From Bacteroidia bacterium (GTDB lineage Bacteria; Bacteroidota; Bacteroidia; UKL13-3), in assembly GCA_025454975.1 (NCBI GenBank), contig JALONK010000023.1:1-46783 (forward strand): a DNA stretch of 46,783 nt, given 5' to 3'. The notes below the pieces were generated by a model. The model worked only from the letters and a program-made list of their open reading frames with translations. It made no database searches and was not told where the DNA came from. Shown piece after piece: positions 1 through 46,783 of the stretch; position 1 is the first letter of the stretch; the number at the start of each line of letters is the position of its first letter. The position numbers and the translations under genes are program-made.

Positions 1-2
1 CT

Positions 3-3000
3 AATCGCTCTGATAGTGTTACTTTCAAAAGATGTACATTCTTTGTTACTCAGGTTAATAATACTTCAATAAACGCATTCGTGGTTTCGTCGTCGGCTAC
101 TTCTGCTATTACAGGTACTTCTCAAGCTGTTACTGATTTAACAATTGACAGTTGTACCGCAATAGGCGGATACTATGGTATCAGTATTGTTGGTCCAACA
201 GCCGGTTTACGTAATACACGAATTTCAATTACCAATTCATTACTTAAGGATGCAATCTTATATGCAACTTTCTTTAATGGTAATGAGTTCATGACTTTTA
301 ATAATAATGTTATGGAGAATATTGGTCGTACTTTTAACCAAACAACTTCGTATGCTTATTATCAAACCAATCCGGGATTAGGAATAATAGTTAATGCAAA
401 CACCATAAGAGGTATGCTTGGCGGGTATGGTATTTGGTTAACCACTACCATCGGTGGAGTTGGCGCTAATCGCCACATCATAAGTAATAACATGATACAA
501 CTAGGAGAAGCATCAAATACAGGTTATGGTATTTATTGTTCTAATGTTGGTAATACAGCTATAGTAAACAACTCAGTAAATATTACTACGGCAAGTTCAA
601 CTGCCAGTTGTCTTTGGTTAACTACAACATCTGCTATCACCTACAATACGGTTGAGGTATTAAATAATATTTTTGTTAATCGCCTACAAGGTTACGTTAT
701 CTGGTTGAATGATGGTGGTGGAAGTGTTACTCCTAATTTATTAAATCCGGTGAATTGGGAGGTTGATCATAATGTGTATTTTGGTTTAAGTACTTTCCCT
801 TATCGTTCGAATAATTTTATTTCGGCAGCTTTACCAAACTATATTAATGCAACAGCTATTAACAATGATTCTTTTAGCGTAGTTCTAGATCCTAATTTCG
901 TTTCTTCAACCAACTTGCGTCAAAATTCAATTGGATTAAATAATATTGGTAGGCCTAATCCTTGGGCTACTGCAGATATTGATGGCGTAGTAAGAGGTGC
1001 ATTGCCTGACCCCGGTGTGAATGAATATACTCCTCCGGCTGATGATGCAGGTGTGTTAAGTATCTTATCACCAAGTGCTCCTGTAACTCCGGGCTTATTA
1101 GACGTTGCAGTTATTGTTAAAAATTTCGGTTCTGCTCCGATCACTACGGTTGATGTAACTTATACAAATGGTACCGTAACACAAACACAAACGTATACCG
1201 GTAATATTCCTTCTAACGGGCAAGATACTGTAAGGTTTACTTCAACATCAGGTGCAGGTGCAACTTCACAACAATTTAATTATACCGGAGGTAATTTATT
1301 ATTCACGGCATATACTACCAATCCAAATACTAACCCTGACGCATCAAGAGGAAACGATACACTAAGAGTGAGCCTATGCCAAGCTTTAAGCGGAGTATAT
1401 ACTATTAATCCACTAGGAACCGGTGCAACAAATTTTACTTCATTTACTGCTGCTGTGAGTGCCTTAAATTGCGGCGGAGTTGCTTCTCCTGTAATCTTTA
1501 ATGTGGCAACAGGCACTTATACTGAGCAAATAAATCTTGGAATTATACCGGGTGCATCAGCTTTAAATACTATTGTATTCAGATCAGCTACCTTAAATAA
1601 AAATGATGTTGTGTTAACTTTTGCACCTACCACAGCAGCCAACAATTTTGTGGTTAATTTCGCAGGTACACAACATGTGCATTTCAACCGAATGACAGTT
1701 AATAATACCAATATTTCTTTTGGTAGAGTGTTTTCGTTTGGTTTAGGTGGAGTTGTTAATTCAGGTAATATTTCAGTTACTCATTGCACCGTAAATGGTC
1801 CGACAGTTACAACAATTTCAGATGCTCAGTCGAATTTCTTTTCGCCTTCGGGATCTAACATTCAAAATGTAACCATATCAAATAATGAAATTAATAATGG
1901 AAGTTATAGTATGTTCTTCGGTGGTCAAGGTATCATCAATCAATTTAGTTCAGGTTTAGTGATTGATTCAAATCAAATGAACAACTTCTATTATTATGGA
2001 CCGTTTTTAACCAATAGGGCTAATACAAAAATCAGACGTAATACCATTATTTCTAATTTAAGTGCAGCTTTTTCCGGTATCTATTTTTCACAGGCTTCTA
2101 ATGAAACAGAAATTGCCAATAACAGGATTCAATTAATAAATGGATACCCTGTTTATTTGAGCGGATTTAACATGTATGGTGAACCTAGTCCCGGAAGAAT
2201 TTACAATAACTCGGTTGTTACTACCACCAATGGAAGTTCAGGTATTTATGCAATTACCGCATCTAATCTAAGAATCTATAATAATAGCATTAATCTTGTA
2301 ACAACTTCTACTACAACAACACTCGGTGGTATTTATATTGGAGGTACGATAACTTCAGTGCCTCAAGTAGCAGCCTCACAAATACAATGTTATAACAATG
2401 CAATAAACAGTGGAACTTTACCTTCATTAGTATTAGCAAATGCAGCAGCTATTTCGGGTACCACCAACTTAAATCATAATGTGTATTTCGGCACCGGTAC
2501 TAACTTGCTTAATTATAATAACACTTTATATACGGCTGCTAATTTTACTAATAGCCGGAATACTGTGCATCTCGGAAGTGACGTATCCTCTTTTAATGCA
2601 AATCCTAATTTTACTTCTGCAACAAATCTTCTTCCTGATGCAACTGCTACCGGAAGTTGGGTACTTAATGGTAGGGCTATTCAAGAGTTCGGCTTAAATA
2701 GAGATATTAATGGTGGAAATAGAAGTGAACAGATATCAACAGGTGCACCGGATATTGGCGCATTTGAGTTTACGCCATCTGCTTTACCTCCGGCAGCTAC
2801 CGTTACCGGAACTATTGGTTATGGTGAAGTTCAGCATTTCATTTCATTTGGTGATACCATAGGAACCATTACATGGGGCTTTGGAGGATTATTGCCAACT
2901 TCTATCACAGCTCGTTTTGCTCCGGGTACATTAATTAGTAACAGAGCAAGTAGTCCGAATAGCAACGCACTTCAAGATACAAGTGCTCATTTGATGGATG

Positions 3001-3824
3001 CTTATTGGTCAATTTCTGCCAATGGTGGTTCAAGTTATTTATATGATATCAGGTTAAGGTATAAAACTTTCCAAATGGGTAATATTCCTTCTGAATCTGA
3101 TATAAAACTGGCCAATAGATTGGTGAACAATACCTTTAGTTGGTGGAATGCAAATAGTTTTACAACTATCCTTGATACCGTAAATAATATTTTTGGAATG
3201 AATGGATTATTAGATTTCACTTCATTTACCGGTACAACTGATATAGCTACTCCATTACCTGTAAGGTTAAATGAAATTAGAGCAAGCAGGGTAAAAGAAC
3301 ATGCGCAAATTATATGGAGCACCGCATCTGAAAAAAATACAGCCTATTTTATGGTAGAACGTAAATTGCCGGGTCAATCATTTGAGTCAATTGGTAAAGT
3401 TAATGCAAATGGAAATTCTTCTGTTATTCAACAATACAGATATATGGATAATGGTGTAGCAAGTTTAGCCAATGGAGAAGTGGTGTATTATAGATTGCGT
3501 ATGGTTGATTTTGATGGTTCGTTTAAATACTCACCAACAGTTGCTGTATCGTTTGATAAGTTAGCCAATCAAACAGGCATTGAAGCTTATCCAAATCCTT
3601 TCTCAACAGTGTTAAATGTTTCAATTAATGTTAACCAGGATGAACAAGTTACCTTGGTATTGTATGATATGATGGGTAAAGTGGTTCGTACATTAACCGA
3701 AACATTTAATACTGCTGCCCCTATTATTGAATTACAACAAATGAATAACTTACCTGCCGGAATTTATTATTTAAAAGTAATTTCACAAGCAGGCGAACAA
3801 GTAACTAAATTGATTAAGGAATAA
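3..3824 (+). CDS. T9SS-secreted beta-helix protein, 5'-truncated by the window edge
   Basis: The reading frame is open from base 3, so the gene starts before the window; the GTG at 81 is only the first in-window start codon and is unlikely to be the real one. Asn/Ser/Thr-rich repeats of the kind seen in right-handed parallel beta-helices fill two modules. Each module ends in a similar segment (DIDGVVRG...PDPGVNEY and DINGGNRS...PDIGAFEF), and a CARDB/Ig-like stretch near residues 320-430, counted from the GTG, lies between them. The last about 80 residues (EAYPNPFSTVLNVS ... AGIYYLKVISQAGEQVTKLIKE in parts) form a type A T9SS sorting domain, so the protein is secreted or anchored at the cell surface. 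Function is unknown; an adhesin or polysaccharide-acting protein is possible. A strong terminator follows the stop. Confidence 0.88.
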   Translation, partial: NRSDSVTFKRCTFFVTQVNNTSINAFVVSSSATSAITGTSQAVTDLTIDSCTAIGGYYGISIVGPTAGLRNTRISITNSLLKDAILYATFFNGNEFMTFNNNVMENIGRTFNQTTSYAYYQTNPGLGIIVNANTIRGMLGGYGIWLTTTIGGVGANRHIISNNMIQLGEASNTGYGIYCSNVGNTAIVNNSVNITTASSTASCLWLTTTSAITYNTVEVLNNIFVNRLQGYVIWLNDGGGSVTPNLLNPVNWEVDHNVYFGLSTFPYRSNNFISAALPNYINATAINNDSFSVVLDPNFVSSTNLRQNSIGLNNIGRPNPWATADIDGVVRGALPDPGVNEYTPPADDAGVLSILSPSAPVTPGLLDVAVIVKNFGSAPITTVDVTYTNGTVTQTQTYTGNIPSNGQDTVRFTSTSGAGATSQQFNYTGGNLLFTAYTTNPNTNPDASRGNDTLRVSLCQALSGVYTINPLGTGATNFTSFTAAVSALNCGGVASPVIFNVATGTYTEQINLGIIPGASALNTIVFRSATLNKNDVVLTFAPTTAANNFVVNFAGTQHVHFNRMTVNNTNISFGRVFSFGLGGVVNSGNISVTHCTVNGPTVTTISDAQSNFFSPSGSNIQNVTISNNEINNGSYSMFFGGQGIINQFSSGLVIDSNQMNNFYYYGPFLTNRANTKIRRNTIISNLSAAFSGIYFSQASNETEIANNRIQLINGYPVYLSGFNMYGEPSPGRIYNNSVVTTTNGSSGIYAITASNLRIYNNSINLVTTSTTTTLGGIYIGGTITSVPQVAASQIQCYNNAINSGTLPSLVLANAAAISGTTNLNHNVYFGTGTNLLNYNNTLYTAANFTNSRNTVHLGSDVSSFNANPNFTSATNLLPDATATGSWVLNGRAIQEFGLNRDINGGNRSEQISTGAPDIGAFEFTPSALPPAATVTGTIGYGEVQHFISFGDTIGTITWGFGGLLPTSITARFAPGTLISNRASSPNSNALQDTSAHLMDAYWSISANGGSSYLYDIRLRYKTFQMGNIPSESDIKLANRLVNNTFSWWNANSFTTILDTVNNIFGMNGLLDFTSFTGTTDIATPLPVRLNEIRASRVKEHAQIIWSTASEKNTAYFMVERKLPGQSFESIGKVNANGNSSVIQQYRYMDNGVASLANGEVVYYRLRMVDFDGSFKYSPTVAVSFDKLANQTGIEAYPNPFSTVLNVSINVNQDEQVTLVLYDMMGKVVRTLTETFNTAAPIIELQQMNNLPAGIYYLKVISQAGEQVTKLIKE

Positions 3825-3847
3825 AATCATTTAACGATTGGTTATTG

Positions 3848-3883
3848 AAAAAAGCCGCATCAATTTTATGATGCGGCTTTTTT
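3848..3883. terminator. Bidirectional rho-independent terminator
   Basis: A perfect inverted repeat (AAAAAAGCCGCAT at 3848-3860 and ATGCGGCTTTTTT at 3871-3883), extended by two more pairs, closes on a 6-nt loop. It has an A-tract on one side and a T-tract on the other, so it can stop both converging genes. The minus-strand radical SAM gene ends inside its right arm. Confidence 0.9.
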
Positions 3884-5579
3884 ATGTTATCTGGTTAACC
3901 ACTGATTCAGCAACTGTAAATCTAGCTTGTTCTACATAAAACAATTGAGGCTTATCAGTACCATTGTACTGCAATACCATGTAACCTTTATGTTGTTGTA
4001 TGGTATGGGTTGATAACAATATATTCATATCGAAACTGATAGGAAAGCAAATTTGTCTAACCTTCTGTGAAGATGCAGGTAAGATGCTTTTTATCTTTTT
4101 GTTTAAGTTTATTTCAACTTCATCAATATATTTAACCTGGGGTTTAATTTTATGATGCATGTAATAATCAACAACAGCCAGTTCTAATAATACTTGGTCG
4201 TTGGGATGATGAAGTTTGATATATCCTATCAGTATATCATAAGCTTGTGTTAAGGTATGTTTATAAAAAGGTATTATACTTTGGAAATACTGTCCAACTC
4301 CGAATAAAAAATCAAAAATACTGTAATGTTCATTTACATAACGTAGTACATTAAGTGCACGTTTTTTGTTCCAATAAATTTCTAACGCCTCTTCAACCCA
4401 AGTAATGTGTTGCAGTTCTTGCTCATTTAAATATTTACTTCGAATTATTTGATACGGCGGAGAAGGATCAAAAACGTATTCATGGCTTTCATGTTTTATT
4501 CTCACCGGAGTTCCTTTTAAAAATTTCAAGAAACCTAGTTGCAGTTCACTTGGATATAAAGCAAATACTTGTTCAATGCTGTATTTTATATCCTCGAAGT
4601 AGTCTAAAGGTAAACCAACAATTAAATCAAGGTGCATTTCAATAACATGGTCTAATTGTTTGATAACCCCTGCTGTTTTAGTAAAATTTTGTTTTCGGCT
4701 TACTTGTAAATTTGCTTCTTTGTTTACAGTTTGAATACCAATTTCAAATCTCAGTAAGCCAGGTGGAACGTGTTGATTAACATAAGCGATTATGTCGGGA
4801 TGGACAATGTCGGCAGTAATTTCAAATTGAAAAACTTGATGTGGTTTATGATGCGCTAAAATAAAATCGAACATATCAATGGTAAAATCGCGCTTCACAT
4901 TAAATGTACGATCAAGGAACTTGATAACACGACCGTGTTGCATCACATACAACAAATTATTTTTTATGGTATCAATTGGTAGATACCGGACCTTATTATC
5001 TAAGCTGGCTAAGCAAAATTCACATTTATATGGGCATCCTCTTGATGTTTCTATGTAACAAATTTTATTGTATAAATCTTCAGGCGGGTCATGCCGGTAA
5101 GGATTTTTATCTTTTAATTCATTTAGGTCAAAGGTTACTTGTTCTTGTTTATGAATAAGTATTCCATCTTTTATGTAAGCCAGATTAGGAATGTGCGACA
5201 CATTCGGGAAATGATTTAAAAATTGTTTAAATGGAATTTCTCCTTCACCTGTAATAATATAATCAATTGGATTCCGCCGAAGAATATCCTCGATTTCGTA
5301 ACTCACTTCAGGTCCACCCAATACAATAATAATGTGTGGATTAATTTGCTTAAGTTTTTCACACACTTGTAAGGTTTGTGTGATGTTCCAAATATAACAG
5401 CTAAACGCCACTACCTCATAATTGCTGCAATATTCGGCAATGTCTAAGGCTTTTTCTTTTATGGTAAATTCTTTGAATTCCAGTTCGGGATGTTGTTCAT
5501 GATTCAGCTCATACAAAATTCGTATAGCTAAATTCATGTGAATGTACTTTGCGTTTAACGTGGTTAGCAGTACTTTCAT
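3882..5579 (-). CDS. B12-binding-domain radical SAM protein (DUF4080-type)
   Basis: 565 aa. The N-terminal half (1-150) is a Rossmann-like cobalamin-binding-type domain with GGPEVSYE near residue 90, but no DxHxxG base-off motif is visible. The radical SAM core follows, with C182, C186 and C189 in RGCPYKCEFC (CxxxCxxC), the ligands of the 4Fe-4S cluster that cleaves S-adenosylmethionine. The C-terminal third resembles the DUF4080 region of this family. The substrate is unknown; relatives are methyltransferase-like or act in cofactor or lipid modification. It lies 24 bp downstream of the MlaD-like gene on the same strand and is probably co-transcribed with it. The stop codon is inside the bidirectional terminator. 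Confidence 0.9.
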   Translation of the reverse strand: MKVLLTTLNAKYIHMNLAIRILYELNHEQHPELEFKEFTIKEKALDIAEYCSNYEVVAFSCYIWNITQTLQVCEKLKQINPHIIIVLGGPEVSYEIEDILRRNPIDYIITGEGEIPFKQFLNHFPNVSHIPNLAYIKDGILIHKQEQVTFDLNELKDKNPYRHDPPEDLYNKICYIETSRGCPYKCEFCLASLDNKVRYLPIDTIKNNLLYVMQHGRVIKFLDRTFNVKRDFTIDMFDFILAHHKPHQVFQFEITADIVHPDIIAYVNQHVPPGLLRFEIGIQTVNKEANLQVSRKQNFTKTAGVIKQLDHVIEMHLDLIVGLPLDYFEDIKYSIEQVFALYPSELQLGFLKFLKGTPVRIKHESHEYVFDPSPPYQIIRSKYLNEQELQHITWVEEALEIYWNKKRALNVLRYVNEHYSIFDFLFGVGQYFQSIIPFYKHTLTQAYDILIGYIKLHHPNDQVLLELAVVDYYMHHKIKPQVKYIDEVEINLNKKIKSILPASSQKVRQICFPISFDMNILLSTHTIQQHKGYMVLQYNGTDKPQLFYVEQARFTVAESVVNQIT

Positions 5580-5603
5580 TTGCTAAAATAATCTGTTTGG
5601 TAA

Positions 5604-6617
5604 TTATTTTTTTTGTAGTTCAGCATTGCGTTTTTTCTCGGCTTTATTTGCGCGTTTCCCACCACCAAATACACTAATTGTTATGTACCGTGCAGGATAT
5701 TTCTGTATATCAACCAACAAGTTGGTTAATTCTTTGCTGCTATTATTTAAGTTATTGTAAAGTGAATCGTTATTAGCCAATTGTCCTAAACTTCCTTGTC
5801 CATTATTAATTTTATTAAGCATGATACTTAATGACGACAATGATCCATTTAAGTTATTGATGGTAGATTTTAATTCGGATGCAGCCAAGCTATCTGTAAT
5901 GTTTTTGATATTTTTCATTGCCAATGAAATTACTTCATTGTTTTGTTTCAGATTTTTGAGAATGCTTTCTGTATGAGCAAACATTAATTGTATTCGGTCT
6001 TCCTCCTCTTTTGTTAATTGATCAATTCGTTGGGTTATGCTCCTAACATTTGCTAAGGTGCCGGCTAAGTCTTCTACACCTTTAGATAAGCGTTGGGTTC
6101 CATTTGAGTCAAAAACTGTATTCATTGATTGTAATACCCTGTCGAGGGTAGCCAATACTTGCTCACTTTTTTCTTTAACAGGCGACACCAAGTTATTTAT
6201 GCTTTCTGCTAAGCCTTCTTCTATATTCCCACTTAAAGTATCCTCAGGCATGTGATTTTCGAGACTATTGCCATTTTGAAGATTAATTACTTTTGTACCT
6301 AATAAATCGCTGCTTGCAATTTGTGCGATTGCACCTTTATTAAGCTTAATATTCCCATCAATTACAAGGGTTACTAAAATTTTCGATACGTCAGATTTAT
6401 TCAGTAAAGTAACTTCTTCAACTTGTCCGATTTTAATTCCATTCGCTTGCACTTGTGTTGATTTGATGAGTCCGCCTGCATTGTCATATACAACATAATA
6501 GCGGGCATAGGTTTTGAAAAAACTATAGCCCATTAAAAAGTTAAATCCTAATATAAAGATAACAACCCCTCCAAAGGAGAAAAGTCCGACTTTAAATTCT
6601 TTAGTTAATTTAATCAC
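5604..6617 (-). CDS. MlaD family (MCE domain) lipid-transport protein
   Basis: 337 aa. One N-terminal transmembrane helix (about 11-31) is followed by an MCE/MlaD domain (about 36-112: YDNAGGLIKSTQVQANGIKIG is its typical opening, split here by position). A long helical region (about 125-310) follows, of the kind that forms tubes or periplasmic bridges in MCE systems. It is anchored in the inner membrane and is expected to shuttle phospholipids between envelope membranes. No MlaE/MlaF permease genes lie next to it. The chosen start is GTG (complement of 6615-6617), because it gives the expected short cytoplasmic MIKLTKEFK leader before the helix. A TACTTTTG promoter box lies 23 bp upstream. 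Confidence 0.9.
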   Translation of the reverse strand: MIKLTKEFKVGLFSFGGVVIFILGFNFLMGYSFFKTYARYYVVYDNAGGLIKSTQVQANGIKIGQVEEVTLLNKSDVSKILVTLVIDGNIKLNKGAIAQIASSDLLGTKVINLQNGNSLENHMPEDTLSGNIEEGLAESINNLVSPVKEKSEQVLATLDRVLQSMNTVFDSNGTQRLSKGVEDLAGTLANVRSITQRIDQLTKEEEDRIQLMFAHTESILKNLKQNNEVISLAMKNIKNITDSLAASELKSTINNLNGSLSSLSIMLNKINNGQGSLGQLANNDSLYNNLNNSSKELTNLLVDIQKYPARYITISVFGGGKRANKAEKKRNAELQKK

Positions 6618-6640
6618 AGCAATAATTAAGTAATATATGG

Positions 6641-6648
6641 CAAAAGTA
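6641..6648 (-). promoter_or_regulatory. Putative -7 box (TACTTTTG) for the MlaD-like gene
   Basis: It matches the Bacteroidota housekeeping -7 consensus TAnnTTTG on the minus strand, in the 48-bp gap between the amidase stop and the MlaD-like GTG. It predicts a leader of roughly 15-20 nt. No clear -33 TTTG was seen. Confidence 0.5.
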
Positions 6649-6665
6649 ACTTAAAATTACGGTTA

Positions 6666-7484
6666 TTATTTTTTTTCTACCGACGTTTTATATTCTTTTA
6701 CCGCATTAGCAATGGCATTGGCCAATTCATCCTGACCTTGTTCCCCGGTTAAATATGCCCTTTCTTTTGCATTGCTTAAAAATCCGGTTTCAATTAATAC
6801 ACTGGGCATTTTACTTTTCCATAATACCATAAGTCCGGCCTGTTTAACACCTCTGCTGCTTCGTTTTACATCCATAAAATGTTGTTCAACTTTCGCAGCT
6901 AATTTTAAACTTTGCTCTAAATAAGCACTTTGCAGGAAACTAAAATAAATGTGGGCTTCCGGGGAGTTGGGGTCGAATCCTTCATACTTCTCTTGATAAT
7001 CTTTTTCCAATAAAATTACTTCGTTTTCGCGTTTAGCCACTTCCAAATTACCGTCTGATTTATGCAAACCCATACTAAAGGTTTCGGTTCCGAATACCTC
7101 TGTTTTTTTGTTAGCATTGCAATGAATGCTTATAAATAAATGTGCGTTTTTACGGTTTGCTATTCCGGCTCTTTCATGTAATTCAATAAACTCATCTTTT
7201 GCTCTGGTATAAATAACAGTAACATCAGGCATGATTTTTTCTATTGCCTTGCCAAGTTTTAATGCTATGGCTAATGTAACATCTTTTTCTTTTGCACCTC
7301 CGTACGAGCAACCGGCATCATGTCCTCCATGTCCTGCATCAATGGCTACAGTTAAAATTTTTCCATCTTCTTTTTTATCTAATGGTGAGTAAGCACACAA
7401 CAATAACATTGCACCAATTATGGAAACTAATTGGGGTAATTTTAATAAGTTGGCACTTTTACTTAGTTTTGCGCGCATTGACAT
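6666..7484 (-). CDS. N-acetylmuramoyl-L-alanine amidase (Amidase_3)
   Basis: 272 aa. It cleaves the amide bond between N-acetylmuramic acid and the stem peptide of peptidoglycan in the periplasm. Zn ligands and catalytic residues of the family are visible: H52 in IDAGHGG, E66, H121 in FISIHCNA, and E232 in VLIETGFLSN. A hydrophobic segment at about 17-31 is a signal peptide or anchor; its LLLC is a poor lipobox. There are no LysM or SPOR domains. Possible starts are the ATGs at 7484 and 7478. Its 5' end overlaps the 5' end of the divergently read lptD, an unusual arrangement. The MlaD-like and radical SAM genes follow downstream on the same strand. Confidence 0.93.
   Translation of the reverse strand: MSMRAKLSKSANLLKLPQLVSIIGAMLLLCAYSPLDKKEDGKILTVAIDAGHGGHDAGCSYGGAKEKDVTLAIALKLGKAIEKIMPDVTVIYTRAKDEFIELHERAGIANRKNAHLFISIHCNANKKTEVFGTETFSMGLHKSDGNLEVAKRENEVILLEKDYQEKYEGFDPNSPEAHIYFSFLQSAYLEQSLKLAAKVEQHFMDVKRSSRGVKQAGLMVLWKSKMPSVLIETGFLSNAKERAYLTGEQGQDELANAIANAVKEYKTSVEKK
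7464..7471 (+). promoter_or_regulatory. Putative -7 box (TAGTTTTG) for lptD
   Basis: A full TAnnTTTG match inside the amidase coding region, 6 bp before the TTG proposed as the lptD start. The transcript would start at or next to that codon. The -33 region is weak (TTTA about 20 bp upstream). Confidence 0.4.
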
Positions 7485-10192
7485 ACTACAAGTTTAAACA
7501 GGTTCTTATTTATTTTAATCGGGAAAGGCTAATTTCTTTTACCCTTACCCTGTTAATGTGTTCAGTTGGCTATGCACAACAAGCAACACCAAAACAAGGT
7601 AATAACAATAAAACCCGTGCCAAAAATCAAAAAGTTGATACTATTCCTGCACCGCAAAAGCCAGTATTAATTCCATTAACAACAGAAATTCAGGACGATA
7701 CGTTAAGTATTATTGAGGATGATTCTGTTGAAATACGCCTGTCGAAATCCGCCATCAAAACTGAGGTTAAATATACGGCGCAGGACACCATTTTATATGA
7801 TGCCGCTAAACAAGTTGTTTATTTATACAAAAACGCTAAGGTAGAATATGAGGATTTAATACTAACGGCTGATTTTATCAAAATTGAATTGGGTAAAACA
7901 TTGATTCATGCCACTGGACTCGTGGATTCTGCAGGGAATGAAACGGGTTTGCCCGTTTTTAATCAAGGTGGCACTGAGTATAAAGTGAAAAGGGTAAGCT
8001 ATAATTATAAAAGTAAGAAGGGTTACTTAAGTGAATTACGAACCAAAGAAGGTGAGGGTTACGTTAAAGGTCAGGATGTTATTCGTACCCCTGATAATGA
8101 ATTTGGAATAAAAGCATCGTATTATACAACCTGCGATTTAGATACGCCTCATTTTCATATTCATGCAAATCGCTTGAAAATAATTCCCGATAAAAAGATT
8201 GTAACCGGCTCGGCTAATTTGCGTATTGAAGGTATGCCAACACCATTGATAATTCCTTTTGGTATATTTAGCATTAAACGCGGACAGTCGTCAGGCATTA
8301 TTATTCCCACCTATGGAAGTAGTATTAACAGAGGTTTCTTTTTAAGAGGAGGCGGATATTATTTTGGATTAGGAGCGAAAGCAGATTATATGGTTACCGG
8401 AGATATTTTCTCACAAGGAAGCTATGCATTAAATAATTTATTAAGATACAGTAACCGTTATAAGTTTAATGGACGTGTAGGGGTTAACTTTGCCAATAAT
8501 AGATTTGGTGCAATTGGTGATCCCGAATTTTCTACCTCTAAGGATTTGAGGATTAATTGGGTGCATTTTGTTGATCCTAAAGCTCGACCGGGAACATCTT
8601 TTTCTGCTGATGTTAATTACACTTCACCATTATTCTTACGTAATAATTCATTTGTGCCACAAAATATCGTGGCTAATCAAATAGTTAGTAGTGTTAACTT
8701 CGGAAAAAGTTTTGCAGGCGGTAAATACAATTTTACTTCTAATGCAGGGATGTCGCAAAACTTGCAAACCCGACAATTAAATATTTCATTCCCTAATTTA
8801 ACTTTTACTGTAAGTAGTTTTAATCCATTCAAACCCAAGTATAAATCATCACCTGATAAATGGTATGAAAATATTAGCATGAACTATACTGCCAATTTTA
8901 GAAATGAACTTAACACGTTCGATTCTATTTTATTTAATACCGAAAGAAGAGGGGATTTGCTACGATATATAGATACTACAGGCAGATACGGATTAAGTCA
9001 TAGCTTACCTATACAAACCTCTTTTAAATTATTTAAGTATTATACGCTATCAACAAGTTTAGCATTAAATGATGTTTGGTATATGAATACCATCCGTCGC
9101 GAATTAATTGATAGTAATGTAGTAACAACCAGAGTTGATGGCTTTGCCAGGGCATTTACTTATCAACCGCGTATTGGGATTAACACCAGGTATTATGGTA
9201 CATTTAAATTTAAAGGTAATAAGTTAAAAGCTATAAGACATGTGATGTCGCCAACTTTAGATTTTACTTACACACCTGATTATTCTTCTTCGCGTTGGGG
9301 ATATTTTAATACTTATCGTGATGTTTCCGGAAGGGAAGTTAGGTATAGCAGATTCGAGCGGGGTATTTTTGGTGGCCCGGGCATCGGACGACAAGGTAAT
9401 GTAGGATTTGTATTAGAAAATAACATTGAAATGAAAGTAATGCGAGGGAAAGATACTGCTCGTAAAGAAGAGAAAATTCAAATATTTGAAGTATTGCGAT
9501 TTGCTACTTTCTATAATATTTTTGCCGACTCCTTACATTTGGCTCCGGTTGCAATAACAACTCGTACAAAACTTTTTAAAAATATTATTTTAAATACCGA
9601 TGCTACCTTAGATCCATATCAAAACAATATTATAACCAATGAAGGCGGCTTTAAATCAGTTGTACGTACTAATGAATTTTATTTTTCAAATGGAGGAAAA
9701 TTAGGGGTTATTACCAGTGGTCAAATAGGATTATCCGCTACTTTCAATCCCGAAACTTTTTCAAAGAAATCAGAGGCAAAAAGAAGTAAACATGCTGATG
9801 ATTGGAATTCCCAATTTGATAATCCGGCCGATTACTACGACTTTAATATTCCATGGAATTTAAGTTTAACATACACAGTAAGGTATAATAGGTATAATAC
9901 CTTAAATAATCCACAAGCTGATAATTACATACAAACGTTAAATTTTAGTGGAGATATTAATCTTACAAAAAATTGGAAAATTGCAGGTACCAGCGGATAT
10001 GATTTTCAAGCCAAACAAATTGCATTAACCACTTTTGATATCGTAAGAGATTTACACTGTTGGACATTTAAATTAACATGGATTCCAATCGGATTCCGCA
10101 CAAGCTTTTTCTTTCAAATTAATGTTCGATCAAGTGTTTTACAAGACCTTAAACTTACCCGAAGAAGAGAGTGGTTCGATAGACCATTGTAA
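7478..10192 (+). CDS. lptD: Putative LPS assembly outer-membrane protein LptD
   Basis: About 904 aa from the proposed start. The N-terminal part has an OstA/LptA-like beta-jellyroll (DAAKQVVYLYKNAKVEYED and following, roughly residues 95-230), followed by a large beta-barrel rich in alternating aromatic strands. This is the architecture of LptD, which inserts LPS into the outer leaflet of the outer membrane. The frame stays open to 7292, but that extension is antisense to the amidase and reads as non-protein. No ATG precedes the signal peptide; the first in-frame ATG (7556) falls inside its hydrophobic core. TTG at 7478 gives a complete signal peptide (positive RER, then ISFTLTLLMCSVGYA, cut before QQ). 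The start is therefore inferred, while family membership is firm. Confidence 0.87.
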   Translation: MTYYKFKQVLIYFNRERLISFTLTLLMCSVGYAQQATPKQGNNNKTRAKNQKVDTIPAPQKPVLIPLTTEIQDDTLSIIEDDSVEIRLSKSAIKTEVKYTAQDTILYDAAKQVVYLYKNAKVEYEDLILTADFIKIELGKTLIHATGLVDSAGNETGLPVFNQGGTEYKVKRVSYNYKSKKGYLSELRTKEGEGYVKGQDVIRTPDNEFGIKASYYTTCDLDTPHFHIHANRLKIIPDKKIVTGSANLRIEGMPTPLIIPFGIFSIKRGQSSGIIIPTYGSSINRGFFLRGGGYYFGLGAKADYMVTGDIFSQGSYALNNLLRYSNRYKFNGRVGVNFANNRFGAIGDPEFSTSKDLRINWVHFVDPKARPGTSFSADVNYTSPLFLRNNSFVPQNIVANQIVSSVNFGKSFAGGKYNFTSNAGMSQNLQTRQLNISFPNLTFTVSSFNPFKPKYKSSPDKWYENISMNYTANFRNELNTFDSILFNTERRGDLLRYIDTTGRYGLSHSLPIQTSFKLFKYYTLSTSLALNDVWYMNTIRRELIDSNVVTTRVDGFARAFTYQPRIGINTRYYGTFKFKGNKLKAIRHVMSPTLDFTYTPDYSSSRWGYFNTYRDVSGREVRYSRFERGIFGGPGIGRQGNVGFVLENNIEMKVMRGKDTARKEEKIQIFEVLRFATFYNIFADSLHLAPVAITTRTKLFKNIILNTDATLDPYQNNIITNEGGFKSVVRTNEFYFSNGGKLGVITSGQIGLSATFNPETFSKKSEAKRSKHADDWNSQFDNPADYYDFNIPWNLSLTYTVRYNRYNTLNNPQADNYIQTLNFSGDINLTKNWKIAGTSGYDFQAKQIALTTFDIVRDLHCWTFKLTWIPIGFRTSFFFQINVRSSVLQDLKLTRRREWFDRPL

Positions 10193-10265
10193 AGTATTGG
10201 TAATCAAAACGGTTTTGTTGAGTTAAGGTTTGTATAAACATGCACCGTTTTAAGCGAAGGTTTAT

Positions 10266-10273
10266 TACATTTG
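10266..10273 (+). promoter_or_regulatory. Putative -7 box (TACATTTG) for odhB
   Basis: A full TAnnTTTG match in the 115-bp gap between lptD and odhB, predicting a leader of about 28 nt. No convincing -33 element was found. It may also drive the TonB receptor gene that starts 18 bp after odhB. Confidence 0.5.
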
Positions 10274-10307
10274 CAGCACTTTTTACCACTTCGTTAAGAA
10301 AAAATAT

Positions 10308-11534
10308 ATGGCTTTAGAAATTAAAGTACCCTCAGTAGGAGAATCAATCAGTGAAGTTACCGTTGCTCGTTGGAACAAAAAAGAAGGCGATTATGTAGAG
10401 ATGGATGAGTTATTGTGTGAGCTTGAAAGTGATAAAGCAACTTTTGAATTAAATGCGGAAGCCGCAGGTTTGCTTAGTTTGAAAGCTGCTGAAGGAGATA
10501 CGATTAAAGTTGGTGATATAATAGCTACTATTGATACATCGGCTGCTAAACCTGCCGGAAGTAAACCGGTTGCTGAAACCAAAAAAGTTGAAGTACAAGC
10601 TCCGGTAAACGATAAACCTAAAGAATCAACAACAGTTGCAAATGAAAATTATGCAACTGGAACCCCAAGTCCGGCTGCAGCAAAAATATTAGCAGAAAAA
10701 GGAATTAACCCAAAAGATGTTACAGGTTCGGGTGTAGCAGGGCGAATAACTAAAGCTGATGCCTTGGCAGCCGAGTTGAAAGTTAGAACTAACGAACAAA
10801 AATCGAGGGTTGAACGAACTGAAAAAATGACTTCACTTCGTAAAACAGTTGCCAAGCGTTTGGTTGCAGTTAAAAATGAAACGGCCATGTTAACTACCTT
10901 TAATGAGGTGGATATGAAGCCAATTATGGATTTACGCGCGAAGTTTAAAAATCAATTTAAAGAATCGCATGGTGTAAATTTGGGCTTTATGAGCTTTTTT
11001 ACTAAAGCGGTTTGTGTTGCACTAAAACAATATCCTGCAATTAATGCCTATATTAACGGTGAAGAAATCATTTATCATGATTACTGTGATATATCAATTG
11101 CTGTAAGCGCTCCCAAAGGACTTGTAGTTCCTGTAATCAGAAATGCAGAAAGTATGACTTTGGCAGAAATTGAAAAAGAAGTATTGGTATTGGCAGGCAA
11201 AGCAAGAGATAATAAATTATCCCTGGAAGAAATGACAGGAGGTACTTTTACCATAACTAATGGAGGAGTTTTTGGCAGTATGTTAAGTACTCCAATTATC
11301 AATGCACCTCAATCAGCTATATTGGGTATGCATAATATTGTTGAACGTCCTGTTGTTAAGGATGGTCAAATTGTAATCCGACCAATTATGTATGTGGCTT
11401 TAAGTTACGATCATCGCATAGTGGATGGACGAGAGTCGGTTGGTTTTTTAGTGAAAGTGAAACAGTGTCTTGAAAACCCAACTCTTTTACTTACCTCAGG
11501 CAACGACCCTGAAAAGATGTTATTAGGAATTTAA
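10308..11534 (+). CDS. odhB: Dihydrolipoyllysine-residue succinyltransferase (2-oxoglutarate dehydrogenase E2)
   Basis: 408 aa, normal for the family. It moves the succinyl group from the lipoyl arm to CoA in the TCA cycle. A lipoyl domain at 1-78 carries K43 in [11 protein letters not shown] flexible linker and an E1/E3-binding domain (about 118-155, [20 protein letters not shown]) follow. The catalytic domain ends with SYDHRIVDG, which holds the active-site H369 and D373. [11 protein letters not shown] at the N-terminus and an about 230-aa catalytic domain fit succinyltransferase better than acetyltransferase. The E1 gene usually next to it is not in the window; the E3 gene begins at 46275. 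Confidence 0.95.
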
Positions 11535-11552
11535 TAAGCCCTTTTTCGGGTG

Positions 11553-14108
11553 ATGAATAGACTTCATTTTTCATATAAAAAAGTAGCATTGATTAATTTA
11601 TTCATGCTACTTTTTTTTATTGGTAATGCTCAACAATCAATCTTACAGCAACAAATAACAATTAAATTTAAAAAGGTAACAGTTGCAGATGCATTATTAC
11701 GTTTGAAGCAAGAGCGAGGACTAAACCTTAGTTATAGCAATGATCAAATTCAGTATAGAGTTATAACAGTTGATTTTAAGAACGAAACAGTAGAGAAAGT
11801 ATTAAGATACTTGCTGGGTAAGCAGTATGTTATTACAGTGCTTGGTGAGCAAATATTGATATATCCCGATAAGCATGCGAAGTATACTTTTTCAGGATGG
11901 CTTAGAGACGCTGCTACCAAAGAATATTTGATTGGAGCAATTGTTACCATACCAACCCAAAATGCAGGTACAGTAACCAATCACGAAGGTTATTTTACTT
12001 TTACCTTACCCTCGGATACCTTTACTGTTAATGTTAATTATATCGGTTATAAATCACGATCTGTTTTTGTAAATTTACTATTTCCAATTACACAAACTAT
12101 CGAATTGCAATCAAATGCAGTTTTAAACGAATTTGTATTAAGCGAATTGGAAGGATTTAAACAAAAATCACCCGGTTTAAGTCAGTTGTTATTAGAAACC
12201 CGAGAGGTTGAAAAACTACCGGTTTTATTAGGAGAAAAAGACGCGGTAAGATATTTTCAGTTAATGCCCGGCATACAAAAAGGAAATGAAGGTGATAATT
12301 CATTATATGTTAGGGGAGGTAATCACGATCAAAATTTAGTGCTCCTTGACGATGCAGTATTATATAATACATCACATGCAACCGGATTATTCAGTTTGTT
12401 TACAGGGAGTGAAATTAAGCGAGCCGAATTAAGTAAAGGCGCCTTTAGTGCTAAGTATGGTGGACGTGCATCATCAGTACTTGATGTGTCGTTAAAAGAT
12501 GGAAATAAAACGAGCCATTCAGGAGAAGTTACCGCAGGGTTAATTTCATCAAAATTATCGGTTGAAGGTCCTCTTCTTAAAAATAAAGTTTCTTATTTAT
12601 TTAGTGCACGACGAACCTATATTGATTATTTATTAAAACCATTTGCACCTTTAGATGCAGAAGAAAGTAGTTTTTATTTTTATGATGTAAATATGAAAGT
12701 ATCTGCCGATGTGGGTAAGAATGGAAAGTTAAGTTTAAGTACTTATATTGGTGGTGATAAATACGGGGTGAATGATGAAAGTGATGGTGTGTCTTTAAGT
12801 TGGGGAAATCGCATGATAAGCATTAAGTACACAAAGCTGATTAACCCTAAATTGTTTTTTTCTACTTCAGTAACTTCCACCAAATATTATAATCAATTCG
12901 GATTACTATTTTCTAACAATGCTGGTCCTCAAAAAAATGAAGTAAAATCATCCATTACTGATTATTCTTATAAAGCAGATTTGGAATATTTAGGAATCAA
13001 GCATCACGTTTTAAAAACAGGACTACAAATAACACATCATAACTTGCGCCCTCAGGCATTAGCTTTAGTAAATAGCTTAGTTAATCAAAACCCTCCAAGA
13101 TATGAAGCAAATGCACTTGAAGGTGGTTGGTATATTGAAGATATATTCGAGTGGAATCAACGATTAAAAGTTATAAGTGGATTACGGATAAGTTATTTTG
13201 GAAATTCTGATTATCATTACATCAATCCCGAGCCGCGAATCACTGCACAATATTCATTACCACATCAATTTCAAATAGCTGCCAGTAGTTCAATTATGAA
13301 TCAATACCTGAACAGTATAAGGGTGGCAACCTATTTGTTACCTGTTGATGTATGGCTTCCGGTTACGCAAAACAATAAACCACTAACCACTTTTCAAAAT
13401 AGTATATCTATAAAGAAGGTAAAGAATAAATATGAATTTGCACTTGAAGGATATTATAAGTATACCAATAATGCTTATATGGCTTCTGAGGGTTTATTAA
13501 ATCTAAGGAATAATAATGCTGACCTGAATTCATTATTGAATGTTTTACTTAGTAATGGTACTGCAAGCGCTTGGGGTATTGAATGTTTATTGCGCAAAAC
13601 AACAGGACGATTTAATGGATGGATTAGCTACACCTATTCACGTGTGTGGATGAATTATGATAACCTTAATGCCGGCAGAAATTTCCCGGCTCGTTTTGAC
13701 CGTCCGCATGATATTGGTATCAATATGTCTTATCAAATCACAAAAAAATGGATTTCTAATGTTACATGGGTTTATGGTACCGGAACTCCGATCAGTTTAC
13801 CTGTTGGCGGATATTATAATTATGTTTACGATCCGATAACCGGACAACTTGTTTTTAATTCAACTACTCGCGATTATGAAGGTAAGAACGAATTTCGAAT
13901 GATTGCTTATCACCGAATAGATTTTTCTGTGCAATACCATTCGAAACTTTTTAAAGGTGCAAGTATTGTTGAGTTCGGAGCATTTAATGCTTATAATAGA
14001 AGAAACGCCTGGGTTTATAGCATTACCACGGTTGAGGGCATAAATCGCCTAACCAAAACAACTTTTTTACCGTTGATACCTTCTTTAAGTTGGACTTATA
14101 AATTTTAG
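11553..14108 (+). CDS. TonB-dependent receptor with STN signalling domain
   Basis: About 851 aa. A signal peptide (cut after FFIGNA) is followed by an STN domain (about 30-107: ITIKFKKVTVADALLRL, then LSYSNDQI). A carboxypeptidase-regulatory-like beta-sandwich (about 112-200), a plug (about 215-330, with VRGGNHDQNLVLLDDA) and an outer-membrane beta-barrel ending SWTYKF complete it. STN domains contact the periplasmic part of FecR proteins, and a FecR/sigma pair lies 0.9 kb downstream. This receptor is therefore the likely ligand sensor of the locus. ATG 11553 is preceded by an in-frame GTG at 11550; either could be used. It starts only 18 bp after odhB and lacks the GGGG-GTC promoter seen before other genes here. 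The transported ligand is unknown. Confidence 0.92.
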   Translation: MNRLHFSYKKVALINLFMLLFFIGNAQQSILQQQITIKFKKVTVADALLRLKQERGLNLSYSNDQIQYRVITVDFKNETVEKVLRYLLGKQYVITVLGEQILIYPDKHAKYTFSGWLRDAATKEYLIGAIVTIPTQNAGTVTNHEGYFTFTLPSDTFTVNVNYIGYKSRSVFVNLLFPITQTIELQSNAVLNEFVLSELEGFKQKSPGLSQLLLETREVEKLPVLLGEKDAVRYFQLMPGIQKGNEGDNSLYVRGGNHDQNLVLLDDAVLYNTSHATGLFSLFTGSEIKRAELSKGAFSAKYGGRASSVLDVSLKDGNKTSHSGEVTAGLISSKLSVEGPLLKNKVSYLFSARRTYIDYLLKPFAPLDAEESSFYFYDVNMKVSADVGKNGKLSLSTYIGGDKYGVNDESDGVSLSWGNRMISIKYTKLINPKLFFSTSVTSTKYYNQFGLLFSNNAGPQKNEVKSSITDYSYKADLEYLGIKHHVLKTGLQITHHNLRPQALALVNSLVNQNPPRYEANALEGGWYIEDIFEWNQRLKVISGLRISYFGNSDYHYINPEPRITAQYSLPHQFQIAASSSIMNQYLNSIRVATYLLPVDVWLPVTQNNKPLTTFQNSISIKKVKNKYEFALEGYYKYTNNAYMASEGLLNLRNNNADLNSLLNVLLSNGTASAWGIECLLRKTTGRFNGWISYTYSRVWMNYDNLNAGRNFPARFDRPHDIGINMSYQITKKWISNVTWVYGTGTPISLPVGGYYNYVYDPITGQLVFNSTTRDYEGKNEFRMIAYHRIDFSVQYHSKLFKGASIVEFGAFNAYNRRNAWVYSITTVEGINRLTKTTFLPLIPSLSWTYKF

Positions 14109-14113
14109 TTTAC

Positions 14114-14950
14114 ATGAGCAAGAATCTGATATTTTTACTGTTAACTTTTTTGCTTCTTGGTTGTGAAGAAGAAGTTGTTGATGTTAATTTTCCTCAAAAA
14201 GTTAAGCCTGTTGTGATTGGATTTTTAGAAGAAAATGCAGAAATAATTCAAGTACATGTGTCGAGGAGTTTTCCTTATCTTAACGCTTCTCAACCGCCAT
14301 CAGATGCCAGGGAATTAGTTGATACCGGTGCTCTTGTATTGTTATATTCCGAGCCGCAAGTTGTTGACACCTTAATATTTGATCCTTTGAATTTATTGTA
14401 TCAATCGGCACCCGGAACATTAAATTTAACGGCGGGTAGAACATATAAACTACAGGTTATACAACCATCAGGTAAAGTAATTGAAGGGTTAACCACCTTG
14501 CCTGCGAAGAATAAGATTACGACTAAGGCAGAGTTAAGTTATTCAGAGAATAAAGTTGAAGTAAAAATTGATATTAAAGATGAATTACCAGGTGATAATT
14601 TTTATGTGGTATCCGTTCTTTTAATTGACTCTACAAATCTTGGTCAACTTGTTTATTTGAAAGATCCGCTAACTAATGGATTAGTAACAGATGAGTTTTT
14701 TAAAACGGGTAAAAAAATTAATTTTATCAATGAATTTGCATTCGGCGAGTTTGTACCCAATAAGGCAGTTATTATCGTAAAAGAGGTTGATAAAGTATAT
14801 TATCAATATCATAAACAGGTATTTGAAAGCAACATGGATTTAGATTTCTTATTTTTATCTGAAGCTAATGTTATGTTTAATTCTTTTAATAATGCATTGG
14901 GAGCTTTTGGCAGCGTTTCAAATAGTACATCTCTTGAAATAAATTTTTAA
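14114..14950 (+). CDS. DUF4249 domain lipoprotein
   Basis: 278 aa. The lipoprotein signal ends in LLLGC (C17), followed by EEE, which is compatible with surface export in Bacteroidota. The rest is beta-rich with the DUF4249 pattern (KPVVIGFLEENAEIIQVHVSRSFPY). The family has no established activity but is regularly encoded directly after a TonB receptor, as here (5-bp gap). A SusD-like partner role for the upstream receptor is an inference from this pairing. A paralogue (19857-20741) follows the second receptor. Confidence 0.87.
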   Translation: MSKNLIFLLLTFLLLGCEEEVVDVNFPQKVKPVVIGFLEENAEIIQVHVSRSFPYLNASQPPSDARELVDTGALVLLYSEPQVVDTLIFDPLNLLYQSAPGTLNLTAGRTYKLQVIQPSGKVIEGLTTLPAKNKITTKAELSYSENKVEVKIDIKDELPGDNFYVVSVLLIDSTNLGQLVYLKDPLTNGLVTDEFFKTGKKINFINEFAFGEFVPNKAVIIVKEVDKVYYQYHKQVFESNMDLDFLFLSEANVMFNSFNNALGAFGSVSNSTSLEINF

Positions 14951-14956
14951 TATAAA

Positions 14957-14984
14957 TAGGGGTAAGTACTTTAGTTTGCTGTCT
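14957..14984 (+). promoter_or_regulatory. Putative ECF-sigma promoter A (before fecR-like gene)
   Basis: ATAGGGG (GGGG at 14959-14962), then 18 bp, then GTC at 14981-14983. It shares its sequence and spacing with two other sites in this locus (16586-16609 and 17585-17608). It precedes the anti-sigma/sigma pair by about 27 bp, which suggests autoregulation. Confidence 0.65.
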
Positions 14985-15010
14985 GTTATATGAATTAAAT
15001 TATTGCAGTT

Positions 15011-15997
15011 ATGGAAACTGAAGATATAAATAGTCTGATTATCAAAAAAATAACAGGCAAAATCAATCGGGATGATGAACTCAAATTAGAAGAATGGATA
15101 ATGAGCCATCCTTCAAATCAAAAACAATTTGATGATTTTGAACGTATTTGGAACCAAGCTGAACGAGAACCGCTTACCATTGATACCGACAAGGCTTGGC
15201 AGAAGATCAATAAACAACTGCTCACAGTTAATGAACCAAAACAAATTACCCTTCCGTTCTATAAACAATCATGGTTTAATATCGCAGCATCATTACTACT
15301 ATTTGCAGGATTAGGAACCCTGCTTTACATTTTTGTTCTTAATCAACCTGAATTTTACAAAGTATCTGCTTCTGCAGGCGAAATAAAACAATTGGAGTTG
15401 CCGGATGGCAGTAAGATTTGGTTGAAAGAATATTCAACATTATCCTATGAAGGTGAACTAAATGGAGCCCAACGTAAGGTTACCTTAAACGGTATGGCAT
15501 ATTTTGAAGTAGCAAAAGATGCTGCACATCCATTTATAGTTAAAACTCCAAATGGTGAAGTGAAAGTTTTAGGTACTGCATTTGAAATATTTGCTTATGG
15601 TACCGATTCGGTTGAACGTGTAACTGTAACTGAAGGTAAAGTATCGTTTACTGCATTTAATCAAACCGAAGTTGTACTCACCCCTAATCAAGAACAAGTA
15701 TTTACACCACATTTACAATACACAAAATTAAATGTTCCATCGGCCTCGCTTACCTCATGGATTAACACAAAATTAGATTTTAATAACGACTCATTAGGTT
15801 TGGTTGCCGATAAACTTGAACGTTATTTTAATATTAAGATAGTATTTGAAAACCCCGGTATCAAGTCGTGTTCATTTACCGGTAAATTTGATAACCCACA
15901 ACTATCGGAAGTATTAACCGTAATTTCTAAAGTGCTCCCCATCACCTACGTAATTAAGGGAAATATGGTATTTATTAAAGGCAATACTTGTCAATAA
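15011..15997 (+). CDS. FecR family anti-sigma factor
   Basis: 328 aa. A cytoplasmic N-terminal sigma-binding region (1-85) is followed by one transmembrane helix (about 89-110, FNIAASLLLFAGLGTLLYIF). A periplasmic FecR domain (about 115-215, with LPDGSKIWLKEYSTLSY) and a C-terminal DUF4974/STN-like domain (about 250-325, LDFNNDSLGLVADKLERYFN) follow. It holds the ECF sigma inactive until a ligand-loaded receptor signals through its STN domain. It precedes the sigma gene by 7 bp, the reverse of the usual sigma-then-FecR order. Promoter A lies directly upstream. Confidence 0.95.
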   Translation: METEDINSLIIKKITGKINRDDELKLEEWIMSHPSNQKQFDDFERIWNQAEREPLTIDTDKAWQKINKQLLTVNEPKQITLPFYKQSWFNIAASLLLFAGLGTLLYIFVLNQPEFYKVSASAGEIKQLELPDGSKIWLKEYSTLSYEGELNGAQRKVTLNGMAYFEVAKDAAHPFIVKTPNGEVKVLGTAFEIFAYGTDSVERVTVTEGKVSFTAFNQTEVVLTPNQEQVFTPHLQYTKLNVPSASLTSWINTKLDFNNDSLGLVADKLERYFNIKIVFENPGIKSCSFTGKFDNPQLSEVLTVISKVLPITYVIKGNMVFIKGNTCQ

Positions 15998-16004
15998 GAA
16001 ATAG

Positions 16005-16586
16005 ATGGTTATGGATGTTCAGTCGATAAATTTATTTCAAGAAATTAAGCAGAACAATACTGAGGCTTATGAAAAGTTTTTTAAACTTTATTATGCCGAA
16101 CTTGTGCGTTTTGCATATGAATATTTAAAAGATAAAGATGCTGCCGAAGATTTGGTTCAAGAAGTTTTTGTGAAGCTTTGGGAAAAACGAGCCGACATTG
16201 AAATGAAATCAGCACCTAAATCATACTTATATGTTACTGTAAAAAATCATTGTCTTAATAAACTTAAATCAGAACAGCGACATGTTCTATTTGAAGATGA
16301 TTTTGCCGACGATCAAAGATTTGCCGTATCAAGTGCATCACAACTTAGTGAGGTAAAACAATTAAGTGAGCATATCAAACAGGCTATGGATAAACTTCCA
16401 CCGCGATGTGGCTTGATATTTAAACTTAGTCGCTTTGAAGAAAAATCTTATAAAGAAATTGCTGATATCCTTGAAATATCTGTGAAAACAGTAGAGAATC
16501 AAATGGGGAAAGCGTTATCCATCATGCGCAACGACTTGAAACATTACCTGCAAATAATTTTATTTTTTTTCATCTGTATTAAATAG
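16005..16586 (+). CDS. ECF RNA polymerase sigma-70 factor
   Basis: 193 aa. Region 2 is at about 20-95 (FKLYYAELVRFAYEYLKDKDAAEDLVQEVFVKLWE). Region 4, with its helix-turn-helix, is at about 125-175 (LPPRCGLIFKLSRFEEKSY, EIADILEISVKTVENQ). The C-terminus ends in an unusual hydrophobic tail (LQIILFFFICIK). Starts at 16005 or 16011 (both ATG) are possible. Co-transcribed with the FecR gene, it presumably recognises the GGGG-N17/18-GTC promoters around it. The stop codon TAG shares its G with the first G of promoter B. Confidence 0.95.
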   Translation: MVMDVQSINLFQEIKQNNTEAYEKFFKLYYAELVRFAYEYLKDKDAAEDLVQEVFVKLWEKRADIEMKSAPKSYLYVTVKNHCLNKLKSEQRHVLFEDDFADDQRFAVSSASQLSEVKQLSEHIKQAMDKLPPRCGLIFKLSRFEEKSYKEIADILEISVKTVENQMGKALSIMRNDLKHYLQIILFFFICIK

Positions 16587-16610
16587 GGGTTAAGTAACTG
16601 TTGATTGTCA
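16584..16610 (+). promoter_or_regulatory. Putative ECF-sigma promoter B (before T9SS protein gene)
   Basis: ATAGGGG (GGGG at 16586-16589), then 17 bp, then GTC at 16607-16609. It shares the extended string ATAGGGGT-TAAGTA with promoter A. The -35-like block overlaps the sigma gene's stop codon, and the next ATG is 27 bp after GTC. Confidence 0.65.
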
Positions 16611-16635
16611 TTTAAGCGAAACAAAAATTACGCTT

Positions 16636-17520
16636 ATGAAAACAAAAATGATGTTGCTGCTACTACTAGTAAAATTCGGGTACAGCCAAGTACACGCACA
16701 AATTGTAAATGGCAGTTTTGAGATTTGGGACTCTACCGATTCTGAACCTAAAAATTTTCTACCCTTAGGTTGGAGTGATGTAAATAATTTATCAAATGAA
16801 TACCTTGGAAAGGAATGGAGTGTAACTCAATCAACAGATTCCAGATCCGGTAAATATGCCATTCAACTTAAAAATGTACAACTGGATGAATTTAGTTTTC
16901 CGGCAGCTATTTTAACACAATCCTTAAATGGGAACTCTTATAAAATTCCTGTGAGCGGACATCACAAAAATTTTACAGGTTATTATAAATATTCAACACC
17001 TCTACCGGATACTTTTTTTATAAATGTTGTTATGACAATTGGTGATAGCGTAGTAGGCGTTGGTTCATATATGCAAAGCAATCAAACCAATATTTATACT
17101 GTTTTTAATGTGCCTATTGATTACACCAATGCTCAGATAGTACCGGATAGTGCTATGATTGCCATAACTGCGGGAAGTACATCTTCATTTGTTGATGGTA
17201 CAACATTGATATTAGATGATCTTATGTTTAAAAATGCATCAACCGGCTTAACTAGGCCACATGATTATGATATAAGTCTCGACGTGTATCCAAATCCGGC
17301 AAAAGACAACGTAAATCTGCTTTTTAAGGATGTAGATGAACAAGTTGTTACAATTGAATTGATTGACTTGTTGGGAAAAACCATTCAAACGCAAGTAATA
17401 CAAACCACTGCCGGATTATTTACAACTTTGATTGATATAACTGCATGTGAAGCCGGCACCTACTATATCAAGGTAACGGGTAATCAGTGGTATAAAGGAT
17501 TACGTTTTATAAAAGAATAA
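16636..17520 (+). CDS. Secreted protein with T9SS type A sorting domain
   Basis: 294 aa. A signal peptide (about 1-21, cut after VHA) is followed by a beta-sandwich opening with IVNGSFEIWDS, of the carbohydrate- or protein-binding type often seen as NGSFE...W domains. The C-terminal 75 aa (DVYPNPAKDNVNLLF to GTYYIKVTG) are a T9SS sorting domain. No catalytic motif was seen. It lies between the sigma gene and the second receptor behind its own copy of the ECF promoter, so it is probably part of the same regulon. It could capture or process the ligand at the surface; that role is inferred from position only. A terminator follows. Confidence 0.87.
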   Translation: MKTKMMLLLLLVKFGYSQVHAQIVNGSFEIWDSTDSEPKNFLPLGWSDVNNLSNEYLGKEWSVTQSTDSRSGKYAIQLKNVQLDEFSFPAAILTQSLNGNSYKIPVSGHHKNFTGYYKYSTPLPDTFFINVVMTIGDSVVGVGSYMQSNQTNIYTVFNVPIDYTNAQIVPDSAMIAITAGSTSSFVDGTTLILDDLMFKNASTGLTRPHDYDISLDVYPNPAKDNVNLLFKDVDEQVVTIELIDLLGKTIQTQVIQTTAGLFTTLIDITACEAGTYYIKVTGNQWYKGLRFIKE

Positions 17521-17545
17521 CCTAATAGAAACAATTGCAATAACG

Positions 17546-17575
17546 GGCGTTACTGGTAGTAGCGCCTTTTTTTTT
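17546..17575 (+). terminator. Rho-independent terminator
   Basis: GGCGTTAC (17546-17553) pairs with GTAGCGCC (17559-17566) with one G-U pair, around the 5-nt loop TGGTA, followed by nine T. It separates the T9SS protein transcript from promoter C. Confidence 0.9.
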
Positions 17576-17582
17576 AATCCGA

Positions 17583-17609
17583 TAGGGGGAAAGCGACCCT
17601 TAATTGTCC
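17583..17609 (+). promoter_or_regulatory. Putative ECF-sigma promoter C (before second TonB receptor)
   Basis: ATAGGGG (GGGG at 17585-17588), then 17 bp, then GTC at 17606-17608, directly after a terminator. The ATG lies only 8 bp beyond GTC, so the transcript should have almost no leader. Confidence 0.65.
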
Positions 17610-17616
17610 TATCAAT

Positions 17617-19854
17617 ATGAAACGCCTAATTTTATTTTTCTTGTTTATAATAAGTCTTTCCGTATCGGCCGAAATTACTGTTACAGGTACAATAACCGAC
17701 GCAACATCAGGCGAAGTATTAATTGGTGTATCAGTTTTTACATCCTCACGCAAAGCAGGAACAGTTTCTAATGCTTATGGATACTTTTCGTTAAAACTTC
17801 CTTCGCCTGACTCGGTATATTTCACTTACTTAGGCTATGAAACAGTTGGTGTATTTGTAAAAGAAGAATCGGAATATACCATTAAGTTGAAATCAACTAT
17901 AAAGCAATTACAAACCGTAGAAATAAAGGCAGGTGATATAAATAAGGTTAAACCATCAGTAATTACACTCGACTTAAGATTGTTAAATGAATTGCCAACA
18001 GTGGGCGGTGAACGCGATTTAATTAAAGCAGTACAATTATTACCCGGTGTTAAAAAGGGTGCAGATGGTACAGCTTCTATGTTGGTGAGAGGGGGCACCA
18101 ATGATCAAAATTTAATTTTACTAGACGATGCTCCGGTATATAACCCTACTCATCTATTAGGTATTTTTTCATTGTTTAATACCGATGTTATTAAACACGC
18201 AACTTTTCAAACAGGGGGTTTTTCTTCTATGTATGGCGGACGATTATCATCTGTACTTGATGTGTACATGAATGAAGGCAATACTGATAAACTAAAGGTA
18301 AGAGGTGGAATTGGTGTACTGGCCAGCCGCTTGGCTATTGATGGACCTATTTCTAAAAATAGAGGAACATTCTTAGTTGCCGGTCGCTACAGTTACGTAA
18401 ACAGGGTTTTTGAAATGATGAATAAAAGCCTGCCATTTTATTTTTATGATTTTAATGCTAAAGTGAATCTTAGGCTTACTGATAACGATCAACTTTTATT
18501 AAGCATTTATGAAGGCGATGATGTGTTAAATACAAACGATAAGGACAGTTTATTTAATGTAAACTTAAACTCTCGTATGGGTAATGGTATTCGTAGTATA
18601 AGATGGAATCATAAGTTTAAAAACCGTGCTATGTTTGCCAACCTCACAGCTTTTAATAGTAAATATAGATATATCATACAGGGTGGCTTTAATAAAAATA
18701 CAGTTGAAGTATCCTCAGCCATTAACGATTATGGTTTAAAGTATGTGTTGAATCATTCAGTAAATAGTAAATTGTTTATGAAATATGGGGCTGATGTAAT
18801 CATGCATCAATTTAAGCCGAACAGCACAAAATTATCAGGAGAGTTTAATAATGTTTTACGAAACAGAAATGATACTACGCAATATCTATACGAGAGTGCT
18901 TTGTTTATTCATCAAATGTACAGGATAAATCAACGATTAATATTGCATTCAGGATTAAGGTTTTCAGGTGCAAAGTATTATGGAGGAAATCAATGGAATA
19001 TTGAGCCAAGGTTATTAATGGTATATCAATACTCATCTAAGGCTACCTTACAAATTGGTTATGCACGTATGGCTCAATATATGTTTCAATTATCAGGTTC
19101 TTCTACCATCTTACCAACTGATTTATGGTATGGTGTGCAACAAAATATAAAAGCCCCAACTGCCGATGTATTTACGGTAAGTTATGAATATGCATGGCAA
19201 CATCATCAAACCAAAATAGAAGGCTATTATAAACCTATGCAAAATCAAATTGAATATAAAGAAGGTGTGGTTGATTTTACACCTGCTGATTTAGCGGCTA
19301 CAATTACTCAAGGTAAAGGTGTTGCGTATGGGATTGAACTTACACAAAAAGGTACGCATCAACAATTTTCTTATCTATTGGGATATTCTCTTTCATGGTC
19401 GTATCGAAGGTTTGATGAGCTGAATAACGGAAATGTTTTTTTAACCAGATTTGATAGAAGACACGATTTAAACCTTGTTCTGCAATACGAGGTGTTGAAA
19501 CGATTGCAAATATCCGCTGTATGGAATTATGCCAGTGGTTCACGTTTTACTCCGGTTATCGGACGATTTATGATGCCTTCCGGTAATTTAAATAGTGTTG
19601 ATGTTCTACCAATATATGGTGGTCGTAATTCATCACAATTGGCAGCCATCAATCGCCTAGACATCAATATGTCGCTAAAGTCGAAAGCGAGCAATAAATT
19701 CCAAAGTGAATGGCAAATCGGCGCATATAATGTATTCAATCGTACTCAGCCATTTCGAGTTCGGATGGAAAACAGGAGCAACGGACAGATTGCATATAAA
19801 CAAGTAGGCTTGTTTGGTTTTATCCCATATGTTTCTTACCAATTTCAATTTTAA
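17617..19854 (+). CDS. TonB-dependent receptor, no STN domain
   Basis: 745 aa. A signal peptide (1-18, cut after SVSA) is followed by a carboxypeptidase-regulatory-like domain (about 20-105: ITVTGTITDATSGEVLIGVS). A plug (about 115-235: VRGGTNDQNLILLDDAPVYNP) and a barrel ending VSYQFQF complete it. It is clearly homologous to the receptor at 11553 (LLDDA, KYGGR/MYGGR and barrel strands) but lacks the STN domain, so it should transport without signalling. It is preceded by terminator plus ECF promoter C and followed 2 bp later by a DUF4249 gene. It probably imports the same or a related ligand under control of the local sigma factor. Confidence 0.92.
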   Translation: MKRLILFFLFIISLSVSAEITVTGTITDATSGEVLIGVSVFTSSRKAGTVSNAYGYFSLKLPSPDSVYFTYLGYETVGVFVKEESEYTIKLKSTIKQLQTVEIKAGDINKVKPSVITLDLRLLNELPTVGGERDLIKAVQLLPGVKKGADGTASMLVRGGTNDQNLILLDDAPVYNPTHLLGIFSLFNTDVIKHATFQTGGFSSMYGGRLSSVLDVYMNEGNTDKLKVRGGIGVLASRLAIDGPISKNRGTFLVAGRYSYVNRVFEMMNKSLPFYFYDFNAKVNLRLTDNDQLLLSIYEGDDVLNTNDKDSLFNVNLNSRMGNGIRSIRWNHKFKNRAMFANLTAFNSKYRYIIQGGFNKNTVEVSSAINDYGLKYVLNHSVNSKLFMKYGADVIMHQFKPNSTKLSGEFNNVLRNRNDTTQYLYESALFIHQMYRINQRLILHSGLRFSGAKYYGGNQWNIEPRLLMVYQYSSKATLQIGYARMAQYMFQLSGSSTILPTDLWYGVQQNIKAPTADVFTVSYEYAWQHHQTKIEGYYKPMQNQIEYKEGVVDFTPADLAATITQGKGVAYGIELTQKGTHQQFSYLLGYSLSWSYRRFDELNNGNVFLTRFDRRHDLNLVLQYEVLKRLQISAVWNYASGSRFTPVIGRFMMPSGNLNSVDVLPIYGGRNSSQLAAINRLDINMSLKSKASNKFQSEWQIGAYNVFNRTQPFRVRMENRSNGQIAYKQVGLFGFIPYVSYQFQF

Positions 19855-19856
19855 CT

Positions 19857-20741
19857 ATGAAAAAAATTATCATTTTAACTGTTGGATTTTTAAGCATGAT
19901 TATTTGTTTATTTTCATCATGCACACCTGAGCCATTACCTTTAAAAATTGCTGATAGCTCACCAAAAGTTGTAGTTGCAAGTCAATTCGCATTTGATAGT
20001 TCATCAAACCAAAACTTATTAATAGTAATTCTCACACGTTCGTTAGCAGTCGGTAATGGTTTTACTCCAATAGCGGATTCTTCCGGATTAAATATACCTG
20101 ATGAGTTACGGTTTACTAATGCAACTGTTGAAGTTCATACCTCAAGCGGTGTTATCACTTGCGCAGAAGTTGATGGTGGAGTTTATGTTGCAACTAATAT
20201 TTCTTTTGAAGCCGGTGCAACAGCCAAATTAACTATTAAACAAGCTGATGGTACTTTGGTAGCCGACGCAATTACACCTATGATGACTTCAACATCCTTT
20301 AGTATGATTTCATTGGCACGTGTGAGTAATTTTTATGAAGTTAGTTACATACTTGACGATAATACAAAAGAAAAAAATTGGTATGTGGTTAATTATTTCA
20401 CAGGAAACACACGCGATTCGGGCAGTGTTACCGATCCCGGATATATTGCACGTAAATTAACTGAACAAAAAGCTGAATTTGATTTGTTTACCGATAAAGA
20501 TTTTAATAATGGCACACTGGCTGTTCGCAAGAATATCGGTGCATCGGTATTAGATACTGTAGTTGTTGCCGTATCTTCTATTTCAGAAGGATATTTTAAT
20601 TTTTTAACAGTGCAAAAAAGATATGGTTCATTAATAAATCAAATCAGAGGTGAAGCACTTACATTTCCAACAAATATTAGCAATGGGTTAGGGTATTTTA
20701 CTTTTCATCAACCCAAACTTTATATCCTAACTACCGATTAG
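19857..20741 (+). CDS. DUF4249 domain lipoprotein
   Basis: 294 aa. The lipoprotein signal ends ..CLFSSC (C22, TPEP after). It has the beta-rich DUF4249 fold pattern (KVVVASQFAFDSSSNQNLLIVILTRS) and is a paralogue of the gene at 14114. It starts 2 bp after the second receptor, so it is surely co-transcribed with it; a surface partner of that receptor is the best guess. The stop TAG overlaps the stop of the convergent DUF4838 gene in the 4-bp string TTAG. Confidence 0.85.
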   Translation: MKKIIILTVGFLSMIICLFSSCTPEPLPLKIADSSPKVVVASQFAFDSSSNQNLLIVILTRSLAVGNGFTPIADSSGLNIPDELRFTNATVEVHTSSGVITCAEVDGGVYVATNISFEAGATAKLTIKQADGTLVADAITPMMTSTSFSMISLARVSNFYEVSYILDDNTKEKNWYVVNYFTGNTRDSGSVTDPGYIARKLTEQKAEFDLFTDKDFNNGTLAVRKNIGASVLDTVVVAVSSISEGYFNFLTVQKRYGSLINQIRGEALTFPTNISNGLGYFTFHQPKLYILTTD

Positions 20742-23017
20742 TTTACATAAATTTCGTCAATAGCCAACATTGGTTTTTTGTTTGCCCTAAAGCGCCAAGT
20801 TGGTATTATAGGTTGGTTCTTTATTTTAACATGCACGAATCGTACACGCATAGGTGGTATTACGTATTGAAACAGTGAAGGTGAACACGTAAAATGTTCG
20901 TCCATTGCTTCATTAAGATTGGGATTACCATTAACAGGTTTTGCCGTAACATATTTCACTCCATCGCTTGAAACAGTAACTTCAATTTGTGATGGTAAAA
21001 ATATCCAATGTCTTGGATCGTCTAATAGATTAAAACTTATGGAATCTACTTCTTTAGTAGTTTCCATGTCAATGGTAACATCAATATCGTTACCATAAAA
21101 ACATAACCAGTTATAACTATAATCGCAATAACCTGTAACACCATCATTAATGGTTTTATCGCCTTTTGCCGGATAATCTTTAATGTAAGGAATTTTGAAA
21201 CTTACTTTGGCTTCCATTGCCATGTTATATTTAAATCCTTTAGCAAGAATATTCATCCACTCTTCGCGATAGGCTTCCGGTGTAATTCCTCCTTCGCTAA
21301 GTTCGGTTATTTTAAATCGGTTAAGATTATCTACAAACTTGTTAATGCGTTTCGGTATCGAACCTTTAATAATATAATTTAATGATTCTTCATCTTGTAC
21401 AAGATAGCCATGCTTATCAGGCCCGAAGAATTTAGCTTGTTGTAATGATGTATAATCGAGTGTTAACCTTAAGCGGTAAATTCTATTTAATACTTTTTCA
21501 AATTCCTCAACTGCACCTTCAGCCTTATCAAATATGGTTGAATATTGATCTAATAATTCAGGTGATAAGTAACTGTTATATTCATTTATCGGATTGCCGT
21601 AAATATCAATTTGTCGGTTGGTTTTCCTTGATTCTGTTTGTATGAGGTTTATATATTCTGATATGTACCTGCCGGCACTTTTATAATAACCCTTACAAAA
21701 ATCGTTAATCAGTTCCTCTTCTGTTAAATCAGGATTCCACATTAATCGTGCAATCATATAGCTTTTTAATTCGGCGAAATCGCTGTAGGTATATCCACTT
21801 CCTTGACAGAATATACCTTTAACTTGGTGTTGTAACATATACCTGATGTTATCATCTAAGTTCATGATATCAGGAAAAGGAGCAAGGTAATTTGTAAATT
21901 GAGTAGAATAATCCCAAACAAATAAACGGTCGGTTAACTTCTCCCAACCTTCCAATGCTTTTCTAAAAGGAGCAGCAGTTGGTTCGGCAGGAATGGGTTG
22001 TGTTCTATAAGCATCAATGGTGCTTAACATGATGTAAACATTTTTGGCAGGCTTGGTTTTAAGTGGTGGCTTCATGGTATAGGTATAAGCCAAGCTTGTA
22101 AACTTCTTATCAGGAAACGCCTCCGCAATACGATTTACAAAGCGAAGATGAGCACCTCCGGGTGTTCCTTCTTCTGCATGAATTGCACTACATTTATCAC
22201 ATTGGCAATATCCAATATCATCTTCTGCACTGATACTCCAATATTCAGCTTCAGGAGCATCGGCCATTTTCATTTTTAATGATTCAATGGCAATATTTAT
22301 AACAGCATCGTTACTAACACAAAGTTGTGTGACCTTTCTTATTCCATTTTCTAATGCAAAATATTCTGGGTTTGTTTTAAAGTATTGGCTTGGATTAACG
22401 AGTTTAAAATACGAATGTCCCCATATACCCCATAAGTCTTCAAAACGATGTAGTTTATGCCAATTTAAATATTCTTCATCACTGCTCATCGGATAAAATG
22501 ATTCGCGATAAATTAACTTAGGTTGATATTCATATTTATAAGATGAGGGTAGTCCCCAATCTTTAAATTCACCTACTTGACCGGGTTCATCAGCAAATTT
22601 TTTACCTTCTAAAAATCGTTCGATAAATTCATATGCTCCATAAACAACTCCTCTACCTATTCCACCATAAATAACAAAATCTTCACTGTTAGAAGCCATA
22701 AAAAATCCTTCACCTGTAATTGCAGGAGGATTAAATCCTCTCGACTTTTCAGTTTTGCCAACATATATTCCGGGTTTTGATGTCCATGCATTTTCTTTTA
22801 CTATAAATAAAGTAACACCGGTGGCTTTTAGAATATAGTCTTGTATTATTTTCGCGGCTTTACTTTCGTTAGCTGTATTTCTAACCGGAATTACGATAGC
22901 ATGAGAGGTAGTTTTGTTTACCACCACAGGGAAATCACTTGCCCAATTACATGAGGCCGAAACCAATAATAAAACGATGAGAAAAATATTTTTAAAACTG
23001 CATTTAAGCATGAACAT
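20738..23017 (-). CDS. DUF4838 domain lipoprotein, probable glycoside-acting protein
   Basis: 759 aa. The lipoprotein signal ends VSASC (C23). An N-terminal alpha/beta domain (about 30-140) resembles the GH20b-type domain that precedes catalytic barrels of hexosaminidases. The DUF4838 core (about 150-420: FALENGIRKVTQLCVSND, YCQCDKCSAIHAEEGTPGG) follows, then a helical region. A C-terminal discoidin-like domain (about 620-759) ends it. DUF4838 proteins are uncharacterised; the fold suggests a glycoside hydrolase-like (beta/alpha) barrel. It is the last gene of the six-gene polysaccharide-type operon, 3 bp after the TPR/barrel gene. A polymer-trimming or modifying role, like PgaB, is inferred. 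Confidence 0.83.
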   Translation of the reverse strand: MFMLKCSFKNIFLIVLLLVSASCNWASDFPVVVNKTTSHAIVIPVRNTANESKAAKIIQDYILKATGVTLFIVKENAWTSKPGIYVGKTEKSRGFNPPAITGEGFFMASNSEDFVIYGGIGRGVVYGAYEFIERFLEGKKFADEPGQVGEFKDWGLPSSYKYEYQPKLIYRESFYPMSSDEEYLNWHKLHRFEDLWGIWGHSYFKLVNPSQYFKTNPEYFALENGIRKVTQLCVSNDAVINIAIESLKMKMADAPEAEYWSISAEDDIGYCQCDKCSAIHAEEGTPGGAHLRFVNRIAEAFPDKKFTSLAYTYTMKPPLKTKPAKNVYIMLSTIDAYRTQPIPAEPTAAPFRKALEGWEKLTDRLFVWDYSTQFTNYLAPFPDIMNLDDNIRYMLQHQVKGIFCQGSGYTYSDFAELKSYMIARLMWNPDLTEEELINDFCKGYYKSAGRYISEYINLIQTESRKTNRQIDIYGNPINEYNSYLSPELLDQYSTIFDKAEGAVEEFEKVLNRIYRLRLTLDYTSLQQAKFFGPDKHGYLVQDEESLNYIIKGSIPKRINKFVDNLNRFKITELSEGGITPEAYREEWMNILAKGFKYNMAMEAKVSFKIPYIKDYPAKGDKTINDGVTGYCDYSYNWLCFYGNDIDVTIDMETTKEVDSISFNLLDDPRHWIFLPSQIEVTVSSDGVKYVTAKPVNGNPNLNEAMDEHFTCSPSLFQYVIPPMRVRFVHVKIKNQPIIPTWRFRANKKPMLAIDEIYVN

Positions 23018-23020
23018 ATT

Positions 23021-25951
23021 TTAAAATTTTCTTAAGAACATGAAGAACAAATCATATTGGTTGCGGTATAAACCACTTACCAATTGTTGATTATACCACG
23101 TGCCGGTAAACGAAAATTGGTTACGGTACTTGTATAATTTAGAATAGCCCATACTAAAGCTGTAGGTAGTTATATCTAAGTTTTGAACCAACTGAAAGTT
23201 TCTACTAAATTCATCGGGCGTATTACCAATACCAACTGCCGCTGTAACAAATTCGGTACCTTGAGTTAAATATTGGCGTCCTGAAACTACTGCTGCATGA
23301 TAGAGGTTTCCACCCTGATACATACCAAAGTACCTGAGGTTACCCCAGAAATCTCCATAATAACGTGTAGCCGACGCTACTATTGATGGGATATTAATAT
23401 CATCGCTTGCGTCTGAATTGTCGTTATTGAATTGTAAAAATCTGAAACCTCCTTCAAAGGTGTATGTTTTCTTATAGTTATAATTAATACTGTACCCTAA
23501 TCTAATTGTAGGGAAAACTAAATTATTCGAGATACCGGCAGTGGCAAACGAGAACCATTTTTTATTATGAATATAATTCAAATCGCCTTCCAGTTGAATG
23601 CCTGTTCCTAAGGTACGCCCGGCCATATTTAGTCTGCCGCCAATCGAACCTTTTTTGAAGAAGCGCATATACTGCAAGGTTGCAATACTTGCCCTGGTTA
23701 ATGTACTAGCCGAATCAAAAATGGTGTATAAAAACATAAATCCCATTTGATTCTTCAGCGACTTAGCTTTTATTTGATCTGCAAAATCAATGTTTTTTAA
23801 TGTTGGATTCATTTCTGCAACACTATCAGCCGCTAGTGATGCTTCCTCAAAGCGTGACATTTTATCAAGAATTACCGCACGCTTGAAAGTAAACATTTCG
23901 TTTCCGGGATAATAATGCAGTGAACGTGAGTTTACTGCTAGTGCTGAGTCGTCAAGGTTTTTAGATAATAAAATATTTTGGCTGTAAATTAATGCATTAC
24001 TATCACGTGGTGAAATAGCCAATACTTTATTAAATTCATATAAGGCTGAGTCAAAGTTATTTCTTTTGTTATACTCTCGTCCACTTGCCAATACTTGTTC
24101 GAGGTATGCTTGTTTAATTTTACTGTTGTATGGATAACGTTCGCGCAGAGCTCCGGTAATGGTATACGCTGCCACATAATCTTTCATGGCTTCTAATACC
24201 GACGATTTTTTTAACAACAAATCTTTATTGTTTGGCTCAAATAATAATGCCTGATCACAATAATACAATGCTGTATCAAATCTTTTGCTGCCACTTTCCA
24301 AGTTTATCATACCGTTTAAGGCGGCATTATTCGTTGGGTCTAATCGTAAAATAATCCTGTATTCTTCTCTGGCGCCATCAAAATCTTCTGCTGCCATCAT
24401 GTTTTTAGCATGCACAGTTTTAATGTCTATAACCAGGTTTTTATAGCGCTCATTATCGGGATGTAATCTGTGTAAGGCCATTGCTTGTTCTGATGCGGCT
24501 TCATATATACCTGCATCATACAACACAGTAGCTCTTCTCAACATAAACTTTTCATCCTTCGGGTAATTTTTTAATCCTTCATCTAAATATTGAAGTGATT
24601 CATCATATTTTTTTTGTTGAGCATAAGCATCGGCTGTAAAATATAATCCATCATAATTATCAGGCTGAATGGCTAGTGCAGTTTTAAAATTTGCTATTGC
24701 GCTATCATATTCAAACTGACGCATATTTTGGCGGCCGCTTAAGATATTAAACTCAACTGCTTGTTGACGATAAGTTGCATTGCCGGGTGAAATTCTATAC
24801 AACCTTTCTGCGGTGTTAGCAGCTTCACTATATCGTTGCATGGTTTCTAATGTACCTACTTTCTTTTGCAGAAATTCAGCATCATTAGGATAGGCCATTA
24901 ATGCTTTATTTTCATATACCAAGGCGTCGAAGTATAATCCACGAGCAGTTGCCAGGTTTATTACATAATTAAGCGCTTCTCTATCACGAGGTCGTTTTTC
25001 CAACACGCCTTGAAATACCAAATAGGGGTCTTCCTTCATATAAAAACGACCTGCTGCCATTTGTGTTTCATAGTGCAAGATTTGTGCACGGGCATCGCCG
25101 GGATAATAGGAGATGAGTTTGGATGTGACCTCTAATGCTTCTGCAAACCGATATTGTTCGTTGAGTAAGGCTGCTTTTTTGGTAAGAAATTCATAAGACC
25201 TCGGGTTCTTATTTAGTTCAATATTTACCACCTCCATGCTAGCAGCGATGTTTCCTTTTTTAATTTCAAGGTTATACATCCCCTCCGAAGCTTCACGATT
25301 ATAAGGTGCTTCTTCCAATACTGAAGAATAACATTCGCGAGCCTTAAAGTAATTACCCATTTTGGTATAGTACCTTGCCATTTCAAGTTTGTAGCTTACA
25401 TAATAATTGATGGCAATACTATCATTGTAATGTACACTAATTAGTTTTTCGGCATAGGTTTCTGCTGAGCGGAAGTCGCGGTTAAAATCGAGCACTTCCA
25501 ACTTTTTAATCATAAAGTCTCTTTCGTATGGAAAATAGTATAAACCGTCATTAATAATACATAATGCTTCTTCTTTGTTATTCAGTTGCATCTCAATGTT
25601 GGTGCCAAGTAAATATGCATCACGATAGCGTGGCGCTTTTCGCATCACATGTTTCATTTTAATACGGGCACTGTCCATCTGACCATTTAACATAAATGCA
25701 CGACCTTGCATGAAGTGAAGGTCCATATAGTCGGGACGATTTTCTAAACCCTGATAAGCGATATTAATAGCTTTTCGGTAGTCTTTTTCTCTTATTTTTT
25801 GATTAACTATGGCCAGATAATCATCTGCATTTAGTTTTTTATCACCCCAAGGTAATTGGGCTGATGAAGATAAACACACCACCATAAGAAGCAGTGTGAC
25901 AAACCATTTTTGGAGCATACCTAAATGTAGTATTAGGGGATATTTGTTCAT
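23021..25951 (-). CDS. TPR protein with C-terminal YaiO-type outer-membrane beta-barrel
   Basis: 976 aa. A signal peptide ends at about residue 32 (LLLMVVCLSSSA before QLPWG). About 20 TPR-like helical pairs fill roughly 40-700 (e.g. YRKAINIAYQGLENRPDYM, NFKTALAIQPDNYDGLYF). The last about 260 residues form a YaiO-family beta-barrel ending in FFMFLRKF with terminal Phe. A periplasmic TPR superhelix fused to a barrel is the layout of PgaA and BcsC, the export channels of synthase-dependent polysaccharides. A start at M12 (25918) would give a more usual signal peptide. It lies 2 bp after the second GT2 and 3 bp before the DUF4838 gene. Confidence 0.88.
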   Translation of the reverse strand: MNKYPLILHLGMLQKWFVTLLLMVVCLSSSAQLPWGDKKLNADDYLAIVNQKIREKDYRKAINIAYQGLENRPDYMDLHFMQGRAFMLNGQMDSARIKMKHVMRKAPRYRDAYLLGTNIEMQLNNKEEALCIINDGLYYFPYERDFMIKKLEVLDFNRDFRSAETYAEKLISVHYNDSIAINYYVSYKLEMARYYTKMGNYFKARECYSSVLEEAPYNREASEGMYNLEIKKGNIAASMEVVNIELNKNPRSYEFLTKKAALLNEQYRFAEALEVTSKLISYYPGDARAQILHYETQMAAGRFYMKEDPYLVFQGVLEKRPRDREALNYVINLATARGLYFDALVYENKALMAYPNDAEFLQKKVGTLETMQRYSEAANTAERLYRISPGNATYRQQAVEFNILSGRQNMRQFEYDSAIANFKTALAIQPDNYDGLYFTADAYAQQKKYDESLQYLDEGLKNYPKDEKFMLRRATVLYDAGIYEAASEQAMALHRLHPDNERYKNLVIDIKTVHAKNMMAAEDFDGAREEYRIILRLDPTNNAALNGMINLESGSKRFDTALYYCDQALLFEPNNKDLLLKKSSVLEAMKDYVAAYTITGALRERYPYNSKIKQAYLEQVLASGREYNKRNNFDSALYEFNKVLAISPRDSNALIYSQNILLSKNLDDSALAVNSRSLHYYPGNEMFTFKRAVILDKMSRFEEASLAADSVAEMNPTLKNIDFADQIKAKSLKNQMGFMFLYTIFDSASTLTRASIATLQYMRFFKKGSIGGRLNMAGRTLGTGIQLEGDLNYIHNKKWFSFATAGISNNLVFPTIRLGYSINYNYKKTYTFEGGFRFLQFNNDNSDASDDINIPSIVASATRYYGDFWGNLRYFGMYQGGNLYHAAVVSGRQYLTQGTEFVTAAVGIGNTPDEFSRNFQLVQNLDITTYSFSMGYSKLYKYRNQFSFTGTWYNQQLVSGLYRNQYDLFFMFLRKF

Positions 25952-25953
25952 TT

Positions 25954-27489
25954 TTAAGCCGGCTGCGGTGAAGCAGGTACTGCTTTAGGCTTTTGTCCGA
26001 ATCCTTGGCGTTGCATATTACCCCAACTGTGTTTTTTACCTGTGATAAAGTTATAATATCCTTTTAGCGCAAAAAACACAATCAATGGATGATAAATTAA
26101 CGGTTCAAGGAACGCCATCATGCATAAACCCAACACTTCACCCCATGTTTTGTAATGCCTGAAGGTTAATTGATCCCAAAGCAGCGCTAAGGTAGTAATC
26201 ATAACGGAATAGAAATACACAAATATCAACAGGATTTTTGCATATGGCCAATTTATTTGATTAGTGATAATTATGTAGATGTAATAAGCAATCCCGGTGG
26301 CTTCAATCATAGGAGCCAAAAACTCGAATAAGAAGTTATATGGAAAAACTATCAGCCCTAAACGTCCGTAGGATGGATTAAATAATACTTTTCTATGTAC
26401 CACCATAATCTCAAACAACCCACGTCCCCAGCGGGTGCGTTGCCTGCCGAAGATTTTTAAATTAGGTGGTCCTTCAGTCCAACACTGTGTTGTTGGAATG
26501 TACTTAATCATGTACTTCTTTTTGTTATTACGCATGTATAAAGCCATACGCGTAACCATGTCCATATCTTCAGCGAATGATTTACCATCATATCCGCCCG
26601 CCTCAATGGCAACTTCTTTGTCAAACATACCCAAACCACCACTCACGTTTGGTACTGAATTAATCAAACTCCATCCCATTTTACCCAAAACATAAGCACG
26701 TATATATTCCATTTCTTGAAAGCGAGGAATTAGTGCTTTTGGTGGACGAACACGGGTGATTACTCCTTGGTCAACATCACATGAGTTGGCAATCCTCAAC
26801 GTTGCTCCGGTAGCTATAATACGTTTGTAATCTTCTTGTATATGCACATAACCGCATTCCGGACAAGGGACTCCGACTTCTTTAATTTTTTTCTCTTCTT
26901 CATCCAAAAATGGTTTAACCATTTTTAACAAGGTGTCTTTCTCAATAATACAATCAACATCGGTACATAAAAAGTAAGGAAATGATGAACAGTTGATACC
27001 TGCATTAGAAGCATCAGCTTTACTTTTTCCGTTAACTTTATCCACAACCATCAATTTCTCGTAAGCTTTATCGGTTGATCTGAAAATACGTTTTACAGGC
27101 ATCGAGAAAAGTTTATCGTTGTAGGCAAAATCAACTTGTACCAATGAAAACTCATGCATCATTTTCTCTAAGGTATCATCTGTACTTCCATCATTAACAA
27201 TAATTACTTCAAACTTTGGATAGTTTAAGGTAAGCAATGATCTAACGTTTGTAATAATGGTAACAGATTCATTAAAGGCCGGTGCAATTACCGAAATACC
27301 CGGTGCGTGAGCGGCTTCAACTATTTTATCATAATCAACATAACGTTCGGCATTTACAAATTTACGTACACCAATAAATGACAACACAGCCAACAACGCG
27401 TACACCAATAACATAGTTATACCGTAATAAAAAACCGTGTTCTCATAAAAGAATGTAACCGTATGCCAAAATGAATCTGAATCGTACAT
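25954..27489 (-). CDS. Processive family 2 glycosyltransferase with CPEC insertion
   Basis: 511 aa. One N-terminal transmembrane helix (about 18-42) is followed by a GT-A domain. Its motifs are VNDGS (D100), TDVD (D177, D179), AEDMD (about 306-310) and QRTRW (350-354, the QxxRW motif of processive synthases). Several C-terminal helices (about 375-470) follow. It resembles HmsR/PgaC-type inner-membrane synthases. Compared with the paralogue encoded upstream, it has about 21 extra residues between the DxD and the TGATLR motif, including CPECG (209-213). That is half of a zinc-ribbon-like signature. The C-terminal WGNMQRQGFGQ is shared by both synthases. Confidence 0.92.
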   Translation of the reverse strand: MYDSDSFWHTVTFFYENTVFYYGITMLLVYALLAVLSFIGVRKFVNAERYVDYDKIVEAAHAPGISVIAPAFNESVTIITNVRSLLTLNYPKFEVIIVNDGSTDDTLEKMMHEFSLVQVDFAYNDKLFSMPVKRIFRSTDKAYEKLMVVDKVNGKSKADASNAGINCSSFPYFLCTDVDCIIEKDTLLKMVKPFLDEEEKKIKEVGVPCPECGYVHIQEDYKRIIATGATLRIANSCDVDQGVITRVRPPKALIPRFQEMEYIRAYVLGKMGWSLINSVPNVSGGLGMFDKEVAIEAGGYDGKSFAEDMDMVTRMALYMRNNKKKYMIKYIPTTQCWTEGPPNLKIFGRQRTRWGRGLFEIMVVHRKVLFNPSYGRLGLIVFPYNFLFEFLAPMIEATGIAYYIYIIITNQINWPYAKILLIFVYFYSVMITTLALLWDQLTFRHYKTWGEVLGLCMMAFLEPLIYHPLIVFFALKGYYNFITGKKHSWGNMQRQGFGQKPKAVPASPQPA

Positions 27490-27504
27490 GTTTGTTTGTA
27501 AATA

Positions 27505-28971
27505 TTATGAGGTTGCCGTTACTGTTCTTGCTCTAGCGCCACCTTGACCAAAACCTTGACGCTGCATATTACCCCAAGTATGTTTTCTATTTCCTAAGAA
27601 ATTGTAATATCCTTTTATTGAATAAAACACAATCAAGGGATGGTAAACTACCATTTCAAAAAAGGCAGTTAAACATAAAGTAATTATTTCGCGTGATGTT
27701 TTATAGGTTTGATAAGTGATTTGGTCCCATAGGATGGATAAAGTTGAAATCATTATTGCGTAAGTGTAAACAAATACCAATAATAAAATCGCATAATCCC
27801 AATTAATGGCATCTAAGAAAATAATAACGATATAATAAATGATACCAAGTGCCTCAACAATTGGTGCCAGTAATTCAAAAACAAAATTATAAGGCATTAC
27901 AATCATGCCCAATCGGCCGTAGTTAGGATTGAATACTAATTTTCTGTGCTGCCACATTAACTGCGCAAGACCACGAGCCCAACGAGCCCTTTGCCTTCCA
28001 TAAACTTTTATGGTAGCCGGACCTTCAGTCCAACACAAAGTAATTGGAATATAACGGATAGCATAATTGATTTGATAGTTGATACAGTAGGTCATCATAC
28101 GTATAACCAGCTCCATATCTTCGCCAAATGATTGCGGGTCGTAACCGCCGGCATTAATGGCAATTTCCTTATCAAACATTCCTAATCCACCCGATACATT
28201 GGGTACACAATTAATAACACTCCAGCCCATCTTACCCATTACAAATGATCTTATGTATTCAATTTCTTGAAAACGCGGTAATAATTGATTAGGTACAACC
28301 ACACGTTGCATAAACCCTTGTTCAACAACACATGAGTTTGCCATACGTAAAGTAGCGCCTGTGGCTATGATTCTTTTTTTGCTGTCATCCATTACCGGTT
28401 TAACCAATTTCATAATGGTATCACGGTCGAGAATTGAATCTACGTCGGTACAAATAAAATAATCAAATGATGATGCATTTATTCCTGCATTTGAGGCATC
28501 AGCTTTTGCCTTACCGTTTACTTTATCTACAATGGTTAGTTTGTTATATGCAGGATTTGATGATTTAAAAATCCTCTTAATTGGCTTCGTTTTTAATCGT
28601 TCGTTATAAGCAAAGTCTACTTCCACAAGATCGAACTCACGAACCATTTTCTCAAGCGAATCATCCGTGCTTCCATCATTAACAATAATTACTTCGTATT
28701 TTGGATAATTAAGGTTTAATAATGAGTGTACGTTTTCTATAATTGTCAGCGATTCATTAAAGGCCGGTGCAATTACTGAAATGCCGGGCGTAAGTTTCGA
28801 ATTTAATAACAATGAATAATCAACATGTGAATCTAATTTTTGAAAACGCCTTACTGCACTTAAAGATAGTACAGCTAATAGTGCATAAATAAGCAATAAG
28901 GTTGTTCCATAAACAAAAACAGCACCTTCATAAAATTCACCTACAAGTTCAATGTATGTTCCTGTTTTCAT
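27505..28971 (-). CDS. Processive family 2 glycosyltransferase
   Basis: 488 aa. An N-terminal transmembrane helix is at about 20-40. The GT-A domain carries VNDGS (D99), TDVD (D176, D178), GEDME (283-287) and QRARW (327-331). Four or so transmembrane helices follow (about 355-455). These are the features of a membrane synthase that polymerises and extrudes beta-linked hexosyl or N-acetylhexosaminyl chains. The upstream HEAT gene stops at the base next to its start codon. Two different processive synthases in one operon suggest either a heterodimer or a two-sugar polymer. Confidence 0.93.
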   Translation of the reverse strand: MKTGTYIELVGEFYEGAVFVYGTTLLLIYALLAVLSLSAVRRFQKLDSHVDYSLLLNSKLTPGISVIAPAFNESLTIIENVHSLLNLNYPKYEVIIVNDGSTDDSLEKMVREFDLVEVDFAYNERLKTKPIKRIFKSSNPAYNKLTIVDKVNGKAKADASNAGINASSFDYFICTDVDSILDRDTIMKLVKPVMDDSKKRIIATGATLRMANSCVVEQGFMQRVVVPNQLLPRFQEIEYIRSFVMGKMGWSVINCVPNVSGGLGMFDKEIAINAGGYDPQSFGEDMELVIRMMTYCINYQINYAIRYIPITLCWTEGPATIKVYGRQRARWARGLAQLMWQHRKLVFNPNYGRLGMIVMPYNFVFELLAPIVEALGIIYYIVIIFLDAINWDYAILLLVFVYTYAIMISTLSILWDQITYQTYKTSREIITLCLTAFFEMVVYHPLIVFYSIKGYYNFLGNRKHTWGNMQRQGFGQGGARARTVTATS

Positions 28972-30129
28972 TTAATACTTGATTAGCGGATTCATACAAT
29001 GTTTAAGAATGATGGCATTATCCGGCGAGGCAGTGTCAATCAGTTGTTGCACTATTTCTTTCGTTTGCATGCCATGATTAATCAACGAGCGTGCAGCATT
29101 CTTTTTAATATCAAAATCGTTTGATCTTAAAAACTCCGATCTCAAGAAGTTTATTTGACGACCGGTTCCAAATCGTCCCAATGCTTTTAAAATTTCAAGT
29201 TGACAACGCAAAGGTTGATTATTATAAATAGAAACCAGATGTTCTTCCACACTATCCGCTTTAAGTTTGCCTAAACAATTAATTGCATCTGCTCTTACAT
29301 AGTGGTCTTTAGTACTTAACAATTTTACAATTGCAGGAATAGCCTCATGTTGGTTGTAATGAATTACCAATTTCAAGCAAAAAGATACAATACTTTTATT
29401 TGGTGAATAAGTAATCCAACGCGCAAAGTTAGGAATCGTTAAACCTTCTGTTGTGGTAATAATTTTATATAATTCCAGTTGGTCCCATAACAATAAAGGT
29501 TCAGTAGCATCATCAAAAAACTTAAAAGGGTCGTTTTTACTTAATTTAATGTAGGCAATACGAGCCTCCGAACGCAATTTCCTGTTTTTGCTATTGGTTA
29601 AAGGAAGGATGATAACGTCGGCAACCGCAATTCCCATGCTGGTAAGTTCAACTAAACCTACAATTTTGGTACTGTTACTAATTGATTTAAGTTTTTTAAA
29701 TGATAGTTTTTCCAACTCAAGCTCCATAAATAGTCGCCTGAACAATACATTTCTATCACCTGAAAAACTTTGCGAAAAGTATATCAAACGATCAATTAAT
29801 GCTTGTTTAACCCATTTTTGTTTGAAAACCGGTTTGGTAAATGGCGTAATGTCGAGTATGGCTTCTTGCGGACTAATTCCATTCATCACATCTTCGTTAA
29901 AAATGATATGGTCAGTAATTAGGTTATCTAAAAACTGATTTATCTTTTTACTCCTAACGTCTTTTAAGTATCCGTTGGCCCTTCTGGTTAGGATAGACGA
30001 ATAGGCAATAAAGGTAGTAGTGATGGCAACTCCGGTTAATAAAATAGCAATCTGTATCACAATAGGGTAACTATCATAATAGTAGAAATACTTTCTAAAA
30101 AACGGACCGAACAAACTGTCGAGAAGCAT
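28972..30129 (-). CDS. Membrane-anchored HEAT-repeat protein
   Basis: 385 aa. One N-terminal transmembrane helix (about 22-44: YPIVIQIAILLTGVAITTTF) is followed by a soluble all-helical region of HEAT-like repeats. These are clearest at about 270-385 (AIPAIVKLLSTKDHYVRADAI, INCLGKLKADSVEEHLVSIY). HEAT arrays are protein-binding scaffolds. It sits between the response regulator (13-bp gap) and the first synthase (no gap). It may couple the phosphorylation signal to the synthases at the inner membrane; this is an inference, and no enzymatic motif is present. Confidence 0.85.
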   Translation of the reverse strand: MLLDSLFGPFFRKYFYYYDSYPIVIQIAILLTGVAITTTFIAYSSILTRRANGYLKDVRSKKINQFLDNLITDHIIFNEDVMNGISPQEAILDITPFTKPVFKQKWVKQALIDRLIYFSQSFSGDRNVLFRRLFMELELEKLSFKKLKSISNSTKIVGLVELTSMGIAVADVIILPLTNSKNRKLRSEARIAYIKLSKNDPFKFFDDATEPLLLWDQLELYKIITTTEGLTIPNFARWITYSPNKSIVSFCLKLVIHYNQHEAIPAIVKLLSTKDHYVRADAINCLGKLKADSVEEHLVSIYNNQPLRCQLEILKALGRFGTGRQINFLRSEFLRSNDFDIKKNAARSLINHGMQTKEIVQQLIDTASPDNAIILKHCMNPLIKY

Positions 30130-30142
30130 CGTTGTTAAAATA

Positions 30143-30520
30143 TTATTTCTTTAATAAACGCCTTACGCGTATTAATAACTCGTCCGGCATGATTGGTTTT
30201 CTTAGATAATCATCAGCACCGATATTTAAACCTTCCTTCACCGCATTTTCAGTTCCCACTGACGAAATTACAATAATTGGAACACCGGCTGCATTCGGAT
30301 GTTGCTTAAATCTTGATATCACTTCAAATCCATTGGAATAAGGCATCATTAAATCGGTAATCAATAAGTCGAATTTATCGCGTTCCAAATATTCTAATGC
30401 ATCTTTGCCATTGCTGGCCGTGGTTACCACATAACCTTCCTTTTGAAGAATGCGGTTAATCACCTTTAATATTAATTCATCGTCATCTATCAGAAGAATC
30501 TGAGTGCCGTTTGTTGCCAT
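30143..30520 (-). CDS. Stand-alone CheY-like response regulator
   Basis: 125 aa, one receiver domain only. Acidic pocket D12/D13, phospho-acceptor D56 in LLITDLMMP, S86/S87 and K108 (RKP) are all present, so it should be functional. There is no output domain, so it acts through protein contact, most likely with products of the operon it heads. No histidine kinase is encoded in the window. Confidence 0.94.
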   Translation of the reverse strand: MATNGTQILLIDDDELILKVINRILQKEGYVVTTASNGKDALEYLERDKFDLLITDLMMPYSNGFEVISRFKQHPNAAGVPIIVISSVGTENAVKEGLNIGADDYLRKPIMPDELLIRVRRLLKK

Positions 30521-30543
30521 AGTTTAATAACACTTTTATGCTT

Positions 30544-30551
30544 CGAAAATA
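30544..30551 (-). promoter_or_regulatory. Putative -7 box (TATTTTCG) for the six-gene operon
   Basis: One mismatch from TAnnTTTG (TTCG in place of TTTG). It lies 23 bp before the response-regulator ATG and is the only candidate seen between 30521 and 30743. The rest of that 223-bp gap shows nothing else definite. Confidence 0.35.
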
Positions 30552-30743
30552 GGTGTTTTAACCTTAATTTTTCATAGATTACTGTCAGTAACCTAAACAC
30601 GTGATTGGCGGTTGAAAATTACATGTAATTTGTTTTCGACCGTGTTTTTAGGTGATATAGTAGTCTATTATTCAACCTTAATCGTTCACCACTCAATAAC
30701 TGCCGGTTAACACTATAAAACCACTTTTAAACTAAGTTAATAG

Positions 30744-31250
30744 TTACTTAATAATATAATCAGATTCATCTTCAGGATCATCGTCAATTTCGGCACAACA
30801 ATCCCTGACATTTCCGGTGAAAATCAGCCTGTGGTAACGTTTTTCATGGGTGTTCGTTTCAACAATCAATGATTTTCTGATGGCATCAATTTGTGTTTTA
30901 CTATTAAAATTAACTGTTATAGTTCCTTGTTTTCCCGGTTGTATCGGGTCGCTGTTATATTCTGTTGTTGAACAATTGCAGGCTTCACTTACACTTAAAA
31001 TAAATAATGGTTTTTCTCCAACATTTTTAAACCTGTAAATAAGTTTAATTTTATCGCCACTGTTTATAGTGCCAAAATTGATTGAAGTTTCTATCCATTT
31101 TATGTAAGTATAATTGCTGGTATCCCTAGCAATAAGTAGGCGTTCTTCAGGTGTAATCCCTCTGAGTTGTGAAGGACTATCGCCAATACAACCCATAATA
31201 AGGAATAAACTAGTAAGCCATAACAAGTTAAGTTTTGAAGGGTAGTTCAT
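30744..31250 (-). CDS. DUF1573 domain lipoprotein
   Basis: 168 aa. The lipoprotein signal ends in LIMGC. An Ig-like DUF1573 domain follows (about 55-150: INFGTINSGDKIKLIYRFKN, ACNCST, PIQPGKQGTITVNFNSK), related to the ASPM/SPD-2/Hydin fold. The family is common in Bacteroidota, its role is unknown, and it is placed in the periplasm. A single gene, divergent from the TlpA-like gene; a TAAATTTG box ends 4 bp before its ATG. Confidence 0.9.
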   Translation of the reverse strand: MNYPSKLNLLWLTSLFLIMGCIGDSPSQLRGITPEERLLIARDTSNYTYIKWIETSINFGTINSGDKIKLIYRFKNVGEKPLFILSVSEACNCSTTEYNSDPIQPGKQGTITVNFNSKTQIDAIRKSLIVETNTHEKRYHRLIFTGNVRDCCAEIDDDPEDESDYIIK

Positions 31251-31254
31251 AGTT

Positions 31255-31262
31255 CAAATTTA
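31255..31262 (-). promoter_or_regulatory. Putative -7 box (TAAATTTG) for the DUF1573 gene
   Basis: A full TAnnTTTG match whose last base is 4 bp before the ATG. If used, the transcript starts within the start codon region and the mRNA is leaderless. Confidence 0.45.
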
Positions 31263-31361
31263 TTAGGAATAAAACAGGGCAGTGGAAAAATTTATCCCAT
31301 AAGACTAAAATAATGTACACCACAGCACAAACAATTGCATTTGCTTTGTAACATTTATCAC

Positions 31362-31390
31362 TTTGTATTGTTGGAATAATTATACTTTTG
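31362..31390 (+). promoter_or_regulatory. Putative -33/-7 promoter for the TlpA-like gene
   Basis: TTTG at 31362-31365, 17 bp, then TACTTTTG at 31383-31390. This is the best two-part match to the Bacteroidota housekeeping consensus in the window. The ATG at 31399 follows 8 bp later. Confidence 0.6.
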
Positions 31391-31398
31391 TAGTTACT

Positions 31399-31980
31399 AT
31401 GCGTACTAATCTATTCAAATTTTTATCTGCGTCCATTGTATTATCTACCGTTGTTGGATGCTCTTTTAAGTCGGAAAAAAATGCTGAATCCGCAGTTGCT
31501 GAATCGCCAAATATCCCATTGGTAGAAGTGATACCTGCATCAGCCGATATGAAAGCCGAATCAGCCGATGCAGAAACACCAATGCCTGAATACAACCTGT
31601 ATAATAACAAAGGGCAAATCATAAAATTAACTTCTTTAAAGGGTAAAAAAGTATTTGTTAACTTTTGGGCAACGTGGTGTGGTCCTTGTCGCCGAGAAAT
31701 GCCTTCTATTGAAAGTTTGTATCAAAAGGTAAAGTCAGATAAAGTAGAGTTTGTTATGGTTGCTTTAGACGATGATTTTAATAAATCTATCAATTATGTT
31801 GGACAGTCGAAATTTACCTTTCCAATTTATGCGCCTGCAACTCCACCACCATCATTGTTTAATGTGCAATCTATTCCAACCACTTTTATTTTCAACGAAA
31901 AGGGGATGTTGCATAAGGTTATCGAAGGTAGTGTTAATTATGATACTCCTGAATTTATCAATTATTTCACAGGAAAATAA
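31399..31980 (+). CDS. TlpA-family thioredoxin-like lipoprotein
   Basis: 193 aa. The lipoprotein signal ends VVGC (C21); an acidic spacer and a thioredoxin fold follow with WCGPC (C94, C97). It is a periplasmic thiol-disulfide reductant, as for TlpA/ResA proteins in cytochrome maturation or protein repair. The frame is open upstream to 31363, but that extension would run through the promoter; the ATG at 31399 gives a clean lipoprotein signal. Convergent with the Crp/Fnr gene, 5 bp apart. Confidence 0.93.
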   Translation: MRTNLFKFLSASIVLSTVVGCSFKSEKNAESAVAESPNIPLVEVIPASADMKAESADAETPMPEYNLYNNKGQIIKLTSLKGKKVFVNFWATWCGPCRREMPSIESLYQKVKSDKVEFVMVALDDDFNKSINYVGQSKFTFPIYAPATPPPSLFNVQSIPTTFIFNEKGMLHKVIEGSVNYDTPEFINYFTGK

Positions 31981-31985
31981 AACGC

Positions 31986-32636
31986 TTAAAATAACAACTC
32001 AATAGCATTTCGGTGAAGCTTTACCTGCTGTTCGTTTTCCATTTGTTTTAACAAACGAGATATCACTACCCTGGATGAATTTAAATCATTGGCAATTTGT
32101 TCGTGAGTAAGTGGTAGCATCTTTTTATGGTAAGCATTTTTCTGTTTAATTAAATAGTAGTACAAACGTTCGTCCATACCGTTAAAAGCAACACTTTTTA
32201 AAACATCCAAGAGTTCCTGAAAGCGCTTCCTGTAATTCTCGGTAACAAAGTGGTACCAACTTTTGTAATGGCTCATTAAATGGTCAGTAATTTGAACCGG
32301 TACCCTGATAACCTCAGTGTCTTCCAAGGCTATTCCTTCTAGTTCAGTTTTTTTATTTTTTATTGCGCAAATTAACGACATCGCACATGCTTCTCCGGGT
32401 TCGAGGTAATACATAAAAAATTCCTCTCCATCATCGCCTAAGGTGTAAAGTTTTAGTCGGCCTTTGGTTACCAAAACAGTGTGTAATATGGGTTCACCCG
32501 GATGCATCACCACTTCGCCGCTTTTAAAGGTTTTTAAAGTTGCATAGTCAGCGAGGTAGTCAATCAGTGCTTCATCAAAACTTGGAAAAACTTCCGCAAA
32601 GCGTTTAATTAAATCTGTTTTTATTTTTTCAGACAT
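31986..32636 (-). CDS. Crp/Fnr family transcriptional regulator
   Basis: 216 aa. A cyclic-nucleotide-binding-type beta-barrel (about 15-125: [34 protein letters not shown]) is joined by a helix to a winged helix (about 150-216; [20 protein letters not shown] is the recognition helix-turn-helix). There is no Fnr-type cysteine cluster. Its start overlaps the 3' end of pdxJ by 16 bp, so the two are translationally linked. Targets are unknown. Confidence 0.93.
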
Positions 32637-33340
32637 CTTTGATACAATTGAATGGTGTTTTCCATGCCATAAACCAAGGCATCACATACCAAAGCATGAC
32701 CAATACTTACCTCCAATAAGGATGGTAAATGTTTATTAAAATATGCGAGATTTTCTAACGAAAGATCATGTCCTGCATTAACACCTAATCCCAGTGAAGT
32801 GGCTAAATTGGCCGATTGTTCGAATGGTAAAATAGCCTTATGTTTATCAACTGTATATTGTGCAGCATATTGTTCTGTGTATAATTCAATTCTATCGGTG
32901 CCGGTTTCAGGAGCCATTTTAATAGCTTCCTCGCGGGCATCAACAAAGATACTTGTTCTTATGCCATGTGATTTGAATGTGTGAATACATTTTTGTAAGA
33001 AGCCTAAATTACCTTCAATATCCCAACCATGGTCGCTTGTGAGTTGCCCGGCTGCATCCGGAACTAAGGTAACTTGTGCCGGTTTAACCTGCAATACCAG
33101 GTCAATAAACTTTTGTTCGTTAGGATTACCTTCTATGTTTAGTTCTGTTGTTAGCACCTCTTTTAATGCAATTACATCCAGATATCGAATATGCCTTTCA
33201 TCAGGACGAGGGTGAACGGTTATTCCATCAGCACCAAAACGCTCAATTTGAAGTGCCCACCTTACAACATCCGGATTATTACCACCTCTTGAATTTCTTA
33301 AGGTTGCGAGTTTATTTATGTTTACTGAAAGTTTTGCCAT
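32621..33340 (-). CDS. pdxJ: Pyridoxine 5'-phosphate synthase
   Basis: 239 aa, normal length. It condenses 1-deoxyxylulose 5-phosphate with 3-amino-2-oxopropyl phosphate to pyridoxine 5'-phosphate (the DXP-dependent vitamin B6 route). Family signatures are [20 protein letters not shown] at the N-terminus, [10 protein letters not shown] (H43, H50), ELNIEGNP (E70) and [13 protein letters not shown] near 190. It is the first gene of a two-gene unit with the Crp/Fnr regulator. Confidence 0.96.
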
Positions 33341-33361
33341 GCAAATAATTACTTAACGGGT

Positions 33362-33369
33362 CAAATTTA
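33362..33369 (-). promoter_or_regulatory. Putative -7 box (TAAATTTG) for pdxJ
   Basis: A full TAnnTTTG match on the minus strand, 21 bp before the pdxJ ATG, predicting a leader of about 15 nt. Confidence 0.45.
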
Positions 33370-33415
33370 AATGCATTTTCCTTCAAATCATGTTTTATAA
33401 TTCCTTTTTATGCAA

Positions 33416-33423
33416 CACCTTTG
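33416..33423 (+). promoter_or_regulatory. Putative -7 box (CACCTTTG) for the GT2 gene
   Basis: One mismatch (C for T at the first base) from TAnnTTTG, 6 bp before the ATG at 33430. It predicts a leaderless or near-leaderless mRNA. Confidence 0.35.
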
Positions 33424-33429
33424 CAAATC

Positions 33430-34611
33430 ATGTATTTCGTAGCAGTAATATTTGTCGTTTGTTTTTTTGTTGTTAGCTACACCTTTCTTGGCTATCCGCT
33501 AATCGTTGGTATATTGGCAGCATTAAAAAGAAAATCAGGTATCGGACAACATCAAATCAATACTCATTTCCAGCCTCCGGTTGCACTGGTGATACCTTGT
33601 TATAATGAAGAATATTTACTTTCACAAAAAGTAGCAAATTGTTTAGCATTAAACTATCCGAAACATTTACTTGAAATCATTTTTATTACTGATGGCAGTA
33701 CCGATGGTAGCGTAGCTTTACTGCAACAATACAAACAGATTACTGTTTTACACCAACCTGAACGTAAAGGTAAAGCTGAAGCTGAAAATAGAGCCATGGC
33801 ATTGGTGAAACAAGAGTATGTTGTTTTTTGTGATGCCAATACTATGTTAAATGCTGATGCCATTAAAAATATAATTAAACATTTTACCGATGAAAAGGTG
33901 GGGGCTGTATCAGGTGAAAAGCGCGTGAATCAAAGTGAAGATGGTTTAGCATCTGCTGCCGGCGAGGGGTTGTATTGGAAGTTTGAATCATGGCTAAAAA
34001 AACAAGAGAGTGATTTACATACTGTTCCTGGTGGGGCTGGCGAGTTAATTGCTTTTAGAAAATCATCGTTTACGCCGCTTAATCCGAATACCATTTTAGA
34101 CGATTTTGTTGCATCTATGCGTATTGCCATTAATGGTGGTAAGGTTGTGTATGAACCTGATGCTTATGCAACAGAAAATGCAAGTTTAAACGTGAAAGAA
34201 GAAACCAAACGAAAAATCAGAATTGCTGCCGGTGCTTGGCAATCTTTATTCATGTTGCCCCAAGCTTTAAATCCTTTTCATGATGCCCTTTTGTTTTTTA
34301 TATATTTTTCTCATAAAGTATTGCGTTGGAGTTTAGCTCCTTTATCTCTGATATTGCTTATTCCTTCAGGATTTATCTTGCATTATTATGTAGGTGGTTG
34401 GTTTAGTTTATTATGGATTGGTCAACAACTTTTTTATTTTATGGTACTTGCCGGACGTATTTTCGAGCATAAACCAATTGGTATTAAAGGGTTTTTTCTA
34501 CCCTATTACTTTATAGTTACTAATTATTGTATGCTTGCCGGATTTGTTAGATATGTAAGAGGAAAACAGTCTGTACAATGGGAAAAAGCAAAACGTATTT
34601 CAGTTGATTAA
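33430..34611 (+). CDS. Membrane-bound family 2 glycosyltransferase
   Basis: About 393 aa from ATG 33430; a TTG at 33421 would add three residues but lies in the promoter. An N-terminal transmembrane helix (about 2-27) is followed by a GT-A domain with ITDGSTDGS and a DAN variant of the DxD motif (FCDANTML). An LDDFVAS acidic motif comes next, with three C-terminal helices after about residue 285. The QxxRW motif is not present in standard form (RKIRIAAGAW at its place), so processivity is uncertain. It lies 2 bp before mce and is probably co-transcribed with it. The acceptor is unknown. Confidence 0.92.
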   Translation: MYFVAVIFVVCFFVVSYTFLGYPLIVGILAALKRKSGIGQHQINTHFQPPVALVIPCYNEEYLLSQKVANCLALNYPKHLLEIIFITDGSTDGSVALLQQYKQITVLHQPERKGKAEAENRAMALVKQEYVVFCDANTMLNADAIKNIIKHFTDEKVGAVSGEKRVNQSEDGLASAAGEGLYWKFESWLKKQESDLHTVPGGAGELIAFRKSSFTPLNPNTILDDFVASMRIAINGGKVVYEPDAYATENASLNVKEETKRKIRIAAGAWQSLFMLPQALNPFHDALLFFIYFSHKVLRWSLAPLSLILLIPSGFILHYYVGGWFSLLWIGQQLFYFMVLAGRIFEHKPIGIKGFFLPYYFIVTNYCMLAGFVRYVRGKQSVQWEKAKRISVD

Positions 34612-34613
34612 TC

Positions 34614-35015
34614 ATGAAAAAAATTGAACACTTAGGAATTGCCATCAAAGATGCATCTGTTTCTATTCCGCTATTTAATGCTTTATTTAATTGCGAGCCT
34701 TATAAAATTGAAGAAGTGGAAAGTGAGAAGGTTCGAACTATATTTTATCAAGTTGGACCTAATAAAATGGAGTTGTTAGAGGCTACGTCGCCGGATAGTA
34801 CCATTGCAACCTTTATAGAAAAAAGAGGTGAGGGCATACATCATATTGCCTATGATGTTGAGGATATTTACGCTGAAATGGAACGATTAAAACAAGCAGG
34901 TTTTACTTTTATACACGAGCAGCCTAAAAATGGTGCCGATAATAAACTCATTGCTTTTTTGCATCCAAAAAGCACCAATGGTGTTTTAATAGAGCTTTGT
35001 CAAGAAAGGATTTAG
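34614..35015 (+). CDS. mce: Methylmalonyl-CoA epimerase
   Basis: 133 aa, a full-length single VOC/glyoxalase fold. It interconverts (S)- and (R)-methylmalonyl-CoA in the propionyl-CoA/succinyl-CoA route. Likely metal ligands of the paired beta-alpha-beta-beta-beta modules are H6 (KKIEHLGIA), E53 (KMELLE), H77 (GIHHIAYDV) and E127 (GVLIEL). The mutase genes are not in the window. Its TAG stop overlaps the stop of the convergent GT39 gene in TTAG. Confidence 0.93.
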   Translation: MKKIEHLGIAIKDASVSIPLFNALFNCEPYKIEEVESEKVRTIFYQVGPNKMELLEATSPDSTIATFIEKRGEGIHHIAYDVEDIYAEMERLKQAGFTFIHEQPKNGADNKLIAFLHPKSTNGVLIELCQERI

Positions 35016-36559
35016 GGCGCTGCCGATGCAACCGATGCAGAATCATTTAAGGCTTTAAATGAGGTTGATTTTACTTTGTAAATGTAATAGGTTTGGCTAA
35101 CATTTACAGGATTTAACCAACTCATTACATTGTCTAAATAACTTGATGGAATCTCTGCTTCAAACTGAAAATCTTGAATGTATTTATGCATTTTTTCTTC
35201 ACGCTCCTTAAGGTTCTTTCCTTCGGCAAAAATGATATATTCAGGCATAGGAGCTTTGGCATCTAACATTTCTTTAATTACTTTTTCTGCCTCATTATTT
35301 TTATTTATTTCATGTGGTTGGCTGTAATTATTTAAATAAAATTGAGGCATGGTAATTGATTTTCCGGTGTTTGAATTTTCAATTAAAAATGTTCCTTTAC
35401 TTCCAATGCCATACAAATAACTCATGGCTTTAACCCTGCTTGTTTTAGTTGAACTTGGCGTTAAAATAATCAACAATAAAGTATTTAATATCCAAAATGC
35501 TTTCCATAAATTTTGTTCTCTTTTCGGATGGTTATTCCAATAAGTTGAGAACATTGCAAACTTATGCCAACCGGCAATTCCGGCCATTATAAAAAACGGT
35601 ATCACAGGTAAAATAAAACGTTCTTGTTTATTGGGATATGAACTGTGAAAAATAAAAAACAAGAGTGCAGGTAAAATTATGAATAAGTATTCTTTTTTAA
35701 CTTGATACATTCCCCTGAATATCATAAAACTTAACGGAGGAATGAATAAACCGGCAATCAACAAAAGATAATTATACCATGGTCCGTTAATATAGTTGCT
35801 GGCATTATCTAAGTTATAAGATGAATACTCAATAAATTCAGCGAATGGTCGTCCCCAAATATAATAATCAATTCCTCCTTGAATAAGTACAATAGAAACA
35901 AATGCACCGATACCAAATAATAATCCTTGCATCCATTTTTTTTGCAACCAAAAAGCAGCTACAAAACCGGCAACAAATGTTGCAGTTTGAAATCGAACAG
36001 AAAAGGCTAAACCTGCTATTAAACCTGCTGTTATCAACATACTTTTCTGTTGTTTTTCATCAGCATTGATGGCTATCCACGTGGCAATAACCAAAGGTGG
36101 AATACAAACCATTTCAACTAAATTTCTAACACTTAGCATAGGTAAACACCACAGTAATGCTAAAACTAAACCAACAGTGTTCGCACTTTTTATACCGCTA
36201 AGTTTTCTTACAATCAAATACGAATAATAAACAGTGAGTGTGCTATAAAGTGCATGTATTATTCGTAAAATCAGCATTTTTATTTCGGGGTTGTGAATAC
36301 CTATGGCTTCAATACCTTTAAAATATAGGTAATGTAAACCGGGATAAAATAGGCTATGTCCGCTGGGGGTTGTATTACCATCCCAAGGCATCCAACCTCT
36401 TATATTTAGGTTTTGTGTCCATTGATGCGCAACCTCAATAACAAGAAAATGGTCGTCGTGAAAACCATAACCAATAGAGAATACAGCAGCTACTAAACGT
36501 ATGACCAAAGCTAAAAAAACAATTACACGCAGCGGATGTTGATGATAGTACGAAATCAT
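35012..36559 (-). CDS. GT39-like (ArnT/PMT-type) membrane glycosyltransferase
   Basis: 515 aa with about ten hydrophobic segments. After the first helix comes GYGFHDDHFLVIEVAHQW, with the acidic pair typical of the first periplasmic loop in polyprenyl-phosphate-sugar-using GT-C enzymes. A soluble C-terminal domain of about 140 aa follows the last helix. It probably transfers a sugar from undecaprenyl-phosphate to lipid, glycan or protein in the periplasm; the acceptor cannot be read from sequence. It is a single gene; TATATTTC, one mismatch from the -7 box, lies 4-5 bp before its ATG. Confidence 0.85.
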   Translation of the reverse strand: MISYYHQHPLRVIVFLALVIRLVAAVFSIGYGFHDDHFLVIEVAHQWTQNLNIRGWMPWDGNTTPSGHSLFYPGLHYLYFKGIEAIGIHNPEIKMLILRIIHALYSTLTVYYSYLIVRKLSGIKSANTVGLVLALLWCLPMLSVRNLVEMVCIPPLVIATWIAINADEKQQKSMLITAGLIAGLAFSVRFQTATFVAGFVAAFWLQKKWMQGLLFGIGAFVSIVLIQGGIDYYIWGRPFAEFIEYSSYNLDNASNYINGPWYNYLLLIAGLFIPPLSFMIFRGMYQVKKEYLFIILPALLFFIFHSSYPNKQERFILPVIPFFIMAGIAGWHKFAMFSTYWNNHPKREQNLWKAFWILNTLLLIILTPSSTKTSRVKAMSYLYGIGSKGTFLIENSNTGKSITMPQFYLNNYSQPHEINKNNEAEKVIKEMLDAKAPMPEYIIFAEGKNLKEREEKMHKYIQDFQFEAEIPSSYLDNVMSWLNPVNVSQTYYIYKVKSTSFKALNDSASVASAAP

Positions 36560-36643
36560 GTGCGAAATATACTATTTTTAGGTGATAATCATTTTTAATG
36601 CGGATTGACTATCCATTTGGTGAATAGGAATTGGCATAATGTT

Positions 36644-36651
36644 TATCTTCG
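36644..36651 (+). promoter_or_regulatory. Putative -7 box (TATCTTCG) for mfd
   Basis: One mismatch from TAnnTTTG (the same TTCG variant as before the six-gene operon). TTTG at 36616-36619 is 24 bp upstream, slightly longer than usual. The mfd start is 21 bp downstream. Confidence 0.4.
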
Positions 36652-36672
36652 CATTGCAAATTTTTAACAGAA

Positions 36673-39600
36673 TTGAATTTACAACAACTGCTTGGTGTAT
36701 ATGGCCAAAGCGATAAATACCAACAACTTGCCACTGCTTTAAATAGCCTCAACCCTCAGGTTGTTCACCTAAAAGGTTTAATAGGCTCTATTGATGCCAT
36801 ACTAAGTGCAACCTATTATTTTCAGCATAAACGCTCCCAACTTTTTGTGTTTAATAACCAAGAAGATGCACGCTATTTTTATGCAGATATCGAAAATTTA
36901 TTAGAAGGTAAAACGGTGCTGTATTTGCCTCCTTCCTACCGAAAACCTTTTGCCATTCATCAGCAAGACAGCACTCAGGTTTTAGAGCGTGCAGAGGTGT
37001 TAAACCGACTAAACCAACATAGTACCACAGGCGAACTTATTGTTACTACAGCCGAGGCTTTGTCTGAGTTGGTCATTAATGAAACAGAGCTTACTCAAAA
37101 TACATTTGAATTAAAAGTAGGGAGTACTTTCGATTTAGAATTTTTTATTGAATTTTTAACTGAACATCATTTTGAACGTTCTGACTTTGTTTATGAGGCC
37201 GGACAGTTCAGCATACGTGGAGGTATTATTGATGTGTTTTCATTCAGCAATGATTTACCTTACAGGTTGGAGTTGAACGAAGATGTAATAGAAAGTATTC
37301 GCATATTCGAACCTAATACCCAATTGTCTCAAAAAAAGGTTGATCGCTTTTTTATCATCCCGAATGTTCAAAAAGAATCGAAACAAGATCAAAGAAAAAG
37401 TTTTTTTAGTTACTTACCTCAAGATACTGTGATATGGACCATTGATGCTGCTTTTGCTAAACAACAAGTTGAAGACGGCTGGGTAAAAGCTGCTAATATT
37501 TTTAGTCAACATAAACCTGAACCCGGCGACGAACCTTTAGATAAACCTGAACACCTATTTGATACACCAAAGCAAATTGCGCAATGGTTTCAGCGATTTA
37601 GTATGGTGGAGTTTGGAACACGAACGTTATACAAACCTCATGCTGTTATTAACTTTGAAACATCACCACAACCTTTGTTTCATAAAAATTTTAAGATGTT
37701 AATCGAAAATTTAAAACAAAATAGTGGGGCACAATATGCAAATATTATATTTAGTGATAGCAGCAGGCAAGTAGAGCGATTGTTTACGATTTTCGACGAC
37801 TTAGATAAAGATGTACAGTTTACACCTGTATATCATGCCTTATCTAAAGGATTTATTGATCATGACAACAAATTAGCGTGTTACACCGAACATCAAATAT
37901 TCGACAGGTTTTATAGAGGTAAAGTAAAGAATAGTTACAGTAAGAATAAAATTATCACTTTAAAAGAGCTTCGTGATTTAAAGCCCGGCGATTTTGTAAC
38001 TCATATAGATCATGGTATCGGGAAGTTTGCAGGATTAGAAAAAATAGAAATTAATGGTCATTTACAAGAGGCTGTTAGGCTTGTGTATCGGGATAATGAT
38101 TTGCTTTATGTGAGTATTAACAGTTTACATAAAATTAGTAAGTATGTTGGGAAAGATGGAGCGGAACCACGGGTGCATAAATTAGGAAGTGATGTTTGGG
38201 AAAAAGTAAAAAATAATACTAAACGAAAGGTAAAGGACATAGCTCGTGATTTAATTAAATTATATGCGGCAAGAAAAGCACAACCCGGATTTGCATTTGC
38301 AAAAGATAATTATATGCAAATTGAATTGGAGGCGAGTTTCATGTATGAAGATACTCCAGACCAAAGTAAGGCTACTGCTGACGTGAAAAAGGATATGGAA
38401 ACCGAACATCCTATGGATAGGTTGGTATGTGGTGATGTTGGTTTCGGTAAAACAGAAGTAGCCATTCGTGCTGCTTTTAAAGCCGTGTGTGATAGTAAAC
38501 AGGTGGCCATTTTAGTACCAACTACAATTTTGGCTAATCAACATTACCGAACTTTTAAAGAAAGGTTGAAAGGCTTTCCGGTAAACATTGATTATATCAA
38601 CCGTTTTAGAACCGCTGCTGAACAAAAGGAAGTGCTTAAGAAAGTAAAAGAAGGAAAAGTTGATATTTTAATTGGAACCCATAAGTTATTGAGTAAAGAA
38701 ATCTTATTTAAAGATTTAGGTTTATTGGTGATTGATGAGGAACAAAAATTTGGTGTGGCAGCAAAGGAAAAATTAAAGTCAATAAAGGTAAATGTAGATA
38801 CGTTAACTTTAACAGCAACACCAATTCCAAGAACATTACATTTTTCATTAATGGGTGCCCGCGATTTATCAGTTATTAATACACCTCCGGCAAACAGGCA
38901 ACCGGTTACAACAGAGTTGCACAATTTTAGTGAAGACTTAATCAGGGATGCGATTATGGAAGAAGTTGAACGCGGTGGGCAAGTATTTATGGTTCACCAT
39001 CGGGTGAAAGATATTTATGAATTGGCTGAAAAAATTATGCGTATTTGTCCCGGTATTAAAGTAGGTGTTGCACATGGTAAGTTGGAAGGGGATAAGTTGG
39101 AAGATGTGATGATTAAATTTATTGAAGGTGATTATGATGTGTTATTAGCAACAACCATTATTGAATCAGGACTTGATATCAGTAATGCCAATACCATAAT
39201 TATTAACAACGCACACATGTTCGGATTAAGTGATTTACACCAGATGCGCGGTAGGGTAGGGCGAAGCAATAAAAAAGCTTTTTGTTATTTATTGGTTCCG
39301 GGTATGTTAACCTTAACTAATGATGCTCGCAGAAGGTTACAAGCCATTGAAGAATTTAGCGATTTAGGCAGCGGCTTTAACGTGGCCATGCGCGATTTGG
39401 ATATACGTGGTGCAGGAAATTTATTGGGAGGAGAACAAAGTGGCTTTATTGCTGAAATTGGTTTCGAAATGTATAATAAAATTTTGGATGAAGCCATTCA
39501 AGAATTAAAAGAGGATGAGTTTGCCGAGCTGTTTAAAACCGAGCAACTACATAAATTAGAAGCAAAAGATTGTACAATTGAAACTGATTTAGAAGCCTTA

Positions 39601-40041
39601 ATTCCCGACCATTATATCCGTAATATAGCTGAACGTTTAAGTTTATATAATGAATTATCGTCTATTACTTCTGCTCAAGAATTACAACTATTTGCCGAAC
39701 GATTAAAAGATAGGTTTGGGCCACTTCCACAACAGGTTTGGGATTTAATTGAGATGATAGAATTACGTGAGCTTGCTAAACATTTAGGCTTCGAAAAGCT
39801 GGTACTAAAAAACAGCAGCTTAATGGCTTATTTCCCTGATGAGAAAAAACAAGGCTATTATAATAGCGCATTGTTTAGTGGATTGTTATCATTTGTACAA
39901 CAAAACTCAGGCAGGTGTAAAATGAAACAAACCTCAAAAAATTTAATTCTGGTAGTACAGCACATTTCAGGCATTGCCCACGCAAAAAAGTTATTAATAG
40001 AGATGCAATCCGTAAGAGAGCGTGCGGTTGCTGAGGTTTAA
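36673..40041 (+). CDS. mfd: Transcription-repair coupling factor
   Basis: 1122 aa, full length. It removes RNA polymerase stalled at DNA lesions and recruits UvrAB. An N-terminal UvrB-like region (about 1-330) is followed by a CarD-like RNA-polymerase-binding domain (about 430-500: LKPGDFVTHIDHGIGKFAGL). Then come a superfamily 2 translocase with Walker A GDVGFGKTE near residue 590, DEEQ as motif II, TATPIPRTL, and QMRGRVGRS near 860. A C-terminal TRCF domain (about 985-1085) completes it. The start is TTG at 36673: MNLQQLLGVYG matches the family's usual first residues and no in-frame ATG or GTG lies nearby upstream. Confidence 0.96.
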   Translation: MNLQQLLGVYGQSDKYQQLATALNSLNPQVVHLKGLIGSIDAILSATYYFQHKRSQLFVFNNQEDARYFYADIENLLEGKTVLYLPPSYRKPFAIHQQDSTQVLERAEVLNRLNQHSTTGELIVTTAEALSELVINETELTQNTFELKVGSTFDLEFFIEFLTEHHFERSDFVYEAGQFSIRGGIIDVFSFSNDLPYRLELNEDVIESIRIFEPNTQLSQKKVDRFFIIPNVQKESKQDQRKSFFSYLPQDTVIWTIDAAFAKQQVEDGWVKAANIFSQHKPEPGDEPLDKPEHLFDTPKQIAQWFQRFSMVEFGTRTLYKPHAVINFETSPQPLFHKNFKMLIENLKQNSGAQYANIIFSDSSRQVERLFTIFDDLDKDVQFTPVYHALSKGFIDHDNKLACYTEHQIFDRFYRGKVKNSYSKNKIITLKELRDLKPGDFVTHIDHGIGKFAGLEKIEINGHLQEAVRLVYRDNDLLYVSINSLHKISKYVGKDGAEPRVHKLGSDVWEKVKNNTKRKVKDIARDLIKLYAARKAQPGFAFAKDNYMQIELEASFMYEDTPDQSKATADVKKDMETEHPMDRLVCGDVGFGKTEVAIRAAFKAVCDSKQVAILVPTTILANQHYRTFKERLKGFPVNIDYINRFRTAAEQKEVLKKVKEGKVDILIGTHKLLSKEILFKDLGLLVIDEEQKFGVAAKEKLKSIKVNVDTLTLTATPIPRTLHFSLMGARDLSVINTPPANRQPVTTELHNFSEDLIRDAIMEEVERGGQVFMVHHRVKDIYELAEKIMRICPGIKVGVAHGKLEGDKLEDVMIKFIEGDYDVLLATTIIESGLDISNANTIIINNAHMFGLSDLHQMRGRVGRSNKKAFCYLLVPGMLTLTNDARRRLQAIEEFSDLGSGFNVAMRDLDIRGAGNLLGGEQSGFIAEIGFEMYNKILDEAIQELKEDEFAELFKTEQLHKLEAKDCTIETDLEALIPDHYIRNIAERLSLYNELSSITSAQELQLFAERLKDRFGPLPQQVWDLIEMIELRELAKHLGFEKLVLKNSSLMAYFPDEKKQGYYNSALFSGLLSFVQQNSGRCKMKQTSKNLILVVQHISGIAHAKKLLIEMQSVRERAVAEV

Positions 40042-40210
40042 AATTAATCCGGTCGTTTTGCAAGCTAATCATTGATAGCATTTGTTTGCTGTATCTTAAT
40101 TATATGCATTCCGAGTCAAAGTTTTTTGTTGAATTGCTACCAATACAATTTCACCTAAAATAATAAGATTTGTTTTTACTAATAAGAATGTGCTGATAAT
40201 ATTATTTGAA

Positions 40211-40287
40211 TAAAAATGATAAAAACAAAAAGGCTGCCTTTTAAAAACAGCCTTTTTTTCAAAAATAAAAGTGGAGCTGCAGGGATT
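40211..40287. repeat. Left copy of direct repeat: ssrA 3' end plus terminator
   Basis: Starts TAAAAATGATAAAAACAAAAA, continues with a GGCTG/CAGCC hairpin and ends AGTGGAGCTGCAGGGATT (40270-40287). The right copy at 41193-41260 has the same order and nearly the same sequence; the last 18 bp are identical. The two 18-mers are 973 bp apart. This is the pattern left when an element integrates at the 3' end of ssrA. Confidence 0.85.
40227..40259. terminator. Rho-independent terminator (left repeat copy)
   Basis: AAAAAGGCTG (40227-40236) pairs with CAGCCTTTTT (from 40248), with T-tracts on both strands. It may stop mfd transcription from the left. Confidence 0.75.
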
Positions 40288-40456
40288 TATAACTATTATG
40301 AGTATCCCTTTTTTAGCTCGTGTTTGTCGTGTCGACATTACGGGTTACAAAAAAAATTTCCGTACGGACAGTTTCGAAAAATAGAACTCGAACCTTGGTC
40401 CAATCATCGGTGAAAACCCGCAATATTCCATGAAAAATATTTTTATAAATTTTAAC

Positions 40457-40464
40457 TAGTTTTG
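40457..40464 (+). promoter_or_regulatory. Putative -7 box (TAGTTTTG) for the AlbA_2-type gene
   Basis: A full TAnnTTTG match 35 bp before the ATG at 40500; no clear -33 element. Confidence 0.4.
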
Positions 40465-40499
40465 ACCTTATAAAGACATCAAAATAAACCTATAACAAC

Positions 40500-41123
40500 A
40501 TGATTAGTATAGATGAGATTAATGCAATTATAGCAAGTGGGGAAGGTTATAATGCCGAGTTTATATTATCTATACCTTCTAAAGTGAAAGATCTAAGTGA
40601 AGAAGTTTGTGCTTTTGCGAATGCTGCGGGTGGCGTTTTATTAATTGCAATAAATCATGCAGAGTTTGGAAAGAAAAGCCATTCCAGAAACCCTCTCATT
40701 TTTGGTTTATTCGCTAGAATGCATCTTGTAGAAAAAATTGGTTCAGGCATAATTAGAATAAAGGATTTAATGCAAGAAGCAGGATTGCCTGAGCCAGCAT
40801 ACAGCTTTGAAGGCATGTTCACTGTTGGTCTTCAACGTCCTATAAAAACTTCAGCGAAAACTGTGGAAGAAACTTCGAAAAACTCATCTAATACACTGAT
40901 TGAAAAAGGTTTAGCTACTGTGGAAGAAACTGTGGAAGAAATGATTATGAATCTCATAATTGAAAACCCTAGATTTACTGCAAATGAGATGGTGAAAGTT
41001 ACGGGATTATCTCGTAGAGGGGTTGAATATCAATTAGGGAAACTAAAACAGTCAGGCAAAATAATGCGTATTGGTTCTACTAAAGCAGGGAATTGGATAG
41101 TACGAAAACCAAAGGGTAAATAG
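40500..41123 (+). CDS. AlbA_2/Schlafen-type regulator with internal deletion
   Basis: 207 aa, against roughly 400-480 for the usual proteins of this kind. Residues 1-50 are the start of an AlbA_2 domain (IIASGEGYNAEF, EEVCAFANAAGGVLLIAI). Residues 54-113 (EFGKKSHSRNPLIFGLFARM, LVEKIGSGIIRIKDLM) are the segment that normally lies some 250-300 residues later, at the end of the GHKL/HATPase-like domain. Residues 145-205 are a winged-helix DNA-binding domain (TANEMVKVTGLSRRGVEYQL). The part between has been lost in frame near residue 52. It may be a decayed gene or a compact repressor that still binds DNA. It is the only gene between the two ssrA repeats, hence probably a remnant of a mobile element. 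Confidence 0.75.
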   Translation: MISIDEINAIIASGEGYNAEFILSIPSKVKDLSEEVCAFANAAGGVLLIAINHAEFGKKSHSRNPLIFGLFARMHLVEKIGSGIIRIKDLMQEAGLPEPAYSFEGMFTVGLQRPIKTSAKTVEETSKNSSNTLIEKGLATVEETVEEMIMNLIIENPRFTANEMVKVTGLSRRGVEYQLGKLKQSGKIMRIGSTKAGNWIVRKPKGK

Positions 41124-41192
41124 TTAAAATTCGTTGTATGCATCCCCAAAAATAGTACAATTTAACAGTAGAAAAAACATAACTTTAAATTA

Positions 41193-41260
41193 TAAAAATG
41201 ATAAAAACAAAAAAGGCTGCTTTAAAAACAGCCTTTTTAAGAAGTGGAGCTGCAGGGATT
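41193..41260. repeat. Right copy of direct repeat: tmRNA 3' end plus terminator
   Basis: Partner of 40211-40287. Here the 18-bp AGTGGAGCTGCAGGGATT (41243-41260) is part of the intact tmRNA gene, and the hairpin is its terminator. Confidence 0.85.
41209..41238 (-). terminator. Terminator of tmRNA
   Basis: AAAAAGGCTG (41210-41219) and CAGCCTTTTT (41229-41238) form a 10-bp stem, 7 bp beyond the tmRNA 3' end on the minus strand, with a T-tract in the RNA sense. Confidence 0.85.
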
Positions 41261-41612
41261 CGAACCCTGGTCCGGAAGTGTATTGGACAAGCTTTCTACA
41301 CGTTTAGTTTAGCGTTGGTTGTCGAGAAAAATCAGGCCGCAAAACTTGCCAAATTCATCTGTAGCTCCTTAAGTGCTTTTAATGAACAAGAGCGGTTCAC
41401 AAAAAGGCTTTTCCTAATGATGCCTCTGATGTAAATGCGGTTAAGCTAACACTTACGAGACAATGGCATGTGCGTAATCTTCCTGATTAGGCAGCCATAG
41501 CGAATTGAGTATCGCCAGTTATAGTTTTAGGTATTTTTATTAAAGTGCCAATATCCCAATGCACTACGTGCTTACCCGCCAGATGCGCACCCCGTCAATA
41601 CCGGACAGCCCC
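41245..41612 (-). ncRNA. ssrA: Transfer-messenger RNA (tmRNA)
   Basis: 368 nt. The minus-strand 5' end GGGGCTGTCCGGTATTGACG is the tmRNA signature. GGGGCTG pairs with CAGCTCC at the 3' end (seven pairs, one G-U). The T-arm reads CAGGG-TTCGAAT-CCCTG. The discriminator A is at 41245, and CCA is not encoded and must be added. The tag frame at 41487-41516 reads GGC GAT ACT CAA TTC GCT ATG GCT GCC TAA, i.e. GDTQFAMAA. This fits the G-(E/D)-x-x-(Y/F)-A-x-A-A form of Bacteroidota tags that rescue stalled ribosomes. A TATATTTG promoter box lies 16 bp upstream and a terminator 7 bp downstream. Any protein frame here (e.g. 41198-41434) is spurious. Confidence 0.94.
41487..41516 (-). other. tmRNA proteolysis-tag reading frame (GDTQFAMAA)
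   Basis: Nine codons and TAA inside the tmRNA. Ending in A-x-A-A makes the tagged protein a ClpXP-type substrate. The first tag codon is assigned by comparison with known Bacteroidota tags that begin with G; an earlier resume codon cannot be excluded. Confidence 0.82.
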
Positions 41613-41627
41613 TTAGCAAATCAGTTT

Positions 41628-41635
41628 CAAATATA
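41628..41635 (-). promoter_or_regulatory. Putative -7 box (TATATTTG) for tmRNA
   Basis: A full TAnnTTTG match on the minus strand. It predicts a precursor with about 9 extra 5' nucleotides to be removed by RNase P. Confidence 0.55.
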
Positions 41636-41662
41636 TGATGAATTTTTCGATTATGAAATTTA

Positions 41663-42742
41663 TTACTTAATGCGATAACCTAATTTAACATCTAAGAAAT
41701 TTGCAACATGTCCATGAGCTAATAATCCCATTCCTGCTTGTACATGTTCGTTAAACTGATACCATAAAGTATAGCGTTGATAAACCGGACGGAAATAATT
41801 AACCGGTCGCATCAGATAAACCCCAAATTCTTGAGTGAATAAAAATTTCCCCATCATAAATCCATGCCCTACACTCATGCCTATACGCTGGGTATTGGTG
41901 TTGCGATTAACCCGCTGCTCAAGCTCACGCGTAGCAGCATCTCCAAACCATTCAGTTCCTAATCTTAATTGGTTAATCGAACTTATTTGCCTGCTAAATA
42001 CCAACTGAACTCCCCCAATACCATATCTTTTTTTCTCTCCTGCTTTGGCTGTTTTGGTTGAAAAAAATCCAATGATATCTAAATGGTGTCTGTTCGATTT
42101 CCACTGGGTTGTTTTACCTCGCGATCTGTTTGGAAATAACAAGGGTTGCGGCAAATAAGTAAGTCCAACCTCTAACGTTGGCCAATTAATGCCTTTATTA
42201 GGTTCTTTTAATCCACCATTGCTGATATGGTTGTAGTGCCCGTAAGTTTTTATTTGCCAGTGTTTGTTAATAGAGTAGTGTATACCTATCCCTAATCCTA
42301 TGTAAGCGCTAATTGGTAAACTGTAACTTTGGTTTGATGGATTGCTCGAAGGATGATATGGATTACTTAACCATGCAGGTCCGGCTGCTCCTTTTAAACT
42401 AAATCTTAATGGTTGCTTATAATTAAAAAATGGTTCGATAAATCCGGCAAAGGCCACACTGCTTCCCAATAAACCGCGATCATAATTCATGTATTGCAAA
42501 AAATATCCTTTTCGTGGATAACAGTTACATAAGTTCCAGGTATTACTGTCAATTAAATTTTTGGCATATTCAATTTGAAAGCCGATAGGATTAGCACCCT
42601 CTGTATTTTGAACATCCTTACTGTGTGCAAAAATAAATCCATAATGGCTGCTTAAGCCCCAGTTGCTGATAAATGAATCAGGCGTTTGTCCCGAAAGTTG
42701 TGCCTGAATAATAGTAAAGAGGAGGATTAGCCAATTTTTCAT
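41663..42742 (-). CDS. Acyloxyacyl hydrolase / PagL-like lipid A 3-O-deacylase
   Basis: About 359 aa from ATG 42742 (MKNWLILLFTIIQAQLSGQ, a normal signal peptide); the frame also allows 42757. The middle holds GHYNHISNGGLKEPNKG, the PagL-type motif with the His and Ser of the catalytic site two residues apart. The third catalytic residue (Glu) cannot be assigned with certainty. The rest is an outer-membrane beta-barrel, longer than the about 170 aa of classical PagL. It would remove an acyl chain from lipid A in the outer membrane. It is divergent from the DUF6029 gene; no operon partners. Confidence 0.83.
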   Translation of the reverse strand: MKNWLILLFTIIQAQLSGQTPDSFISNWGLSSHYGFIFAHSKDVQNTEGANPIGFQIEYAKNLIDSNTWNLCNCYPRKGYFLQYMNYDRGLLGSSVAFAGFIEPFFNYKQPLRFSLKGAAGPAWLSNPYHPSSNPSNQSYSLPISAYIGLGIGIHYSINKHWQIKTYGHYNHISNGGLKEPNKGINWPTLEVGLTYLPQPLLFPNRSRGKTTQWKSNRHHLDIIGFFSTKTAKAGEKKRYGIGGVQLVFSRQISSINQLRLGTEWFGDAATRELEQRVNRNTNTQRIGMSVGHGFMMGKFLFTQEFGVYLMRPVNYFRPVYQRYTLWYQFNEHVQAGMGLLAHGHVANFLDVKLGYRIK

Positions 42743-42879
42743 TGTTATGTTAAACAATAAAACATGATTAAAGTTGCATTTATTGTTAATTTAATATCTT
42801 TTAAGTGTGATAAATTTACTTAATTTAGCCGCCAATACGGTAAATGTTAACCCAATTTACCTAACCTGATTTAATAAAT

Positions 42880-44592
42880 ATGATGAAAAAAGTACTTCTT
42901 GTCATTTGTTTGGCAATAGGCATTAAAACAGTTAAGGCGCAGGAACAAAAACAAATTTCTTTGTATACTGATGAGTCAAAAACAGAGGATAAAGGTCAAC
43001 TTTCCGGGACCTTTCAAACCAACAATCAATTTTATGTGAAGGATAGTGCCATTGGTGCCAATACCTCGCAATACGAACGCGAACTTTCTTCAACTGATGC
43101 TTGGTTATTCTTAAACTACAAAACTAAAGGGTTTAATTTAAGCCTTCGTTACGATTTGTTTAACAATACACCCTTGTTTGATCCATTTGTGCCATATACA
43201 GGTTCAGGTATTGGTTTTTGGTCGGTAAGTAAAGACGTAGATAAGTTAAACATTACCATCGGGAATTTTTATGACCAGTTCGGTACAGGTATGGTGTTTA
43301 GGTCGTATGAAGACAGAAATATTGGAATTGACTTTGCCATACTTGGCGGGCGAGTGATTTATACGCCAACACCAAATACCAGAATTAAAGCATTTACCGG
43401 ACAACAAAAATTCAGGTTCGACCGACGACAATCAGTAATTAAAGGTGCAAATATTGAACATGGCATCACCCTTTTTGAAAAGATAAATTTAGAATTGGGA
43501 GGTTCGGTGGTAAATCGTACCATTGACCAAGCTACAATGAATAGTATTGCCACGATAATAAATAACTATCCTTTAGAGAAAAGGTTCGACCCAACGTATA
43601 ATGTCTTTGTATATAATATTTATAATACATTAAACATTGGAAAGTTTAAACTGTACGGTGAATATGCTTACAAAACCCCGGAGGCAATAATGTCGCCTCA
43701 ATTAATAATGTTTAAATCAGGAGGGAGTATTTACTATGGTTCCGTTTCTTATTCATCACGAGGAATTGGCATTAATGCACAATACAAACGCATTGAACGT
43801 TTTCCATTTAGGACCTCACCCTTAGAAACCAATCCTTCTCCGTCAAACCAAGCTTTGGTTAATTATTTGCCTTCCTTAACACGACAAAATACTTACCGCC
43901 TGCTTGCTCGTTATAATGCAGTGGTACAAGAGTTGGGCGAAAATGCCATGCAATTGGAGCTAACTTATAAACCGAGTAAAAAAATGCAGATTAATTTAAA
44001 CGGCTCGTTGGTTACAACACTTGATGGAGTTAATTTCAACAGAGGAGTGAATGCATTTTTATGGGATACTGAAACCCGTTTATTTGCTGAGTTGTATGGT
44101 GATGTTTCTTATAAAATTAATTCAAACCTTAAGGTGATGACCGGATTGCAGATGATTAGGTATAACCAAACTATTTTTGAATTAAAACCTTCTGAATCTG
44201 CACCTTTTGTTCGTGCCTTTACCCCGTTTGGAGAAGTCACCTACAAATTAAATAAGAAACAATCTATAAGGTATGAAATGCAATATTTGATGACAGGTCA
44301 GGATTTGGGTAATTTATTTAATGCTTTAATAGAATTTAATGTTGCACCACATTGGAGTTTTTCAATTAGTGATATGATAAATACCAAACATGGTACCTTA
44401 AATAAACCAGCTCCTGGACAATCATTTAAGCTCATTCATTATTATAATTTTTTCGCAGCTTATACCTATAAAACAACCCGGGTGACAGCCGCATACTTAA
44501 AACAAGTAGCAGGTGTAAATTGTACTGGTGGTGTTTGTCGTGTTGAACCTGCATTTAGCGGAGCACGTGTAACTGTCAGTACAAATTTTTAA
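42880..44592 (+). CDS. DUF6029 family outer-membrane protein
   Basis: 570 aa. A signal peptide (cut after TVKA) is followed by a protein composed almost wholly of alternating beta-strands (LFLNYKTKGFNLSLRYDLF, GNFYDQFGTGMVFRSYEDR), ending TVSTNF with terminal Phe, as expected for an outer-membrane barrel. The DUF6029 family is uncharacterised and often encoded next to Omp28-related proteins, as here (52 bp upstream of one). Met codons at 42880 and 42883 are both possible starts. Confidence 0.85.
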   Translation: MMKKVLLVICLAIGIKTVKAQEQKQISLYTDESKTEDKGQLSGTFQTNNQFYVKDSAIGANTSQYERELSSTDAWLFLNYKTKGFNLSLRYDLFNNTPLFDPFVPYTGSGIGFWSVSKDVDKLNITIGNFYDQFGTGMVFRSYEDRNIGIDFAILGGRVIYTPTPNTRIKAFTGQQKFRFDRRQSVIKGANIEHGITLFEKINLELGGSVVNRTIDQATMNSIATIINNYPLEKRFDPTYNVFVYNIYNTLNIGKFKLYGEYAYKTPEAIMSPQLIMFKSGGSIYYGSVSYSSRGIGINAQYKRIERFPFRTSPLETNPSPSNQALVNYLPSLTRQNTYRLLARYNAVVQELGENAMQLELTYKPSKKMQINLNGSLVTTLDGVNFNRGVNAFLWDTETRLFAELYGDVSYKINSNLKVMTGLQMIRYNQTIFELKPSESAPFVRAFTPFGEVTYKLNKKQSIRYEMQYLMTGQDLGNLFNALIEFNVAPHWSFSISDMINTKHGTLNKPAPGQSFKLIHYYNFFAAYTYKTTRVTAAYLKQVAGVNCTGGVCRVEPAFSGARVTVSTNF

Positions 44593-44644
44593 CTTTGTTT
44601 CTCAACTTTTTAATTTGTTAAAGGTTAATATTAAAATAGTCAGT

Positions 44645-45577
44645 ATGATAAAACATGTTTTTAAACTAATTATTGCTTCGGCAATACTGGCAGCTTGTGA
44701 GGAAGTACCTCCTGCAATTAATTATGAAAAGGGTACCCAAACGAATGATACAACCTATATAACTTCATCTATCCCTGAAGCTCAGCCTGTGGGTGCCATC
44801 ATCGAAGATATTTCGGGTGTACAATGTGTAAATTGCCCTGATGCATCTAAAATTGTTAAAGATGTTTTGGCTGCTTTCCCGGGTAGAACCTATGCAACGG
44901 TAATGCATCCTAATGTCGCTTCATTAAGTTCTTTTGTTGCTCCTATTCGTAAGCAAGGATATGAAAGTAAATATGATTTTCGAACGCAGGATGCTACCAA
45001 CATTTTAAATTTGGTTGGTATGCCTAATTCACTGCCTCGTGGTTATGTTAACCGAAGGTTGTTTCCCGGTGCTACAAATGGCAGGTTATTAGGTAGAGAA
45101 GAATGGTATGCACGTACACAGCAGGTTTTACAAGGCTCAACCCCGGTTAATATTGAATTGGAAAATACGGAATTTAACCAAGCAACCAGAAAAGGTAAAC
45201 TTAAAATCAAACTTACCTACACTGCTGATGTAAGTCAAAAACATTTACTCACTATTTTATTGGTTGAGGATAGTATTATAGATGTTCAGGAATACCAAGA
45301 CCCGGTTACCTTTGATGTTAAATTTAATCCGAATTATGTACACATGCACATCCTACGAGATGTGATTACGAATTCTACCGGTGATCCTTTAACAAATAAT
45401 CCTGCTGTAACCTTAACACGCGGAAGGATTTTCGAAAAAGAATATGAATATACAACTGATGTTGAGTTACCGCGTATTCAGGTAGTGCCAAGGCATGCCA
45501 AATTAATCGTTATTGTACATGAAGAGCCACCTTCTATGAATATAGTACATGTTAAAGAAATTGATGTACTTAATTAA
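44645..45577 (+). CDS. Omp28-related outer-membrane lipoprotein
   Basis: About 310 aa from ATG 44645; a TTG at 44615 would spoil the signal peptide. The lipoprotein signal ends LAAC (C18, then EE). A thioredoxin-like domain carries CVNC (C61, C64) in DISGVQCVNCPDASKIV, as in Porphyromonas Omp28 relatives, and the C-terminal half is a beta-sandwich. It is surface-exposed or periplasmic, possibly with a redox or adhesive role. It is in a unit with the DUF6029 gene before it and the DUF1684 gene after it. Confidence 0.88.
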   Translation: MIKHVFKLIIASAILAACEEVPPAINYEKGTQTNDTTYITSSIPEAQPVGAIIEDISGVQCVNCPDASKIVKDVLAAFPGRTYATVMHPNVASLSSFVAPIRKQGYESKYDFRTQDATNILNLVGMPNSLPRGYVNRRLFPGATNGRLLGREEWYARTQQVLQGSTPVNIELENTEFNQATRKGKLKIKLTYTADVSQKHLLTILLVEDSIIDVQEYQDPVTFDVKFNPNYVHMHILRDVITNSTGDPLTNNPAVTLTRGRIFEKEYEYTTDVELPRIQVVPRHAKLIVIVHEEPPSMNIVHVKEIDVLN

Positions 45578-46175
45578 GAATATTGGGTTATGTCTGTTAA
45601 TAAGTTTAGCATCTTGTAACCAACAAGGAGCAGATGAAGCAGCCTATACAACGAAAGTGTTACAACTTAGGGCTAACAAGAATTATTTTTTAATGAACGA
45701 CAGGCAATCGCCTTTAACTTCAGAAGTGAAAAAAGCTTTTCCCGGTTTAGCCTACTTTCAACCCGATTGGCAATATAAAATTCCTGCAAAAGTGATATGG
45801 AATCCGGCCAAAGCCAAACCTATGCCACATACCATGGGACGAACATACGAGATGTTTCCGGTGTGTAATTTATTGCTCACCATTAATAAAATAAACCTTC
45901 AACTCGCAGCATTTACCAACAATCCAAACAGTGATACACTACAACTGTTAGTGCCTTTTAAAGATAAAACATCAGGTGCTACAACCTACGAAGGCGGGCG
46001 TTATATTGATGTAATCCTACCCGCAGGCGCAACAGAAGCCATGCTTGATTTTAATATGGCCTATCATCCGTATTGCGCCTATAATCCAGATTACAGTTGC
46101 ATGATTCCTCCTAAAGAGAATTTTATTCCCATTCCTATTGAGGCCGGAGAAAAGCTTGGTAATCAGCCGCACTAA
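45564..46175 (+). CDS. DUF1684 domain lipoprotein
   Basis: About 203 aa from ATG 45564, which gives MYLIKNIGLCLLISLASC, a clean lipoprotein signal (C18); ATG 45549 would add five residues. The C-terminal half has the DUF1684 signature: GGRYIDVILP, then LDFNMAYHPYCAYNPDYSC and a final PIEAGEKLG. The family's function is unknown. The start overlaps the end of the Omp28-related gene by 14 bp, so the two are translationally coupled. Confidence 0.86.
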   Translation: MYLIKNIGLCLLISLASCNQQGADEAAYTTKVLQLRANKNYFLMNDRQSPLTSEVKKAFPGLAYFQPDWQYKIPAKVIWNPAKAKPMPHTMGRTYEMFPVCNLLLTINKINLQLAAFTNNPNSDTLQLLVPFKDKTSGATTYEGGRYIDVILPAGATEAMLDFNMAYHPYCAYNPDYSCMIPPKENFIPIPIEAGEKLGNQPH

Positions 46176-46238
46176 ACCTCATTTAAGTATCATTGATATA
46201 CATCACGATTTAGATAAGGTCTATCTGAAAACTTCTAA

Positions 46239-46246
46239 TATCTTTG
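46239..46246 (+). promoter_or_regulatory. Putative -7 box (TATCTTTG) for lpdA
   Basis: A full TAnnTTTG match 28 bp before the lpdA ATG, the same distance as seen upstream of odhB (34 bp). No clear -33 element. Confidence 0.5.
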
Positions 46247-46274
46247 TAACCGTTTTAACAAAAAGATGTAATTT

Positions 46275-46783
46275 ATGAAATACGATGTAACCGTTATTGG
46301 TTCAGGTCCCGGCGGATATGTTGCCGCCATTCGTTTAGCTCAACTTGGATTCAAAACTGCAATCATAGAAAAGTATAATACACTTGGAGGTACATGCTTA
46401 AATGTGGGATGTATTCCTTCAAAAGCATTGTTAGATTCATCAGAACACTTTCATAATGCCTTGCATACTTTTACAACACATGGCATTGATATTAAAGGTG
46501 AAGTACAGGTGAATTTAAAACAAATGATTGAGCGCAAGAATGGTGTTGTTAAACAAACTTGTGATGGCATTGATTATTTAATGAAGAAAAATAAAATTGA
46601 TGTATTTCACGGATTAGGTTCGTTTGTAAATAAAAATACAATCAAGATAAGTGGCGAGAAAGAAACCACAATTGAAACAGATAAAGTAATTATTGCTACG
46701 GGTTCAAAACCTGCTTCTTTACCGGGTGTTGAAATTGATAAAACACGTGTTATAACAAGTACCGAAGCATTAAATATGACTGA
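46275..46783 (+). CDS. lpdA: Dihydrolipoyl dehydrogenase (E3), 3'-truncated by the window edge
   Basis: The first 169 codons are present and the frame is open to the last base. MKYDVTVIGSGPGGYVAAI is the FAD-binding GxGxxG motif. GGTCLNVGCIPSKALL carries the redox-active disulfide cysteines of the E3 family. The second ATG motif (VIIATGSKPASLPG) is also in place. It reoxidises dihydrolipoamide for the 2-oxoglutarate, pyruvate and branched-chain complexes. It is a separate transcription unit, 35 kb from odhB. Confidence 0.96.
   Translation, partial: MKYDVTVIGSGPGGYVAAIRLAQLGFKTAIIEKYNTLGGTCLNVGCIPSKALLDSSEHFHNALHTFTTHGIDIKGEVQVNLKQMIERKNGVVKQTCDGIDYLMKKNKIDVFHGLGSFVNKNTIKISGEKETTIETDKVIIATGSKPASLPGVEIDKTRVITSTEALNMT

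Follow-up and report, generated by a model that had tools for sequence, protein, structure and literature searches.

A probable synthase-dependent polysaccharide system of Bacteroidota with a response regulator and a HEAT-repeat protein beside paired synthases

Gene content and proposed mechanism

The window, a stretch of 46,783 nucleotides from a Bacteroidia bacterium, harbors six consecutive minus-strand genes that probably constitute a synthase-dependent polysaccharide system, gated by a phosphorylated response regulator (RR) through a HEAT-repeat protein. The intergenic gaps, in order from RR to DUF4838, are 13, 0, 15, 2 and 3 bp, and both the open reading frames and the Pfam matches agree with the contents and the 0–15 bp spacing proposed in an earlier, sequence-only reading of this DNA. 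The end given there, 30551, is 31 bp further upstream than the RR start codon, and a gene for a DUF1573 lipoprotein is located upstream of RR, separated from it by 223 bp. The features are as follows.

30744–31250, minus strand: DUF1573 lipoprotein, possible seventh part (Pfam DUF1573, 3.2e-24)
30143–30520, minus strand: RR, stand-alone CheY-like receiver domain (Pfam Response_reg, 4.7e-32)
28972–30129, minus strand: HEAT, membrane-anchored HEAT-repeat protein (Pfam HEAT_2, 1.5e-10)
27505–28971, minus strand: GT2a, processive-type glycosyltransferase (Pfam Glycos_transf_2; 9e-19 and 3.5e-17 for the two GT2 proteins)
25954–27489, minus strand: GT2b, processive-type glycosyltransferase (Pfam Glycos_transf_2, values as for GT2a)
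26824–26889, minus strand: insert of GT2b, 22 residues, C-P-E-C-G-Y-V-H (C209, C212, H216), zinc-knuckle-like
23021–25951, minus strand: TPR-YaiO, signal sequence, ~20 TPR repeats and YaiO-type outer-membrane barrel
23027–23752, minus strand: barrel domain of TPR-YaiO, residues 734–975, 14 strands in the model
20738–23017, minus strand: DUF4838 lipoprotein, predicted hexosaminidase/glucuronidase-type fold (PF16126, 6.4e-90)
20741–21226, minus strand: C-terminal carbohydrate-binding-type module of the DUF4838 protein, residues 598–759

From the genes, their motifs, the modelled folds and the conserved gene order, we infer polymerisation, export, gating and the kind of sugar. The two GT2 proteins would polymerise nucleotide sugars into a glycan and move the chain across the inner membrane. 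HEAT, which would sit next to them in that membrane and expose its repeats to the cytosol, may act as an adaptor for the phosphorylated CheY-like RR, the binding of which would turn the synthase on or off; RR and HEAT would hold the position taken elsewhere by c-di-GMP/PilZ or PgaD. In the periplasm, the TPR superhelix would gather the chain and pass it to the 14-stranded outer-membrane barrel, and the DUF4838 lipoprotein may trim or bind it through a hexosaminidase-like active site and the carbohydrate-binding module.

Conservation of gene order

The full six-gene order was found in seven complete copies elsewhere and in three more truncated by contig ends. Related loci, 77 in number, were picked by GT2 similarity using an alignment seeded from HEAT-adjacent genes, and are hence not a fully independent sample. 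The HEAT gene was placed directly upstream of the GT2 gene in 71 of these (five of the six exceptions being contig ends), with a gap between −25 and 60 bp in 64 loci. A YaiO gene was present within eight genes in 66/77, and in only 48/77 did a small RR gene lie no more than two genes upstream of HEAT, several loci having no RR gene nearby. The gene order is conserved far beyond chance and across Bacteroidota families, one of the checks on which the sequence-only reading had been made to depend. RR-HEAT-GT2-YaiO forms the conserved core; the presence of DUF4838 and of a second GT2 in tandem varies with lineage.

Two periplasmic enzymes were found to alternate among the loci, namely, DUF4838 and a transferase of the BcsG/OpgB/LtaS type (alkaline-phosphatase superfamily). 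The latter is a membrane transferase with a weak match to the OpgB and LtaS models, is sometimes fused to the GT2, and is absent from the locus described here; the second copy of the locus in the same genome, on contig C55, carries it together with YaiO. This alternate enzyme is a polymer modifier too and was counted in favor of a polysaccharide system. The long TPR-YaiO occurred only alongside DUF4838 (15 of the 15 found), which links the barrel to the enzyme. A DUF1573 family gene was observed beside 13 of 32 DUF4838-type loci as against 1 of 68 other loci; it mostly follows DUF4838 immediately, and in this genus lies upstream. The DUF1573 lipoprotein may be a seventh part of the system.

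The paired glycosyltransferases

GT2a and GT2b share 60% identity. The QxxRW motif earlier read in both was confirmed and, like the Asp, DxD and ED motifs, was invariant in an alignment of 25 sequences. Cellulose and hyaluronan synthases matched the two proteins over the C-terminal catalytic half. Phylogenetic analysis placed GT2a and GT2b in one clade (support 99) with GT2a monophyletic (97), and the zinc-knuckle-like insert was present in all 11 GT2b sequences, including that of the window, and absent from every other GT2 checked. GT2a contains one N-terminal and several C-terminal hydrophobic segments. Synthase-dependent exopolysaccharide systems have been described by four parts in a survey that covers five polymers and whose text says nothing of Bacteroidetes, YaiO or HEAT (PMC7112194); the invariant motifs and predicted membrane segments of both GT2 proteins match the first of these, an inner-membrane processive synthase.

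The TPR-YaiO and DUF4838 proteins

TPR-YaiO belongs to the YaiO barrel family, as Pfam PF19413 scored 96 bits (cut-off 23.9) at residues 733–914, in addition to TPRs, and NCBIfam TIGR04390 scored 50.1 bits against a cut-off of 32. The AlphaFold model (pLDDT 88.8) showed helices over residues 42–731, forming a ~20-repeat TPR superhelix on a 14-stranded barrel; a TPR domain coupled to an outer-membrane pore, another part in the survey (PMC7112194), is therefore predicted within one chain. A Foldseek search with the whole chain returned only TPR-type proteins among the best 50 matches, and for this reason the barrel fold was compared by a VIA second look, where the nearest folds among the matches listed were TodX/FadL (Z 20.9), CymA (Z 19.7) and OmpG (Z 19.0). 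CymA is a cyclodextrin channel, and the 14-strand pore fold lies near CymA and OmpG. PgaA and BcsC were not among the barrel matches listed, which excludes nothing. The barrel alone had no sequence match in the PDB.

The DUF4838 lipoprotein is a member of its family by PF16126 (302 bits, cut-off 26.6); NCBIfam yielded no model for it, and PF16126 scored over cut-off in none of the control genomes, which include Bacteroides ihuae. Cys23 of a lipobox-like segment was invariant in nine members, and R171, H201, D266, Y311 and D369 are invariant residues as well. The predicted structure (AlphaFold, pLDDT 91.2; best fold 6q63, Z 21.1) is closest to GH20/GH115/GH84 enzymes. The earlier assignment of a GH20b-like N-terminus holds for the fold, which is of the GH20/GH84/GH115 type, and not for the family, Pfam giving GH67N (3e-5) instead of GH20b. 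Domain layout and fold are comparable to those of GH20/GH84/GH115/GH67 proteins, with a C-terminus like that of beta-hexosaminidase BT0459; in contrast, no sequence family match to their catalytic domains was obtained. The C-terminal module superposed on the chitosan-binding module 4zy9 (Z 13.8, rmsd 2.5 over 123 residues) and matched the C-terminal sequence of beta-hexosaminidase 6q63 (E 1.2e-12). The predicted hexosaminidase-like active site, taken with this module, hints that the polymer contains hexosamine. PF16126 may correspond to the endo-beta-N-acetylglucosaminidase family GH163 of CAZy. For B. thetaiotaomicron, a GH163 enzyme that cuts GlcNAc-beta-1,2-Man has been described (PMC10154615), and another paper assigns BT_1035 to GH163 (PMC12834350). 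With a modelled glycoside-hydrolase-type fold and a carbohydrate-binding-type module, the DUF4838 protein is a candidate for the periplasmic modification enzyme of the survey (PMC7112194). The models of barrel and lipoprotein are compatible with glycan processing and export, the structural check attached to the earlier reading.

Regulatory proteins

Among 75 aligned small RRs of related loci, 72 keep the phospho-acceptor Asp56 of RR, and HEAT contains a hydrophobic segment at residues 23–41. A large receiver-containing, hybrid-kinase-like protein is encoded within four genes of HEAT in 31/93 HEAT loci, and at the paralogous locus of this genome a PAS/hybrid kinase with Hpt and a sigma-54 regulator are encoded. 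No PilZ domain was detectable anywhere in the genome, the Pfam search detected no c-di-GMP-binding domain in the six proteins, and no PgaD-like gene was found, in agreement with the earlier statement that PgaD/PilZ-type parts are missing. A phosphorylation relay, rather than c-di-GMP, appears to switch the system, and RR and HEAT probably fill the missing regulatory slot; contact between RR, HEAT and GT2 is suggested by the adjacency of their genes. The genome encodes one GGDEF protein, so that c-di-GMP control could still operate. No match to the Bacteroidota-type TAnnTTTG promoter was observed upstream of RR.

Comparison with known systems

A c-di-GMP-binding regulatory domain or co-polymerase, the remaining part in the survey, was not found at this locus, and staphylococcal Ica is c-di-GMP independent (PMC7112194); the synthase-dependent class is therefore used here as a working analogy and not as a filing. 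Similar to this locus, PgaABCD of E. coli (PNAG) combines in one operon a GT2 synthase, a TPR-plus-barrel exporter and a lipoprotein with a hydrolase-type domain. The present locus differs in having DUF4838 for PgaB, a YaiO-type 14-stranded barrel, two synthases, and RR and HEAT in place of c-di-GMP, with no deacetylase domain and no PgaD-like gene. Membership in the Pga family was rejected, as the two GT2s scored 118 and 114 bits against 422.3 for PgaC (TIGR03937, over cut-off for no gene in the genome), PgaA (TIGR03939) scored 45.3 against 366.65 bits in the TPR part only, and in Pfam the PgaB deacetylase domain was absent, DUF4838 and GH67N being the only matches.

NfrA/NfrB of E. coli (NGR) likewise pairs a GT2 carrying transmembrane helices with a TPR-barrel outer-membrane protein. 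The NfrA barrel is 16-stranded, and NfrB carries at its C-terminus a c-di-GMP-binding MshEN-like domain (PMC8669472), to which neither GT2 gave a Pfam match, and membership was rejected. In the yaiS-yaiP-yaiX-yaiO cluster of E. coli K-12, a YaiO barrel is encoded beside a GT2 (YaiP), together with a putative deacetylase and an acyltransferase. This cluster was also rejected as a family for this locus, as YaiP is a distant relative (22% over 249 aa), YaiO (257 aa) is too short for a long TPR superhelix, and the cluster lacks HEAT, RR and DUF4838. No published account of the six-gene system, including YaiO with HEAT, DUF4838 or the YaiO family, was found among the open-access papers searched, consistent with its having been called undescribed; a lipocone paper that was checked bore no relation to it.

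Discussion

A periplasmic or envelope-bound glycan, comparable to osmoregulated periplasmic glucans or to teichoic-acid-like polymers, could be made without export, the barrel protein serving in envelope sensing or anchoring. The resemblance of the alternate enzyme to OpgB phosphoglycerol transferase and LtaS would fit such a product, as these two work on glycans of the periplasm or membrane; so would a DUF4838 lipoprotein predicted to face the periplasm, with no clear surface-export signal after Cys23. Against it stand the TPR-barrel gene kept beside the synthase in 66/77 loci and the likeness of the barrel to the open oligosaccharide channels OmpG and CymA, and we consider it unlikely. Opg systems possess OpgG and are not known to include an outer-membrane channel.

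It is more doubtful still that the GT2s, instead of acting as polymerases, attach one or a few sugars to a protein, to lipid A or to another polysaccharide. The breadth of the GT2 family and the PgaC scores (118 and 114 vs 422 bits) would allow this, but QxxRW is invariant, the matches to cellulose and hyaluronan synthases cover the catalytic half, and decoration has no need of a dedicated TPR-barrel. Least probable, and very improbable in itself, is a locus for degradation (polysaccharide utilisation) or for sensing, with DUF4838 as a scavenging hydrolase and the barrel as an importer: the glycoside-hydrolase-type fold and a nearby TonB-dependent receptor gene (17617–19854, opposite strand) point that way, but the operon has two synthases instead of a SusC/SusD pair, and the receptor gene is convergent and does not belong to the block that other families conserve.

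We therefore favor a synthase-dependent polysaccharide system for which phospho-RR acts as the gate through HEAT, in line with the polysaccharide machine of the sequence-only reading, which the conserved gene order and compatible predicted structures support; the 14-stranded barrel, with fewer strands than the 16-stranded PgaA/BcsC/NfrA type, counts against it, as do the loci that have no RR gene nearby and the GGDEF protein of the genome. More tentatively, the loci might form a distinct Bacteroidota-wide class in which a two-component phosphorelay acts directly on the synthase via a HEAT membrane adaptor replacing c-di-GMP. The periplasmic enzyme of this class would be interchangeable (either hexosaminidase-like or phosphoglycerol-transferase-like), the exporter would have 14 strands and, in Chitinophagaceae, two synthases working as a pair (GT2a and zinc-knuckle GT2b) would make a two-sugar polymer. 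If the locus works as proposed, an abundant phylum would gain its own matrix-polymer machine and a post-translational mode of control independent of c-di-GMP, and YaiO and DUF4838, families of unknown function, would acquire a testable role together with the DUF1573 lipoprotein.

Organization of the operon and its conservation in Bacteroidota

The sequence-only reading had described six closely spaced genes. All six ORFs were found on the minus strand, separated by gaps of 13, 0, 15, 2 and 3 bp, and domain scans bore out each domain assigned to them:

30143-30520, minus strand, stand-alone CheY-like response regulator (RR)
28972-30129, minus strand, membrane-anchored HEAT-repeat protein (HEAT)
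27505-28971, minus strand, processive-type synthase GT2a
25954-27489, minus strand, processive-type synthase GT2b
23021-25951, minus strand, TPR-YaiO protein
20738-23017, minus strand, DUF4838 protein

A convergent DUF4249 gene runs 4 bp into the DUF4838 gene. A third GT2 gene (33421-34611) lies on the opposite strand, 3 kb from the operon; its product gave the highest single-stretch PgaC-model score of the genome (102 bits), below the cut-off. A tmRNA gene is present at 41244-41612 (tag GDTQFAMAA).

A total of 395 Bacteroidota genomes were probed with the HEAT protein, and the gene neighborhoods of the matches were inspected. A second search with a GT2 alignment (A1), in which neighboring genes were not used, yielded 80 named loci, of which 77 could be parsed, a sample not fully independent as the A1 seeds were GT2s adjoining HEAT genes. 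The gene immediately preceding GT2, in the same orientation, was HEAT in 71 of these 77 loci, and five of the other six lay at contig ends. YaiO was present within eight genes in 66/77 loci, and HEAT was preceded by a small RR at most two genes away in 48/77. The complete order RR-HEAT-GT2-GT2-TPR/YaiO-DUF4838 was recovered in seven loci beyond the genome itself (L063, L065, L083, L086, L087, L088, and L106), and three loci truncated by contig ends (L064, L084, and L085) were consistent with it. The L083 contig is labeled Beijerinckiaceae, yet its genes group with Chitinophagaceae in the tree, and hence it is probably misassigned. A single-GT2 form, HEAT-GT2-TPR/YaiO-DUF4838 with or without RR, was found in 12 parsed loci from Flavobacteriaceae, Weeksellaceae, Bacteroidales, and others. 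The operon is real and conserved.

The core of the system is RR-HEAT-GT2-YaiO. The candidate periplasmic enzyme varies: among the 77 parsed loci, DUF4838 occurred in 22 and a membrane transferase of the alkaline phosphatase superfamily in 24, the two together in 2 and neither in 33. The transferase showed weak matches to the phosphoglycerol transferase I (OpgB) and LtaS models, and is fused to GT2 in Weeksellaceae, Sphingobacterium, and others. Loci with a long TPR-YaiO carried DUF4838 in 15/15 cases and the transferase in none. Both types coexist in the present genome, the DUF4838 type in the window and the transferase type on contig C55, with transferase, YaiO, RR, HEAT, GT2, a sigma-54 regulator, and a hybrid kinase. 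This second locus (L062, C55:2000-20000) also encodes a 120-aa protein without a Pfam match, and its hybrid histidine kinase contains PAS and Hpt domains. YaiO and DUF4838 are separated in one Sphingobacterium MAG by an ORF (L089:14378-16780) that combines an NAD-dependent epimerase domain with a class V aminotransferase domain and might point to an unusual nucleotide sugar. In Maribacter-type Flavobacteriaceae (L150, L151, L152, L072, and L074), HEAT is enlarged to 690-1190 aa, with additional weak HEAT matches in those scanned.

Tandem synthases and proposed regulation

GT2a and GT2b share 60% identity. A tree built from 109 GT2s placed the tandem copies in one clade (support 99) within the DUF4838-type group; GT2a was monophyletic (support 97) and GT2b was not recovered as a single clade. 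All 11 GT2b proteins carry, soon after the DxD segment, a 22-residue insert with the motif C-x-E-C-G-[YH]-x-H, absent from all other GT2s checked. In the window it is found in the second synthase only:

26824-26889, minus strand, GT2b insert (CPECGYVH)

The insert looks like a zinc knuckle, and metal binding is putative.

No PilZ domain was detected across the genome, which encodes one GGDEF protein. The phospho-acceptor Asp is conserved in 72 of 75 small RRs. HEAT has a single clear N-terminal hydrophobic segment, and its repeats are presumably cytosolic. Gene adjacency alone suggests that the phosphorylated RR would act on GT2 via HEAT, the weakest step of the scheme. A DUF1573 lipoprotein, encoded 223 bp upstream of RR in the window, was present in 13/32 DUF4838 loci vs 1/68 other loci and is probably an additional component.

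Predicted structures of the DUF4838 and TPR-YaiO proteins

The DUF4838 model (pLDDT 91.2) matched the beta-hexosaminidase BT0459 (Z 21.1, 515 aligned, rmsd 12.2), GH115 (Z 18.0, 488 aligned, rmsd 4.5), GH84 (Z 15.7, 363 aligned, rmsd 4.2), and GH67 (Z 13.9). Its C-terminus aligned over 123 residues (Z 13.8, rmsd 2.5) with a chitosan-binding module. R171, H201, D266, Y311, and D369 as well as C233, C271, C273, and C276 were invariant among 20 members with identity down to 21%, which argues for an active site rather than a degenerate lectin. Judged from the secondary structure of the model, D266 would follow a TIM-type barrel strand, approximately where the GH20/GH84 catalytic pair lies. C271, C273, and C276 are positioned just past the presumed catalytic segment; the four cysteines possibly form a metal site or disulfides.

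In the TPR-YaiO model (pLDDT 88.8), helices span residues 42-731 and 14 strands occupy 734-975; with a pTM of 0.47, how the two halves are placed relative to each other is unsure. The closest folds to the barrel were FadL-type channels, CymA, and OmpG. NfrA is reported to have 16 strands and to resemble PgaA and BcsC (PMC8669472).

Comparison with known systems

In PMC7112194, synthase-dependent systems are given four parts, and five polymers are listed; its text mentions neither Bacteroidetes nor YaiO nor HEAT. The window locus shares with these systems a synthase and a TPR pore, encodes a candidate periplasmic enzyme, and has no c-di-GMP part. It had been likened to Pga-type systems; when tested for membership in Pga and in NGR, it belonged to neither, and both identities were rejected. 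The yaiS-yaiP-yaiX-yaiO cluster of E. coli provides a precedent for YaiO adjoining GT2, although its GT2 is only a distant relative. No description of the system was found in the open-access literature searched, which is weak evidence of novelty as the search covered few subscription papers and no bioRxiv preprints. The operon falls outside all the characterized synthase-dependent systems tested here, and most likely encodes a machine for polysaccharide synthesis and export that works as such systems do.
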